From: Paludibacteraceae bacterium
Lineage (GTDB): Bacteria; Bacteroidota; Bacteroidia; Bacteroidales; Paludibacteraceae
Direction of reading: 5' to 3'
DNA length: 50,343 bases
Assembly (NCBI GenBank): GCA_024693065.1
Contig: JAILLP010000015.1
Coordinates: forward strand, 1-50,343
The position numbers and the translations under genes were made by a program. Each line of letters starts with the position of its first letter. The first letter of the stretch is position 1. A model generated the notes under the pieces. The model searched no databases and was not told where the DNA came from. It was given only the letters and a program-made list of their open reading frames with translations. Below are positions 1-50,343 of the stretch, in pieces.

Positions 1-1
1 G

Positions 2-469
2 GACTACGATGGTCGCTTGGCGCTTCTGTCGCACCTCTTCGAATGCGCCTATGCGAGCGAGGAGATGGTGGACGTGGTGGAGCTGGACCGACTCTCCCGC
101 ATCGCCTACTATTTCCGCATCAGGGAGTGGGACTTCCTTTCTCTGAAGTATAGTTTCGAAGCCATGAAACAGCAACGGGGTAGGAGGAACGGCACGGAGA
201 ACGCCCAGCAACGTGAGCGTTACCAATCCGCCTATTCCAACCGTCTGAAGGAGGCCTATAAGATACTGGGATTGAACGAGAAAGCCACGTTGGATGAGGT
301 GAAAACCGCCTACCGCGCGCAGGTGAAGACCTGCCACCCCGACACCCTTCCGCCTACCGCCAAGGATAGCGAGCGGGAGGATGCGTTGATCCGTTTCCGC
401 ACGATTACGGAGGCATACGATTTCCTGTGTGAGGAGTTGGTCGCCGAACCAGTCAGTATGGCGAGATGA
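2..469 (+). CDS. TerB/J-domain protein, array copy 1 (5' end outside window)
   Basis: The reading frame is open from base 2, so the gene starts upstream of the window; the TTG at 17 is internal, because the preceding codons (DYDGR) match the YADRL of the other copies. What remains is the C-terminal half: a TerB-like helical domain (LSHLFECAYASEEMVD) and a J domain with an intact HPD motif (CHPDTLPP). J domains stimulate Hsp70 (DnaK) ATPase; TerB plus J at the C-terminus is the DjlA layout. It ends with EPVSMAR, nearly the same end as copies 3 to 6. This is the first of six consecutive same-strand paralogs. The missing part should hold two membrane helices, as in the complete copies. The client or function is unknown. 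Confidence 0.85.
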   Translation, partial: DYDGRLALLSHLFECAYASEEMVDVVELDRLSRIAYYFRIREWDFLSLKYSFEAMKQQRGRRNGTENAQQRERYQSAYSNRLKEAYKILGLNEKATLDEVKTAYRAQVKTCHPDTLPPTAKDSEREDALIRFRTITEAYDFLCEELVAEPVSMAR

Positions 470-479
470 TGCTCCCTAC

Positions 480-525
480 GGCCTGAAAGGCCACTACATT
501 ATTTAGCCCAGGGCAACGCTTTGGG
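480..525 (+). repeat. two-hairpin REP-like repeat, direct orientation
   Basis: Stem A is GGCCTGAAAGGCC (480-492). A 14-base AT-rich spacer follows, then stem B at 507-525 (CCCAGGGCAACGCTTTGGG, a slightly decayed form of the consensus). The unit begins 11 bases after the stop codon of array copy 1. Confidence 0.75.
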
Positions 526-582
526 GGCAAAACAATATATAATTCAATGCCATGCCCCATCACATTTTCATAAAAAAAGTGC

Positions 583-590
583 TAATTTTG
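583..590 (+). promoter_or_regulatory. -7 box TAATTTTG of array copy 2
   Basis: TAATTTTG fits the Bacteroidota -7 consensus TAnnTTTG. The ATG begins five bases after it, so the transcript should have almost no leader. The TTG -33 element seen at copies 4-6 is replaced by ATCACA here, so this promoter may be weaker. Confidence 0.5.
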
Positions 591-595
591 AAACT

Positions 596-1843
596 ATGGA
601 CAAGAGAAAGATAGATAGTGTGTTCGAGAACTTTAAACGTTGGGGATTGCTGACGAAGGATGGGGCTTTTTACTGTGGGTCCCCTACGCAGTCTTCCTAT
701 TTCGTACTCATTCCCTTTTTTGTCATATTCCTAGGCATTTCCTTTGTTTGGGGATCCTTCCATCCCCCAACAGATGGTTGGTTGGGTTGGAAATTGTTTA
801 GTATAATATTCCCGATTATTGCGGTTCTTGCCTTTTTGGAGTCCCTGCGTGGAATGTGGACGGATCCTTCCCGCCTATATTGGTATAGGGATCGTCTTGT
901 GGGGAAAAACATTTTCAACTGTAATGAGAAAGTGTACATGTACTCCGATATGAAAAGAATCGCAAGGTGCAAAGAATATGATTCGAAGAGAAGGGATTAT
1001 TCTTATGACATAAAAATATTCTTCCGTAATTCGAATGTGAAGCCTATTTCGTTAGTTGATGAGTCCCGTACCCGCCATTTCCTCAGCTCTTGCTTCGGTG
1101 AAATATTTTATGTGAATGAGGAACTTGATATCAGGTTGAGGTTTTTTGCCAAGGTGCTTAAATTGAATGCGCTATCGGGTCGCCCGAGCGAAAAGGAACT
1201 CCAATGTGCGGTGCGTTATTTTACCGGTTTGAGACGTTATGATTGTATGGAATGTGATGCGTCTTATTTCCCCGACAGACTTCTTTCCCTGATGAAGCAG
1301 TATGATTACGATTCGAGGGAGGCGTGTGCGGAGGATTGCCAGAAACAGGGCTTTGAACTCATGATTGGTGACAAAATGACTTACGAGAATCGGTTGGAAT
1401 TGCTTACCAGTCTCTTTGAATACGCCTATGTGGGGGATGGTATGGTGGACGAGGAAGAATTGAAATTCCTCTTCCAACTTGCGTCAACCTTTGGCATCAA
1501 GGATTGGGACTTCCTCTCCCTGAAGCGTCGTTTCGAGGGGGAAAAACAGGCGGAGTCGAAACGGAAGGACTCGGAGAATGCCCAACAAAAGGAACGTTAT
1601 CAGCAGGCCCGCGCTAATTGCGTGCAGGAGGCTTGTTCCCTGTTGAACTTGAGTCCTGGCGCCACTTTTGAGGAGGTGAAGATCGCCTACCGCAAAATGG
1701 TGAAGAGTTGCCACCCGGACACCTTGTCGTCCTCCGCCACGAAGGAGGAACGAGAGGAGGCAGCCATCCGTTTCCGTGCGATCACGGAGGCGTACGATTT
1801 CCTGTGTGCGGAGTTGAAGGAGGAACGTGTTGTGGTATCATAA
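596..1843 (+). CDS. membrane-anchored TerB/J-domain protein, array copy 2 (DjlA-like)
   Basis: The protein has 415 residues if it starts at ATG 596. This start is chosen because MDKRKID aligns with the MDKEKID starts of copies 4 and 5; the in-frame GTG/TTG codons upstream lie in repeat DNA. Order of parts: a short charged N-terminus, two membrane helices (about 36-53 and 67-84), a beta-rich segment that could be a bacterial PH-like domain (about 92-155, inferred), a variable helical stretch, a TerB-like domain (about 263-312) and a J domain with HPD at 373-375. The role is probably a membrane co-chaperone recruiting DnaK. It is the most divergent full copy: it ends RVVVS instead of EPVSVAR, and its -33 region is degraded. 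Copy 3 follows after 28 bases and is probably co-transcribed. Confidence 0.85.
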   Translation: MDKRKIDSVFENFKRWGLLTKDGAFYCGSPTQSSYFVLIPFFVIFLGISFVWGSFHPPTDGWLGWKLFSIIFPIIAVLAFLESLRGMWTDPSRLYWYRDRLVGKNIFNCNEKVYMYSDMKRIARCKEYDSKRRDYSYDIKIFFRNSNVKPISLVDESRTRHFLSSCFGEIFYVNEELDIRLRFFAKVLKLNALSGRPSEKELQCAVRYFTGLRRYDCMECDASYFPDRLLSLMKQYDYDSREACAEDCQKQGFELMIGDKMTYENRLELLTSLFEYAYVGDGMVDEEELKFLFQLASTFGIKDWDFLSLKRRFEGEKQAESKRKDSENAQQKERYQQARANCVQEACSLLNLSPGATFEEVKIAYRKMVKSCHPDTLSSSATKEEREEAAIRFRAITEAYDFLCAELKEERVVVS

Positions 1844-1871
1844 TGGTTTTTAGCGAGTAAATGTGTGGATT

Positions 1872-3038
1872 ATGGACGAAAAGAAGATAGTGAATTTGTT
1901 TAAGAGTTGGGAGGGGAAATCCTTCCTCAACGTGGGTGCGTTGTATGTGAATATGGTCAGCTGGCTGAATCCCCTCCTGTTCTTTGCCATTTTCTTTGTT
2001 TCCATGGTACTCGGTTGGAATCTAGATTTGTACGCTTTCGTCCTTGGTTCATTTCTTATCGCCATATCTCCCCGTGCATTCGTTCCGGAGGTGAGTTTCC
2101 GTACAAAATGCATGGAGTATGGTGATCGGACCTATTATTATGACAAGTTGGAACGGATCGAGTATTCTTATGGCGATGCGAAGAAAAAGAAAGGCAAACA
2201 TATCGTGCTTCATTTTGGCGCTGAGGCCTTTGATATGAAGTTCTCTTATATGACGCAGGCAAAGGCGGACGCTCTACTGCAACTCTTCGGCACTTGCTTT
2301 AAGCCGATCTTTATCAATGAACTATTTTATGAGGATATGATCAGGCTTTTTGCGGATGTGATAGCCTTGAAGAATGACCCCGATTACCAGAATGTGGAGA
2401 TGCAATGCGTTCAGAACTACTTCGGGGAGTCGAAGTACCATGACCGGAATTATAGTCGGGACCTTCGGACTGCGCTCCAAAGTTTCAACAGGTACAAGTC
2501 GATGAAAAGGCTTCCCAAGGGTGAGGGCTATATGAATATTTGTTTGTCCATCATGGGGAACAAGGCGGTGGACTACGCCGAGCGGTTGGATCTCCTGTCA
2601 CATCTCTTCGAATGCATGTATGCGAGTGATGGCATGGTGGACGAAGCGGAGCTGGAACGTCTCTCCCGCATCGCTTTCTACCTGCGCATCAAGGATTGGG
2701 ACTTCCTCTCCCTGAAGTATCGTTTCGAGGCGGAGAAGCAGACGGAGGACCAGCGGAAGGGTGCGGAGAATACCCAGCAGCGTGAGCGTTACCAGTCCGT
2801 TTGTTCCAGCCGTAAGCGTGAGGCGTATAACCTGTTGGGACTGAAGCTTGACGCTACGTTGGAGGAGGTGAAGAGCGCCTACCGCACGCAGGTGAAGACC
2901 TGCCACCCGGATACCTTGCCGCCTACCGCCTCGGATAGAGAAAAGGAGGAGGCCACGATACGTTTCCGCTCCCTTACGGAGGCGTATGATTTTTTGTGTG
3001 CGGAGTTGGCTGCAGAGCCGGTTAGCGTGGCGAAATGA
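1872..3038 (+). CDS. membrane-anchored TerB/J-domain protein, array copy 3 (DjlA-like)
   Basis: The protein has 388 residues from ATG 1872; the GTG at 1863 is less likely because MDEKKIV aligns with the other starts. There are two membrane helices (about 31-49 and 52-68), then a PH-like or otherwise beta-rich segment containing YYYDKLERIEY, and a conserved block FINELFYEDMIRLFADVI. A TerB-like domain (YAERLDLLSHLFE) and a J domain with HPD at 345-347 follow. It ends EPVSVAK. No TAnnTTTG box precedes it and the gap to copy 2 is 28 bases, so it probably shares the transcript of copy 2. The role as a DnaK co-chaperone is inferred from the J domain. Confidence 0.85.
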   Translation: MDEKKIVNLFKSWEGKSFLNVGALYVNMVSWLNPLLFFAIFFVSMVLGWNLDLYAFVLGSFLIAISPRAFVPEVSFRTKCMEYGDRTYYYDKLERIEYSYGDAKKKKGKHIVLHFGAEAFDMKFSYMTQAKADALLQLFGTCFKPIFINELFYEDMIRLFADVIALKNDPDYQNVEMQCVQNYFGESKYHDRNYSRDLRTALQSFNRYKSMKRLPKGEGYMNICLSIMGNKAVDYAERLDLLSHLFECMYASDGMVDEAELERLSRIAFYLRIKDWDFLSLKYRFEAEKQTEDQRKGAENTQQRERYQSVCSSRKREAYNLLGLKLDATLEEVKSAYRTQVKTCHPDTLPPTASDREKEEATIRFRSLTEAYDFLCAELAAEPVSVAK

Positions 3039-3357
3039 CACGGTTCTTTTGCCCCTTCAAGGCGCATGTCCACATGGTCGCGTATGACCCAGGGCGCTGC
3101 CCTGGGCTATGTAAAGGGGAAGCCCTTCAGGCTTTTGGGCGCATGGGGAAGGGTCTCTTTGCAAAGCGAGGAACTGTTTATTATAACGAGGCGATGTTCC
3201 CCTACGGCCTGTAAGGCCACTACATTATCTAGCCCAGGGCAACGCCCTGGGGAATGTGGACATGTGGAGTGTCGGACGCCCCCGGAGGGGGCAAAATAGA
3301 TTTTAATCAATGCCATGCTCCATTGCGTTCCCGTAAAATTGTGCTAATTTTGAAACT
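3039..3357 (+). repeat. composite intergenic block with several hairpins plus promoter of array copy 4
   Basis: Contents in order: an inverted unit with stem B at 3088-3106 (CCCAGGGCGCTGCCCTGGG) and stem A at about 3120-3134; a CTTTGCAAAG palindrome near 3160; a direct unit with GGCCTGTAAGGCC (3206-3218) and CCCAGGGCAACGCCCTGGG (3233-3251); a GC hairpin GCCCCCGGAGGGGGC near 3280; and the promoter of copy 4. The whole block recurs, estimated by eye at about 90% identity, at 6275-6591. Confidence 0.8.
3323..3352 (+). promoter_or_regulatory. promoter of array copy 4, near-leaderless
   Basis: TTG (3323-3325), 19 bases, TAATTTTG (3345-3352), then five bases to ATG 3358. The spacing fits the Bacteroidota consensus TTTG/TAnnTTTG, and the start of transcription should fall at or within a few bases of the ATG. 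The same sequence with one change lies before copies 5 and 6. Confidence 0.65.
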
Positions 3358-4770
3358 ATGGACAAGGAAAAGATAGATAGGATATTCAAGGAGTGGAAGT
3401 ATGAATCGTTGCTGACGGAAGACGGGGCCCTGCCGTCGTCGTCTCCGAATGAACGGTTCTTAGTCGTTCTCGAGAGAATTGGTGCTTATTGTTCCAAATT
3501 TTTCGTTTCCGCGCGGGAAATGCTGCTAGTTATAGTGTTCCCTGCGTTATTTATAGTGCTGCCTTCTCTACTCCCCATTATCTATTTTACTACCCTGGAC
3601 TTAAAATTCTATATTTGGATTATTATCATCATTATATATTTATTTGGCAGTTTCTATTTATTTTCGGATAATAGTATTGTTGGTCGTTTTCTTGATCGTA
3701 TTCTTAATAAGCTTTTCGACTTGACGGAAATCATTGAATCAAAACTTCATTCTTGTCATGAGTCAATCGTTCGTTTCTTTACGGATAGGATGGAAGCCCC
3801 TTGTTTCTATAATGATCGCATGGTGTCATTCCCCTCTCTTCCTATCTATAGAAAATCGTTTTATTATTCTGATTTGAAGGAAGTTGTGTATGGTGGGAGG
3901 GGAAGCAAAAAACCTCGTCTTCGGATTACTTTTAAGGGAAAGAATAAAACGTTTGTCATAAAGGAGGAGCCTGGATTAAGTCGTTTGCTGTATCTGTTTG
4001 GCTCTGCCTTTAAGCCTATCTTTATCAACGAGCCCTTTTATGAGGATATGTTGAGGCTTTTTGCGGATGTGATCACCCTGAGAAGTGACTCCCAGTATCA
4101 GTCTGAGGGATTGCAATGTGCCTTGCGCTATTTCTCCGAATCGAAGTATAGAGACCTTGATTATCAGCGGAAGCTTACCGAACAGGTTGACTCGTTCCGA
4201 CAGTACAGAGAGGGTGGGCGTTCCCCTAACAGAGAACATTTCATCGACAGGTGTATGTCCGAAAAGTGCAAGTCTGTTGTGGATAATGCGGGGGTGGACT
4301 ATGCCGATCGTCTGGATTTGCTGACGCATCTTTTCGAATGTGCCTATGCGAGCGATGGTAAGATGGATGACGAGGAAATCGCGCGTCTTTCTGTCTATGG
4401 GGGATTCCTTTGTGTCGATGATTGGGATGTCATCTCGCTGATGTATGCTTTCGAGGCGGGAACCCATTCTGTGGGTTGGGCGAAAGAAAAGAAGGAGAAT
4501 GAACATCAGCGTCGTAGCCATTACCAAACCACTCGATCTAACCGTATGGAGAAGGCGTATGGTTTATTGCGCTTGCCTTTGGACGCTTCTTTAGAGGAGG
4601 TGAAATCCGCCTACCGTGCGCAGGTGAAGACCTGCCACCCCGACACATTGCCGTCTACCGCCACGGATGGAGAAAGGGCGGCGGCGGCGATCCGTTTTCG
4701 TACCATCACGGAGGCGTACGATTTTTTGTGCGCGGTGCTGAGTGCCGAGCCGGTTAGCGTGACGAAATGA
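3358..4770 (+). CDS. membrane-anchored TerB/J-domain protein, array copy 4 (DjlA-like)
   Basis: The protein has 470 residues. The first 23 residues (MDKEKIDRIFKEWK and on) almost match copy 5. Two long hydrophobic segments follow (about 56-78 and 83-103), then a polar insert of about 50 residues (about 105-160) not seen in the other copies. Next come a beta-rich segment (YYSDLKEVVY), the block FINEPFYEDMLRLFADVI, a TerB-like domain (YADRLDLLTHLFE) and a J domain with HPD at 427-429. It ends EPVSVTK. Its J domain and the end of its TerB domain are close to the other copies, while residues 24-200 are not. It has its own promoter. Membrane co-chaperone function is inferred. Confidence 0.87.
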   Translation: MDKEKIDRIFKEWKYESLLTEDGALPSSSPNERFLVVLERIGAYCSKFFVSAREMLLVIVFPALFIVLPSLLPIIYFTTLDLKFYIWIIIIIIYLFGSFYLFSDNSIVGRFLDRILNKLFDLTEIIESKLHSCHESIVRFFTDRMEAPCFYNDRMVSFPSLPIYRKSFYYSDLKEVVYGGRGSKKPRLRITFKGKNKTFVIKEEPGLSRLLYLFGSAFKPIFINEPFYEDMLRLFADVITLRSDSQYQSEGLQCALRYFSESKYRDLDYQRKLTEQVDSFRQYREGGRSPNREHFIDRCMSEKCKSVVDNAGVDYADRLDLLTHLFECAYASDGKMDDEEIARLSVYGGFLCVDDWDVISLMYAFEAGTHSVGWAKEKKENEHQRRSHYQTTRSNRMEKAYGLLRLPLDASLEEVKSAYRAQVKTCHPDTLPSTATDGERAAAAIRFRTITEAYDFLCAVLSAEPVSVTK

Positions 4771-4802
4771 TACGATTCTTATTTAATCAATGCCATGCTC
4801 CA

Positions 4803-4832
4803 TTGCGTTCCCATAAAATTGTGCTAATTTTG
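4803..4832 (+). promoter_or_regulatory. promoter of array copy 5, near-leaderless
   Basis: TTG (4803-4805), 19 bases, TAATTTTG (4825-4832), five bases, ATG 4838. It is identical in layout to the copy 4 promoter. The hairpin block that precedes this promoter at copies 4 and 6 is absent here; only about 67 bases separate copies 4 and 5. Confidence 0.65.
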
Positions 4833-4837
4833 AAACT

Positions 4838-6274
4838 ATGGACAAGGAAAAGATAGATAGGATATTCAAGGAGTGGAAGGAAAAATCCTTGCTGACGGAA
4901 GACGGGGCGCTGAAGAAACCCATTGAGGATTGTTGGCAGAATAAATTTTTGCCTTTCATTCTCTACTTCGTGTTTTTTGTGGTTTCTATCATATGCTTGA
5001 GTTTGTTTGGGAATATTCGTCCCTCGAGCAAATCGATGTCTGAGTTTTTGGTGCTCCTTATATCCTTTGTTTGGATAGGTCTCTCTTATGTTGTTAAACT
5101 TTTGGGGGAGTATCTAAAAGAACGATTTTCTTCTTCATATTACTATTACAAAGACCGCCTTGAATTGCGTCATTTTCGGGGACTATGGAAGAAGACGTAT
5201 TACTATTGGACTATAAAGCGTATCGTCTGTAGGAACTCGGATTGCACGGTGGAATTTAGAGGTTATAATCAATTGGTGGAGGACCCCGAATTGGCGTATT
5301 TCCCCCGAACCACCTTGGTGGATTTCTTCCGAACGTGTTTCCCCGATCTTTGTTATGTGGACCCGATTTGCTACAAGGAGGAATATGAGGGCGAGATAAG
5401 ACGCTTTGCGAATAGGATATGTTTCAAGACCATGCCGGAGTGCCAGAAGGAGGCCCTCCAGTCCGCACTGACATACTTCTCGAAGTCCAAGTATATCAGC
5501 TATGATTACAAGCGCGACCTATCAAAACGGGTGAGGAAAACCATGTCCATGAAGCAGCGTTATTACACGGATATGATAAGACTCTTCGCGAATATGATAT
5601 GTCTCAGGATGGGTGATTCGTACCAGGATGCGGGTTATCAGTGCCTCATGAAGTACCTCTCCGAGTCGGCTTTCCGCAAGTATGATTATACGCATGATTT
5701 GTCCGAGCAGATTGAGCGCTTTAGGGGCTTGCGGGCGAAGGGGTCCGTCCCGTCGAAGGATAGTTTCGTGAACATTAGTTTGTCCATTGTGGAAAACAAG
5801 GGGTCTGATTACGCCGACCGTCTGGAGCTCCTGTCTCATCTCTTCGAGTGCGCCTATGCGAGCGATGGTCTGGTGGACGAAGAGGAGTTGAACCGCCTCT
5901 CCCGCATCGCATTTTACCTTTGCATAAAAGATTGGGACTTCCTCTCCCTGAGATATCGTTTCGAAACGGAGAAACAATCCAGGGAACGACAGAGTGGCGA
6001 GGAGAACGCCCGACAGCGTGAGCGTTGCCAATTCAGCTATTCCAGCCGTAAGCGGGAGGCCTACAACCTGCTGGGCCTGAAGTTGGATGCCCCGCTGGAG
6101 GAGGTGAAAACCGCCTACCGCACGCAGGTGAAGAGCTGCCACCCCGATACCCTGCCGCCTACCGCCACGATAAAGGAGCGGGAGGATGCCTCACAACGTT
6201 TCCGTACCATCACGGAGGCGTACGATTTTTTGTGTGCGGAACTGGCCGCCGAACCGGTTAGTGTGGCGAGGTGA
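4838..6274 (+). CDS. membrane-anchored TerB/J-domain protein, array copy 5, with internal duplication
   Basis: At 478 residues this is the longest copy. It has two membrane helices (about 37-58 and 68-88), a beta-rich PH-like segment (about 100-145), a TerB-like domain (about 325-378) and a J domain (about 404-470, HPD at 435-437). It carries a module twice: residues about 183-233 (RRFANRICFK, then YFSKSKY and DYKRDLS) and about 243-293 (RLFANMICLR, then YLSESAF and DYTHDLS), offset by 60 residues. The other copies carry this module once. The N-terminal 23 residues match copy 4. The probable role is as a membrane-bound J-protein partner of DnaK; the duplicated module may be a binding surface (inference). 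Confidence 0.87.
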   Translation: MDKEKIDRIFKEWKEKSLLTEDGALKKPIEDCWQNKFLPFILYFVFFVVSIICLSLFGNIRPSSKSMSEFLVLLISFVWIGLSYVVKLLGEYLKERFSSSYYYYKDRLELRHFRGLWKKTYYYWTIKRIVCRNSDCTVEFRGYNQLVEDPELAYFPRTTLVDFFRTCFPDLCYVDPICYKEEYEGEIRRFANRICFKTMPECQKEALQSALTYFSKSKYISYDYKRDLSKRVRKTMSMKQRYYTDMIRLFANMICLRMGDSYQDAGYQCLMKYLSESAFRKYDYTHDLSEQIERFRGLRAKGSVPSKDSFVNISLSIVENKGSDYADRLELLSHLFECAYASDGLVDEEELNRLSRIAFYLCIKDWDFLSLRYRFETEKQSRERQSGEENARQRERCQFSYSSRKREAYNLLGLKLDAPLEEVKTAYRTQVKSCHPDTLPPTATIKEREDASQRFRTITEAYDFLCAELAAEPVSVAR

Positions 6275-6591
6275 TGTGATTCTTTTGCCCCTTCAGGGCG
6301 CATGTCCGCATGGTCGCACTGCCCCAGGGCGCTGCCCTGGGCTATGTAAAGAGAAAGCCCTTCAGGCTTTTGGACGCATGGAGAAGGTCTCTTTGCAAAG
6401 CGAGGAACTGTTCATTATAACGAGACGATGTTCCCCTACGGCCTGAAAGGCCATCACATTATCTAGCCCAGGGTAATACCCTGGGGAATGTAGATGTGCG
6501 GGGTGTGTGACGCCCCCGGAGGGGGCAAAACAAATTTTAATCAATGCCATGCTCCATTGCGTTCCCATAAAATTGTGCTAATTTTGAAACT
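6275..6591 (+). repeat. composite intergenic block with several hairpins plus promoter of array copy 6
   Basis: This is a near copy of 3039-3357. An inverted unit has stem B at 6323-6341. A direct unit has GGCCTGAAAGGCC (6440-6452) and CCCAGGGTAATACCCTGGG (6467-6485); here two stem positions changed together (GC to TA), so pairing is kept. A GC hairpin GCCCCCGGAGGGGGC lies near 6511. The promoter is TTG 6557-6559, 19 bases, TAATTTTG 6579-6586, ATG 6592. Confidence 0.8.
6557..6586 (+). promoter_or_regulatory. promoter of array copy 6, near-leaderless
   Basis: TTG, a 19-base spacer and TAATTTTG, five bases before the ATG. The sequence matches the promoters of copies 4 and 5 almost base for base, so these three copies are probably expressed together. 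Confidence 0.65.
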
Positions 6592-7806
6592 ATGGATACG
6601 AAAAGATTAGATAGTTTATTCGCAAGCTGGAAGAAAAAGAATTTGTTGACGAACGGTGCGTTGGTTATGGGGCGTAGTTGGATCCCTTATGTATTCGGCC
6701 CCCTTGTCGGAGTAGTCTTTTCTGGGTTTGCAATCGCGGTGACCGAATCGATATTCTCCTCCCCCCATTCCCCCATCTCCTTCGCATGTGGAGCGGTTTC
6801 CTTCCTCCTATTTGTCCAAATGTTTCCCGTCAAACATTTTTACAAGGATCGTGTAGAGGTGTTTCGTTTGTGTGGGCTTGTAAAACGTAAGGCTTATTAT
6901 GCGGATTTGAAGAAAATAGTCTATTCTTCTTTTTATGATTTTAAATCGGACTCTTGGAAGACGGCTCTTGTCATTTCGTCCAAAAAGATGCTGTGCCGAG
7001 TGGATCGTGACTTTCTCACTGATACAAAATTCGATTGTTTGTTGCAATTGTTTTCTTGCTACAAACCTTTGTTTGTCAATGAGTTCTATTATAAGCAGAT
7101 GGTAAATCTCTTTGCGTATATGATAACGCTAAAGAGTGATCCTCAATATCAATATGAGGAGACTCAGTTCGCGGTGAGGTATCTCGCGGAGGTGTGTGGA
7201 AATAGTTCTACGGATTATGGGGAAAAACTTGCCTCTGGAATAAAGCTATACAATGCGTATAGGCAGGAGGAAGACAAACTTCCTGCGGAATTGGGGTATG
7301 TCTCTGTATGCCTCGATATTCTGCACAACAAGGGCGTGTGCTATGCGGACCGGTTGGAATTGTTGTCTGCTCTTTTCGAATGTACCTATGCGAGTGACGG
7401 TATGGTGGACGATGTGGAGCTGGACCGCCTCTCCCGCATCGCCTTCTACTTCCGTATCAATGAGTGGGACTTCCTCTCACTGAAGTATCGCTTCGAGACG
7501 GAGAGCCAGAGCAAAAAACAACGGAATGGCAAGGAGAACGCCCAGCAACGTGAGCGTTGCCAATCCGCCTATTCCAACCGCCTGAAGGAGGCTTATAAGA
7601 TATTAGGATTGAACGAGAAAGCCCCGCTGGAGGAGGTGAAAACCGCCTACCGCACGCAGGTGAAAACCTGCCACCCGGATACCCTTCCGCCTGCCGCCAA
7701 GGATAAGGAGAGGGAAGAGGCATCGATACGTTTCCGCACGATCACGGAGGCGTACGATTTTTTATGTGCGGAGTTGGTCGCAGAGCCGGTTAGCGTGGCG
7801 AGATAA
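6592..7806 (+). CDS. membrane-anchored TerB/J-domain protein, array copy 6 (DjlA-like)
   Basis: The protein has 404 residues. The N-terminus MDTKRLDSLFASWK is a variant of the family start. Membrane helices lie at about 31-52 and 60-78. A beta-rich segment (HFYKDRVEVFRL, AYYADLKKIVY) follows, then FVNEFYYKQMVNLFAYMI, a TerB-like domain (YADRLELLSALFE) and a J domain with HPD at 361-363. Its last 130 residues resemble the truncated copy 1 more than its neighbours: both have NRLKEAYKILGLNEKA and LVAEPVS. This suggests gene conversion or duplication across the array. The BspA-like gene follows after 25 bases and may be co-transcribed. Confidence 0.87.
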   Translation: MDTKRLDSLFASWKKKNLLTNGALVMGRSWIPYVFGPLVGVVFSGFAIAVTESIFSSPHSPISFACGAVSFLLFVQMFPVKHFYKDRVEVFRLCGLVKRKAYYADLKKIVYSSFYDFKSDSWKTALVISSKKMLCRVDRDFLTDTKFDCLLQLFSCYKPLFVNEFYYKQMVNLFAYMITLKSDPQYQYEETQFAVRYLAEVCGNSSTDYGEKLASGIKLYNAYRQEEDKLPAELGYVSVCLDILHNKGVCYADRLELLSALFECTYASDGMVDDVELDRLSRIAFYFRINEWDFLSLKYRFETESQSKKQRNGKENAQQRERCQSAYSNRLKEAYKILGLNEKAPLEEVKTAYRTQVKTCHPDTLPPAAKDKEREEASIRFRTITEAYDFLCAELVAEPVSVAR

Positions 7807-7831
7807 ATGTTTTAATCTAATTTTTCATCGT

Positions 7832-9865
7832 ATGAGACGTTACTTTTTTTTACTCCTCCTTTTCTTTCTCCTTGCCTCGGTGGGCAGGGCGGCGGACCCT
7901 CTTCGTCTTACGGCCGTGGAGGATGGGGTGATGGTCTCTGTAGCGTCGTATGCGGGCAATCATCCTTCACTGGAGTATTCCCGTGACGAGGGCGCTTCGT
8001 GGTCTCCGTTGCGCTTCCACCCGAGTGAGGATGGGGACACCGTGAACACCATGTCGGAACTGATCGAACTGCAGCATGCGGGCGAAACGGTCTGCTTCAG
8101 GGGAGACAATCCGAACGGACTCTCCGGTTCTTCCTCGACGAATGATATGGGGTTCTATAGTACCCGTTATACCGCTTTCGTGATCGAGGGTGCGGTCTAT
8201 GCGGATGGCGACGTGATGAGTCTGCTGTATGGGGACGCTTCGCATGCGGAGATTCCTTCCGAATATTGTTTCTACCGCCTGTTCGAGAATTGTGAAGGCT
8301 TGCGCCGTGCGCCACGTTTGCCCGCCACGACGTTGACCAAGGGATGCTATTCCCGCATGTTCATTGGCTGCAAGGGGTTGAAAGAAGCCCCCGAATTGCC
8401 TGCCCTGCGCTTGGCTAACGGTTGCTATGCGTATATGTTCGAGAATTGTGAGGGCTTGCGCCGTGCGCCCCGCTTACCGGCCACCGAACTAGGTGTGGGT
8501 TGTTACATGTGTATGTTCTCTGGTTGCAAGAGCTTGCGATGTGCGCCACAATTGCCGGCGGAGAGGATGGCGGACAATTGCTATGACAGGATGTTTATGC
8601 TTTGCTCGTCCCTGAGGAAAGCGCCTGCTCTTTCCTCTCGCTCTTTGGCACCTTATTGCTATGCGAATATGTTCTGCGAATGTTCTCTCCTGAAGCGTGC
8701 GCCTGCATTGCCTGCCGTTTCCTTGGAGGAGGGTTGTTATTATTCCATGTTCGAGATGTGTGGAAGCTTGCGGAAGGCTCCTTCCTTGTCTTCTGTCCGT
8801 TTGGCGAATGCCTGCTATGTGAGTATGTTTGGCGGATGTGTGCGCCTGAAACGTGCGCCTGCATTGCCTGCCGACACATTGGCGGAGCGTTGCTATGTTG
8901 AGATGTTCTCGGGCACGGGGTTGGCCGAGGCGCCTGAACTTCCTGCTAAGGCATTGGCGGATCACTGCTACGAGAAGATGTTCTCTAAGTCTTCGCTGAA
9001 GAAGGCACCGAAATTACCCGCCTTGCGCCTGACGGAAGATTGTTATGCCTCCATGTTTGAGAGGTGTAGCTCCCTGAAATGTGCCCCTGCGTTGCCCGCT
9101 CGTCGCTTGGCGAAAGGGTGTTACCGACAGATGTTCGCGGGATGTGGGTTGGATAGCCTGCCTGCATTGCCTGCCGACACATTGGCGGAGGATTGTTACC
9201 AATATATGTTTTGGAGGTGCGGCTCGATAAGGCGGGGCGTTCCTCTGCCCGCATTGAACTTGGCTCCAGGATGTTACTTGTATATGTTCTCCGAATGTCC
9301 GAATTTGGCGGAGGCTCCGGCCTTGCCTGCCACTGTGCTGCGGGATCGATGCTATCAGGGCATGTTCGACGGATGTGGGGCGTTGCGCCGTGCACCGTCA
9401 TTGCCTACGACGGAGTTGGCGGATGGATGTTATAGTAGTCTGTTCAGAGGCTGTGTTTCGCTGACGGAGGCTCCTGCTCTTCCAGCCAAGGTTTTAAGTC
9501 CTTATTGCTATGCGAATATGTTCGATGGGTGTGTGCGTCTTTCCGTTGCGCCTTCGCTTCCCGCCGAAGGAATGAAGAGGGGTTGCTATTTGGGTATGTT
9601 TGCGGGGTGTGCCGCATTGGAGCGGGCGCCTGAGTTGCCAGCCGTCTCCTTGGCGGAGGATTGTTACAAGGGAATGTTTCGTGGTTGTACCGGTCTGAAG
9701 TACCTGAAGGTTCATTTCAACAGTTGGTTGGACTCCACCTTTTCTGTCGCCACGAGCGGTTGGTTGGATGGTGTGGGGGAGGAGGGTACCTTCGTCTGCC
9801 CTGAGGTGCTCCCGGTTGATGACGGGACGAGTGGGGTGCCGGAGGGATGGAGAATTAAGAATTAA
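7832..9865 (+). CDS. secreted BspA-like repeat protein with 18 Cys-Tyr repeats
   Basis: The protein has 677 residues. The start at ATG 7832 gives a clean signal peptide (RRYFFLLLLFFLLASVGRAA); in-frame codons upstream overlap the J-protein gene. An N-terminal beta-rich domain (about 22-150) precedes 18 repeats of 25-26 residues with pattern CYxxMF-x-GC-x-L-x-AP-x-LPA-x-x-LA. A C-terminal cap follows (TFVCPEVLPVDDG, then GVPEGW). This is the Cys-rich variant of the BspA-type leucine-rich repeat, usual in gut Bacteroidales surface proteins that bind host or bacterial partners; the ligand here is unknown. The final residues RIKN and the stop are encoded by an AATTAAG repeat array, so the original end was probably replaced. 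It has no lipobox. Confidence 0.85.
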   Translation: MRRYFFLLLLFFLLASVGRAADPLRLTAVEDGVMVSVASYAGNHPSLEYSRDEGASWSPLRFHPSEDGDTVNTMSELIELQHAGETVCFRGDNPNGLSGSSSTNDMGFYSTRYTAFVIEGAVYADGDVMSLLYGDASHAEIPSEYCFYRLFENCEGLRRAPRLPATTLTKGCYSRMFIGCKGLKEAPELPALRLANGCYAYMFENCEGLRRAPRLPATELGVGCYMCMFSGCKSLRCAPQLPAERMADNCYDRMFMLCSSLRKAPALSSRSLAPYCYANMFCECSLLKRAPALPAVSLEEGCYYSMFEMCGSLRKAPSLSSVRLANACYVSMFGGCVRLKRAPALPADTLAERCYVEMFSGTGLAEAPELPAKALADHCYEKMFSKSSLKKAPKLPALRLTEDCYASMFERCSSLKCAPALPARRLAKGCYRQMFAGCGLDSLPALPADTLAEDCYQYMFWRCGSIRRGVPLPALNLAPGCYLYMFSECPNLAEAPALPATVLRDRCYQGMFDGCGALRRAPSLPTTELADGCYSSLFRGCVSLTEAPALPAKVLSPYCYANMFDGCVRLSVAPSLPAEGMKRGCYLGMFAGCAALERAPELPAVSLAEDCYKGMFRGCTGLKYLKVHFNSWLDSTFSVATSGWLDGVGEEGTFVCPEVLPVDDGTSGVPEGWRIKN

Positions 9866-10075
9866 GAATTTTGAAACGTCAGTTCGACGAAGTCAATTAA
9901 GAATTGAAGGACGAGCGTCTCTGCGCGATGCGCATGACCTAAGCCCCAACGGGGCGACATCCTCCAGGCAGGGGTGTTAACCCCTGTGTGCTAGGCGATG
10001 CGTGTGGATATAGCCCTGAAGGGGCGAAACATAGATAATTTTGAAACGATAGTTCGACGAAGTCAATTTTGAATT
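9852..10075 (+). repeat. composite repeat element bounded by direct core copies
   Basis: The stretch opens with AATTAAG heptamers that overlap the stop codon at 9863-9865. Core copies containing AGTTCGACGAAGTCAATT lie at 9873-9898 and 10043-10068. Between them are GCGATGCGCATGA, hairpins GCCCCAACGGGGC and AGGGGTGTTAACCCCT, and a stem A variant (GCCCTGAAGGGGC). An inverted relative with the same order of parts lies at 13046-13310. Confidence 0.8.
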
Positions 10076-10099
10076 ATGAATTAAGAATTGAAGGGTGTG

Positions 10100-10255
10100 C
10101 ATTCCCTTGCATGATGCGCATAACTGAGCCCTGAAAGGGCGAAACATTATTTAGCCCAGGGCATCGCCCTGGGGAATTATGGATGCCCGTCCGGTTCATT
10201 GCCAGCCCTGAAAGGGCGAAACATATATAGCAAGGGCAACGCCCTAGGGAATTAT
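10100..10255 (+). repeat. two direct two-hairpin REP-like units
   Basis: Unit 1: GCCCTGAAAGGGC (10128-10140), spacer GAAACATTATTTAG, CCCAGGGCATCGCCCTGGG (10155-10173). Unit 2: GCCCTGAAAGGGC (10205-10217), spacer GAAACATATATAG, then a shorter stem B ending in CGCCCTAGGG. Together with the composite element this fills the 450 bases between the BspA-like gene and tpiA; I see no gene here. Confidence 0.8.
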
Positions 10256-10260
10256 GACGA

Positions 10261-10291
10261 AAAAAGGGCGGACATATTGTCCGCCCTTTTT
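10261..10291. terminator. bidirectional intrinsic terminator after tpiA
   Basis: A 9-bp perfect stem GGGCGGACA / TGTCCGCCC with loop TAT is flanked by five A on the left and five T on the right, so it can work on both strands. It lies 26 bases beyond the tpiA stop (minus strand) and downstream of the plus-strand BspA-like gene. Confidence 0.85.
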
Positions 10292-10317
10292 CGTTATGAT
10301 CATTTGATAGGTTAGAA

Positions 10318-11073
10318 TCAGAATGCGTTGATGATGCCGCAGAAATCCTCAACCTTCAAAGAAGCGCCACCGATCAAACCACCGTCGATGTCTGGCTTAG
10401 CGAACAACTCAGGAGCGTTGGAAGCCTTGCAAGAACCACCGTAAAGGATAGAAGTGTTCTCAGCAACTTCCTTGCCATATTTGTCAGCTACGCAAGAACG
10501 GATGTATGCGTGGATCTCCTCAGCTTGGTCAGCCGTAGCGGTCTTGCCAGTTCCGATCGCCCAGATTGGCTCGTAAGCGATGGTGATCTTAGCGAAGTCC
10601 TCAGCGGACAAGTTGAATACTGAACCCTCCAACTCAGCCTTAACGACTGCGTTCTGCTTGTTAGCCTCACGCTCTGCCAAGCTCTCGCCGATGCAGAAGA
10701 TAACCTTCAAACCGTTCTTCAAGGCCAAGAGAACTTTCTCCTTCAAGATCTCTGGAGTCTCGTGGTAGTACTCACGACGCTCAGAGTGGCCCAAGATAAC
10801 GTACTCCGCACCTGTTGATTTAACCATAGCGGCGGAAACCTCGCCAGTGAATGCGCCAGACTCTTTGTCTGCACAGTTCTCAGCGGAAACTGCGATCACC
10901 TTAGTGTCGATGGCTGCTGCCACGCTTGCCAAGTGGATGAATGGAGTGCCGATGATGACATCGCAATTCAGTTTCTTACCCTTCAAAGCGGCGTCCAAGC
11001 CCTTTGCCAACTCAAGACCCTCTTGGAGTGTCTTGTTCATTTTCCAGTTTCCTGCAACGATATTCTTTCTCAT
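10318..11073 (-). CDS. tpiA: triosephosphate isomerase
   Basis: The protein has 251 residues, the normal length. It interconverts dihydroxyacetone phosphate and glyceraldehyde 3-phosphate in glycolysis, in the cytoplasm, as a dimer. Catalytic residues are visible: Asn9 and Lys11 (GNWKMN), His96 (LGHSERR) and Glu168 in [13 protein letters not shown], where the mobile loop follows; the phosphate-binding GG lies near the C-terminus ([10 protein letters not shown]). It is the last gene of a minus-strand run DUF1599 - DoxX - tpiA, with gaps of 30 and 34 bases, and ends at a strong terminator. The start is ATG 11073. Confidence 0.98.
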
Positions 11074-11107
11074 TGTAATGAATTTAAATGATTATGTTAA
11101 TGTTGTA

Positions 11108-12382
11108 TTACTTCTTTTTCCCGCTGATACGTGATATGATCCAATCTATGGCGAATACGATGGCGAGGACCGCAAGGAATCCGATGACGGACATTGTCAC
11201 CATTCCCCATTCGTTAGGCTCTTGCACCTTCCCCAACTCGGATTGATCCAATGGCTTTTCGAACTTCGGCAAGTTTTTGTTGCTCCATTTGTTCACAACC
11301 ACACCGTCCTTTAGCAACACCAAGCCCGGGTTGGACCGTACAATGGTCTTCAGTGTGATTTCGTCCGTGTTGACGATCGGGTAGCCACCCTCTGCGCTGT
11401 AACCCATCTCTGTTTTGAATTCCTTCATCTCGTCGGTCTCCAATCCTGTGGCGGTCATGCAGTAGAAGTCGTATCCGTTTTGTTGCGCGTATTGGTAGAT
11501 GTTGTTGATCTCCTTCCGTTTGTCGGTCAACGCTTTCTCTACTCGGTAGCATACCATCAGGAAGGTGTAGCCTTTCTTATTCAACACTTCCTCCGTGATG
11601 TCCCCGTCGTCCGGGTGTTCCATGGTGAAATCATGGATAGGCGGTTCGAATCCCTTCTTAATCAATTTGTGCTTCGAGTCCACGAAGGTCCATGAGTTGT
11701 CGTCTTTCGGATAGTTGTCCAAGGAGAACTCTTTCTGTTCACCGTCCTTCTCGTACACCAGTATCGTCTCGAATTCGTCTTCCTCCGCTCCTTCCGGCAC
11801 TTCCATCGCTTTTATGATGTCGGTTCCGTTCTTGTAAGGACGGAAGTCGATGATCGGCAGGTTGAAGTAGCAGTAGATGGAGAGCAATATGGAGAATGAG
11901 CCGGCGCAGATGGCTATCAACCATTCTGTGCGGTCCGAGAAGAGTTTTGGACTATATTCCTTCCATTTGTAGACTAAGATGGCGAGCGCCAAGAGCACGA
12001 TGTTCTTCCAGAAGGTCTGCCAGTTGCTGATGACCAATGCGTCGCCGAAGCATCCGCAGTCCGTCACAGGGTCCGCTATGGCGATCCAAAGCGTGAGCGG
12101 GGTCATGAAGCACATCATGATGATGGCCAGTATGGAGGTGGATTTGAGGTTGGTGCCTAACACCAAACATACGCCGATTAGGAACTCGAAGGCGGCCAGA
12201 CCGATGCCTATGACCAAGGCGATCGGAGCGAAGAAGTCCAAACCCATCGCCGCCATGTAGTCTTGTATCTTGTAAGTTGAGCCTAGTGGATCTACCGCCT
12301 TCACATAGCCCGAGAAGACGAAAACTAATCCTAATAGTATTCTCGCTATGACAACTATCTTGCTTTTTACAGTATCTTTCAT
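11108..12382 (-). CDS. DoxX/MauE-like membrane protein with C-terminal thioredoxin-like domain
   Basis: The protein has 424 residues. Residues about 1-160 form four membrane helices of the DoxX/MauE type (ARILLGLVFVFSGYVKAVDP) with the typical DCGCFGDAL motif, which in MauE-like proteins marks a link to disulphide or redox chemistry. A further helix follows near 165-185. Residues about 215-370 look like a thioredoxin fold (YTFLMVCYRVEKA, later NPGLVLLKDGVVV) but lack a CxxC active site. A last helix (about 395-417) ends in a basic tail. The family is common next to tpiA in Bacteroidales; the substrate is not established. It is probably in one operon with the DUF1599 gene and tpiA. Confidence 0.85.
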   Translation of the reverse strand: MKDTVKSKIVVIARILLGLVFVFSGYVKAVDPLGSTYKIQDYMAAMGLDFFAPIALVIGIGLAAFEFLIGVCLVLGTNLKSTSILAIIMMCFMTPLTLWIAIADPVTDCGCFGDALVISNWQTFWKNIVLLALAILVYKWKEYSPKLFSDRTEWLIAICAGSFSILLSIYCYFNLPIIDFRPYKNGTDIIKAMEVPEGAEEDEFETILVYEKDGEQKEFSLDNYPKDDNSWTFVDSKHKLIKKGFEPPIHDFTMEHPDDGDITEEVLNKKGYTFLMVCYRVEKALTDKRKEINNIYQYAQQNGYDFYCMTATGLETDEMKEFKTEMGYSAEGGYPIVNTDEITLKTIVRSNPGLVLLKDGVVVNKWSNKNLPKFEKPLDQSELGKVQEPNEWGMVTMSVIGFLAVLAIVFAIDWIISRISGKKK

Positions 12383-12412
12383 GCTTCCAAAATTACTAAA
12401 ATATTTATTTCC

Positions 12413-12952
12413 TTAGTCTTTAAAATCTATTTTTATCAGACCGAACAAAGCATAGTTCACCATGTCCATGTAGTTCGCCTCTATCCCCTCGGATATGAGC
12501 GTCTGGTTTTGGTTGTCTTCTATTTGCTTGGTGCGGTAGAGCTTCATGAGGATGAGGTCGGTGTAGGAGGTGGTGCGCATGGAGCGCCAAGCCTCGTCGT
12601 AGTCATGGTTCTTCGCCAACATCAAGTCGACGGTCTTCTTCATGTACTTGTCGTAGAGGTCGATGGCCTCCTGAGGGGTGAGGTCTGACGACTCTGAATA
12701 CCCCTTCTCCAACTGGATCATTCCCATGATGCCGTAGTTCACGATGCCGATGAGCTCCGGACGTATGCCTTCGTTCACCTTCGCCTCGCCCTTCACTTCC
12801 AGGGTGCGGATCCGGTTCGCCTTGATGAATATCTGGTCGGTGATGGATGCCGGACGCATGATGCGCCATGCGGCTCCGTAATCCTGCAGCTTCTTGCTGT
12901 AGATGTCCTTGCATACGGCTATTACCGCCTCGAATTGTTCTTTCGTATCCAC
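12413..12952 (-). CDS. DUF1599 protein (two tandem DUF1599 domains)
   Basis: The protein has 179 residues. Two similar halves are visible: residues about 10-75 (KLQDYGAAWRIMRPASITDQ, then NEGIRPELIGIVNYGIMG) and about 100-175 (KNHDYDEAWRSMRTTSYTDL, then SEGIEANYMDMVNYALFG). This is the DUF1599 family, which has been linked by comparative genomics to nucleotide modification; no reaction is proven. It is the first gene of the run leading to tpiA. A -7 box TAAATTTG (12981-12988, minus strand) lies about 22 bases before the ATG once the expected start point is allowed for. Confidence 0.9.
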   Translation of the reverse strand: MDTKEQFEAVIAVCKDIYSKKLQDYGAAWRIMRPASITDQIFIKANRIRTLEVKGEAKVNEGIRPELIGIVNYGIMGMIQLEKGYSESSDLTPQEAIDLYDKYMKKTVDLMLAKNHDYDEAWRSMRTTSYTDLILMKLYRTKQIEDNQNQTLISEGIEANYMDMVNYALFGLIKIDFKD

Positions 12953-12980
12953 TCTTTTCTCTTTTTTTCTGTTACCACGG

Positions 12981-12988
12981 CAAATTTA
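12981..12988 (-). promoter_or_regulatory. -7 box TAAATTTG for the DUF1599-DoxX-tpiA operon
   Basis: On the minus strand the sequence reads TAAATTTG, a match to TAnnTTTG. Transcription would begin near 12974, giving a leader of about 20 bases to ATG 12952. No convincing TTTG -33 element is seen. Confidence 0.45.
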
Positions 12989-13029
12989 CCCCTTTGGAGA
13001 TTAATATCCTTGCCTCTTGCCGGAAAAAA

Positions 13030-13310
13030 TGTTAACTTAATTCAAAATTGACTTCGTCGAACTGCCGTTTCATAATTCCATAAGGCGTTGCCCTAGGCTA
13101 TATATGTTTCGCCCTTCTAGGGCTATGTCCGCATGCATCGCCTTGCGTACAGTGATTAACACCCTTGCCTGGGGGATGTCGCCCCCAGAGGGCTCATGAA
13201 TTGCGCATCATGAAAAGGAAACGTGCTCATTCAATTGTCTTATCGAACTATCGTTTCTTAATTGACTACGTCGAACTGACGTTTCAAAATTCATAATTTT
13301 CAACCCTTAA
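13030..13310 (-). repeat. inverted copy of the composite repeat element
   Basis: Read on the minus strand from the TPR gene's stop codon: core copies at 13260-13285 and 13233-13257, a CATGATGCGC segment, a hairpin CTGGGGGCGACATCCCCCAG, AGGGTGTTAA, GGCGATGCATGCGGACATAG, a two-hairpin unit (GCCCTAGAAGGGC, spacer, CCTAGGGCAACGCC), and a third core copy at 13046-13071. The order of parts matches 9873-10068. No gene is seen in this 358-base gap. Confidence 0.8.
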
Positions 13311-13583
13311 CTATTGGTTGAACATGTCCTTGTTGTAGAACGCCAACACTTCCTGTATGGCGTCGTAGGCCATGCGGGCGGGCGAATCGGGGTTGATGTC
13401 CATCGCCGCTTGGTACTCGTTCAGCGCTCCTTGCCAGTCTTCCCTCTTCCGGTGGAGGTTGCCCATGAGGAAATGCGCAGCCTCATCGTTCGGGTTCCCG
13501 TCGATGTACAGTTTCAGTTGCTCTTCCGCATCCGCGAATCGCTCCTCCGTGATGAGTTTTTTTATGTCGGCTAAACGTGTCAT
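13311..13583 (-). CDS. small TPR protein
   Basis: The protein has 90 residues from ATG 13583. That ATG overlaps the def stop codon as ATGA, so this start is preferred to the one nine codons upstream. It holds two tetratricopeptide repeats (FADAEEQLKLYIDGNPNDEA and WQGALNEYQAAMDINPDSPA), ending in a helix with YNKDMFNQ. Tetratricopeptide repeats bind proteins; the partner is unknown. It is cytoplasmic, with no signal peptide. It is translationally coupled to def and last in the run ruvX - def - TPR. Confidence 0.85.
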   Translation of the reverse strand: MTRLADIKKLITEERFADAEEQLKLYIDGNPNDEAAHFLMGNLHRKREDWQGALNEYQAAMDINPDSPARMAYDAIQEVLAFYNKDMFNQ

Positions 13584-14134
13584 TTGACTGTTTTTATTCT
13601 GTACCTGCATCTTATCTTGCCGTTGACCATGCTGGTCAGCTTGCCTCGGTTCATTTGCCTTCTGATAGGCGATATCCTATCGATGAATACTTTCCCTTCT
13701 AGGTGGTCGTATTCGTGCTGGATGACCCTCGCCTTGTATTTCTCGTACACTTCGTCGTGCGGTTGCATATCCTCGTCAAGGTACTGGATGCGTATCTTGG
13801 TTGGACGTTTCACACTCTCGCTGATGCCTGGCAGGCTGAGACATCCTTCGTCGCACGACTCCATCTCCTCTCCGTATTCGACGATCTGAGGGTTGATGAA
13901 CACCTTCTTGAACCCTTTGAATTGCGGGTCGTCCTCCGCCAATATCTCTAGATCTATAACGAACATGCGGATGGATAATCCAATCTGTGGTGCCGCAAGC
14001 CCAATGCCTTCCGCATTATACATCGTGGCGAACATGTCTTCCGCTAATTGCTTGATGTTAGGGTAGTCCGACGTGATCTCTTTCGTCTCTTCTCTCAACA
14101 CGGGACAACCGTATACGACTATGGGATATATCAT
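13580..14134 (-). CDS. def: peptide deformylase
   Basis: The protein has 184 residues. It removes the formyl group from the N-terminal methionine of new proteins, using a bound metal ion, usually iron. All three family motifs are present: GIGLAAPQIG (43-52), EGCLSLPG (96-103, metal ligand Cys98) and QHEYDHLEGK (139-148, metal ligands His140 and His144, catalytic Glu141). Its neighbours are ruvX 24 bases upstream and a TPR gene overlapping by four bases. This cluster is a housekeeping arrangement known in Bacteroidales. Confidence 0.98.
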   Translation of the reverse strand: MIYPIVVYGCPVLREETKEITSDYPNIKQLAEDMFATMYNAEGIGLAAPQIGLSIRMFVIDLEILAEDDPQFKGFKKVFINPQIVEYGEEMESCDEGCLSLPGISESVKRPTKIRIQYLDEDMQPHDEVYEKYKARVIQHEYDHLEGKVFIDRISPIRRQMNRGKLTSMVNGKIRCRYRIKTVK

Positions 14135-14158
14135 TTTCTTATAATGTTTTGTTTATTC

Positions 14159-14581
14159 TCACATTGTGAATTTCTTGCTCTCCATGTAGGATTGCAGGAT
14201 GATGGTGGCGCTTATCTCGTCCACCAGGGCCTTGTCTTGCCGGTCCTTCTTCTTCAGCCCTCCGTCGAGCATGGTCTTGTGGGCTAATACGGAGGTGAAC
14301 CGCTCGTCGTACATGGTGATGGGTATCTGTGGCAATCTTTTTTTCAGGGCGTTGACGAAGGGGGTGATGTATTTCATCGACTCCGACGGCTCGTTTTTCA
14401 TGGTCTTGGGTTGCCCTACCACGATGAGCTCGACGGCCTCTTTCTTGGTGTATTCTTCGATGAAACGGAGTATGTCGTTGGCGGGAACGGTGCATAAGCC
14501 GTTCGCAATGATCTGACAGGGGTCGGTCACTGCGACGCCCACTCTCTTCCTTCCGTAATCTATGGCCATTATCCTACCCAT
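14159..14581 (-). CDS. ruvX: RuvX/YqgF family Holliday junction resolvase-like protein
   Basis: The protein has 140 residues, the usual length. It has an RNase H-like fold: the first acidic residue is Asp8 in MAIDYGRKRVGVAVTD, followed by VELIVVGQPKTM, the YDERFTS motif and the C-terminal DEISATIILQSYM. Members act on branched nucleic acids or in 16S rRNA 5' end processing (YqgF in E. coli); which applies here cannot be read from the sequence. It heads the run ruvX - def - TPR on the minus strand. Confidence 0.95.
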   Translation of the reverse strand: MGRIMAIDYGRKRVGVAVTDPCQIIANGLCTVPANDILRFIEEYTKKEAVELIVVGQPKTMKNEPSESMKYITPFVNALKKRLPQIPITMYDERFTSVLAHKTMLDGGLKKKDRQDKALVDEISATIILQSYMESKKFTM

Positions 14582-14604
14582 ACGTCCGCGAATTTACGAA
14601 TTTT

Positions 14605-15015
14605 TGCCGTATTTGGTTATTTACGATTTAACTATTTACGATTTGCGGGTTCATTAATTCCCAGGGCGATGCCCTGGGCTAAATATGTTATGCCCTTTCA
14701 GGGCTGAGGTGTGCGCATCGTGTAAATCCCGCTCCTTAATTCTTAATTCTTAATTCAAAATTCATAATTCCCTAGGGTGTTGCCTTGGGCTATATGTGTT
14801 ATGCCCTTTCAGGGCTGAGGTGTGCGCATCGTGTAAATCCCGCTCCTTAATTCTTAATTCTTAATTCAAAATTCATAATTCCCTAGGGTGTTGCCCTGGG
14901 CTATATGTGTTATGCCCTTTCAGGGCGGATAACGAATAGTATAGCTCTCATTCTTAACTACTTACGTCAACAAGCAACAGACAAATTCTTAATTCTTAAT
15001 TCTTAACTCTTAATT
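14605..15015 (-). repeat. 111-bp tandem repeat of REP-like units with TTAATTC arrays
   Basis: Three two-hairpin units lie at a regular spacing of 111 bases: the motif after stem A starts at 14701, 14812 and 14923. Each unit is GCCCTGAAAGGGC, ATAACACATATAG and CCCAGGGCAACACCCTAGGG read on the minus strand, separated by AATTAAG heptamers and GGAGCGGGATTTACACGATG. The array begins right after the stop of the regulator gene. A short AT-rich repeat (ATTTACGATTTAACTATTTA) lies near 14618-14640. No gene is seen in this 434-base gap. Confidence 0.85.
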
Positions 15016-18000
15016 CTATTTCACCGTTCTTGGCGTATACCCGAAGAACTCCTTGAATTTCCTTGTGAAATAGGCTGGGTCGGTGAATCCGCATTCGTAG
15101 GCTATCTCGTTGATTTGCAGTCCTTCCTCGTTCGATTTCAGCAACGAAAGGGCAGCGTTCAACCTGTACTCGATGAGTATTTCGATAGGGGTCTTGCCCG
15201 TGATGGATTTTATCTTTCTGGCTAATGTTGATTGGCTCACGTTGAGCGTCTCCGCCAAGGTCTCGATGGAGAAGTTGCTCTCCTTGTAGTTCTTGGCGAT
15301 CTCGTCCACCATTCTCTGCAGGAATGGATTCATCTTTTCTTCTTTCTCTTCTTCTCCCTCTTTCCCGGCTCCTTCCGTTTTCTCACTTCCTGAGGACAAC
15401 GTGCCGATATTCTGCTGCAGAATGCGTATCTGTTGTTTCCTGCGGTTGCTCAGGATATTGTTGATTTTGATAAGTAACTCGCTTGAACTGAATGGCTTAG
15501 GAATATAGTCCACCGCACCGGTCAAGAGTCCCATCAGACGGTCTGACTCGTCTGTCTTGGCGGATAGGAAGAGGAGTGGTACGCCGTAGAGGTTGTCCAT
15601 CTTGGCCATTTCTCGGCTCATCTCTATACCGTTCATCTCTGGCATCTCCACATCGCTTAGGATGATGTCCAATTCGTTCTCCTTGGCTATGCTGAGGGCC
15701 TCGGCTCCGTTGCTGGCCGAGAGGACGGTCATGTGCCGCTCTAACGTGTGCTGGATGTTCTTCCGGATGAGCGGGTCGTCTTCCACGATCAGGACGGTGT
15801 TGCCTCCCAAAAGATCTTTGTCTATCAGGTGTTCGTCTCCTCCCTCCTCCTTGTGCAGGATGGCCTCCTCGGCTTTGCGCTCGGATGCTGGTACGGAGAT
15901 GGTGATCTTGGTGCCTTGACCGAGTTCGCTGGTGATCTCCATCTCTCCGTTGATGCGTTTGAGGTAGTCCTTGCAGAGCCCTAATCCGAGGCCGGAGCCT
16001 TTCTCTTCCTGGGTTCCCAAGGTGCTTTGCACGTGTCCGTCGTTGCGGATCTGCTCCAACGTCTCTTGGCTCATGCCGACACCGTTGTCTTCGACGCTGA
16101 CGTATATCTTTCCTGCGTTTTGCCATGCAGTCAGGGCGATGCGACCTCCCTTCGGGGTGAATTTGACAGCGTTGGTGATGAGGTTGCGGATGATGGTGCT
16201 GAACATCCTGGAGTCGACGTATGCGCAGTTCTCCGTCTGCGAGGTGACGTCGAGCGTCTGCTCCTTGCTGCGGATGAGTCCGCCTAAGAGCAATCCTAAG
16301 TTCTGCAGCGTGTTGCCCACGTTGACATCCTCGTGCTTGCACTCTATCTCCTCTTTCTTGGCTTTCGCCCATTCGAGGAGGCGTACCATCTCGTTCTGGA
16401 GCGTCTCTGCGGATTGGTGCACGTCCCGCAACGTCTTCTTGTATTCGTTGTCCGCCTCGATCTCTTTGTTGTTCAACTGTTCCAACGTGCCCACGATGGC
16501 GAACATCGGGTTCTTCAGATCATGGGCGATGACGGAGATGAGTCGGTCTTTGTCTTGCAACACTAAACGGAGCTCTGCGTTCTTCTCGTCCAACTCATGG
16601 GTGCGCTCCTTCACCTTCTCTTGCAGTTCGATCTGCTCTTTCTTCAATCGTCTGATGCGCAGGTTGAGGATGGCGCCTATCAGGAGGGCGAGTAGGAGGG
16701 AGGTGCCGACCTTGAACCAGATGGTCTGCCACCATGGCGGTAGTACGGTGATTTGTACTTCCCTCATCTCTGCGGATTCCTCTTCGCCTGACAGGTAGTT
16801 GCGCACGCGTAGGACGTAGCTGCCTGATGGTATGAAGGAGAAGTTAATGCCTCTGTCTATGTTCACTTCCGTCCATTTGTCCGACAATCCTTCCAGCATG
16901 TACTCGCAGATAATCTCCTTGGGGAAGTAGTTCACGAGGTCTACTCGGAATGTCAGGTCTGTTTGCCCGTATTTGACCGTCATCTCTTTGATGGAGCCAT
17001 CCTCGTCGGTCACTTGTTTGATGTCCATCTCCCTGTATGGAGTGCTGTTGACGGTCTCGCAGGTCACACCGAAGTGGTGGGTCTTGGCGCCTTCCCCTTT
17101 TTGGTTGAGGTTGACGACGATGAATCCCTCCTTGGTGCCGAAGAGTATCCTTCCGTCTTTGAGTACGATGGAGCCGTGGATGCGGAAACGTCCTGTTCCG
17201 CTGGCGTGGAACTCGTATGGATAGATGGTGTGTTGCTCTCTTTCAAGGTCGATTCTGTAGATGCCCTTGTTTCCTCTGGCTATGATTTCCCCGTTGTCCA
17301 ATAGTTCGAGGGAGAAGTAGTTGTCTTTCGGGATGAAGCTCAGCGTGTCGCAGTGCTCTCCGTCTTCCGAGAACTTCAGGATGATTTGGTCGCATCCCAC
17401 GTAGAGGTCCCCCGCCTTGTCGCATGCGGCGTCGTTGATGCAGATAGGGTCGTGCGTCTTCTGCTTGGATATGTCTGCGATTAGAGGCTTCCGGTTGGTC
17501 CCGTTGACCCTCCAGATGGAGCGTGTGGTGATGATCCAGCGGGTTCCGTTGGTGCCTTCCGTGACACCGTAGGTCCACATGTCATATTCGTTGCCGCCGA
17601 AAGGCAGCATGAATTTCTCCCAATGTCCGTCCGTTCTCCGCACATAGAGCCCGTCACCTCCCGTGCAGATCCATATCTCGTTGTTTTTCATAATGTTGAC
17701 GGAGAAGAAACAGCTGAGCGTGGATTTGAGTTCCTCGAATTTCTCTTGCTTAAAGGTCTTGCTTTCCGGGTTGTATATTTGGACGCCGCCGCCCCAAGTG
17801 GCTATCCATATTTTGCCGTTGTCCTCTTGCGCGATGCTGAGTGCGTTTTGATTGTTTTCACCCGCTTTGCCTGGTATCTGTTCGAAGGTCTTGAGGTCGT
17901 TGCTGATCCATGATAGTCCGCCGCCATCGGATACGGCGTAGATGGACCCATCCTCGGTTTCGATGAAGTCGGAGCACAGCTTTTCGGGGAAGGGGATGTC

Positions 18001-19053
18001 TTGTGACGACATGATCAGGTTGCTCTTGTTCTTTTTGTATCTCCAGATTCCCGTGTTTTGGGTGCCGATCCATAGATCGCCGTCTTTCGACTCTATGATG
18101 CAATAGAGTTTGCTGATGGCGTCGCTTGGGTATCCGGCTGGCTTGATGTTCACGTAGTTGGTTGTCTCCGTCAGTTCTTCGTCCGTATACCATAGCCCGT
18201 TTCCGTCCGTGGTGAACCATATCCTGCCGGACCTGTCCCTCAGTACGCTGGTGGTGTTGGAGAAAGGCAGCCTGATTCTCTCGGAACCAATGATTTGCCC
18301 GTCGTCCGCCAAGGTGTATTCGATCAGGTTGTTGGAAAAGCAGGTGATGAGGAGATGATTTTTGTCGAGGGAGATGATTTTGCTGGCATACATCTCTCCT
18401 AAATCCAAGTTGTCCTTTCGGATGAGTTTTCCGTCGGGTTGTATGATTTTCAGAGAGTTGTAGGTGCATATCCAGATGCGGTTGTTCGGGTCCACGTACA
18501 TGGAACAGATGAACGTGTCCTTGGTCATCTCGTAAATCGGTGTTTCGGAGGTGAATATACCTGTCTCCTTGTTGTAGAGGTAGATGCCGCCGGACGTCCA
18601 CATGTAGGTTTCTCCCTTGACGTTGGAGCAGAATCCTGAAATCTGTTTGTAGTAGGTCTTTTCAAACTCCTTGGGGGCGACAAAGAGGAATGTGTCCTTG
18701 CAAGCGTCGTATTTCAGCGCCACGCCGAGGTAGCTTCCGATGAGTACGGAGCCGTCCTTTTGTGTTGAGGCGCAGAAGAAATCGTTGCGTAGGAGGGAGG
18801 GGTATTCCGCTTTCTCGAAACGTTTGAAGCGGCTTCCGTCGAAACGTGAGAGCCCGTAGTCCGTGCACACCCAGATGTGCCCAAGAGAGTCTTCCGTCAT
18901 GCCGTGCGTCATGTTGGATGATAGTCCTTCCGCCGCCGAATAACGCTCCATCCGTTCCATGCGCTGGCTGGTGCCTGCCCGTAGTTCAGGCATGCAGAGC
19001 ATGCAGGCAACGAGGGTTGCCAATATGTGGACGAATGACTTCTTGACAATCAT
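15016..19053 (-). CDS. hybrid two-component system regulator (HTCS)
   Basis: The protein has 1345 residues, typical for this Bacteroidota family. In order: signal peptide (about 1-26); periplasmic two-propeller sensor of Reg_prop repeats (about 30-690); Y_Y_Y domain (about 695-770); membrane helix (about 780-800); HisKA domain with His near 844 (VIAHDLKNPMF); HATPase (NLITNAVKFTP, VEDNGVGMS, GSGLGLGLC); receiver with phospho-acceptor Asp near 1134 (ILSDVEMPEMNG) and DYIPKP; and an AraC-type helix-turn-helix (about 1245-1345). Such proteins sense sugars in the periplasm and switch on polysaccharide loci. No SusC/SusD pair or glycoside hydrolase lies within the window, so its target is unknown. 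A -7 box lies at 19083-19090. Confidence 0.96.
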   Translation of the reverse strand: MIVKKSFVHILATLVACMLCMPELRAGTSQRMERMERYSAAEGLSSNMTHGMTEDSLGHIWVCTDYGLSRFDGSRFKRFEKAEYPSLLRNDFFCASTQKDGSVLIGSYLGVALKYDACKDTFLFVAPKEFEKTYYKQISGFCSNVKGETYMWTSGGIYLYNKETGIFTSETPIYEMTKDTFICSMYVDPNNRIWICTYNSLKIIQPDGKLIRKDNLDLGEMYASKIISLDKNHLLITCFSNNLIEYTLADDGQIIGSERIRLPFSNTTSVLRDRSGRIWFTTDGNGLWYTDEELTETTNYVNIKPAGYPSDAISKLYCIIESKDGDLWIGTQNTGIWRYKKNKSNLIMSSQDIPFPEKLCSDFIETEDGSIYAVSDGGGLSWISNDLKTFEQIPGKAGENNQNALSIAQEDNGKIWIATWGGGVQIYNPESKTFKQEKFEELKSTLSCFFSVNIMKNNEIWICTGGDGLYVRRTDGHWEKFMLPFGGNEYDMWTYGVTEGTNGTRWIITTRSIWRVNGTNRKPLIADISKQKTHDPICINDAACDKAGDLYVGCDQIILKFSEDGEHCDTLSFIPKDNYFSLELLDNGEIIARGNKGIYRIDLEREQHTIYPYEFHASGTGRFRIHGSIVLKDGRILFGTKEGFIVVNLNQKGEGAKTHHFGVTCETVNSTPYREMDIKQVTDEDGSIKEMTVKYGQTDLTFRVDLVNYFPKEIICEYMLEGLSDKWTEVNIDRGINFSFIPSGSYVLRVRNYLSGEEESAEMREVQITVLPPWWQTIWFKVGTSLLLALLIGAILNLRIRRLKKEQIELQEKVKERTHELDEKNAELRLVLQDKDRLISVIAHDLKNPMFAIVGTLEQLNNKEIEADNEYKKTLRDVHQSAETLQNEMVRLLEWAKAKKEEIECKHEDVNVGNTLQNLGLLLGGLIRSKEQTLDVTSQTENCAYVDSRMFSTIIRNLITNAVKFTPKGGRIALTAWQNAGKIYVSVEDNGVGMSQETLEQIRNDGHVQSTLGTQEEKGSGLGLGLCKDYLKRINGEMEITSELGQGTKITISVPASERKAEEAILHKEEGGDEHLIDKDLLGGNTVLIVEDDPLIRKNIQHTLERHMTVLSASNGAEALSIAKENELDIILSDVEMPEMNGIEMSREMAKMDNLYGVPLLFLSAKTDESDRLMGLLTGAVDYIPKPFSSSELLIKINNILSNRRKQQIRILQQNIGTLSSGSEKTEGAGKEGEEEKEEKMNPFLQRMVDEIAKNYKESNFSIETLAETLNVSQSTLARKIKSITGKTPIEILIEYRLNAALSLLKSNEEGLQINEIAYECGFTDPAYFTRKFKEFFGYTPRTVK

Positions 19054-19082
19054 TTAGCCTGTGTTTTTCGGTTTTAGCGTTG

Positions 19083-19090
19083 CAAATATA
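19083..19090 (-). promoter_or_regulatory. -7 box TATATTTG of the HTCS gene
   Basis: On the minus strand the sequence is TATATTTG, matching TAnnTTTG. Transcription would start near 19076, about 23 bases before ATG 19053. The -33 element is not clear. Confidence 0.5.
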
Positions 19091-19209
19091 CACTTTTTCA
19101 TTGGAATATATTGCCGAACTTTTCTTTTTTGTGGGTGGGCTTCATTCGGAAATGATGAACCTTGCCGAATCATTACTTGTTACGAAGAAAATATTGCTTA
19201 GATATTTTA

Positions 19210-19238
19210 TTGGCAATTGGATAAAAGGATTATTTTTG
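19210..19238 (+). promoter_or_regulatory. candidate promoter for the small secreted peptide and membrane protein
   Basis: TTG (19210-19212), an 18-base spacer and TATTTTTG (19231-19238). The expected start near 19245 would give a leader of about 64 bases to ATG 19309. Confidence 0.5.
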
Positions 19239-19308
19239 TGGAAATAACATTAACCGTCGATTCTGCCATCTTTTGAAATCATGCGGGCTCGGCAATAAAA
19301 ATTGTCAA

Positions 19309-19446
19309 ATGAGAGAGTGTTTATTGATCGCATTGGGCGTTTTAGCAGCCCTTTCCGCCTCTTTCGCTGGAGGCCGAGGTGACAAAAAAACGAAAGGGGC
19401 AACTCCACTTCCATCTTTCTCCGAACTCACCAATTGGACATGTTAA
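19309..19446 (+). CDS. 45-residue peptide with apparent signal sequence
   Basis: ATG 19309 to TAA 19444-19446 encodes MRECLLIALGVLAALSASFA, then a basic/polar tail GGRGDKKTKG and PSFSELTNWTC. The first 20 residues look like a signal peptide with a cleavage site after SFA or AGG. A promoter-like TTG-N18-TATTTTTG lies upstream, and a small membrane-protein gene follows after 37 bases. The layout suggests a real short gene, perhaps a secreted peptide of about 25 residues, but no family is recognised. Confidence 0.45.
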   Translation: MRECLLIALGVLAALSASFAGGRGDKKTKGATPLPSFSELTNWTC

Positions 19447-19483
19447 GAAACAATATTGATATCATTACGGAATAGACTAGGCG

Positions 19484-19795
19484 ATGTGCAGGCTGGACAA
19501 GGTGCTACGTTACTGGTGGATAATTTCTATCGTGTTGATTATTTGTAGGATAGGTAGTCTCTCCATGCTTGAGTTAGGCATAAGGGAAGGTGTGGACTAC
19601 TGCATCGCATATCAGCCCTTCCCTCGCATTTTGGCATTGGTCAGTCTGTCGTTCCTAGGTTTGGGAGCAATAACCCTCCTGTTAGCGGCCTTTCGGAGGA
19701 AGTGGCGGATCTGTCTGGCATTGTTGGCGACTTTCCTTGTGTGCTTTTCTTTGTTTTTCTACGAACTGACCCATGACCCATGGGGTTGGTGGTAG
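19484..19795 (+). CDS. small membrane protein, three predicted helices
   Basis: The protein has 103 residues. Three hydrophobic segments are visible: about 10-30 (WWIISIVLIICRIGSLSML), 47-68 (ILALVSLSFLGLGAITLLLA) and 74-92 (ICLALLATFLVCFSLFF). Arg and Lys cluster between helices two and three (FRRKWR). It ends DPWGWW. I recognise no family. It lies 37 bases after the 45-residue secreted peptide and may share its transcript; a role in handling that peptide would be speculation. Confidence 0.6.
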   Translation: MCRLDKVLRYWWIISIVLIICRIGSLSMLELGIREGVDYCIAYQPFPRILALVSLSFLGLGAITLLLAAFRRKWRICLALLATFLVCFSLFFYELTHDPWGWW

Positions 19796-19836
19796 GAGCG
19801 TGGATTCATATCGCTTAAGTTTGTATCTTTGCGGAT

Positions 19837-19864
19837 GTAGAGACGCAAAATCTTGCGTCTCTAC
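19837..19864. repeat. perfect 12-bp inverted repeat GTAGAGACGCAA
   Basis: GTAGAGACGCAA (19837-19848), loop AATC, TTGCGTCTCTAC (19853-19864). A further copy of the right arm, with one change (TTGCGTTTCTAC), lies near 19873-19884. A TATCTTTG box (19824-19831) precedes it. It could be a structured leader of the CotH-type gene or a small mobile-repeat remnant. Confidence 0.7.
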
Positions 19865-19957
19865 AGAAAAAATGTTGCGTTTCTACAAAAAAAGGTTCGA
19901 AATAAATTTAGAAATTCTACGGAATGAATTTATAGAACCCGCCTTGATTTGGACAAG

Positions 19958-22900
19958 ATGAGAAAATTTGTACTATTCCAAATATTGCTATGGGTGCTGT
20001 GCGTTTCAAATGGATTGGCTGGAATTCACATCACGGAGATCATGACGAACAATGTCGCTACGGTTGTCAGTGATAAATACAACTATGACGGTTATGTGGA
20101 GTTCTATAACGATGGACCTGCTGTCGACCTGAAGGGCTGGACTGTGGTCAACGAGAAGGAGGGCCGGACGGATTGGAGCGTGGTGCTGGACTCTTCCCAT
20201 GTCTTGCCGAACGGTTATTCGTTGTTGTTCTTCGGTAAGGAGGAGTCGAGCAGCGTGTCTGCCATGCGTGTCCATCCTCGTTACGCCGGTAGCGTGGGTC
20301 ATAAACTCTCTACGGATAAGGGGATGATTACCTTCTCGAACGGCGACGAGACGCTGGAGTTGCCTTATCCAAAACAATATCCGCACATCGCCTATTGCGA
20401 GGATGGTTTTATGCGCCCTACGCCTGGTGAACCGAACGACGAGTTGGCGACGTCTATCTCTGATCGGGTGACGAAACCCTTGTTCAGGAGCGGAAAGCCT
20501 GGACTGTATGATGGTGCGTTGAACGTCGAACTGGATTGCGAAACGGAGGGTGCGCAGATCTATTACACCCTGAATGGTGACGTGCCTACTCCTGAGAACG
20601 GCACGAAGTACGAGGGTGCCATCTCGATTGAACAGACTACCGTCGTGCGCGCAAGGGCATATATGGAGGATAGGTTGTTCAGCGAGATCCTCACGGGCTC
20701 TTTCATCCTCCCTGATAAGTTTTATGAGGCTTGCAAAGGGGTGGGGAATAGGCTCCCCGTCGTCTCCCTCTCCGCCAACAACGAGGACATCTTTGGCGAT
20801 AGCCTCGGATTGTATGTGGAGGGAACCAATGGTATCATCTCCGGTTGCTATGATTTCCCCGCCAACTATAACCGGGAGTGGATGCGCTCGGCCAATTTCG
20901 AATACATGTTGGACGGGGAAGTGGTGGATAATCAGGAGGTTGAGATTGGTGTCTATGGCGGATGCACAAGGATCCATGTGGCGAAAAGCTTGAAGATCAA
21001 GGCGAACAAACGGTCGGGAAAGGCTAAGATGCAGTACGATGATTTCTTCCCTGCGCGTGATTACAAAAAATACAAGAGCCTTGCCTTGCGCAATGGCGGA
21101 AACGGTTACTCGTATGTCCAGCCCCGATGGCGGGATATGTTTATCCAAAGCCTAAGCGACGGTATGAACCTGGATAGACAGATGGCTCAGCCTGTGGCGT
21201 TCTATCTGAATGGTACCTTCTATGGCATGATGATCCTGACGGAACGGACCAACGAGGATTACGTCTACCACAATTATGGACTGGACGAGGACGAAATTGA
21301 TTTCTTGGGCGTGGGTTATGTGTGTGAGGCGGGTACGAAGGATGCCTACAATAAGATGATCGACTACGTTAGCAAGAACTATGCGAGCGATGATTTCTAT
21401 GACCATTTGTCGACGATGATGGATATTGATGAATATATTGACTATCAGATTCTTGAACAATACGTGGGCAATACGGATTGGGTCTCTAATAACATCAAAA
21501 TGTGGCGGAAACATGATGGTGGCAGGTTCCGTTGGATCCTCTACGATACGGATTTCGGCTTGTCCAAGGCAACCTCTGTGGACAAGGATATGATTAAGTT
21601 CGCCACGGAGGAGAAAGGTGTCGAGGCGATGTGGGTGCTGCTCAGGTCTTGCCTCAGGAACGAGGACTTCCGTTGGCAGTTCTTGGACCAATACCTTGAC
21701 CGGCTGGAGAATCAGTTCACTGACGAACGGATTGACACGAAGCTCGACTCCATCTGGGATTTGACGCGCCTTGACATGTGCGCGACGATTAAGAATTCAG
21801 CCTTTTTGGGCGCTCCCGGCAGTCTGGACGCTTTTGACGAGACGGTGGAGCAGATGCGTTCCTTCGCCAAGGAGCGGAAAGCGTATGTCGTAGACCAACT
21901 GAAGGATAGGTTCGGCTTGGGGAATGATTCCGTGATTGTGAAGATTAGAACTGTCTTCCCTGATGATGAGTCGCCTGATTTTAAGTTCCTTCTGAACAAA
22001 AGGGAGTTTAATTCTTCGAAATACAATATTTGGCGCTATTCCGGGGAACGGGTGAAGGTCGAACCGATTGTCCCTGCTGGCTATAGGATACAAAGGTGGA
22101 ACCTCAACGATACGGTGGTCAGGACCGATGACAACAGCAAGTACCTCGGTGGGGCGCTGACTGCCTATGCGAAGGGGAATGAACTGAAGGTCACGATGTT
22201 CTTTGAGCATGACCCAGACTATGTCTCGCCGTCGGATCTTTACCTGAATGAGGTCTGCGCATCCAATACGACGCTTGCCGATGAGAAGGGTGATTACCCG
22301 GATTGGATTGAGGTGTACAATGCTGGAGATAGGAACGTGGATTTGGCTGGAATGGTCGTCGAAAACGTGACGAAGGCGGTGAAGTGCACCATCCCTAAGG
22401 GGTTCACGGAGACGGTGGTGCCTGCCCATGGATATAAGTTGCTGTGGGCGGATAAGGCGCCTGAGAAAGGCCCGTTGCATCTGAATTTTAAGCTAGGCGT
22501 CTCCGCCGCGGAAACTATCATGTTAACTGCTTTTTACAGGGGTGAAGAGATCCTCTTGGACTCAATCGCTTATGAGCCTCACGAAACGAACGAGTCGTTC
22601 GGCCGTGTGGGTGACGGACTCTCCTACATGACCATTTTCGGAATCTGTGTAGGCGCTGACGAGGACACGATGCTCACCGCGACGCCGCTCGCCCCTAATG
22701 GTAGCCTGATTTGCGAGACTGTCTCTGTGGAGGAGACATTGGACGATGAATCTATAGTCCAAATCTATACGCATGACCAAACAATATCCTTGCGTAATGT
22801 GGAGAAAGGAGGGGCGGTTGAAGTCTTTTCCACCGTGGGAACCATGGTCGCTAAGGTGACGGCAGCCTCTGATGCGGTGGATATCGTTATTTCTTCCCCT

Positions 22901-22969
22901 GGAATATATATAGTCAGGGTGGGGGCAGAATGTGGAATCGTGCACATTGACATGAAATCGTCTCATTAA
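19958..22969 (+). CDS. secreted CotH-kinase-like protein with two lamin-tail domains
   Basis: The protein has 1003 residues from ATG 19958 (a TTG three codons upstream is less likely). In order: signal peptide (about 1-22); lamin-tail domain (about 22-140, GIHITEIMTNN, DLKGWTVVN); chitobiase C-terminal-like domain (about 150-235, AQIYYTLNGDVPTPENG); CotH-type domain (about 260-620, LRNGGNGYSY and WILYDTDFGL with the acidic metal-binding DTD near 530); second lamin-tail domain (about 757-870, LYLNEVCASN); and a beta-sandwich tail (about 932-1003, GIYIVRVG) like the type IX secretion sorting domain. CotH proteins are atypical protein kinases acting on exported proteins. The substrate is unknown. 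A terminator follows. Confidence 0.85.
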   Translation: MRKFVLFQILLWVLCVSNGLAGIHITEIMTNNVATVVSDKYNYDGYVEFYNDGPAVDLKGWTVVNEKEGRTDWSVVLDSSHVLPNGYSLLFFGKEESSSVSAMRVHPRYAGSVGHKLSTDKGMITFSNGDETLELPYPKQYPHIAYCEDGFMRPTPGEPNDELATSISDRVTKPLFRSGKPGLYDGALNVELDCETEGAQIYYTLNGDVPTPENGTKYEGAISIEQTTVVRARAYMEDRLFSEILTGSFILPDKFYEACKGVGNRLPVVSLSANNEDIFGDSLGLYVEGTNGIISGCYDFPANYNREWMRSANFEYMLDGEVVDNQEVEIGVYGGCTRIHVAKSLKIKANKRSGKAKMQYDDFFPARDYKKYKSLALRNGGNGYSYVQPRWRDMFIQSLSDGMNLDRQMAQPVAFYLNGTFYGMMILTERTNEDYVYHNYGLDEDEIDFLGVGYVCEAGTKDAYNKMIDYVSKNYASDDFYDHLSTMMDIDEYIDYQILEQYVGNTDWVSNNIKMWRKHDGGRFRWILYDTDFGLSKATSVDKDMIKFATEEKGVEAMWVLLRSCLRNEDFRWQFLDQYLDRLENQFTDERIDTKLDSIWDLTRLDMCATIKNSAFLGAPGSLDAFDETVEQMRSFAKERKAYVVDQLKDRFGLGNDSVIVKIRTVFPDDESPDFKFLLNKREFNSSKYNIWRYSGERVKVEPIVPAGYRIQRWNLNDTVVRTDDNSKYLGGALTAYAKGNELKVTMFFEHDPDYVSPSDLYLNEVCASNTTLADEKGDYPDWIEVYNAGDRNVDLAGMVVENVTKAVKCTIPKGFTETVVPAHGYKLLWADKAPEKGPLHLNFKLGVSAAETIMLTAFYRGEEILLDSIAYEPHETNESFGRVGDGLSYMTIFGICVGADEDTMLTATPLAPNGSLICETVSVEETLDDESIVQIYTHDQTISLRNVEKGGAVEVFSTVGTMVAKVTAASDAVDIVISSPGIYIVRVGAECGIVHIDMKSSH

Positions 22970-22985
22970 AACGCGATACGCAAAG

Positions 22986-23016
22986 GGTTAAGAGCCAGAG
23001 CTTTTAACCTTTTTTT
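22986..23016 (+). terminator. intrinsic terminator after the CotH-type gene
   Basis: A 10-bp stem (GGTTAAGAGC / GCTTTTAACC with one G-T pair), loop CAGA and then seven T. It lies 16 bases after the stop at 22969. Confidence 0.8.
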
Positions 23017-23158
23017 CGTCATTTTTTGCCGTATTCACCGTGAAATTTATCTCCTCAAATGTTGGTTTTTCCGAAAATTTATTTATATATTTACGAATAC
23101 ATGTTTGTAAGGTGTTTACGTAATAAGGTGTTTAAAAGGTGTTTTAAAAAGGAATCGC

Positions 23159-23995
23159 ATGAAAAAAAGATTATTGTTTTGGGGCGTATTGGCCTTGTTT
23201 GTTTTGACGGAATGTCAAGAGGAGCAGAAAAATGTACCTAATGCGTTGGGCTTGAAAGGAAATGTTAAGTCACTCCATTCTCAAACCTACGACGCAAGCG
23301 TTGTGTTTGATAACGTGATGGAGGAACGTATTTGGAACGAGTTCTACAACTTTAACCGTAATGGAGGTCTTACCGAGCAACGATCCTATGACATCGACAA
23401 TCGCTTGAGTAGCCGTAGCGTGCATAAGTACGAGAATGGTATTTGCGTGAAGGAGACTAATTTCAATCAGGAAGGTGAGGTCTCTGGTGTGAACGTGAAT
23501 GTCTATGATGGTAACGGAAACAAGAAGGAGGAGGTGCGCCATGACGAGAACGGTAACGTGTCCGACCTCTATTCCTACGAGTATGACCGGAATGGCCGCC
23601 AATGCGAGTATAAGCATACCCGGGCGAATGGAGAGCTGGTGTTCCGTCGTGTGTATGAATACAATAAGTCTGGAAACTTAATTTCCGAAACTGATTATAA
23701 CGAGAAGAATGTGGAGTTCTCCAAGAAGGTTTCTGCCTACAATGCGGGTGGCCAACTTGTTGAAGTGGGACATTATCACAACGGTAAACTTAGCTATAAG
23801 GTCTTGTTCGAGTATGATGACCATGGCTTGCTCGTCTCTTCCCTGACGATTCCGCACGAAGACGAACTCCTGGCGGAGGCCAAGTGCGTGTACGAGTACG
23901 ATGACCATGGTAATTGGGTGACTGAAACGATATTCGATGTCAAGAAAGACCAAGTGCGCTTTATCACTAGACGCGAGATCGTCTATTACGAGTGA
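23159..23995 (+). CDS. exported YD/RHS-like repeat protein
   Basis: The protein has 278 residues. A hydrophobic N-terminus (MKKRLLFWGVLALFVLTEC) acts as a signal; Cys19 could be lipidated, but the Glu before it is unusual for a lipobox. The rest is made of short Tyr/Asn/Gly-rich units such as VYDGNGNKKEE, EYDRNGRQCEY, EYNKSGNLISETDY and EYDDHGLLVSS, spaced about 20-30 residues apart. This is the pattern of YD (RHS-like) repeats, which build beta-strand wraps in secreted proteins. The function is unknown. A weak promoter (TTG, 21 bases, TATATTTA at 23086-23093) lies upstream. Confidence 0.75.
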   Translation: MKKRLLFWGVLALFVLTECQEEQKNVPNALGLKGNVKSLHSQTYDASVVFDNVMEERIWNEFYNFNRNGGLTEQRSYDIDNRLSSRSVHKYENGICVKETNFNQEGEVSGVNVNVYDGNGNKKEEVRHDENGNVSDLYSYEYDRNGRQCEYKHTRANGELVFRRVYEYNKSGNLISETDYNEKNVEFSKKVSAYNAGGQLVEVGHYHNGKLSYKVLFEYDDHGLLVSSLTIPHEDELLAEAKCVYEYDDHGNWVTETIFDVKKDQVRFITRREIVYYE

Positions 23996-24027
23996 TGAAT
24001 CGTATTCTTCTATAAAGATGTGACTAG

Positions 24028-24107
24028 AAAAAAACGCAAAGGAGCAGTTTTGTAGGGGGCTGCTCTAAATAGAATGGGGGTTGTCCAGTTTTCACTGAGC
24101 AACCCCC
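24028..24107. terminator. two hairpins between convergent genes
   Basis: Hairpin 1 (24041-24066): GGAGCAG / CTGCTCT with a 12-base loop; read on the minus strand it is followed by a T-rich run, so it suits the metallopeptidase gene. Hairpin 2 (24076-24107): a 14-bp stem starting GGGGGTTG, one mismatch and one G-T pair, loop TTTC. It sits between convergent genes. Confidence 0.6.
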
Positions 24108-24130
24108 TCTCTTTGCCTTTATCCCCTCGA

Positions 24131-24997
24131 TTATAGATCGCTATAAGGAAGTTGGAATAGTTTGTTTCCTTCGGAAATGTCAGCTCCGGTAGCACCCTTC
24201 TTCAGCCAACGGGAACGTTGCGCGGAGGTTCCGTGGTTGAATGACTCCGGTACGGTGTAGCCTTGAGCCTGTTTCTGCAAATAGTCGTCTCCAATTCTTG
24301 AGGCGATGTTCAAACCCTCTTCGATGTCTCCATCCTCCAACGACTGGAATTTCTTGTGGTCGTTGTATGCCCAAACTCCCGCGAGGAAGTCTGCCTGCAA
24401 CTCGAGACGTACGCTGTATTGGTTGGATTCGGTCTTGGATACTTGGCTCATCTTCTGATGTACCTGACCGAGGATACCTAACTCGTTCTGCACGTGGTGG
24501 CCCACCTCATGCGCGATGACGTATGCGTATGCGAAGTCGCCCGCTGTTCCGAATTGCGACTTCATCGTCGTGAAGAATTGTAAGTCAATGTATACGGTTT
24601 GGTCTGCGGAACAATAGAACGGACCTGTGGATGAACTGGCCGAACCACAACCTGAGTTGACTGCTCCGTGGAACATGACGAGGTGTGGCGCATGATAGGT
24701 CTTACCCATTTTTTGGAATTGATCTGTCCAGATATCCTCTGTTCCTGCTAAGATCTGGCTGGTGAATTTGGCCAACTCGTTTTCTTCCTCCGTTGGCTCG
24801 TATGAACTGTTTGTGCCGGATCCTGATGATTGTACTACTTGGAAACCTGTGCTGATCGCTTGACCTAAGTTTCCTGTCGTGAAGTAGGTGATGGCTGCGA
24901 TCAATAGAGCGCCACCTATACCTAAACCTGCTTTCCCCGCACCACTTCTTCTGCGGTCGTCCACATTTGAACTTTCTCTTCTTCCGTTTAATCTCAT
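24131..24997 (-). CDS. neutral zinc metallopeptidase (YpfJ-like)
   Basis: The protein has 288 residues. A basic N-terminus (GRRESSNVDDRRR) is followed by a membrane helix (about 24-40) and a large soluble domain. The zinc site HEVGHH (163-168; ligands His163 and His167, catalytic Glu164) lies in AYVIAHEVGHHVQN. The SGCGSASSSTGPFYC stretch and ELQADFLAGVWA are further marks of the YpfJ-type family, and Glu in LELQADF may be the third ligand. It is anchored in the inner membrane; substrates are unknown. A -7 box TATCTTTG (25020-25027) lies just upstream, giving a leader of about 15 bases. Confidence 0.93.
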   Translation of the reverse strand: MRLNGRRESSNVDDRRRSGAGKAGLGIGGALLIAAITYFTTGNLGQAISTGFQVVQSSGSGTNSSYEPTEEENELAKFTSQILAGTEDIWTDQFQKMGKTYHAPHLVMFHGAVNSGCGSASSSTGPFYCSADQTVYIDLQFFTTMKSQFGTAGDFAYAYVIAHEVGHHVQNELGILGQVHQKMSQVSKTESNQYSVRLELQADFLAGVWAYNDHKKFQSLEDGDIEEGLNIASRIGDDYLQKQAQGYTVPESFNHGTSAQRSRWLKKGATGADISEGNKLFQLPYSDL

Positions 24998-25019
24998 GTC
25001 GTTTAGTTTTAAAGTTTCG

Positions 25020-25027
25020 CAAAGATA
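25020..25027 (-). promoter_or_regulatory. -7 box TATCTTTG of the metallopeptidase gene
   Basis: Minus-strand TATCTTTG matches TAnnTTTG. The expected start is near 25012, 15 bases before the ATG. The -33 element is weak. Confidence 0.55.
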
Positions 25028-25135
25028 AAAATTTATTCCAATCAGTGTTTTCTTGCTTTATTTTTTTTGAGGGGAATGATGCTCCGCTCCCTCATCAGAC
25101 CTTATCTGCAAATCGTTGAACCTGAGGATAGAAGG

Positions 25136-25456
25136 TCATGCCTTCTTCTTTTTCTTCACCTCCGGCAATTCGTCGTACATGGACGTGATCAGATCCGCAA
25201 GGAAATCACGGTTGTCCACATTGTCCACCAACAGCATCTCCTTCGCACCCTCGTAGGGCAGTTGGTAAGGCGCCTCTGGCATTCTTTCACGCGCCGCCTT
25301 CACTGGCTTCACGAGGAAACGGTCGTCGTAGATGCCCCCGATGACTTTGTCACGGTAGTAAAGGATGTATTCGCCCATCATCTGACGAGAGGCGATTTCT
25401 GGCAGCCCCGAGAGCTGCTCGAGGATAAAGTCTGCGTAGGATTTAGAGGTTGGCAT
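25136..25456 (-). CDS. TfoX N-terminal domain protein
   Basis: The protein has 106 residues. The whole chain matches the TfoX/Sxy N-terminal domain: FILEQLSGLPEIASRQMMGEY, LYYRDKVIGGIYDDRFLVK, and APYQLPYEGAKEMLLVD. In gamma-proteobacteria the full-length protein controls competence genes; lone N-terminal domains like this are widespread and of unknown role, so no competence function is claimed. It ends in a Lys run. Its own -7 box TATCTTTG lies at 25516-25523, about 50 bases upstream. Confidence 0.85.
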   Translation of the reverse strand: MPTSKSYADFILEQLSGLPEIASRQMMGEYILYYRDKVIGGIYDDRFLVKPVKAARERMPEAPYQLPYEGAKEMLLVDNVDNRDFLADLITSMYDELPEVKKKKKA

Positions 25457-25515
25457 AGGTGCTCTTTTTTAGTTTCACAACCTTCGGAAGGACCTCTTCC
25501 GGATGCTGATTGATA

Positions 25516-25523
25516 CAAAGATA
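25516..25523 (-). promoter_or_regulatory. -7 box TATCTTTG of the TfoX-like gene
   Basis: Minus-strand match to TAnnTTTG, with an expected leader of about 53 bases. The rest of the 350-base gap 25457-25806 holds the MATE promoter on the other strand and no gene that I can see. Confidence 0.5.
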
Positions 25524-25729
25524 GTATATTTTCTTGGAATGGGAGGTGACGTTTCGCTAAAACGCTGATTGATGCGGTAATTCCGCATCAAGCTCCGTGA
25601 ACTCTTTTTCTCCGTGTGGAATCGTAGCCTCTGTTTCGTCTAAATGAAAGATCCGAGAGAGAACGGTGAATTAGATGGTGATTTCGTGGCTCGGAACCCT
25701 CTCCGCTTGTGAGAATCCAAGAAGTGCTA

Positions 25730-25737
25730 TATCTTTG
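25730..25737 (+). promoter_or_regulatory. -7 box TATCTTTG of the MATE transporter gene
   Basis: TATCTTTG in the plus direction; expected start near 25744, giving a leader of about 60-75 bases. No clear -33 element. Confidence 0.5.
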
Positions 25738-25806
25738 CACCGTGAAAAATGTAAGGTTGGAATGGATGATTAGCCTTGTACTATGATGCCCTAACCTTGC
25801 GGAAAT

Positions 25807-27123
25807 ATGGACATTTTTCGGATGAACAAGAGGATTCTTAAAATAGCTATTCCTGCCATCGCGACCAACATCACGGTTCCTTTGCTTAGCTTGGTCGACT
25901 TGGCTATTGCGGGACATTTGGGCAGCGTCGTGTATATCTGCGCCATCTCAGTCGGGGGCACGTTGATCAACATGCTCTATTGGACGTTCGGCTTCATCCG
26001 CATGAGCACCAGCGGACTGACCGCCCAATCCTTCGGGGCGAAAAACCATTCGGAATCGATCCATCTGCTGCTTCGCTCTATCCTTATCGCCCTGTCGGCT
26101 TGCCTCTTGATCTTTTTGATGAAGGGTGTCATCCAGAAGTATGCCTTCGCCTATATGAACACTGCTCCTGAGGTGGAGGAGGCTGCGGCTTATTACTTCA
26201 ACCTTTGCGTGTTCGGTGCTCCTGCGGTGATGTGCATGTATAGCGTAAAAGGCTGGTTCATAGGCATGCAGAACTCTGTCTATCCGATGATCATCGCTAT
26301 CTCCATCAATGTCATCAACATCCTTTGCAGCTTGCTTTTCGTGATAGGCCTTGATCTGGGGATCACCGGTATCGCGATGGGTACGCTCGTCGCCCAATAC
26401 AGCGGACTGGCGTTGGCCTTCTTCCTCTGGAAACATAAGTATGGCGACCTGGTGCCGTTGATCAGCAAGCAGGAGGTTCTTGACGCGTCTAAGCTGAAAC
26501 GCCTTGTCTCCCTCAATGGAAGCATCGCCATCCGAACGGTCTGTCTTACGGCGGTCACCACCTTCTTCACGCTGGCGGGTGCCAAGCAGGGTACTACATT
26601 GTTAGCTGTCAATACGTTGCTGATACAGTTCTTCTCGATCTTCTCCTACTTCACGGATGGGTTCGCGTATGCGGGAGAAGCCCTGACCGGCAGGTATATC
26701 GGGGCGAAAGACCCTGCCAATCTGAGTAAATCCATCCGGTACATATTCCTGTGGGGACTGGGCTTGGTCGTCGTCTTCACCCTCGCATATAAATTCTTCT
26801 CCATTGATTTCCTGCACGTGCTCACCAATGAGGACGCAACGATCCTTGCCTCTGAAGATTACTTGATGTGGGTTGTCGCCATACCTATCTGCGGCTTTTC
26901 CGCCTTCCTCTGGGATGGTATCATGGTGGGTGCGACCATGGCGAAAGGAATGGTCACGGCCATGGTCTGTGCCACGATCCTATTCTTCCTGTTGTATAAT
27001 CTTCTCATTGGAAGGATTGGGAACGATGGCCTGTGGATTGCCTTCCTCGCCTATTTGTCCATGCGGGGAATCGTCCAATTCATCTACTTCAAAATCAAGC
27101 AGAAGGGGCTGATAAAGTATTGA
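25807..27123 (+). CDS. MATE family efflux transporter
   Basis: The protein has 438 residues (an alternative start at 25822 gives 433). It has about 12 hydrophobic helices in two similar halves, as in the MATE family, which exports drugs and cationic metabolites in exchange for Na+ or H+. Family marks: ILKIAIPAIATNITVPLLSLVD in helix 1 (Asp in VDLAIAGHLG), MSTSGLTAQSFGAK after helix 2, and LTGRYIGAKDP in the second half. It sits in the inner membrane. It is a single gene with its own promoter. The substrate cannot be predicted. Confidence 0.93.
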   Translation: MDIFRMNKRILKIAIPAIATNITVPLLSLVDLAIAGHLGSVVYICAISVGGTLINMLYWTFGFIRMSTSGLTAQSFGAKNHSESIHLLLRSILIALSACLLIFLMKGVIQKYAFAYMNTAPEVEEAAAYYFNLCVFGAPAVMCMYSVKGWFIGMQNSVYPMIIAISINVINILCSLLFVIGLDLGITGIAMGTLVAQYSGLALAFFLWKHKYGDLVPLISKQEVLDASKLKRLVSLNGSIAIRTVCLTAVTTFFTLAGAKQGTTLLAVNTLLIQFFSIFSYFTDGFAYAGEALTGRYIGAKDPANLSKSIRYIFLWGLGLVVVFTLAYKFFSIDFLHVLTNEDATILASEDYLMWVVAIPICGFSAFLWDGIMVGATMAKGMVTAMVCATILFFLLYNLLIGRIGNDGLWIAFLAYLSMRGIVQFIYFKIKQKGLIKY

Positions 27124-27206
27124 GCGAAGGATGGTCGTCACCTGCGAATTTTTATGGGTGGGAAGATTCTATTCATCGGTAACCGCCATGCCGGAACGGT
27201 TGTTCG

Positions 27207-28352
27207 CTATCGCATGTGTGATGTAATGACCGACACTCCTCCTAACGTGCGCAGTTCTTGCCCAATTCTACACGCATTCATCTGATATTCAGGATTGTCG
27301 ATGATCTGAAATGCCACACGCCTGATCTCCTTCGAGGTGAAATCGGCGACGGACAACTCCTCGCCCGCTCCCGTTTTCACAATGCTCTGTGCATTGTACT
27401 TCCGCTCGAACACCTTGCCTGCGCATACGAGGAGCGGAACACCATAGACCAGTCCGTCCGCAATGCTGTTTTGTCCGCCATGGTTGATGAACAGCACAGA
27501 CTCCGGCAGGTATGCGTCGAAGTTGAAGAATGATGCGATATGTATGTTGTTGATGGTTTGTTCCTTTAAGCCTTGTCCTGCGATATAGACTTGGTATTCA
27601 GTGTTTTCGAACGCACGGGATACCTCCTTCACCATCTTACGCTGTGAGATGGTTCCATTGCCCATGTAAACGAGTACCTTGTCGCGGACGGCGGAATTGG
27701 CCTTGATATTGCCCTTGAACGTGCCACAAAACGAGACCTTCGGATCCTCCATCGGCTCCAACTCCTTGCAGCTCGGTATGAATTTCTTCTCCGCGAAATC
27801 AAACAGTTCGAGACATGAGGTTAATGGTGGCAAGCCATATTCACGAAGCAGTTTGTTTAAGCCCTTAGCATATTTCGGGTTATGGCTGTATTGGTGTTGC
27901 GTCGGGTAACTGGCGGAAATATACAAGGTCACCTTCTCCAGCTTTGCCGCCAGCATGGCAGAGATGTTGAACTCAGAATAGACGATGTCAGGCTGAAATG
28001 CCTTGATGGCTTTCCGGATATCCTCCACGCTCTGCTTGAGGTAGGCGTAGTCGGTGTTTCCCGTCAGGTGGAGCACCTCATCGAAACTATCGACGCTCCT
28101 GAAACGGTTTACGCCCAGCTTTTGGACGATAGGGAATATATGCGTGCCGACGAACGAGGGCATACCCATAGGCGAGGGTACCGTCAGGTAATAATTGTCG
28201 ATGCCTTCAATCGGCTTATAATTAACGTCTTGCGCCTGGCAAGTGGCGACCGTCAGGCCCTCATTTTGCATTGCGCTTGCGATGCACCGAGTACGATACG
28301 AAGGCCCCGCTGTTGGTGCCATGGCAGCCATTGGAACGATTAATACTCTCAT
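27207..28352 (-). CDS. GT-B glycosyltransferase (UGT/MGT-like)
   Basis: The protein has 381 residues. The N-terminal Rossmann half opens with MRVLIVPMAAMAPTAGPSYR and contains FQPDIVYSEFNIS; the C-terminal half has the nucleotide-sugar site region VLFINHGGQNSIADGLVYGVPLLV, typical of the UDP-glycosyltransferase (GT1) family used on small molecules such as macrolides and lipids. DKVLVYMGNGTIS is the usual strand before the donor site. The acceptor is unknown. Its ATG overlaps the stop of the DUF3781 gene (ATGA), so the two are translationally coupled. Confidence 0.85.
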   Translation of the reverse strand: MRVLIVPMAAMAPTAGPSYRTRCIASAMQNEGLTVATCQAQDVNYKPIEGIDNYYLTVPSPMGMPSFVGTHIFPIVQKLGVNRFRSVDSFDEVLHLTGNTDYAYLKQSVEDIRKAIKAFQPDIVYSEFNISAMLAAKLEKVTLYISASYPTQHQYSHNPKYAKGLNKLLREYGLPPLTSCLELFDFAEKKFIPSCKELEPMEDPKVSFCGTFKGNIKANSAVRDKVLVYMGNGTISQRKMVKEVSRAFENTEYQVYIAGQGLKEQTINNIHIASFFNFDAYLPESVLFINHGGQNSIADGLVYGVPLLVCAGKVFERKYNAQSIVKTGAGEELSVADFTSKEIRRVAFQIIDNPEYQMNACRIGQELRTLGGVSVITSHMR

Positions 28353-28621
28353 GCCGGTTTATTTATATGAGCAGTTATGATGGTGAAACTGAACGAGTTA
28401 ACCGTAATGATGATATCATCTATTTGGCAATAGTAGTTTTTCCCCTGTCTAGTGATTTCACAATTGGGGGAAGCGATTTTCTCCTTGCAATAGGTCACCA
28501 CATCCCCCTCCGACAAGCGCAGATTCCTCTTTATCCTCTCAACACCCATGGGGGTGGTGTGGATTTGTGAGAGGGATTGAAGGAGGGTTTGGCGAGGCGA
28601 ATGAGATGAGTCTAAATTCAT
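28349..28621 (-). CDS. DUF3781 protein
   Basis: The protein has 90 residues from ATG 28621. A longer frame starting at 28651 is ruled out because that codon lies inside the -7 box TATCTTTG (28649-28656). The sequence matches the small DUF3781 family: IHTTPMGVERIKRNLRL, VVTYCKEKIASPNCEITRQG and ITVNSFSFTIITAH. No function is known. It is first in a two-gene unit with the glycosyltransferase, overlapping by four bases. Confidence 0.85.
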   Translation of the reverse strand: MNLDSSHSPRQTLLQSLSQIHTTPMGVERIKRNLRLSEGDVVTYCKEKIASPNCEITRQGKNYYCQIDDIIITVNSFSFTIITAHINKPA

Positions 28622-28648
28622 ATATTGGGGGATAAAATGTTCGTGTAA

Positions 28649-28656
28649 CAAAGATA
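28649..28656 (-). promoter_or_regulatory. -7 box TATCTTTG of the DUF3781-glycosyltransferase unit
   Basis: Minus-strand TATCTTTG; the expected start near 28642 gives a leader of about 20 bases to ATG 28621 and fixes that start. Confidence 0.6.
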
Positions 28657-28734
28657 TGAAATATTCAAGAGTATTGTTCCTCTTTGAAATTGTTTTTCTT
28701 TATCTTTATCGCATCAACAATAAGACGAGCTGCG

Positions 28735-30507
28735 ATGGAAAAGAAAAAGGTTGTTTTGGAGGGGAAAATAGGTGTTGAGGATTTCTCGAAATATGAAAAC
28801 ATGATTACCCAACCTGATGTGTGGCAAATTGACATCAGCAATTTCTCTGTCAACGTATCAATAGAGAAATTGGAAGACCGTTTCTTTGACATTGAAAATG
28901 ACGATGAGCCCATGTTGATAGAAAAACTGCTGTTGAACAAGGAGTTTGCCTCTCTTTTCATCCTTGAAGATGGATTGGTCCTTTCAGCTGACAAGAAAGT
29001 ACTCGTGAATAGTTTTGATAAAGAGAACGTTACCATTCCTGAGGGCGTGGAGACAATCGGTCATTTCGCTTTCTATTTCAATAGGATGAAATCCATAACT
29101 CTGCCGGATGGATTGAAAAGGATTGGAAATGCCGCATTTTATTCTTGTGAAGATCTTTCAAAAGTCATATTGCCTGATTCTGTTGAATGTCTAGGGGAAG
29201 GTTCTTTTGGATTCTGCGAATTGGAAACTGTTAAACTGTCGAATAAACTAAAGGAAATTCCTGCAAATTGTTTTCTCTGCACTGGATTGGAGGAAATTGA
29301 TATACCATCCTCCGTAAAAAAAATAGGTGATGAAGCTTTTGAGGGCAGTTTTATATCTGAAATCATACTTCCTGAGGGTGTTGAATCTATCGGATATGAT
29401 GTCTTTCCTCATATTGATTATGTCTATTTCCCGTCAACTATGCGAGAAATAGAAAAGGCTTTTTTCTATGAGATCGATGTGGATGAACCTTCAACGTGCT
29501 TGCCATTTATTGTAGTCGGCATAGACAATCCTCTGTTTTTCAGCGTGGAAGGCACATTATACAGCAAGAACAACCCTGACGAGCCTTATTTGGGGTATAA
29601 TTACATGGAATTAAGGCAAGCCAGCGAGAAAAAGAATGCACCTGTTCTTTTTCCTGACACGCAACAGGAGTCACGAAGAGAACTTTCTCTTCAGGAAATT
29701 TATGCGCAATTCCCACCAAACAATTGCAGACCCATCAACGAAGAAGCCACGATGTTTTGGACATATGAGACATTCATAGGATACAACATCATCGACAGAT
29801 ATATGCATCGATATATCAACCCCCGAAGCGTTAGTAATGTCCAATTCAGTTTCAATCATTTTGTCCTTTTGAAAGGCAATAAAACAGCAATATACTCCAT
29901 TGACATGAAGACCATATTGTTAGAAGAGGATGATGACTATTGTTTTGAATCCTGTGATAATGAAGGACGAATATATGTTTCTAAGGATATTCCTATGCCA
30001 GAAGAGGATATCCGTTTGCGGAAATCAGGTATTCTCCATTGTCGTCATATAAGATACGGATGTATTAACATTCATAAGGAGGTCATTATCCCTTGTGAGT
30101 ATAAAAACTTAGGCCATTTTGATGCGTGTGGCACCGCTATAGCCCAAGTGGGTAGCAAATATGGCATTATTGACCTCAATAATAATGTAGTTATACCTTT
30201 CATGTATTCGCTTTTTTATCAGCCTTTTGATGAAAATGGGATAGCAATTGTTTCTAAGAAAAAGAAATATATATACAAAAACATGTATATAAACAGAAAG
30301 AATGAAGTCCTTGGGATATTCTTGTCCGATACGTTTGATATCTACATGCCTGGCTTCCACATATACGCTAACAATGGGAAGTACGGCTATGCGAAACAAT
30401 TTGGGCGCGAATACAGTGGCGCCATATATGAGGATGTTCAACTGGTCGATGAACAGACGATAAAAGTGTCGCTTGATGGTGTCAACTATCAGGAGATAAA
30501 GTATTAA
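28735..30507 (+). CDS. cytoplasmic LRR-WG repeat fusion protein
   Basis: The protein has 590 residues from ATG 28735; a TTG start 17 codons upstream would read through a -7-like box (TATCTTTA, 28701-28708). Residues about 15-75 are a novel N-terminal part. Residues about 85-260 are BspA/TpLRR-type repeats (VTIPEGVETIGHFAF, ITLPDGLKRIGNAAF, VILPDSVECLGEGSF, IDIPSSVKKIGDEAF). The C-terminal 250 residues contain WG-like repeats (YGCINIHKEVIIPCEYKNL and KYGIIDLNNNVVIPFMY). No signal peptide is seen, so it is probably intracellular, unlike most BspA proteins. The gene is AT-richer than its neighbours, hinting at transfer. The role is unknown. Confidence 0.85.
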   Translation: MEKKKVVLEGKIGVEDFSKYENMITQPDVWQIDISNFSVNVSIEKLEDRFFDIENDDEPMLIEKLLLNKEFASLFILEDGLVLSADKKVLVNSFDKENVTIPEGVETIGHFAFYFNRMKSITLPDGLKRIGNAAFYSCEDLSKVILPDSVECLGEGSFGFCELETVKLSNKLKEIPANCFLCTGLEEIDIPSSVKKIGDEAFEGSFISEIILPEGVESIGYDVFPHIDYVYFPSTMREIEKAFFYEIDVDEPSTCLPFIVVGIDNPLFFSVEGTLYSKNNPDEPYLGYNYMELRQASEKKNAPVLFPDTQQESRRELSLQEIYAQFPPNNCRPINEEATMFWTYETFIGYNIIDRYMHRYINPRSVSNVQFSFNHFVLLKGNKTAIYSIDMKTILLEEDDDYCFESCDNEGRIYVSKDIPMPEEDIRLRKSGILHCRHIRYGCINIHKEVIIPCEYKNLGHFDACGTAIAQVGSKYGIIDLNNNVVIPFMYSLFYQPFDENGIAIVSKKKKYIYKNMYINRKNEVLGIFLSDTFDIYMPGFHIYANNGKYGYAKQFGREYSGAIYEDVQLVDEQTIKVSLDGVNYQEIKY

Positions 30508-30562
30508 CAACCAGTGACACGTTTGGAATAAATTTGTGTAAAAGAAATCAGTAAGAATAATC

Positions 30563-31393
30563 CTACCCCTTCACATTCCACGATATGCAGTTGAGCGCAC
30601 CGCCTTTTCGTACAGCCTCCAATGCCTCTATGCCGATCACTTCGCATTGTGGCAATGCTTGGGCTATCTGTCGCAACGCCTGTTCGTCTTCGGAAATGCC
30701 TAATTGAGGGACAAGTACCAGATTGCCAATCTGCAGATAATTGATGTACGCCCAGCTGCGTCTGTGCTTGCGTTTCACGTTGTATTCCAGATGAATGACC
30801 TCAAAATGTTTGTCCAAAATCCTTGTGAACTTATGGGCCATATCAGCGTCGGAATCCGCATAGTTGGTCATCAGCACACGGGTGCCTCCCGCATAGTGGA
30901 TAATGCCATCGCTGTGACCGAATATTTCAACATCATCCCATGGCAAGAAAACTATGTCGCAAAGGAAAGCCTCTTCGAGTAATCGTTGGACTTCGTTCCT
31001 TGTTTTGTCCAGATTCTCGAAAAAGACCTTTTCTGTCATCACGATTTTGTCGCCACACTTCACCACATTGCCTCCGTCAACCACCAAGTCCAAGTTGACC
31101 ACTTCAACTTGCCGCAGACAATCCACATCGCCCATCTGCATCACATCGGTAATCGTTCGCTTAAGATGAGGCTTCTGCAAATAGTCGGGGTTGTATTTAT
31201 AAAACACGAACCGTTTCTCATCTGTCTGAATAGGCATGTAGTCGCGGCACCAGATGTCCCGTGTGTTGGGCAATAGATGATGCGCTACTTGCCTCTCCCG
31301 CAGGATAGTGTCAATGCTTTGATAGAGCGTAGGACACCTCTTGGGGAGAAGATTGGAGAAGTATGCGGTGGTGGTTTTTAGGGCGGTGATCAT
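30563..31393 (-). CDS. agmatine/peptidylarginine deiminase family protein
   Basis: The protein has 276 residues. It belongs to the porphyromonad-type deiminase group: RDIWCRDYMPIQ, LVVDGGNVVKCGDKIVMTEK, EIFGHSDGIIHY (catalytic His) and, at the end, GGALNCISWN with the nucleophile Cys at 269. These enzymes hydrolyse a guanidinium group; agmatine deiminase gives N-carbamoylputrescine. The chain is about 60-70 residues shorter than typical agmatine deiminases, mainly at the N-terminus, so the substrate may differ. No signal peptide, so it acts in the cytoplasm. Confidence 0.88.
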   Translation of the reverse strand: MITALKTTTAYFSNLLPKRCPTLYQSIDTILRERQVAHHLLPNTRDIWCRDYMPIQTDEKRFVFYKYNPDYLQKPHLKRTITDVMQMGDVDCLRQVEVVNLDLVVDGGNVVKCGDKIVMTEKVFFENLDKTRNEVQRLLEEAFLCDIVFLPWDDVEIFGHSDGIIHYAGGTRVLMTNYADSDADMAHKFTRILDKHFEVIHLEYNVKRKHRRSWAYINYLQIGNLVLVPQLGISEDEQALRQIAQALPQCEVIGIEALEAVRKGGALNCISWNVKG

Positions 31394-31416
31394 AAGTTTT
31401 GAGTGTACTAATTATT

Positions 31417-32037
31417 TCATTTAACACGCATAATACGTTTTTCATAATATGATGATCTAGCTTTATTCCAAGAATCCTTATTGATTCCTGAATCATAAAA
31501 TGCCAATTTGAGATTTCCATCTCTATTTTCCCCCTTTTCTATCAAATCAAAATCTGTTTCCCCAAGATAGCGAAATATCTCTTGGGGGTTGGGAGTGTGG
31601 TCGCGCTCCTTAGAAATGCGTGATAGTTTTGGCATGGATTCACCCTTGCATGCATTCAACATTTTGTAAGCACAAGTCAGTGGACCAACTGTTACTGTTC
31701 CATCATCTTCAACAATGCTTCTAATTAATATTCCACCACCATAGCAATCTTCCTTTTCTTTGAAGTTTTGGGGTAATTTACTATTGAAACAAATATCCAT
31801 GCCACTGAGATGATAAAGAATATCACCAGCTTGACACTCTCTTGGATATGTGTTCTCATTCCATTTCCCCTTTAAATCTTTACTGTTGCTATTGTAATAA
31901 TAGGGCTCTATTTCAGCGAAATAAAACTCTTTCCCATTGCAATTAATACAATAATTTTCAATTAATTCTTTCTCAATTTTCAAAATCTCGTCTTTTGAAG
32001 TAAATTGCTCTTTTGAAATAAAATCATACTGGTTCAT
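31417..32037 (-). CDS. divergent methylpurine-DNA glycosylase-like protein
   Basis: The protein has 206 residues; I know no close family. Several motifs line up in order with alkyladenine DNA glycosylase (AAG/MPG): EIEPY (42-46) with VETEAY (catalytic Glu and Tyr); YHLSGMDICFN (75-85) with the YxxxGMxxCxN pattern; GGILIRSI (101-108) with the VLLRAL strand; and GPL (118-120) with GPGKL. The catalytic-site His of AAG is not obvious (the aligned region reads NSNSKDL). It could be a DNA-repair or modified-base binding protein, or a non-enzymatic relative. The gene is AT-rich and stands alone on the minus strand. Confidence 0.6.
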   Translation of the reverse strand: MNQYDFISKEQFTSKDEILKIEKELIENYCINCNGKEFYFAEIEPYYYNSNSKDLKGKWNENTYPRECQAGDILYHLSGMDICFNSKLPQNFKEKEDCYGGGILIRSIVEDDGTVTVGPLTCAYKMLNACKGESMPKLSRISKERDHTPNPQEIFRYLGETDFDLIEKGENRDGNLKLAFYDSGINKDSWNKARSSYYEKRIMRVK

Positions 32038-32365
32038 AATTGTACATGTTTAAATTCATAAAATTCAACTTTCGAGTGCAAAAATGTACCATCCAATCGA
32101 CTATGCCAAAAATTTTTTGTTAAATTCGGTTAAAGCTTTTTGAATAGTTATTATATTGATTTATAATATTTTATATATGATTTTTAAATAGAATTATATT
32201 CTAATTGCAAGACATTTTCCATCCTGTTTTTATGCGTTGAAAGAAAGAAAAAGTGGAAAAAACTTTTTTGCACTCTTTCCGAAATTATGCCCTTTTTTGC
32301 CCCCAATTTCTTAAATTTGTTGAGCCAAATTGTAGAAGATAGTTATTTCAACCGATAATTTTATT
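32038..32365. other. AT-rich divergent intergenic region
   Basis: This 328-base gap separates divergent genes. It is very AT-rich (runs such as TTATATTGATTTATAATATT). TAAATTTG at 32312-32319 is a -7 match for the HEAT-repeat gene, giving a leader of about 40 bases. I see no RNA gene or open frame. Confidence 0.5.
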
Positions 32366-32998
32366 ATGAACCCCACAGACACCCCCAATAGCTCTTCCGA
32401 GAAAGCCTTATACAGCAAACTGACAGCCCTCACCAAGGATAAAACCGTTTGGCAGGAAAGCATTCCCTATGTTGGTGCACTGCTTGAAAACCAATCGCCG
32501 AAGATTACCGCCAAGGCGCTTTGGCTTTTGGGGGAGATGGGGCTGCAATATCCGGAGACGATCGCACCATACGTCGGCAAGATCGCTTCGTTCATGGATG
32601 CGCCGAATGACCTCTTACGTGAACGGGCACTGAATGCGCTGGGCAGAATCGGACGGGCTCGATTCGAACTCGTACAACCCCATTGGGAAAAGATGTTTGG
32701 CCTGGCTACGGATAGTATTCCTCAAGTCCGGCTGAGTTTCATCTGGGCATCGGAGAACATTGCCACCAATACGCCCGACCCATACGAGACGCACATGCCC
32801 CTGTTCGCCAACCTGTTGAGTGACAACGACGACAAGGTGCGGATGGAGGCTCCAGAGATGTTCCGTGTGATGGGCAAACGTCGCCCGATGATGGTCAAAC
32901 CCTATCTGGAACGCTTGCAATGGCTAGCCGAAAACGATGCAAATCCTATCGTACGGATTCATAGCGCGGGGGCGATTCGGGTTGTAAGACAGGAGTGA
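32366..32998 (+). CDS. HEAT-repeat protein
   Basis: The protein has 210 residues. It consists of helical pairs with HEAT character: ITAKALWLLGEMGLQYPE, LLRERALNALGRIGRA, PQVRLSFIWASENIA, KVRMEAPEMFRVMGKRRP and PIVRIHSAGAIRVV. HEAT arrays bind proteins or DNA; some bacterial members (AlkC/AlkD) excise alkylated bases, but their key acidic and aromatic residues cannot be assigned here. It is cytoplasmic, as a single gene with a probable -7 box at 32312-32319. Confidence 0.75.
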   Translation: MNPTDTPNSSSEKALYSKLTALTKDKTVWQESIPYVGALLENQSPKITAKALWLLGEMGLQYPETIAPYVGKIASFMDAPNDLLRERALNALGRIGRARFELVQPHWEKMFGLATDSIPQVRLSFIWASENIATNTPDPYETHMPLFANLLSDNDDKVRMEAPEMFRVMGKRRPMMVKPYLERLQWLAENDANPIVRIHSAGAIRVVRQE

Positions 32999-33148
32999 TA
33001 CCAGTCGCTTCAGCCTTCAAAAACTTAGCAATTATATTCGATCAAATGTAAAATCGCAGGGCCGTATATTTTTTATATGCGATAGGATATAAAATGAAGC
33101 GATTTATATAGATTTGCATTTAGTAAGCTGTAATTTGATCCTAGTCCT

Positions 33149-33883
33149 ATGCTATTCCACACATACGGAAATAAAGAGAAACGTAGTTTGCTGCTGATCC
33201 ACGGATTGGGAGTGTCTCATGAGATATTCCTGCCACTGATAGATTTGTTGAAGGACGATTTCCACATCATCGCGGTGGGAATCGACGGATTCCTGTTGGG
33301 ACAGACTTCTCAATATACCTCTGTCGATGACCAAGCCATGCAGGCGGCTCGGTATGTTCGAGAGAACTTGGACGGACATCTGGACGTTGCCTACGGTCTC
33401 TCCTTGGGTGGAAAGATTCTGTCCCGAATCTTGGAACGGAATGAGATAATGATCGATCATGCCATCATGGATGCGGCGCCATTGTTGCCTCTTCCCAAGT
33501 GGTGCGTGGATCCCCTTCGGTATTACCAGAGTCTCAACGTGTGGACCTGTTATCACTGCACGGGCTTTTGGAAGTTCGTCTTCCATTCCCACTATTTCGA
33601 CGTGTTGTTGGACGAATGCAAGAAGGTGTGGCCCTATGGGAAGGGCAAATCGGTGCGCGACGGCTACAAGGATGTCTATACCCATAAGCTAGAATCGATT
33701 CACGGGGCGGATATCCATTTCTGGTATGGTACCAAAGAGGCTTTCGTGGCGAAACCACAGGCGAAGCATCTATGCGAAATCCAGCCAGATACACACGTCG
33801 AGATCTTCCCCGGTATGAATCACGGGCAACTATTGGTTGACCATCCGGAAGATGTGGCCAAGAGGATTCTTGGTATGGTGTAA
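33149..33883 (+). CDS. alpha/beta hydrolase
   Basis: The protein has 244 residues. It has the classical fold: oxyanion-hole strand LLLIHGLGVSH near 15-25, nucleophile elbow GLSLGG with Ser85, an acid probably near DIHFWYGTKE, and catalytic His near 225 in GMNHGQ. No signal peptide. The substrate is unknown; it resembles small esterase or lactonase-like enzymes. A GNAT acetyltransferase gene follows after 19 bases on the same strand and is probably co-transcribed. Confidence 0.9.
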   Translation: MLFHTYGNKEKRSLLLIHGLGVSHEIFLPLIDLLKDDFHIIAVGIDGFLLGQTSQYTSVDDQAMQAARYVRENLDGHLDVAYGLSLGGKILSRILERNEIMIDHAIMDAAPLLPLPKWCVDPLRYYQSLNVWTCYHCTGFWKFVFHSHYFDVLLDECKKVWPYGKGKSVRDGYKDVYTHKLESIHGADIHFWYGTKEAFVAKPQAKHLCEIQPDTHVEIFPGMNHGQLLVDHPEDVAKRILGMV

Positions 33884-33902
33884 ATGATTAATTATAAGCA
33901 AT

Positions 33903-34403
33903 ATGAATGTCCTACTTCGTGAATGGACCTTGTCCGATAAAGATAGTTTGAAAGCATTGTGCAATGCTGTTGACAGGCAATACCTCTCCGACCGCTTGCC
34001 ATCCCCCTACACCGATTCCGATGCGGAATGGTGGCTCAACATGGTGACGGAGGCAGAGGGCAAGACCGGTCTATTCCGTGCTGTAACGGTTGACGGACAG
34101 GTGGTGGGTAGCATTTCGGTGGAGCGTAGAGAGGATGTCTATCGCATAGACGGCGAGTTGGGCTATATGCTGCTGACGGACCATTGGTCGCAAGGCATCA
34201 TGACGCAGGCCGTGGCGCAAATCACTCGCCTAGCCTTCGAACTACTTGACATCCAACGCATCAGCGCACATGTATTCGCCCCTAACATCGCCTCCGCCAA
34301 GGTGCTGGAGAAGAACGGATATGAGCTGGAAGCTACCATACGCAAAGGAGCCATCAAGGATGGGAAGGTCTATACGGTGGTTAGGTATGGGGTTGTGAGG
34401 TGA
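33903..34403 (+). CDS. GNAT family N-acetyltransferase (RimJ/RimL-like)
   Basis: The protein has 166 residues. It transfers an acetyl group from acetyl-CoA. Family marks: VLLREWTLSD at the N-terminus, GELGYMLLTDHWSQGIMTQA (motif A with the CoA-binding loop), ISAHVFAPNIASAKVLEKNGYELEA (motif B) and the YTVVRYGVV end. This is the RimJ/RimL type, acting on protein N-termini or small amines; the substrate is not predictable. It lies 19 bases after the hydrolase gene. Confidence 0.9.
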   Translation: MNVLLREWTLSDKDSLKALCNAVDRQYLSDRLPSPYTDSDAEWWLNMVTEAEGKTGLFRAVTVDGQVVGSISVERREDVYRIDGELGYMLLTDHWSQGIMTQAVAQITRLAFELLDIQRISAHVFAPNIASAKVLEKNGYELEATIRKGAIKDGKVYTVVRYGVVR

Positions 34404-34426
34404 ATGATAACTAAAATGGTAATAGT

Positions 34427-34840
34427 ATGAAACATATCCTCAACATAATTCTCCTCTTCACGCTACTAAGCACCGCAAGTGGTTTTGCCCAGAGCTCAGA
34501 GGGAGAATACATGCAAGTGGCAGCCGAACGGGTCACGGTCGATGATAAACGTTGCTATTTGATAAAAAAAGGACTTAGCAGAAAAGATACCACAAAATGG
34601 GAACCCTTTTGTGGTGAATTCAGTAATTTCTATTATGAAGAGGGATATCCTTACATGTTATACGTTGAAAAGTATGACCCCCATGTAGATACGATTCATG
34701 TGATAAAAACAATTGGTCGTGATAGTTCCGATCCATATATGAAACAGAAAGAGTTGCGTCGGAAGAAAGCGAAGAGAGACTCTAGAAAGGCCGCTTCCGA
34801 ATCGCCTGTCACAGAACCTGATAACAAAGAAAAGAAATAG
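34427..34840 (+). CDS. secreted DUF4377-like protein
   Basis: The protein has 137 residues. A signal peptide is clear (MKHILNIILLFTLLSTASGFAQ, cut before Gln or Ser). The mature part EYMQVAAERVTVDDKRCYLIKK, W-PFCGEFSNFYYEEGYPYMLYVEKYD resembles the DUF4377 domain, a small beta-barrel related to HslJ, often next to META domains. The C-terminal 35 residues are charged (RRKKAKRDSRK, then ESPVTEPDNKEKK) and probably disordered. It sits after the GNAT gene and before two related membrane proteins, eight bases from the next gene, so a shared transcript is likely. Confidence 0.7.
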   Translation: MKHILNIILLFTLLSTASGFAQSSEGEYMQVAAERVTVDDKRCYLIKKGLSRKDTTKWEPFCGEFSNFYYEEGYPYMLYVEKYDPHVDTIHVIKTIGRDSSDPYMKQKELRRKKAKRDSRKAASESPVTEPDNKEKK

Positions 34841-34847
34841 AGATTTT

Positions 34848-35408
34848 ATGAAACCATCCAAAACCCTCATATTCACCATTCTGTTGCTTCTGGCGGTAAA
34901 CACGCAGTTCCTCTGGGAAGGGGAATTGGGATTTTTAACCTTTCTAATTGACTTCATATTATTTGTGTGTGTGGTTGTGCTTCTCGTACTTTTTGTTAAA
35001 AAGGGGTATAAACTCGTGAGAGAAAAAGTTCGGAATAGACGGGATGTGGTTGAATTAGTGGCCATTTTGGGGATATTATGTATAATCGCAATTTGTCCGG
35101 AAGGGATTATTCAAAGAACTGACATTGAGTCTCCTGCCATCATGAAGGCATCTCGCAGAGGCGTTGCGGGAAGTAGCTATGCCCTTTATCTGAAAGAAGA
35201 TGGCACCTTCCGTGACAGACAAATATGTTTTGGAGTTTATGATGAAACAGGTACTTACCGCATCTCAAATGACACTATCTATTTTTTCAGTGATGATTAT
35301 CAGTTTGATTATGCGGTGATGGATTCCACCACCATAAGAGTTCATATGAAGCGTGCAAAAGATAAAAATGCATTATCGAATGCTGTTTATTATATACATA
35401 ACGATTAA
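34848..35408 (+). CDS. two-helix membrane protein, tandem paralog A
   Basis: The protein has 186 residues. Hydrophobic segments lie at about 5-20, 28-50 and 70-87 and are followed by a soluble domain (about 100-186) with ALYLKEDGTFRDRQICFGVYDE and TYRISNDTIYFFSDD, which looks like a small beta-sheet domain. The next gene is a paralog with the same layout (YRISNDTIYFS and FDYAVMDS). The first 60 bases of the two genes are nearly identical. The function is unknown. Confidence 0.75.
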   Translation: MKPSKTLIFTILLLLAVNTQFLWEGELGFLTFLIDFILFVCVVVLLVLFVKKGYKLVREKVRNRRDVVELVAILGILCIIAICPEGIIQRTDIESPAIMKASRRGVAGSSYALYLKEDGTFRDRQICFGVYDETGTYRISNDTIYFFSDDYQFDYAVMDSTTIRVHMKRAKDKNALSNAVYYIHND

Positions 35409-35435
35409 TTGATTGTCATTCAATTATATAGATTT

Positions 35436-36008
35436 ATGAAATTATCCAAGCCCCTCATATTCACCATTCTGTTGCTTCTGGCGGTAAACACGCAGTCCCT
35501 TTGGACGGAGAGAATGTTGGTATTCTTCCCGCTTGCTTTTTTTATTTATTCGATGTTGTTTATCTGCGTGATTGCCCTTTTCGTCTGTTTTGTCAGGAAA
35601 GTTTATCGATTGATAAAGGGGACGGATCGCACGAAACAGAATGGAATTGAGTGTTTAGTGATGGCTGCAACGCTCTGTCTAATCGTCGCTTATCCGTTGG
35701 GGATTGCCAGAGGTCCGCAAGAGGAGGAGGTGCCCACTAAATTCAAGGCCTTTCATGAAGGGGGAGGCGGATGTGGTAGTACACTATATTTCAGGGAGGA
35801 TGGCAGTTTCGTGGTTCGATACGTATGTTTCGGGATAGAAGAAAAAAAAGGGTCGTATCGCATCTCCAATGACACGATATATTTTTCCTGTGATGATTTT
35901 GCGTTTGACTATGCGGTGATGGATTCTGTAACTATCAGTGTGCATTGGAAGGGGGCGACGGATGATCATGTGATTTCCTTCCCCTTCTATATAATACGCA
36001 AGGATTGA
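35436..36008 (+). CDS. two-helix membrane protein, tandem paralog B
   Basis: The protein has 190 residues from ATG 35436; the nine codons before it are excluded because MKLSKPLIFTILLLLAVNTQ aligns with the start of paralog A. Hydrophobic segments lie at about 5-20, 27-52 and 75-92, then a soluble part with LYFREDGSFVVRYVCFGIEE and YRISNDTIYFSCDDF. A Gly-rich loop (GGGGCGS) is specific to this copy. It lies 27 bases after paralog A. Function unknown. Confidence 0.75.
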   Translation: MKLSKPLIFTILLLLAVNTQSLWTERMLVFFPLAFFIYSMLFICVIALFVCFVRKVYRLIKGTDRTKQNGIECLVMAATLCLIVAYPLGIARGPQEEEVPTKFKAFHEGGGGCGSTLYFREDGSFVVRYVCFGIEEKKGSYRISNDTIYFSCDDFAFDYAVMDSVTISVHWKGATDDHVISFPFYIIRKD

Positions 36009-36084
36009 CAGTTGAAATCCAGAGAAAGTGTTTTTTTGTAGGTTTTTTATGTACATTTGCCACATAATTTTAAAAAGATCTACT

Positions 36085-36540
36085 ATGTCACAATCGCTTG
36101 CAAAAGTTTATCTGCACCTGGTTTTCCACGTGAAATACACCTCTGTTGTTATCCGAGAAGAAGATAGACCAAACCTATACTCCTACATCGATGGTATCAT
36201 CGTCAATAAGAATGCGATAGTTCTTCAAATCGGGGGAACTTCTGATCATGTCCATATTCTATGTACCCTTCCTCGCACAATTTCCATGTCCGATTTAGTG
36301 GAAGACATCAAGAAGTGCAGTAGTTTATGGATTAAGACCATCAATCCGTATTATTCCCAATTCGCATGGCAGAGTGGGTATGGCATATTTTCGGTCAGTT
36401 CCTCTATGGTGGAGAGTGTGAAGATGTACATTATAGACCAAAAGGAACATCATCGCAAGAGAACATTTCAGGAAGAATATGAGGCATTTTTGAAGGCCTA
36501 TCATATTGAGTATAATCCCGATTATGTGTTTCGGGATTGA
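36085..36540 (+). CDS. Y1 (IS200/RAYT-like) transposase
   Basis: The protein has 151 residues from ATG 36085; a -7 box TACATTTG at 36052-36059 makes the longer frame unlikely. The HUH motif is His55 and His57 in DHVHIL; the catalytic Tyr is Tyr115 in VKMYIIDQKEHH. FAWQSGYGIFSVS and the end KRTFQEEYEAFLKAYHIEYNPDYVF mark the common Bacteroidota branch of the family. Such enzymes cut and join single-stranded DNA at hairpins; RAYT members are tied to REP repeats. There is no TnpB partner. A cluster of inverted hairpin repeats starts about 60 bases after the stop (36600-37005). Confidence 0.92.
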   Translation: MSQSLAKVYLHLVFHVKYTSVVIREEDRPNLYSYIDGIIVNKNAIVLQIGGTSDHVHILCTLPRTISMSDLVEDIKKCSSLWIKTINPYYSQFAWQSGYGIFSVSSSMVESVKMYIIDQKEHHRKRTFQEEYEAFLKAYHIEYNPDYVFRD

Positions 36541-36551
36541 GTGGGGGAGGT

Positions 36552-37005
36552 TGATTTGTAAAATTATCATATCCCAATTTGTGGAGGTGCGAATGAGGAC
36601 GGGGAATTGATTTGTCCCAGCCCTTCAGGCTGGTGGGAAACGGATTCGCCTTTTACCCAAGGCGTTGCCGTTGGGCTATATCTGTTACAGCCTTTCAGGC
36701 TGAGTGGTGCTGGTAAACGAAGCTTCCCGTGGTGTTTGCTCCCCGAGCCTGAAAGGCTCATACAAATATAGCCTATGGCAACGCCATAGGTCAGATGGCG
36801 TACCCCGAAATAATCCCTCCTGAGCCTGAAAGGCTCATACAGATATTGATTTGTGAAATTATCATATCCCAATTTGTAGAGGTGCGAATGAGGACGGGGG
36901 ATTGATTTGTCCCAGCCTTTCAGGCTGGTGGGTGACGGATTCTCCTTTTACCCAAGGCGTTGCCATTGGGCTATATCTGTTACAGCCTTTCAGGCTGATG
37001 AGGTT
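36552..37005. repeat. cluster of inverted and direct two-hairpin repeats next to the Y1 transposase
   Basis: A block of about 150 bases (36552 to about 36705) recurs at 36846 to 36998 (spacing about 294). Each block has CAGCC(T)TTCAGGCTG hairpins and a CCAAGGCGTTGCC stem read in inverted orientation. Between the blocks, a direct unit GAGCCTGAAAGGCTC (near 36756) with CCTATGGCAACGCCATAGG (near 36772) and a further GAGCCTGAAAGGCTC near 36825 occur. The stems differ from those elsewhere in the window by paired changes. No gene is present in this 465-base gap. Confidence 0.85.
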
Positions 37006-37539
37006 TTATACACCACTCCCCAACGCATAAGCCTTCCGCAGAGCGTCCGTTGAGGTGATATCTCCCTTCTCCTTCACGCCCCGCACCAAAACACGTCCCT
37101 CATCCTCTAAGTGGAAGAAGTTGAGGCAAAGCTGGTACTGTGCGAGGATGCTATCGAAGAGCTCGGGAAGCGTGGCGGCACCTACCAAAAGGAGCGCCAT
37201 CTTCTTGATGTTGAAGGTATCCCGAATCGGGTTGTGGCAACGGTCGATAACCGCCTTTAATTGCGCACTCAAACCATAGAAATAGACGGGTGAGGCGATG
37301 ACCAGCATGTCCGCCCGCTTCATTTTGTTGTATATATCTATCATCTCGTCTTTCTGAACACAGACGTGCTCTTCGCTCCTGAAACAGGCGTTGCAGCCCA
37401 TGCAGGGCGCCACCTTGTGGTCGTGGACGGAGACCACCTCCACCGTGTGCCGTGGCGACGCACCCCTGACGAATGCCTCCACCAATTGATCTGTATTGCC
37501 ACCCTTCCGTGGACTTCCTGATAGGATTAGTATGTTCAT
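37006..37539 (-). CDS. flavodoxin-family NAD(P)H-dependent FMN reductase
   Basis: The protein has 177 residues. The FMN phosphate loop SGSPRKGGNTDQL (7-19) and the second flavin contact ASPVYFYGLSAQLKAVIDR are clear. The Cys cluster PCMGCNACFRSEEHVC (about 45-60) occurs in iron-sulphur flavoprotein-like reductases, though whether it binds a cluster is not certain. It acts in the cytoplasm as an electron donor to small molecules. It lies four bases after the CAT-like gene, so it is probably the third gene of the run HEAT-like - CAT - flavodoxin. Confidence 0.88.
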   Translation of the reverse strand: MNILILSGSPRKGGNTDQLVEAFVRGASPRHTVEVVSVHDHKVAPCMGCNACFRSEEHVCVQKDEMIDIYNKMKRADMLVIASPVYFYGLSAQLKAVIDRCHNPIRDTFNIKKMALLLVGAATLPELFDSILAQYQLCLNFFHLEDEGRVLVRGVKEKGDITSTDALRKAYALGSGV

Positions 37540-37543
37540 GTGA

Positions 37544-38173
37544 TTAGCCTATTTTCCCTTCCTCATTGATACACCGCTGCAACTCCTCTAGAAACCGTGC
37601 GGCATCCCCGCCGTCCATCTGCGTGTGGTGAAACTGGAACGAGATGGGTAGGGTGGTCTTGAACCATCCTTTGCGGTATTTCCCCCACATCACCATCGGG
37701 TTGTTGAAGACTCCGCTGTACTGGTTGACGATGCTGTCGAGCTCAGTCTCCACCATGGCGGAGGTGCCGATCACCATGGCATCCTCTATGGTAATGCTCT
37801 CGCAGGATGCGCTCACCGATTGAGTCCTTGAGAGATAGTCTGCATTGAACTGCTGCAAATCATCCGTGTAGGGGATACTGCAGGAATTGATGCCTCCCGC
37901 ACGGTTGCTCACGATCACGTCGATGGCAAGCTTGTCATATCGGTACAGCTTATCACCTTCGGGCAGCATGCGGAACTCTTCGATGCGGCTGGCTGCCTTG
38001 CCGATGCACCAGCATAGGAGCATGGTGAATTTCCAGCCTCCCCGTTTGCTTCGCTTGAGGAGGCGGGTTACGTCGAAGGTCTTGGTGAGCGTCACCATTG
38101 GCATGGGCGACTTCATCCACATTTCGAAGGCGTACGCCCGATTGGTCTCTTGAGGGTTGATCTCTTGTTTCAT
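37544..38173 (-). CDS. chloramphenicol acetyltransferase-like protein
   Basis: The protein has 209 residues from ATG 38173, which overlaps the previous stop (ATGA); an upstream extension in this frame crosses the neighbouring gene and is not real. The catalytic motif is FHHTQMDGGDAARFLEEL with His near 183 (HHxxxDG). FEMWMKSPMPMVTLTKTFDVT and WWxx-like KFTMLLCWCIGKA also fit. Members acetylate chloramphenicol or other hydroxyl compounds; many chromosomal relatives do not confer resistance, and this divergent chain cannot be assigned. Confidence 0.85.
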   Translation of the reverse strand: MKQEINPQETNRAYAFEMWMKSPMPMVTLTKTFDVTRLLKRSKRGGWKFTMLLCWCIGKAASRIEEFRMLPEGDKLYRYDKLAIDVIVSNRAGGINSCSIPYTDDLQQFNADYLSRTQSVSASCESITIEDAMVIGTSAMVETELDSIVNQYSGVFNNPMVMWGKYRKGWFKTTLPISFQFHHTQMDGGDAARFLEELQRCINEEGKIG

Positions 38174-38697
38174 AATCGCTTCGTTTTTCCGCTTAATATC
38201 TTGTTCCTGACGCATTTGATGGCAGGTGTGTAGTAGTCCATCTCCATCGCCTCCAGGGTGCGTTTCAGCTCCTCCATCAGTTCGGGGTAGAACTGGCACA
38301 TGCGGAAGGCGAGTTTCAGACAGAGGGACTGGATGCCGGGGAGCTCCCGAACGTCCGCCATGTGCTCCAGGCAGAAGTCGAGGAAGTCGGTTCGGAGATC
38401 TTCTTCCTCCATTTTGAGGCGCAGCACGATGTTCAGGGAGAGGCGCCTGACGGATGAGTCGCCCGTCCGCATGGCGAGGGCGGTCAGTTCGTGCAGCATT
38501 TCCTGTAACTGTGCCAGCTCCGCATCCGTCGCCTTGGTGAGCACCCACAGGGAGTTGCGTGCCACATGGTGCTCCGTGCTGAAGATGAAACGCCGGGCGA
38601 AGCCGATGAAATCGTTCGATTGCTTTAGCTCGCGATATATGGCTTGCGCTGATAGTTCGCTGTTGGTCTCTGCTATTTGTTCTTCTGTCAGTTTCAT
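38170..38697 (-). CDS. helical HEAT-like protein coupled to the CAT-like gene
   Basis: The protein has 175 residues and is nearly all helical: SAQAIYRELKQSNDFIGFAR, HHVARNSLWVLTKATDAELA, SSVRRLSLNIVLRLKMEEED, SLCLKLAFRMCQFYPELMEE and PAIKCVRNKIL. This suggests an ARM/HEAT-type solenoid as seen in small Bacteroidales hypothetical proteins. Function unknown. It is translationally coupled to the CAT-like gene by ATGA. Promoter: TAACTTTG -7 box (38739-38746) with TTG 20 bases upstream of it. Confidence 0.75.
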   Translation of the reverse strand: MKLTEEQIAETNSELSAQAIYRELKQSNDFIGFARRFIFSTEHHVARNSLWVLTKATDAELAQLQEMLHELTALAMRTGDSSVRRLSLNIVLRLKMEEEDLRTDFLDFCLEHMADVRELPGIQSLCLKLAFRMCQFYPELMEELKRTLEAMEMDYYTPAIKCVRNKILSGKTKRL

Positions 38698-38738
38698 CTC
38701 GGTTTAACGGTTGATTTGAAGCGTTTCGCATCTTAATG

Positions 38739-38769
38739 CAAAGTTATATCCCAGAAGGTAGTTTCACAA
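38739..38769 (-). promoter_or_regulatory. promoter of the HEAT-like/CAT/flavodoxin unit
   Basis: On the minus strand: TTG (38769-38767), a 20-base spacer, TAACTTTG (38746-38739). The expected start near 38731 gives a leader of about 34 bases. Confidence 0.55.
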
Positions 38770-38892
38770 GTTTTGGGGCGTGGTTTACGGATATACCACA
38801 TTCGCATTTAATTTTAAAGGGGAAAGTCCTTCCATTCTTCTTTTTTACCATATCTTTACAAACAAATTATTCCGCTGATTTGATTCGTGCTT

Positions 38893-39615
38893 ATGGAAAA
38901 CATGACTGACTTCTTCAAAAACTATTACGAGAAAAATGGTTCTCAGGGTGAACTTGGCATGATTCACTCTTGTCCGGAACTGATGGAGTGCATCCAACAG
39001 ATTGGGTTCCTCCCCTTGCTGGAGAGTGGCATACCGGGGTTTTGCGCCGAAGGGATGATGGATGAGGATTGCCGTTACGTGCAGTTTGACGATGGAAGTT
39101 GGGAGTGGCCCTTGTGGACATGGAAGGGTACGGTCATCACGGAGAGCGACTGCGTTTATGGCAAGTTCTTCGCTGGCAAGGCTGGTTTCCTCAGTCTCGA
39201 ATGGTGGCCGGACTTCTACAACTGGCGTCGCAGTCAGACTCCACGGCTGGAGCCTGGGAGCATCGAGGAGACGATCGTGCTGACACTTCAGGAGCATGGG
39301 AGTCTGATCACCCGTGAGTTGCGGGCGGCTTGTGGCTTTACCGGACCGAAGATGCGAAGTAAGTTCGACGCCTATATCACCCGGTTGCAGATGGCATGCT
39401 ACATCATCACCGAGGATTTTGTCTATCCAACCGACAAGCATGGCAATGAATATGGTTTTGGCTGGTCGTTGCTCACCACACCCGAGCAGTTGCTGGGTCG
39501 TTCCGCCTGCCGCTGCCAACGGACACCCGAAGAGTCGCACCAGCGGATGTTCAATCACCTGAAACACCTATTGCCAAATGCTACGGAGAAGCAGATTAAT
39601 CGGTTGCTGAAATAA
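38893..39615 (+). CDS. AlkZ-related winged-helix protein
   Basis: The protein has 240 residues from ATG 38893 (a GTG two codons earlier is less likely). The sequence resembles small proteins related to AlkZ/YcaQ, winged-helix DNA glycosylases that act on crosslinks and alkylated bases: YVQFDDGSWEWPLWTWKG, CVYGKFFAGKAGFLSLEWWP and a winged-helix part about 115-165 (ILTLQEHGSLITRELRAACG). The QxQ catalytic motif of true AlkZ is not visible, so activity is doubtful. A TATCTTTA box lies near 38850. It is transcribed away from the HEAT-like/CAT unit. Confidence 0.7.
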   Translation: MENMTDFFKNYYEKNGSQGELGMIHSCPELMECIQQIGFLPLLESGIPGFCAEGMMDEDCRYVQFDDGSWEWPLWTWKGTVITESDCVYGKFFAGKAGFLSLEWWPDFYNWRRSQTPRLEPGSIEETIVLTLQEHGSLITRELRAACGFTGPKMRSKFDAYITRLQMACYIITEDFVYPTDKHGNEYGFGWSLLTTPEQLLGRSACRCQRTPEESHQRMFNHLKHLLPNATEKQINRLLK

Positions 39616-39635
39616 TCGATAGTTGTAAAAACGTT

Positions 39636-39848
39636 TCAGAAACTTTTATACGTCATCGAATCCTCATACCAATTAGAGATATAGGAAGTCCCATCTTCCC
39701 CACTCATCTCTTGAAACTCTTCATCTGTCATTTGTTCGTGAAGGCATTTGTCAGAACAGTAATGCTCCGCTCCGTCATCTATGCAGTAACCCTCTATCGT
39801 GGGCTTGTGACAAGTATCACATTGGAAAAGGAGGAGATAAGTTTTCAT
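39636..39848 (-). CDS. small zinc-ribbon-like protein
   Basis: The protein has 70 residues. Four cysteines in two pairs, FQCDTCHKP (10-13) and HYCSDKCLHEQ (about 30-34), probably bind zinc; between them is GYCIDDGAE. The acidic tail MTDEEFQEMS and SYISNWYED resembles short phage or plasmid-type proteins found in many phyla. Function unknown. It is convergent with the AlkZ-related gene, with 20 bases between their ends. Confidence 0.75.
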   Translation of the reverse strand: MKTYLLLFQCDTCHKPTIEGYCIDDGAEHYCSDKCLHEQMTDEEFQEMSGEDGTSYISNWYEDSMTYKSF

Positions 39849-39976
39849 TCTCCATTATTTGTCACCTCTCCCCTCGTCCGCAGATACGTACTTAACCCAT
39901 ACAGTGGCACGTTCTGAATTTTTGTAACTATTTGATTCATAGCGATAAAATAGATTTTTAATTCAAACCAACAAAA

Positions 39977-40023
39977 TTTATCTCGATAAAAGTGTTGTCG
40001 AGTGACATTTTTATCGAGATAAA
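39977..40023. repeat. perfect 15-bp inverted repeat with internal direct repeats
   Basis: TTTATCTCGATAAAA (39977-39991) and TTTTATCGAGATAAA (40009-40023) are perfect inverted repeats with a 17-base spacer. In addition GATAAAAGTGTTGTCGA (39985-40001) recurs with two changes at 40018-40034. It lies in a 390-base gap with no convincing gene and could be an operator or a mobile-element end. Confidence 0.65.
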
Positions 40024-40180
40024 GATGTTGTCGAATAAAATTTTTCTTGATTGTACATTCCTTGTAAGTCTCAAACCTCTTGTCTGTAAGTTCTCGTGGC
40101 ATAAAGGAGAAAGTTCCGAGTCATGGCTCTCTCCCTTTGTTTTTTTGTGAAATCTCCCTCTATCAGCGTTTCTTGGAATA

Positions 40181-40212
40181 TTTTGGTACGAAAGATACTT
40201 TGTTTATATTTG
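40181..40212 (+). promoter_or_regulatory. strong promoter of the lipoprotein gene
   Basis: TTTTG (40181-40185), a 19-base spacer and TATATTTG (40205-40212). This is a near-perfect Bacteroidota promoter; the start near 40219 gives a leader of about 20 bases. Confidence 0.75.
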
Positions 40213-40238
40213 TAAATCTTATTATTAATCATGTCTGA

Positions 40239-40817
40239 ATGAGTATGAATCGTTTTCTAAAATTATTTCTTTTGTTATCAGCAGTGGTTCTTTTCGTCGG
40301 TTGTCGAACCGTTTCTTCGTCTCGTTACGGTTCTACGATAGTGGGAGGGGAGTATGAGGCGTCGAAAGATAGCACATCCTATTTTGTCCATCCCTTTGGT
40401 AGCGTGATGATACCTGGCAAGTGGGAGAAGACTACGTACAACAGTGCCAGCCGACAACAATTCTTCCAAAATAGCGACTCTGTTCTCATCTCCGTTGTCT
40501 TTTCCCGGTTTGACGGATATGAGTTCAATCAGGATGGCGCAAAGAAGGGATACGATTTTGTGAAGGCCTGTTACGAGTGGGAGTCGGATTACTTCGAGAA
40601 GACGCTTGGCCTGCAACATGAGATCCTTGAGGAGGATGAGGGAAAACAATATATGATTTTCAGGATCTACGGCTCGACAGATGGAACAAAAGTTAACATG
40701 TACTTCCTGTTGGGTGAAAAGAACGGTAATGTCAGCTATTTTTCCCTCTCCCGGGCGGAGAAATGGACGGAAGAGAGACGGTTGGAGTTTCTGCGTGGAC
40801 TGCTGAACAATCCATAG
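40239..40817 (+). CDS. lipoprotein of unknown function
   Basis: The protein has 192 residues (start 40239; ATG 40245 is also possible). The signal peptide FLKLFLLLSAVVLFVGC ends in a lipobox with Cys22. The mature part contains YFVHPFGSVMIPGKWEKTTY, DSVLISVVFSRFDGYEFNQ and GNVSYFSLSRAEKW, which looks like a compact alpha/beta domain. I recognise no family. It has its own strong promoter. Confidence 0.8.
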   Translation: MSMNRFLKLFLLLSAVVLFVGCRTVSSSRYGSTIVGGEYEASKDSTSYFVHPFGSVMIPGKWEKTTYNSASRQQFFQNSDSVLISVVFSRFDGYEFNQDGAKKGYDFVKACYEWESDYFEKTLGLQHEILEEDEGKQYMIFRIYGSTDGTKVNMYFLLGEKNGNVSYFSLSRAEKWTEERRLEFLRGLLNNP

Positions 40818-40848
40818 GTTTCCCTGTGCCGTTCCTCCCAAGAATTTA

Positions 40849-40856
40849 TATCTTTG
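40849..40856 (+). promoter_or_regulatory. -7 box TATCTTTG of the DUF4298 gene
   Basis: Match to TAnnTTTG; expected start near 40863, 15 bases before ATG 40878. No good -33 element. Confidence 0.55.
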
Positions 40857-40877
40857 TGTTATAAACATCAAACGGAT

Positions 40878-41159
40878 ATGACACGGAAAGAACGTATCAC
40901 TCATATGGAGAACCTCTTTGACAAAAGCAATGAGGTGGTCCGTCAATTGCGACAGGCGATCGCTGACTTTCAGGCGCTGCAACCCACTATCGACGAGTTG
41001 GATAACTACTACAAAACCAATTGGTGCTCTGATTTCGAGGCCGACGAGAAGGGCAAGCTGCCGGCCGACCTCAAGCGTGGCGTGCTCAGTGAAGATGGAC
41101 TGTGGGATTTGCTGGAGGAGTATCAACAATTGAAGGAACGTTTGGTGGAAGAGGAGTAA
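40878..41159 (+). CDS. DUF4298 protein
   Basis: The protein has 93 residues from ATG 40878. Longer frames begin inside the -7 box TATCTTTG (40849-40856), so they are excluded. The sequence shows the DUF4298 pattern: LRQAIADFQALQPTIDELDNYY, then SDFEADEKGKLPADLKRGVLSEDGLWDLL. It is helical and cytoplasmic, of unknown function. An OmpA-like gene follows after 22 bases and may be co-transcribed. Confidence 0.82.
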   Translation: MTRKERITHMENLFDKSNEVVRQLRQAIADFQALQPTIDELDNYYKTNWCSDFEADEKGKLPADLKRGVLSEDGLWDLLEEYQQLKERLVEEE

Positions 41160-41181
41160 AATTTCTTAAGGAAAGTTAGTT

Positions 41182-41646
41182 ATGAATCTCTGGAAGAAAG
41201 TTTTAGTCGGCTTATTTGCCATCACCACTTTTCAGGTGGCTATAGCACAAGAAGAACTTATGAAGGAGGATTCTTCCTCGGTGAAATTCGAGTGGAGTTA
41301 TTATAATATTGAGATCATGTCACCTCAAGATTCGGTACAGTTTGACGAGATGGCCGAGTTTATCTCTAGATTCCCTGCTGATACGTTTCTTGTGGTGGGA
41401 CATACGGGTAGTTGTGATGGTGTGGAACACTTAATGCGCAGACTATCAAGGGAAAGAGCGAAATATATCCGCCAAGCACTTGTCGACCGCGGCGTGGATC
41501 CTGAAAGAGTTAAATTCATTGGCTGTGGAGGCAAGGAGCCTAAGGTGCCCAATAACAAGACTTTGCTCGATTACGAACAAAACATACGTGTCACCCTGGA
41601 ATTTTATTCGCCTCAGAGAGTCGAGGAGATAGATAAATATAAATAG
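41182..41646 (+). CDS. periplasmic OmpA-like domain protein
   Basis: The protein has 154 residues. It has a signal peptide (KVLVGLFAITTFQVAIAQ) and then one OmpA C-terminal-like domain: FLVVGHTGSCDGVEHLMRRLSRERAKYIRQALVDRGVDPERVKFIGCGGKEP and NIRVTLEF; the long run is given here by ends only: positions about 68-118 hold GHTGSCDG, LSRERA and GCGGKEP. Such domains bind peptidoglycan. There is no outer-membrane barrel or lipobox, so it should be soluble in the periplasm. Confidence 0.85.
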   Translation: MNLWKKVLVGLFAITTFQVAIAQEELMKEDSSSVKFEWSYYNIEIMSPQDSVQFDEMAEFISRFPADTFLVVGHTGSCDGVEHLMRRLSRERAKYIRQALVDRGVDPERVKFIGCGGKEPKVPNNKTLLDYEQNIRVTLEFYSPQRVEEIDKYK

Positions 41647-41659
41647 ATCTAATTTTCGC

Positions 41660-41667
41660 TACTTTTG
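41660..41667 (+). promoter_or_regulatory. -7 box TACTTTTG of the following membrane protein gene
   Basis: Match to TAnnTTTG; expected start near 41674, a leader of about 24 bases to ATG 41698. Confidence 0.5.
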
Positions 41668-41697
41668 CCACAAACGGATTTTAAAGGTTGAACAGTT

Positions 41698-42372
41698 ATG
41701 TTGGATTTGTTGTTAATTATAATAATAGTATTGCCGCTATTATGTATTCTGCCGTTTTTGGGCAAAGAGTTGATTTGCCACGTGATCTCCAAAATCAAAG
41801 GTCTCGAGTGTCTTAAGCGGGGAAGAGGCATCGTGTTTATGTTTCTCTTTAATTCTCAGATTATTTACTTTATAAACGTTGACATCGTTGAGGGGTGGTT
41901 CGGCATTCAAAATTCTTTTTTTGACATGATATTTGACGAGAAATTCGAGGTGTCTACCCCATACGGAAAGTTTACTAGGATTGACTACGTTCATGATATT
42001 AATAACTATGAGAATAATGGTAAATGTTATTATCAAATCGACTCGATAGCCGAATATGACCAATATATTGTTGTGGCGGCAAAGCGTGTAGGTGATTGTT
42101 ATTTATTCGTTGATCAGCAGGCCAATGTCACAGAGGTGTCGTCGCTCACCGAATTGCCTGTGGATGTGCAACAAAAGGATTTCGTTGAGGCATCAAAATA
42201 TATAACAGATCTGTATTGGCGTGTCCACCACGATAATCATCTCTACGTCATCAAAGTCCTCCTCGCTTTGGCGTTATCCGCACTGGTTACTGTGCTGGAA
42301 TATTTCCTGCTCAAAGGGATAAGGGCATTGATTAGGAAGCTTTTTCGAAAGGAGAGGGTTGGCGACGATTGA
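41698..42372 (+). CDS. membrane protein of unknown function
   Basis: The protein has 224 residues. It starts with a hydrophobic helix (MLDLLLIIIIVLPLLCILPF) and a second one at about 45-60 (IVFMFLFNSQIIYFINV), and ends with a third (about 185-205, VLLALALSALVTVLEYFLL) before a basic tail KLFRKERVG. The middle about 65-170 is soluble. I recognise no family. It has its own -7 box. Confidence 0.7.
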   Translation: MLDLLLIIIIVLPLLCILPFLGKELICHVISKIKGLECLKRGRGIVFMFLFNSQIIYFINVDIVEGWFGIQNSFFDMIFDEKFEVSTPYGKFTRIDYVHDINNYENNGKCYYQIDSIAEYDQYIVVAAKRVGDCYLFVDQQANVTEVSSLTELPVDVQQKDFVEASKYITDLYWRVHHDNHLYVIKVLLALALSALVTVLEYFLLKGIRALIRKLFRKERVGDD

Positions 42373-42549
42373 CCCATGACAGGTGATAGGGGGGTGTCTT
42401 AAGGAGGAGAAATGCGTGATATATGGCCCCCCATCCCATAAAGGTAGGCTATTAAGCGTTAAAGAACCTTTCTTATAATGGTTTCATATTGTTGAAAGAC
42501 AGTGAGTTGCGTAATGATTGAACGTAGTAGAAAAACAAAATGTTTCAAT

Positions 42550-42602
42550 CGGGAGGATACTTTGTCCTATTTTTGTTCCAAACGGGAGGATACTTTTCCC
42601 CC
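42550..42602 (+). repeat. 33-base-spaced direct repeat CGGGAGGATACTTT, possible IS remnant
   Basis: CGGGAGGATACTTTGTCC starts at 42550 and CGGGAGGATACTTTTCCC starts at 42583. Multiple short terminal repeats of this kind occur at ends of IS21-type elements, so this could be an element end left behind; no transposase gene is present nearby. The rest of the 260-base gap 42373-42632 holds no gene that I can see. Confidence 0.45.
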
Positions 42603-42632
42603 GATAGTAACAATTCCGTTATTTTCCGCGTA

Positions 42633-43373
42633 TCACTCATAATGCCTGATGCGGACCTCTATCCCCTCGTCCTTCAGTTGGGCGGGTAGTTGGCTGACGT
42701 TCGTCTGGCTGTAGTGGTATGGGAATACCACCTTTGGCTTGATTATCTTCGCCGCGCGCACCAGTTGGTCGGTCGTCATCGTATAAGGTTGATTACAAGG
42801 CAAAAAGGCAATGTCTATCTCTTTGATGTCAGCCATCTCAGGGATGTCCTCCGTGTCGCCTGCGATGTAGATCCGCAGTCCGTCGATCGTGAGGATGAAG
42901 CCGTTGTCCCTCCCTTTCGGGTGGAACTGTTGGTGGCTCTCCGTGGTGTTGTAGGCTGGAACCGCCTCGACCGTGATGTCATCCGTTAGGCGGAGCGTCT
43001 CTCCGTTGGCCATCGCCTGGCCCTTGCCGAGCATCTCGGCGCACCGTTGGTTGGTGATGAGCTTGGTCTTGTCGGAAGAGAGCGTGGCGATCGCCTCCTT
43101 GTCGAAGTGGTCGAAGTGCTCATGGGTCACGAAGATATAATCCGCCTTGGGCATGGTGGCGTAAGGGATCGTCCGCTCGCCCAGTTTGGACACCGGGTCT
43201 ATCTCAATCTCCTTGCCGTCGTACTGGATGCGGATGCTGGCGTGAACCAGTGCTTGGAAGGTGACGCTCTTGCCACTCTTCGTTTGAAACACATCCACCT
43301 CCTCCGTTTTCTGCTGGCTGCAGGCTGTCGTCAGGCCTAAGGTGGCCAATAAGCAAGTGATTATCTTCTTCAT
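42633..43373 (-). CDS. MBL-fold metallo-hydrolase, lipoprotein
   Basis: The protein has 246 residues from ATG 43373; the upstream 70 codons in this frame are low-complexity and lack a promoter. The N-terminus KKIITCLLATLGLTTAC is a lipoprotein signal with Cys18. The zinc site THEHFDHFDKEA (HxHxDH) is followed by IYIAGDTEDIPEM and FPYHYSQTN, as in UlaG-like metallo-hydrolases. Metal-dependent hydrolysis of an ester or phosphodiester is expected; the substrate is unknown. It would be anchored to the membrane facing the periplasm. Confidence 0.88.
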   Translation of the reverse strand: MKKIITCLLATLGLTTACSQQKTEEVDVFQTKSGKSVTFQALVHASIRIQYDGKEIEIDPVSKLGERTIPYATMPKADYIFVTHEHFDHFDKEAIATLSSDKTKLITNQRCAEMLGKGQAMANGETLRLTDDITVEAVPAYNTTESHQQFHPKGRDNGFILTIDGLRIYIAGDTEDIPEMADIKEIDIAFLPCNQPYTMTTDQLVRAAKIIKPKVVFPYHYSQTNVSQLPAQLKDEGIEVRIRHYE

Positions 43374-43615
43374 GATCTGCCGGTTGTTGTGATTGAATAT
43401 AAATCTATCCATAAAAATTTTTGCAAGATACAAAAAAATACGGAAACGGTTCGGATGCAGCCTGTTTTGTCCCCTGCTTTCTTGGTGATTCCTTCCCCGG
43501 TATGTTTCCTTGCGGAGGGGCAGGGGAAGCTGCGCATGGATATGCCCCGCAAAAATGGTGAATAAGCCCCTAAAAATACTCATTTATGGTGATTCCCGCC
43601 CGCCTGCCAAACCTC

Positions 43616-43623
43616 TACTTTTG
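43616..43623 (+). promoter_or_regulatory. -7 box TACTTTTG of the ZIP/TonB operon
   Basis: TACTTTTG matches TAnnTTTG; expected start near 43630 and leader of about 55 bases to ATG 43686. It is the only promoter candidate before the four-gene run 43686-48318. No metal-regulator box could be recognised. Confidence 0.5.
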
Positions 43624-43685
43624 CGCCCGAAAAACTCAGTGGAAATTGAATTCAATTATAGTCAAATGGTTAATAACAATAAGTC

Positions 43686-44081
43686 ATGGAAAAAGAAATA
43701 AGTAAAGTGTCATTTATGTGGGTAGTGATCATGGTGGGTTTCGCCATGCACATGTTGGCTGACATGTTGCCTGCCTTTTGGGGGGCGAACATTGCGATGC
43801 CCGATGCGACGGGTGAGGCCTCCGTGGGGATGATCGCCTTCATGATTGGTCTCTCGTTCATTGTGCCGATGTGTGGGCTCTTATGCATGCAGTATCGTTC
43901 GAACAAGACGATGCGTCTCATCAACTTAGTGCTTGCCACCCTGATGATGGTATTCAATATCCTGCATGCGTCGGAGCTCTTCGTCGAGTTCAATCCGGTG
44001 CAGTTGATGATCCATCCCGTGATGATCGTGGCGGGCATCTATCTGTTCCTCTTCTCACGTCGTGAGATGAAGGGACAATGA
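43686..44081 (+). CDS. small His-rich four-helix membrane protein
   Basis: The protein has 131 residues. Four hydrophobic helices are visible at about 8-30, 48-68, 76-95 and 105-124. Several His and Met residues lie in or near helices (FAMHMLADMLP, NILHASELF, LMIHPVMIV), which could suit metal handling (inference). I recognise no family. It is the first gene of the run with the ZIP transporter (17 bases later), so a role in metal uptake is plausible. Confidence 0.7.
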   Translation: MEKEISKVSFMWVVIMVGFAMHMLADMLPAFWGANIAMPDATGEASVGMIAFMIGLSFIVPMCGLLCMQYRSNKTMRLINLVLATLMMVFNILHASELFVEFNPVQLMIHPVMIVAGIYLFLFSRREMKGQ

Positions 44082-44098
44082 CCTAACGACGAGCACTT

Positions 44099-44869
44099 AT
44101 GACCGCCATCGTCGTAGCCCTGCTGATTCCGTTTTTAGGCACCACATTAGGAGCGGCTTTTGTCTTCTTCATGAAGAAAGAGATACCCGAACTGCCTCAG
44201 AAGGCGTTGCTGGGTTTCGCCTCTGGTGTGATGGTGGCGGCCGCTGTCTGGTCTTTGATCATCCCTGCCCTTGAGATGGGGGAGATCGGGCCTGTCACAT
44301 TAGCGTTGTTGGGAGGGTTCGCCTTCCTCTTCCTGATTGACCTCGCCACTCCACACATGCATCCTAAGGGAGGGCAGGAGGGACCCATGAGCAAACTCTC
44401 CCGGACCACCATGTTGGCGTTGGCGGTGACCATCCATAACTTTCCGGAAGGGATGGCGGTGGGCGTGGCGATCGCTGGGGCCTCATCCTCCCAGTTCAGC
44501 ATGGCGGAGGCGTTGGCGCTCTCCTTGGGCATCGCGATCCAGAACGTCCCGGAAGGCGCCATCATATCGATGCCCCTCCGCAGTGCGGGCAACAGCCGCC
44601 TCAAAGCCTTTGGCGTAGGCACGTTGAGCGGGGTGGTGGAGCCCATCGGGGGTGCCTTGGTGATACTGCTGGCCTCGTTCGCCACGAAGGCCATGCCCTA
44701 TCTGCTCAGCTTCGCCGCTGGAGCCATGCTCTATGTGGTCATAGAGGAACTCATCCCTGAGGCGTCGCAGGGCAAACATTCTAACCTTGGCACCATCGGA
44801 TTCGCTCTGGGCTTTGCCCTGATGATGGTGCTGGACCAAGTCCCCTTAACCTTTGGGGTGGATTTGTAA
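44099..44869 (+). CDS. ZIP family metal transporter
   Basis: The protein has 256 residues and eight helices. The transport site residues are visible: HNFPEGMAVGVA in helix 4 and QNVPEGAIIS in helix 5, the pattern of ZupT-like ZIP proteins that import Zn2+ and other divalent metals into the cytoplasm. A His-containing loop TPHMHPKGGQEG lies between helices 3 and 4. Here it lies between a small His-rich membrane protein and a TonB receptor, suggesting one metal import route from the outside of the cell to the cytoplasm. Confidence 0.95.
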   Translation: MTAIVVALLIPFLGTTLGAAFVFFMKKEIPELPQKALLGFASGVMVAAAVWSLIIPALEMGEIGPVTLALLGGFAFLFLIDLATPHMHPKGGQEGPMSKLSRTTMLALAVTIHNFPEGMAVGVAIAGASSSQFSMAEALALSLGIAIQNVPEGAIISMPLRSAGNSRLKAFGVGTLSGVVEPIGGALVILLASFATKAMPYLLSFAAGAMLYVVIEELIPEASQGKHSNLGTIGFALGFALMMVLDQVPLTFGVDL

Positions 44870-44908
44870 TCTATTGATAGAAAAATAATTAGATAATTTT
44901 AGACAAAG

Positions 44909-47035
44909 ATGAACATGCAGTTGAAAACAAGTAGAAGGTTTATTGCGATGATGATGTCGTTGGTGCTTGCGAACGCTTATGCGCAAGATTCCAGCGATCT
45001 GCCCGACATCGAATTGGATGAAGTGACAATCGTGGGACGCAACGAAATACGTGAGATGCGCGAGGCGACCATGCCCGTATCGGTCCTCTCCATCAAACAG
45101 TTGGAGGGTACTTCCACCAATATCAACGATGCCTTGGCCCGCACGACAGGTATTACCGTGCGCAACACGGGCGGTGTGGGCAGTGCCTCGAGGATCTCGG
45201 TGCGTGGCCTGGAAGGGAAGCGCATGGGTATCTACATCGATGAGGCCGCCATCGGGCAGATGAGCGATTATATGTCGCTGAATGATGTGCCGACCGACAT
45301 GATCGAACGCATAGAGATTTACAAGGGAATCGTGCCTTACCGCTTCGGAGGCTCCGCTTTGGGCGGTGCGGTGAACGTCGTCACCAAGGAATATCCGCCC
45401 GTATACTTGGATGCCAGCTATGAGATAGCCTCCTTCAACACCCACAAGTTGAATTCCGCCTTCAAGCGCAACAACCATAAGACGGGTCTGCAGTTCGGTC
45501 TGGGCGGTGTGCTCACCTACTCCGACAACAGCTATGAGATGGAGCTGCCCAACTTGGACAACCGTGTCGTGAAACGTGACCACGACCGCTTTAAGAAGGC
45601 CATGGTCGGGGGCTCGCTCAAGGCCACGAAATGGTACTTCGACGAGGCTAAACTGGAACTCATCTACACGGCGACGAACGCGCAGATCCAAGGCATCGAC
45701 TTCGACATCCGTGAGGCGTACACGCATGGGCAGGCCGGAATCGGCGCCATCACGCTCAAGCGGGACAATTTCCTGTTCGACGGTCTCGACTTCGATTTCA
45801 GCGCTTGCTATAGTTATGGACAAAACGGTCTCTATGATGCCGCCAAGTACCGCTACGACTGGGATGGCAACCGCTATAATTCAGTCTCCGCCTATGGTGG
45901 GGAACAAGGCAACTACGCTTCCGATTCAGACAATCGGACCCACGATATTGTCTCCAAACTGAATCTGAACTATCTTCTGAACAAGCATAGCACCTTCAAC
46001 CTCAACCTCTATGCCACCCAGACAAGGCAAAAACCTGAGAATGAGTTGATGGACCTCTCTTTCGGCTATCAGACGAGCTTCCCGAGCCGCATGTCCAGCT
46101 TCACCGTGGGCTTCTCCTATGACCTGACGCTGTTCGAGGGTAAATTCATGAGCGCCACCACCGTCAAGAACTTCAACTTCTCTTCCGATACCAAGGTGCT
46201 GGAGTATACCTTCATCAACAGTCCGAAGGATATCAGCCTGAACCGTAACTACTGGGGCGGTAGCGAATCATTGCGCTATAAGTTAACCAAAAAGTTGCTG
46301 GCGAAAGCATCCTTCAGTTCTGAGGTGAGGATCCCCACGTCGGAGGAATTGGTGGGCAACGGTTACTCGATCCTCCCATCCACAGACCTCAGACCGGAGC
46401 GTTGCAACGGACTCAACGCCGGACTGCTTTACCATCGTAACCATAAGTATGGATTCATAGAGATCGAGGGGAATTATTTTCTCAACGAGTTGCAGGACAT
46501 GATCCGTTACCAAGCGGATATGATTCCTAGCATGGCCCGTTACGCCAATTTCGGAACCGTGCGCACCAAAGGCGTCGAGTTCGATTTCAAGGGGGATGTC
46601 GCCCGTGCGCTCTACCTCTACGCCAACGCCACCTATCAGGACCTCCGCGACAAGCGTGAGCATGAAACCGGTTCCTCCGCACCCAATCCGACCTACAATA
46701 AGCGGATGCCTAATATTCCTTATCTGCTTGCCAATTTCGGACTCGAACTGCACAAGGAGAATCTGTTCGGCGGGAAATACCAGAACAGCCGCTTCTTGGT
46801 GGACGCTTCCTACATCCACGAATATTTCTACGATTTCGAGATGAGCAAGTACCAGGATAGGAAGATCCCTACCTCCTTCACCTTCGATGCGGGAATCGAG
46901 CATAGCTTCAAGATGGATAGCTGGACGCTCTCCTTCAAGGTGAAGAACCTGACCGATCAGAAGGTCTATTCAGACCTCAACCGCCCACTTCCAGGCAGAA
47001 ACTTCTCTTTCAAGGTGCGGTATGTGATGAAATGA
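44909..47035 (+). CDS. TonB-dependent outer-membrane receptor
   Basis: The protein has 708 residues. Signal peptide (MNMQLKTSRRFIAMMMSLVL, cut after AYA). The plug domain (about 35-165) contains the TonB-box-like ELDEVTIVG and the typical LARTTGITVRNTGG and ISVRGLEGKRMGIYIDE stretches, ending with GGSALGGAVNVVTKE. A 22-strand barrel (about 166-708) ends FKVRYVMK. It lacks the N-terminal carboxypeptidase-like extension of SusC proteins, so it resembles siderophore or metal receptors. It follows the ZIP gene by 40 bases and precedes the propeller lipoprotein by 60 bases. Confidence 0.93.
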   Translation: MNMQLKTSRRFIAMMMSLVLANAYAQDSSDLPDIELDEVTIVGRNEIREMREATMPVSVLSIKQLEGTSTNINDALARTTGITVRNTGGVGSASRISVRGLEGKRMGIYIDEAAIGQMSDYMSLNDVPTDMIERIEIYKGIVPYRFGGSALGGAVNVVTKEYPPVYLDASYEIASFNTHKLNSAFKRNNHKTGLQFGLGGVLTYSDNSYEMELPNLDNRVVKRDHDRFKKAMVGGSLKATKWYFDEAKLELIYTATNAQIQGIDFDIREAYTHGQAGIGAITLKRDNFLFDGLDFDFSACYSYGQNGLYDAAKYRYDWDGNRYNSVSAYGGEQGNYASDSDNRTHDIVSKLNLNYLLNKHSTFNLNLYATQTRQKPENELMDLSFGYQTSFPSRMSSFTVGFSYDLTLFEGKFMSATTVKNFNFSSDTKVLEYTFINSPKDISLNRNYWGGSESLRYKLTKKLLAKASFSSEVRIPTSEELVGNGYSILPSTDLRPERCNGLNAGLLYHRNHKYGFIEIEGNYFLNELQDMIRYQADMIPSMARYANFGTVRTKGVEFDFKGDVARALYLYANATYQDLRDKREHETGSSAPNPTYNKRMPNIPYLLANFGLELHKENLFGGKYQNSRFLVDASYIHEYFYDFEMSKYQDRKIPTSFTFDAGIEHSFKMDSWTLSFKVKNLTDQKVYSDLNRPLPGRNFSFKVRYVMK

Positions 47036-47094
47036 TAGGAAACGACAAGAACTTCGAATTAAATTTTATACATAAACAATAGTTATTTAAACAG

Positions 47095-48318
47095 ATGAAA
47101 ACCAAGTATTTATTATTATCATTGGCCTTTGCGGGTATATTCACTGCGTGTGATAAAGAAGAAGATGAGGCCGATTCACTCTCTGCGGCAGGAAAGATCC
47201 TTTTCTCCACAACGGTCACTAACCCGTCCGGTGATAGCGGAAGTGGTTATTTGCAGGCCATAAGCACGTTCAGCGGTGGTGTCAACTACGATAACAAGAA
47301 CGCTATACCGCTCGGATTCGGTTCTTATCCATGTGTCTGCCCAAGCGGCAACATCTATCTCTTCCCTGATTATATGGGAGGAACTGAACTGAAGCTGAAA
47401 CGTTATATCCTCAATGGTTCGCAGCAGCTTGAGCTCAAGGGCTCGATGACGCTCCCTGCCAATTCGAGCGCGGCGATCGTGGTGGAGGCAAGCTCCGAGA
47501 AGGCTTACGTGTGTTGCCAGAGTTTGGACTTGATCATCGCCTTCAATCCATCCACGATGAAGGAGATCTCCAGGATTGACCTCTCTTCCCTCCACAACGA
47601 GGGCGTCTCCGCCTATCCGGGTGCGATATATGTCCGCGACAACATTCTCTACGTTGCTTTGGAACAATACAATTCACAGTGGATGCCGGTGGAGAACGCT
47701 ATCGAGATGGCGCTCTACAATGTGTCGGACGATAGTTTCATCAAACGGATCCGCAACACGTCGCTCGGCATCTGCGGACCAACCCGTCCGATCGATAACC
47801 AGTCCATCTTCGAGGACGAGAACGGAGACCTCTACATCAATTGCGTGGGCTCTTTCGGTTACATTCCAGGCCTTGACGCAGGTATCGCCCGCATCAAGAA
47901 GGGTGAGACGGATTTTGACGCTAGCTATACGTTCAATCTCTCCAACACGAAGGTGGATGGCCTGAAGTGCGACTACCTCAACATCCTGGCGAAGTGCCAA
48001 TACACTTCTAACGGTATCCTGTATGCCTATGGGTATGCGTTGGGCTTAGATCCTGAGAACACCAACACCTTTACCGCTCGTACGGGTGCGCCTGTGATCG
48101 TTGACCTCTACAATAAAACCGTAAAGGTGATCGACGGACTCCCTCACTCCAATGGACATGGTATCGCCATGGGTATCCACAAAGGGAAGATCGTTTATGG
48201 ATCCGCCAACGACGAATACAACGGTTTCTGCACGTATGACCCTAAAACGGGAGCCATCGAGACAAAGTTGATAACGGTTACGGGTTTCCCTTCGTTCTTT
48301 TACAGCTTTGAAAAATAA
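47095..48318 (+). CDS. surface-exposed beta-propeller lipoprotein (DUF4374-like)
   Basis: The protein has 407 residues. The lipobox IFTAC (Cys19) is followed by an acidic stretch DKEEDEAD, which fits the surface-export signal of Bacteroidota lipoproteins. The rest is a repeated beta-sheet pattern (SSYPCVCPSGNIYLFPDY-like blades, YPGAIYVRDNILYVALEQ, DENGDLYINCVGSFG, NGHGIAMGIHKGKIVYG) consistent with a six- to eight-bladed propeller. XusB-type (DUF4374) partners of TonB receptors capture siderophores on the cell surface; the fit here is inferred. It follows the receptor gene by 60 bases and ends at a terminator. Confidence 0.8.
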   Translation: MKTKYLLLSLAFAGIFTACDKEEDEADSLSAAGKILFSTTVTNPSGDSGSGYLQAISTFSGGVNYDNKNAIPLGFGSYPCVCPSGNIYLFPDYMGGTELKLKRYILNGSQQLELKGSMTLPANSSAAIVVEASSEKAYVCCQSLDLIIAFNPSTMKEISRIDLSSLHNEGVSAYPGAIYVRDNILYVALEQYNSQWMPVENAIEMALYNVSDDSFIKRIRNTSLGICGPTRPIDNQSIFEDENGDLYINCVGSFGYIPGLDAGIARIKKGETDFDASYTFNLSNTKVDGLKCDYLNILAKCQYTSNGILYAYGYALGLDPENTNTFTARTGAPVIVDLYNKTVKVIDGLPHSNGHGIAMGIHKGKIVYGSANDEYNGFCTYDPKTGAIETKLITVTGFPSFFYSFEK

Positions 48319-48337
48319 TTTTTGGGAATTAGTTTTG

Positions 48338-48373
48338 AGGGATAAGAGGGGGCTTCTCTCTTATCCCTTTTTT
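48338..48373 (+). terminator. intrinsic terminator of the ZIP/TonB operon
   Basis: An 11-bp perfect stem AGGGATAAGAG / CTCTTATCCCT with a 9-base loop followed by T residues. It begins 20 bases after the stop at 48318 and closes the transcription unit. Confidence 0.85.
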
Positions 48374-48375
48374 AA

Positions 48376-48548
48376 GTTAAGAGTTGAGAATTAAGAGTTA
48401 AGAGTTGTGGATTTGCTCATTTTTAATTGTAAATTACTTAAAGTCAATAAGATAGTAAATCGTAAATAGCTAAATAGTAAATAATTAAATGTCCAATGCG
48501 GTAAATGCCTCCGCCATTGGTAGAGGCTTATTGTCTCTTTTTTTCTTT
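48376..48548 (+). repeat. heptamer remnant, AT-rich repeat and hairpin
   Basis: In order: a degraded AATTAAG/GAGTTAAGAG array (48376-48405), an AT-rich repeat (about 48425-48488) related to the ATTTACGATTT repeat near 14620, and a hairpin CCAATGCGG / CCGCCATTGG with one bulged C (about 48493-48521), followed by AGAG-N8-CTCT and T residues. It could be a second terminator; no gene is present in the 345-base gap. Confidence 0.5.
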
Positions 48549-48575
48549 GAAATCATATGGAAATATCTATTTTTG
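48546..48575 (+). promoter_or_regulatory. promoter of the flavin-reductase-like gene
   Basis: TTTG (48546-48549), an 18-base spacer and TATTTTTG (48568-48575); start near 48582, leader about 80 bases. Confidence 0.65.
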
Positions 48576-48663
48576 TATCGTGAAATTTAAAGTAAATTGA
48601 TTTCCGGATAATATTTTACAAAAGCGGTGGATTCTTAGTATCTGCCTTCAAATTCATTGTACC

Positions 48664-49293
48664 ATGCAACATTTAATGATCGTTTTTTTGAGTCTGTGTA
48701 TGATTGGTTGTGCCCAGCCGAAACAAGAAGAGACGAACACCCCGGTGGCGGAGGAACCCCAAGCCGTTGTGGAGGAACAAGGCGAACTGACCCCCTTCAA
48801 TGTGCAGGAATCGTTTGAGAAGAACGGTTTCAGTTGGTTCACGGAGAACCTTATCCTCTGTTGTGGCGACACGGCGCAGAGCAATGCGATGACCATCGGG
48901 TGGGGCGGTATTGGTAATTACCTCGGACATGACCGTCCGGCGGTGACCGTCTATGTGGCACCCGCACGCTATACTTACGAATTCATGGAGAAATATCCTC
49001 GCTTCACGGTGATGCAGTTCGATAACCCGGAGGTGTGGAAATATATGGGTTCCAACAGCGGTCGTGACGGAGACAAGGCGGCTGCCCTTAACCTGCATGT
49101 AGCCTATACTGAGCACGGAACCCCTTACTACGAAGAGGCCTCCATGGTCCTCGAGTGTGAGACCATGACCGCTTGGCATCAGGCGGAGCAGGACTTCCGG
49201 AACAATACTCCAAAGGAGTGGTACGGCAAATCCAATGCAGGCATCCATACCATCTACATCGGCGAAGTCATCGGGGCTTGGGAAAGGAAATAG
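48664..49293 (+). CDS. flavin reductase-like lipoprotein
   Basis: The protein has 209 residues. A short lipoprotein signal (LMIVFLSLCMIGC, Cys16) is followed by an acidic linker and a flavin reductase-like FMN-binding domain: FTENLILCCGDTAQSNAMTIGWGG, RPAVTVYVAPARYTYEFMEK and GIHTIYIGEVIGAWER. Related proteins bind FMN and NAD(P)H in the cytoplasm; the lipoprotein signal is unusual and would place this copy outside the inner membrane. The next gene starts 63 bases later. Confidence 0.85.
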   Translation: MQHLMIVFLSLCMIGCAQPKQEETNTPVAEEPQAVVEEQGELTPFNVQESFEKNGFSWFTENLILCCGDTAQSNAMTIGWGGIGNYLGHDRPAVTVYVAPARYTYEFMEKYPRFTVMQFDNPEVWKYMGSNSGRDGDKAAALNLHVAYTEHGTPYYEEASMVLECETMTAWHQAEQDFRNNTPKEWYGKSNAGIHTIYIGEVIGAWERK

Positions 49294-49356
49294 GATGATT
49301 CGTGGCTCCCTTCATGGCGGCCTCCATTTAGGCTTTAAACGATTTTAGGAGAGGAT

Positions 49357-49884
49357 ATGATTATACTGGTTTCAGGCGCCTCGCATACGGGCAAGACTAT
49401 GCTCGCCCAGCGGTTGCTTGAGAAATACAAGTGTCCCTATCTTTGCATCGACCACCTGAAGATGGGGCTGATACGCAGCGGTTACACCCGGCTTACCCCG
49501 GAAGACGACGATGCGTTGACGGAGTACCTATGGCCTGTGGTCCGTGAAATGGTCAAGACGGCGGTTGAAAACCGTCAGGACCTGATCGTTGAAGGTTGTT
49601 ACATCCCTTTTGATTGGCGTAAGGATTTCGATGAGCGATATCTCTCCTCCATCCGTTACGTCTGTTTGGTGATGACGGACCGTTACATAGAGTCCCATTG
49701 GGACGAGATCCTAAGCATGGAGTCGGTGGTGGAGAGTAGGCTGGAGGCTTGCGCATTGAACGCCTGTGATATGAAGCGGGATAACCGGGCTTTCAGGGAA
49801 GGATGCGAGGCAAATGGGGAGAATATTGTCCTGATAGATGATGACTATGCGGGGACTTTGGCCGCACTTTTGGAAAGTCTGTGA
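49357..49884 (+). CDS. P-loop nucleotide kinase-like protein
   Basis: The protein has 175 residues. Walker A motif GASHTGKT (7-14), a following YLCIDHLKMGLIRSGYTRL lid-like part, and IVEGCYIPFDW as the Walker B region. This is the pattern of small P-loop kinases related to zeta toxin or 2-phosphoglycerate kinase-like proteins. No antitoxin gene is adjacent, so a toxin role is unlikely. The substrate is unknown. Confidence 0.82.
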   Translation: MIILVSGASHTGKTMLAQRLLEKYKCPYLCIDHLKMGLIRSGYTRLTPEDDDALTEYLWPVVREMVKTAVENRQDLIVEGCYIPFDWRKDFDERYLSSIRYVCLVMTDRYIESHWDEILSMESVVESRLEACALNACDMKRDNRAFREGCEANGENIVLIDDDYAGTLAALLESL

Positions 49885-49976
49885 CATGTGGTTTGAACAT
49901 TGCGAAATCCCCCTAAAATTTTTCTCGCTGAAACACAGCGCATTGTGATGCGTGGCGAAAAAAACATGCGAAAAGA

Positions 49977-50008
49977 TTTGGCGGGAAACGAGAAGCGCCG
50001 TACTTTTG
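49977..50008 (+). promoter_or_regulatory. rRNA operon promoter
   Basis: TTTG (49977-49980), a 20-base spacer and TACTTTTG (50001-50008), a full match to the Bacteroidota consensus. Transcription should start near 50015, giving a 16S leader of about 200 bases (50015-50212). The leader region holds no gene; the frames that cross it are chance. Confidence 0.8.
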
Positions 50009-50212
50009 CACCCGCTTTCGGAAACGAAAAGCCCCCTCGGGCGGAGGCCAAGGGGGGGACGAAGAGAGAGATCTTTGAGGGAATTGATCGAGACAGCAGG
50101 AAAATGCATAAATGCAAGGGAAGAGGCAGGCGCATAGTAATATGCGCTCCAACAATTCCACAGACAGAATAAGACGGACACCGGGCTAGGATATAAAATA
50201 ACAAAACAATTC

Positions 50213-50343
<131 letters not shown>

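Follow-up and report, generated by a model that had tools for sequence, protein, structure and literature searches.

DjlA is one of six J-domain proteins listed for E. coli in PMC8215388. It is described as having a single membrane helix in PMC11709261, which also reports that this helix and the J domain are both essential for Rcs induction and that DnaK is needed too. DjlA combines a membrane anchor, a TerB-like domain and a C-terminal J domain with an HPD motif, and all three recur in the proteins of the tandem array described here; DnaK is the likely partner of both. To our knowledge, DjlA has no PH-like domain. The array proteins differ from DjlA in that two helices and a PH-like domain, rather than a single N-terminal helix, precede TerB in the modelled copy, and in that they are encoded by 7–11 tandem copies with different fronts. 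Their predicted front resembles bacterial PH-domain membrane proteins (bPH), where two membrane helices are likewise followed by a PH-like sheet. Unlike bPH proteins, however, the array proteins have this front joined to TerB and J, and at E 0.1 no array member has a Pfam match to a bPH family (two match PH_NDK7_N weakly). The component domains are known already; what is unusual is one full-length Hsp70 alongside about 20 J-domain genes, many of which sit in arrays with differing membrane fronts. A literature search restricted to open-licence papers found no paper on tandem TerB-J arrays.

Results

The window, i.e. the whole stretch of DNA analysed, comprises 50,343 nt of contig JAILLP010000015.1 (assembly GCA_024693065.1, Paludibacteraceae bacterium) and begins at a contig end. 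The array and its surroundings contain the following features:

2..469, plus strand: 3' part of an array gene, covering the end of TerB and the J domain (PF00226 E 4.8e-13); contig C21:1-987 (minus strand) carries the front
583..590, plus strand: promoter-like TAnnTTTG box, separated from the start codon by 5 bases (from sequence, as are the three further boxes)
596..1843, plus strand: array gene of 415 aa with front type T8, a type whose hairpin omega is about 3
1872..3038, plus strand: array gene of 388 aa with front type T12; its start lacks an adjacent TAnnTTTG box
3039..3357, no strand: 319-base spacer with palindromic repeats (from sequence)
3345..3352, plus strand: promoter-like TAnnTTTG box, again 5 bases from the start codon
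3358..4770, plus strand: array gene, front type T26, 470 aa; T26 occurs only in this genome among the seven
4825..4832, plus strand: promoter-like TAnnTTTG box, again 5 bases from the start codon
4838..6274, plus strand: array gene, front type T3, 478 aa; the added length includes a duplicated middle segment
6275..6591, no strand: 317-base spacer with palindromic repeats (from sequence)
6579..6586, plus strand: promoter-like TAnnTTTG box, again 5 bases from the start codon
6592..7806, plus strand: array gene of 404 aa with front type T5, used for the model (AlphaFold pLDDT 88, pTM 0.82)
7832..9865, plus strand: repeat protein with CYxxMF units, probably secreted, directly after the array in all seven genomes

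The six same-strand tandem genes reported by an earlier sequence-only reading were thus recovered as ORFs (complete ones 388–478 aa; the starts of two were reset to the conserved ATG), but gene 1 is truncated where the contig ends. The ends of this contig and of contig C21 share an exact 64-base overlap, so that gene 1 is split over two contigs. Because its front and two further array copies lie on C21, the array of this genome has eight genes. In the T3 gene, front-profile positions from 155 onward matched twice; for most of 3451–4650 in the T26 gene, DNA matches to the other six genomes are short and partial at best.

The array occupies one chromosomal locus in seven genomes of the genus; its flanks are conserved, its contents differ. 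Copy number (7–11 genes per genome) and the set of 26 front types vary between species, as a proposed comparison across genomes was meant to reveal. The relatives are mostly rumen Paludibacteraceae. All 60 copies examined are complete ORFs; the contig-end fragments C21_987, C30_2, G009_C124_1 and G005_C52_58406 were left out of this set. A TAnnTTTG box, predicted to be promoter-like, was found at most 25 bases from the start in 44 of the 60 copies, where gene G005_C20_47825 (T14) was mistakenly scored with an upstream start, which lowered its front identity and counted it as having no box. The repeat protein after the array, which we take to be BspA-like, had no Pfam family at E 0.01, and the flanks that were read yielded no recognisable defence gene.

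DnaJ (PF00226) matched all six ORFs of the window and TerB five, two of them above the curated cut-off; in most window copies the TerB score straddles this cut-off closely. Across the array members, Pfam searches at E 0.1 placed PF00226 in 62/62 and TerB in 57/62, and the HPD motif was invariant in 62/62 aligned rows. Only DnaJ and TerB recur among the Pfam matches of the 62 members, with no zinc-finger or DnaJ C-terminal family, which together with the HPD-bearing J domain fits class C of the J-domain proteins. In the AlphaFold model of the T5 copy, two membrane-type helices come first, followed by a beta-rich part, the helices of a TerB-like domain and the J domain:

6682..6819, plus strand: membrane hairpin formed by helices 31-54 and 60-76, from the model; the most variable region by identity bins and dN/dS
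6829..7056, plus strand: PH-like domain (strands 80-138, helix 144-155), from models and weak Foldseek PH/PTB matches
7081..7491, plus strand: TerB-like helical domain, from the model and PF05099 (182-296, E 1.9e-4, under the curated cut-off in this copy)
7579..7782, plus strand: J domain with HPD (H361, P362, D363), PF00226 E 3.7e-12

As in DjlA, TerB stands between membrane anchor and J domain. The order of parts proposed from the sequence was therefore seen in the model of one copy, with J matches in all; its TerB part was matched in five of the six ORFs. Several top Foldseek matches of the modelled copy were PH/PTB folds, and neither the PDB nor the viral library gave a fold match at E 0.001 or better. 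We read the front as containing a predicted PH-like domain.

Identity is uneven along the copies. Among the seven complete copies of this genome, mean pairwise identity was 13–31% in the seven 20-residue bins over residues 21–160, versus 42–81% in the eight bins over residues 241–400. This bears out the observation that membrane and middle parts differ. The last 150 or so residues, however, are not nearly identical as had been stated: mean identity of the C-terminal part was 0.652 within genomes versus 0.665 between genomes. Front types are shared patchily between species, and the nearest other genome changes gene by gene along the window. Near-identical fronts occur across species for T4 (G000/G001) and T7 (G005/G010), where a DoxX-type gene diverges by 16% and 12%, respectively, but the isomerase neighbour by only 1% and 3%. 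Given the latter values, the patchiness may reflect old orthology and loss instead of exchange. One-to-one orthologues, a fixed copy number and purifying selection had been named as findings that would speak against a variable adaptor set; we found patchy cross-species orthologues and a low dN/dS of TerB-J (0.1–0.3), but a varying number of copies.

Similarity of the 3' ends had been attributed to gene conversion. The nearest neighbour was a gene of the same front type for TerB in 46/49, for the linker in 45/49 and for the first part of J in 36/49 genes. TerB, linker and first part of J thus mostly track the front type, and gene conversion across the whole C-terminal 150 residues was rejected. 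Homogenisation was detected in one stretch only, where genes were closest to a same-genome paralogue more often than with shuffled labels:

7672..7803, plus strand: last 44 codons, where homogenisation within genomes is detectable; spacers on C21 and in relatives contain orphan copies of this stretch

One of these orphan tail remnants is fused to a gene start. T4 fronts differ in 1–2 of 690 bases between three species, but the last 44 codons in 18–24 of 132 (14–18%; Fisher P of 2.6e-13 or less). Since the fronts are near-identical and these ends have diverged, the 3' ends recombine.

dN/dS was 0.5–3 for the membrane hairpins and 0.1–0.3 for TerB-J, which is under strong purifying selection. 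Pairs with dS outside 0.1–1.5 were dropped (58/75 hairpin pairs used); a further hairpin comparison dropped pairs below 70% front identity and kept 42. On a likelihood grid with three kappa values, hairpin omega was significantly above 1, uncorrected, in two of eight types (T2, 2.0, 2dlnL 6.9; T8, 3.0, 2dlnL 8.1), about 1 in two and 0.5–0.7 in two; T7 reached a 2dlnL of 6.8 with kappa free versus 3.5 on the grid. G010_C57_47158 was left out of T1 in this grid, and same-genome pairs were left out of the control comparison. Controls outside the array gave 0.56 and 0.15 for single-copy relatives, 0.22–0.70 for membrane parts of other arrays and 0.07–0.16 for the multi-pass DoxX-type protein. As relatives outside the array are also raised (0.56; 0.22–0.70), relaxed constraint explains part of the raised hairpin omega. 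A frameshift was rejected as the source of high values by reading nucleotide alignments of two of the highest pairs (T2, T8). Membrane location alone could be rejected only in part, as the controls span 0.07–0.70.

The genome encodes 19 J-domain genes over the cut-off and one full-length Hsp70. J-domain matches number 1–8 in each of 246 other sampled Bacteroidales genomes and 3–27 within the genus; about 20 J-domain genes per full-length Hsp70 is far outside the usual range of those 246 genomes. A suggested search of other Bacteroidales genomes did find several tandem arrays repeating the layout within the family: membrane J-domain genes at the suf locus of G000, G003 and G010, and at G007:C43 and C49, G126:C9 and G020:C25. 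Like the array studied here, they are tandem, with a variable front and a more constant J end, but their fronts are unrelated, their J domains belong to other lineages, and in the two arrays of other genera the J ends are only 0.49–0.64 identical. No TerB match was found in three scanned G007 array proteins, and tail homogenisation in the suf arrays was not significant (8.3/20 versus 6.5 shuffled). Wide spread of the front across the order was rejected, as front profile A2 matched 3/295 genomes, this one among them and the other two weakly. Phages, plasmids and viral contigs contained no full-length relative, and a phage or plasmid origin was rejected; partial relatives were two phage records (J domain only), one plasmid record (DjlA-like, a third of the query) and one J-only locus in viral contigs.

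Discussion

We consider it somewhat probable that the array is a diversified, recombining tandem set of DjlA-like membrane-anchored co-chaperones directing one DnaK. Very different membrane-embedded fronts sit on a related chaperone-recruiting tail, and DnaK may therefore be directed to many membrane partners. Each copy would recruit the one DnaK through the constant end, and hairpin and PH-like front would select a membrane protein, a lipid site or a damaged partner for it; the set would let a single DnaK serve many such partners. The fronts may accordingly be client- or partner-specific adaptors, as the earlier sequence-only reading proposed. Species could gain, lose and trade fronts by homologous recombination, aided by the shared 3' end, the common sequence before many start codons and the conserved flanks.

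Possible, but less likely, is that DjlA-like co-chaperones simply multiplied in this lineage by ordinary birth and death and share overlapping general roles. Fronts would then drift, since nearly any hydrophobic sequence can serve as a membrane anchor, whereas the need of every copy to fit the same DnaK would keep the tails similar. Hairpin dN/dS near or below 1 in several types, the raised membrane parts of one single-copy relative and of other arrays, and the gain and loss shown by spacer remnants agree with such an expansion. It does not sit well with the omega of 2–3 in T2 and T8, the low values of the other single-copy relative and the DoxX-type protein, the existence of several arrays with the same layout, or the T4 and T7 fronts that are near-identical in species with diverged DoxX-type genes, although the isomerase differs little there. 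Under a conflict-driven scheme, which we hold to be quite unlikely, fronts would bind changing foreign or neighbour membrane proteins (phage, toxin, bacteriocin) and the constant end would call DnaK to disarm them. Hairpin diversification in some types and the patchy, exchanged repertoires would fit. So would a small 2-TM protein that the front weakly resembles and that itself matches bPH_7 weakly; it is encoded in a different genome of the order, right behind an ORF that we take to be RHS-like by motif. But the front's match to it is weak (24 bits; hhalign probability 80), the RHS-looking ORF has no Pfam family, and the sole other weak front match lies in the membrane part of what is presumably a diadenylate cyclase. 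PADLOC gave no consistent match either (three families, each in 1/62 members, best E 0.003), and the flanks read held no recognised defence gene. Finally, a variable part joined to a constant part that recombines is reminiscent of a silent-cassette store for antigenic variation, with a single expressed copy and the rest serving as donors. This is highly improbable: the 60 copies are complete ORFs, 44 with a promoter-like box, no distinct expression site was seen, and the J end is presumably cytosolic rather than surface-exposed.

The co-chaperone set directing one DnaK could extend to an inner-membrane recognition repertoire: each species would have a different set of hairpin/PH receptors that evolve under diversifying selection and pass between species through recombination, all wired to a shared DnaK effector. 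We regard this extension as rather doubtful; if true, it would be a chaperone-based counterpart of immune repertoires that pair variable receptors with constant signalling. With some 26 fronts on back ends of one kind, the arrays of the genus amount to a natural library that separates targeting from DnaK activation and makes testable a long-standing question, the role of TerB and the membrane parts in DjlA-like proteins. If the fronts recognise foreign or changing partners, they would constitute an Hsp70-based recognition repertoire in bacteria.

Results

The window starts at base 1 of contig C30 of a 3.48 Mb genome in 37 contigs. Its positions 2–7806 are occupied by six ORFs, all on one strand, as the sequence-only reading had described. 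However, the first of these is the 3' part of a gene whose front sits at one end of contig C21; that end and the start of C30 share an exact 64-base overlap. Since two further complete copies are located on C21, the array comprises eight genes, seven of them complete within a contig.

Variable fronts on a shared end were confirmed. Among the seven complete copies, mean pairwise identity was 0.13–0.31 in the seven 20-residue bins of residues 21–160 and 0.42–0.81 in the eight such bins of residues 241–400. In contrast, near-identity of the last ~150 residues did not hold: identity of the C part averaged 0.652 within and 0.665 between genomes. The copies are therefore clearly related at the C end, yet not nearly identical.

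In Pfam searches, DnaJ (PF00226) matched all six window ORFs and TerB five of them, two above the curated cut-off. We then aligned 60 complete array proteins and two relatives from genome G011. DnaJ was detected in 62/62 and TerB in 57/62 (E 0.1), and the HPD motif was found without exception. For the copy at 6592–7806 (+ strand), AlphaFold (pLDDT 88, pTM 0.82) predicted the following parts:

Start of protein: short N-terminal helix
Residues 31–54 and 60–76: two membrane-type helices (the hairpin)
Residues 80–155: beta sheet and closing helix
Residues 164–300: TerB-like helices
After the TerB-like helices: J domain

A separate model of the front gave the same fold. Several PH/PTB folds were among the top Foldseek matches in the PDB, but none reached E 0.001, and 'PH-like' is therefore a fold reading rather than a family assignment. 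The J end is presumed to face the cytosol.

Genome-wide, we found 19 J-domain matches above the Pfam cut-off and one full-length Hsp70 (a second PF00012 match is partial, in a 341-residue frame). In 246 other genomes of the order, a sample with only three others of the window's family, the J-domain number was 1–8; within the genus it was 3–27, and many relatives also occur in some other genera of the family. The array is real and its copy number lies well outside the usual range.

Sixteen genomes of the genus were searched and seven contained the array. Six named relatives are MAGs labelled Paludibacteraceae (5) or Bacteroidales (1), and four of these labels mention a ruminant stomach.

Array genes per genome
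Window's genome: 8
G001: 7
G003: 8
G005: 9 complete and one cut, over two contigs
G006: 9, two of them inside an inverted segment
G009: 9 complete and one cut
G010: 11

The array occupies one chromosomal locus in these genomes: all seven have a CYxxMF-repeat gene directly after it, the opposite flank holds a Sel1-repeat gene in 6/6 genomes whose contig covers that side, and triosephosphate isomerase comes next in 5/5 whose contig extends to it. In five sister genomes (G002, G004, G007, G011, G015), the isomerase is instead followed by a 221–223-residue gene with the motif FVI(I/V)VAGGKGLRMGG and a 702–703-residue gene; the array was not found in the stretch read. G007 carries an isolated relic tail at another place, and G011 two full-length, distant relatives (32% and 27% identity) on separate contigs.

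The isomerase protein (window 10318–11073) is ~100% identical in 11 of the 16 genomes, although DNA differences reach 16% between the genomes compared and neighbouring genes are much less conserved, a sign of extreme purifying selection. In G006 (contig C18; locus L066, 3547–11075), a segment holding a GH16 gene, the Sel1-repeat gene and two genes of the array runs in the opposite orientation to that seen elsewhere, and one of its ends falls inside the array; inversion and assembly error are both possible.

Single linkage sorted the fronts into 26 types when the cut-off was 60% identity and into 14 when it was 50%, with only one same-genome pair reaching 0.60. Copy number and content differ between genomes (7–11 genes per array), each having its own set of fronts. 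Along the window, the best-matching genome switches from one gene to the next. It is G009 for most of 450–3000; most of 3450–4650 has none; at 4800–6000 G005 and G009 (partly G001) match best, and at 6600–7500 G003 and G010. The CYxxMF-repeat gene (7832–9865) also appears mosaic, 8701–9450 being nearest to G001/G009 and 9601–9850 to G003/G010.

The proposed gene conversion at the 3' end was analysed by a region-wise nearest-sequence test on the DNA of 60 genes. The nearest sequence lay in the same genome for 0/60 N parts, 4.0/60 TerB regions, 4.3/60 linkers and 3.9/60 first parts of J, versus 18.5/60 for the last 44 codons (7.9 ± 3.2 after shuffling; 2/500 shuffles reached 18.5, which is a guide and no probability, since shuffles ignore relatedness). 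Thus, homogenisation within genomes shows up in the last 44 codons, but not in TerB, linker or the first part of J. The share of nearest sequences with the same front type drops towards the 3' end (N part 49/49, TerB 46, linker 45, first part of J 36, last 44 codons 25).

Type T4 fronts from three species differ at 1–2 of 690 bases, but their last 44 codons at 18–24 of 132 (Fisher P of 2.6e-13 or less, taking sites as independent). Among pairs whose fronts are at least 0.96 identical in DNA, 12 of 13 showed such a tail excess (P of 0.0016 or less), the T10 pair being the sole exception. Between the window's genome and G001, T4 fronts differ by 0.3%, the DoxX-type gene by 16% and the isomerase gene by 1.2%; for T7 in G005 and G010 the values are 0.1%, 12% and 3.2%. 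Exchange between species is the simplest reading of these near-identical fronts. Spacers of all seven genomes together contain 11 orphan tail copies, one fused to a gene start, which look like deletion footprints. Tail matches away from gene ends numbered 14; of the three others, one is the relic of G007, one lies where a contig ends and one belongs to a gene already counted.

Window spacers also harbour a GC-rich palindrome, CCCAGGGC..GCCCTGGG:

3088–3107
3232–3251
6323–6342
10154–10173
14659–14678

Ten of its 13 exact places genome-wide are within or adjoin tandem-array loci, namely the TerB-J arrays of C21, C23 and C30 and a series of mutually similar genes for secreted proteins (C16, 172–200 kb). 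The palindrome could be a REP-like element or a marker of loci that recombine.

The layout recurs at the suf locus, with four genes in the window's genome, seven in G003 and nine in G010 (identity 0.14–0.19 in the first 120 residues, 0.80–0.84 in the J end). Tail homogenisation was not significant in these suf arrays (8.3/20 versus 6.5 shuffled). G007 has arrays of five (0.22 and 0.83) and three genes (0.52 and 0.87), and arrays in two other genera gave 0.16–0.17 and 0.49–0.64. Loci L025, L072, L073, L083, L080, L078 and L079, from the window's genus and two further genera of its family, hold separate tandem arrays of membrane J-domain genes; their fronts vary, their J ends are more constant, and most of those scanned have TerB.

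Among same-type genes, median Nei-Gojobori dN/dS was 0.86 for the hairpin (exceeding 1 in 26 of the 58 usable pairs), 0.32 for the PH-like part, 0.12 for TerB and 0.18 for J. After realignment within types, 42 pooled, non-independent pairs gave 0.90 for the hairpin, 0.29 for the PH-like part and 0.17 for the C part. Codon likelihoods were computed over a grid for the eight types with at least three members.

Hairpin omega by front type
T2: 2.0 (2dlnL 6.9)
T8: 3.0 (2dlnL 8.1)
T7: 3.0 (2dlnL 3.5)
T4: 1.5 (2dlnL 2.0)
T1 and T3: 1.0 each
T5: 0.7
T6: 0.5 (2dlnL 3.4)

Hairpin omega was significantly above 1 in two of eight types (uncorrected); PH-like omega was 1.5 in T7 and 0.2–0.7 in the other seven types, and TerB-J omega 0.1–0.3 in all eight. 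Control membrane parts gave 0.07–0.16 (DoxX-type protein), 0.15 and 0.56 (single-copy TerB-J relatives), 0.22–0.63 (suf-locus arrays) and 0.70 (a small tandem TerB-J group). Loose constraint on membrane parts is therefore common in the family, with the array at the upper end, and only some types are likely to be under diversifying selection.

A TAnnTTTG box, which is the -7 consensus of Bacteroides (PMC7366714), lies at most 25 bases from the start of 44/60 array genes versus 2/30 other window genes, and ends 4–5 bases ahead of the start codon in 42. The boxes of the window are:

583–590, +
3345–3352, +
4825–4832, +
6579–6586, +

Only 19 have a TTG 17–21 bases further up. If the box is the promoter, its position suggests transcripts starting at or next to the ATG, that is, leaderless mRNAs; in B. 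thetaiotaomicron, the same paper puts 5' UTRs below 10 bases at only ~3.7%.

Discussion

The array most likely combines a constant TerB-J recruiter with a copy-specific front that chooses location. The strongly constrained TerB-J part would present the J domain to DnaK, and the place of DnaK action would be set by the membrane hairpin together with the PH-like part, of which each copy has its own version. Architecture, repertoire differences, recombination and selection pattern are established steps of this scheme. DnaK binding, front-specific partners and a benefit are steps that we infer.

The selection on the hairpin and the exchanged repertoire would also suit an immune-like role, and the fronts weakly resemble a protein of G151, another genome of the order. 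This small protein (L126, 645–1950) has two TM segments and matches bPH_7 weakly, and it is its membrane-to-PH part that weakly matches array fronts. Its gene directly follows an ORF that looks RHS-like by motif; Pfam found no family in that ORF. By its placement, the small protein might be an immunity gene. These three hints are all that point to an immune-like role of the array, which we regard as unlikely.

For the recruiter with a location-choosing front, the nearest precedent is DjlA of E. coli, a design that the array multiplies. Membrane helix and J domain of DjlA are both reported to be essential for Rcs induction, which depends on DnaK as well as GrpE, whereas what TerB does is not clearly defined (PMC11709261). 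The array is informative but assembled from known parts, and we regard it as a novel form of DjlA-like membrane co-chaperones.
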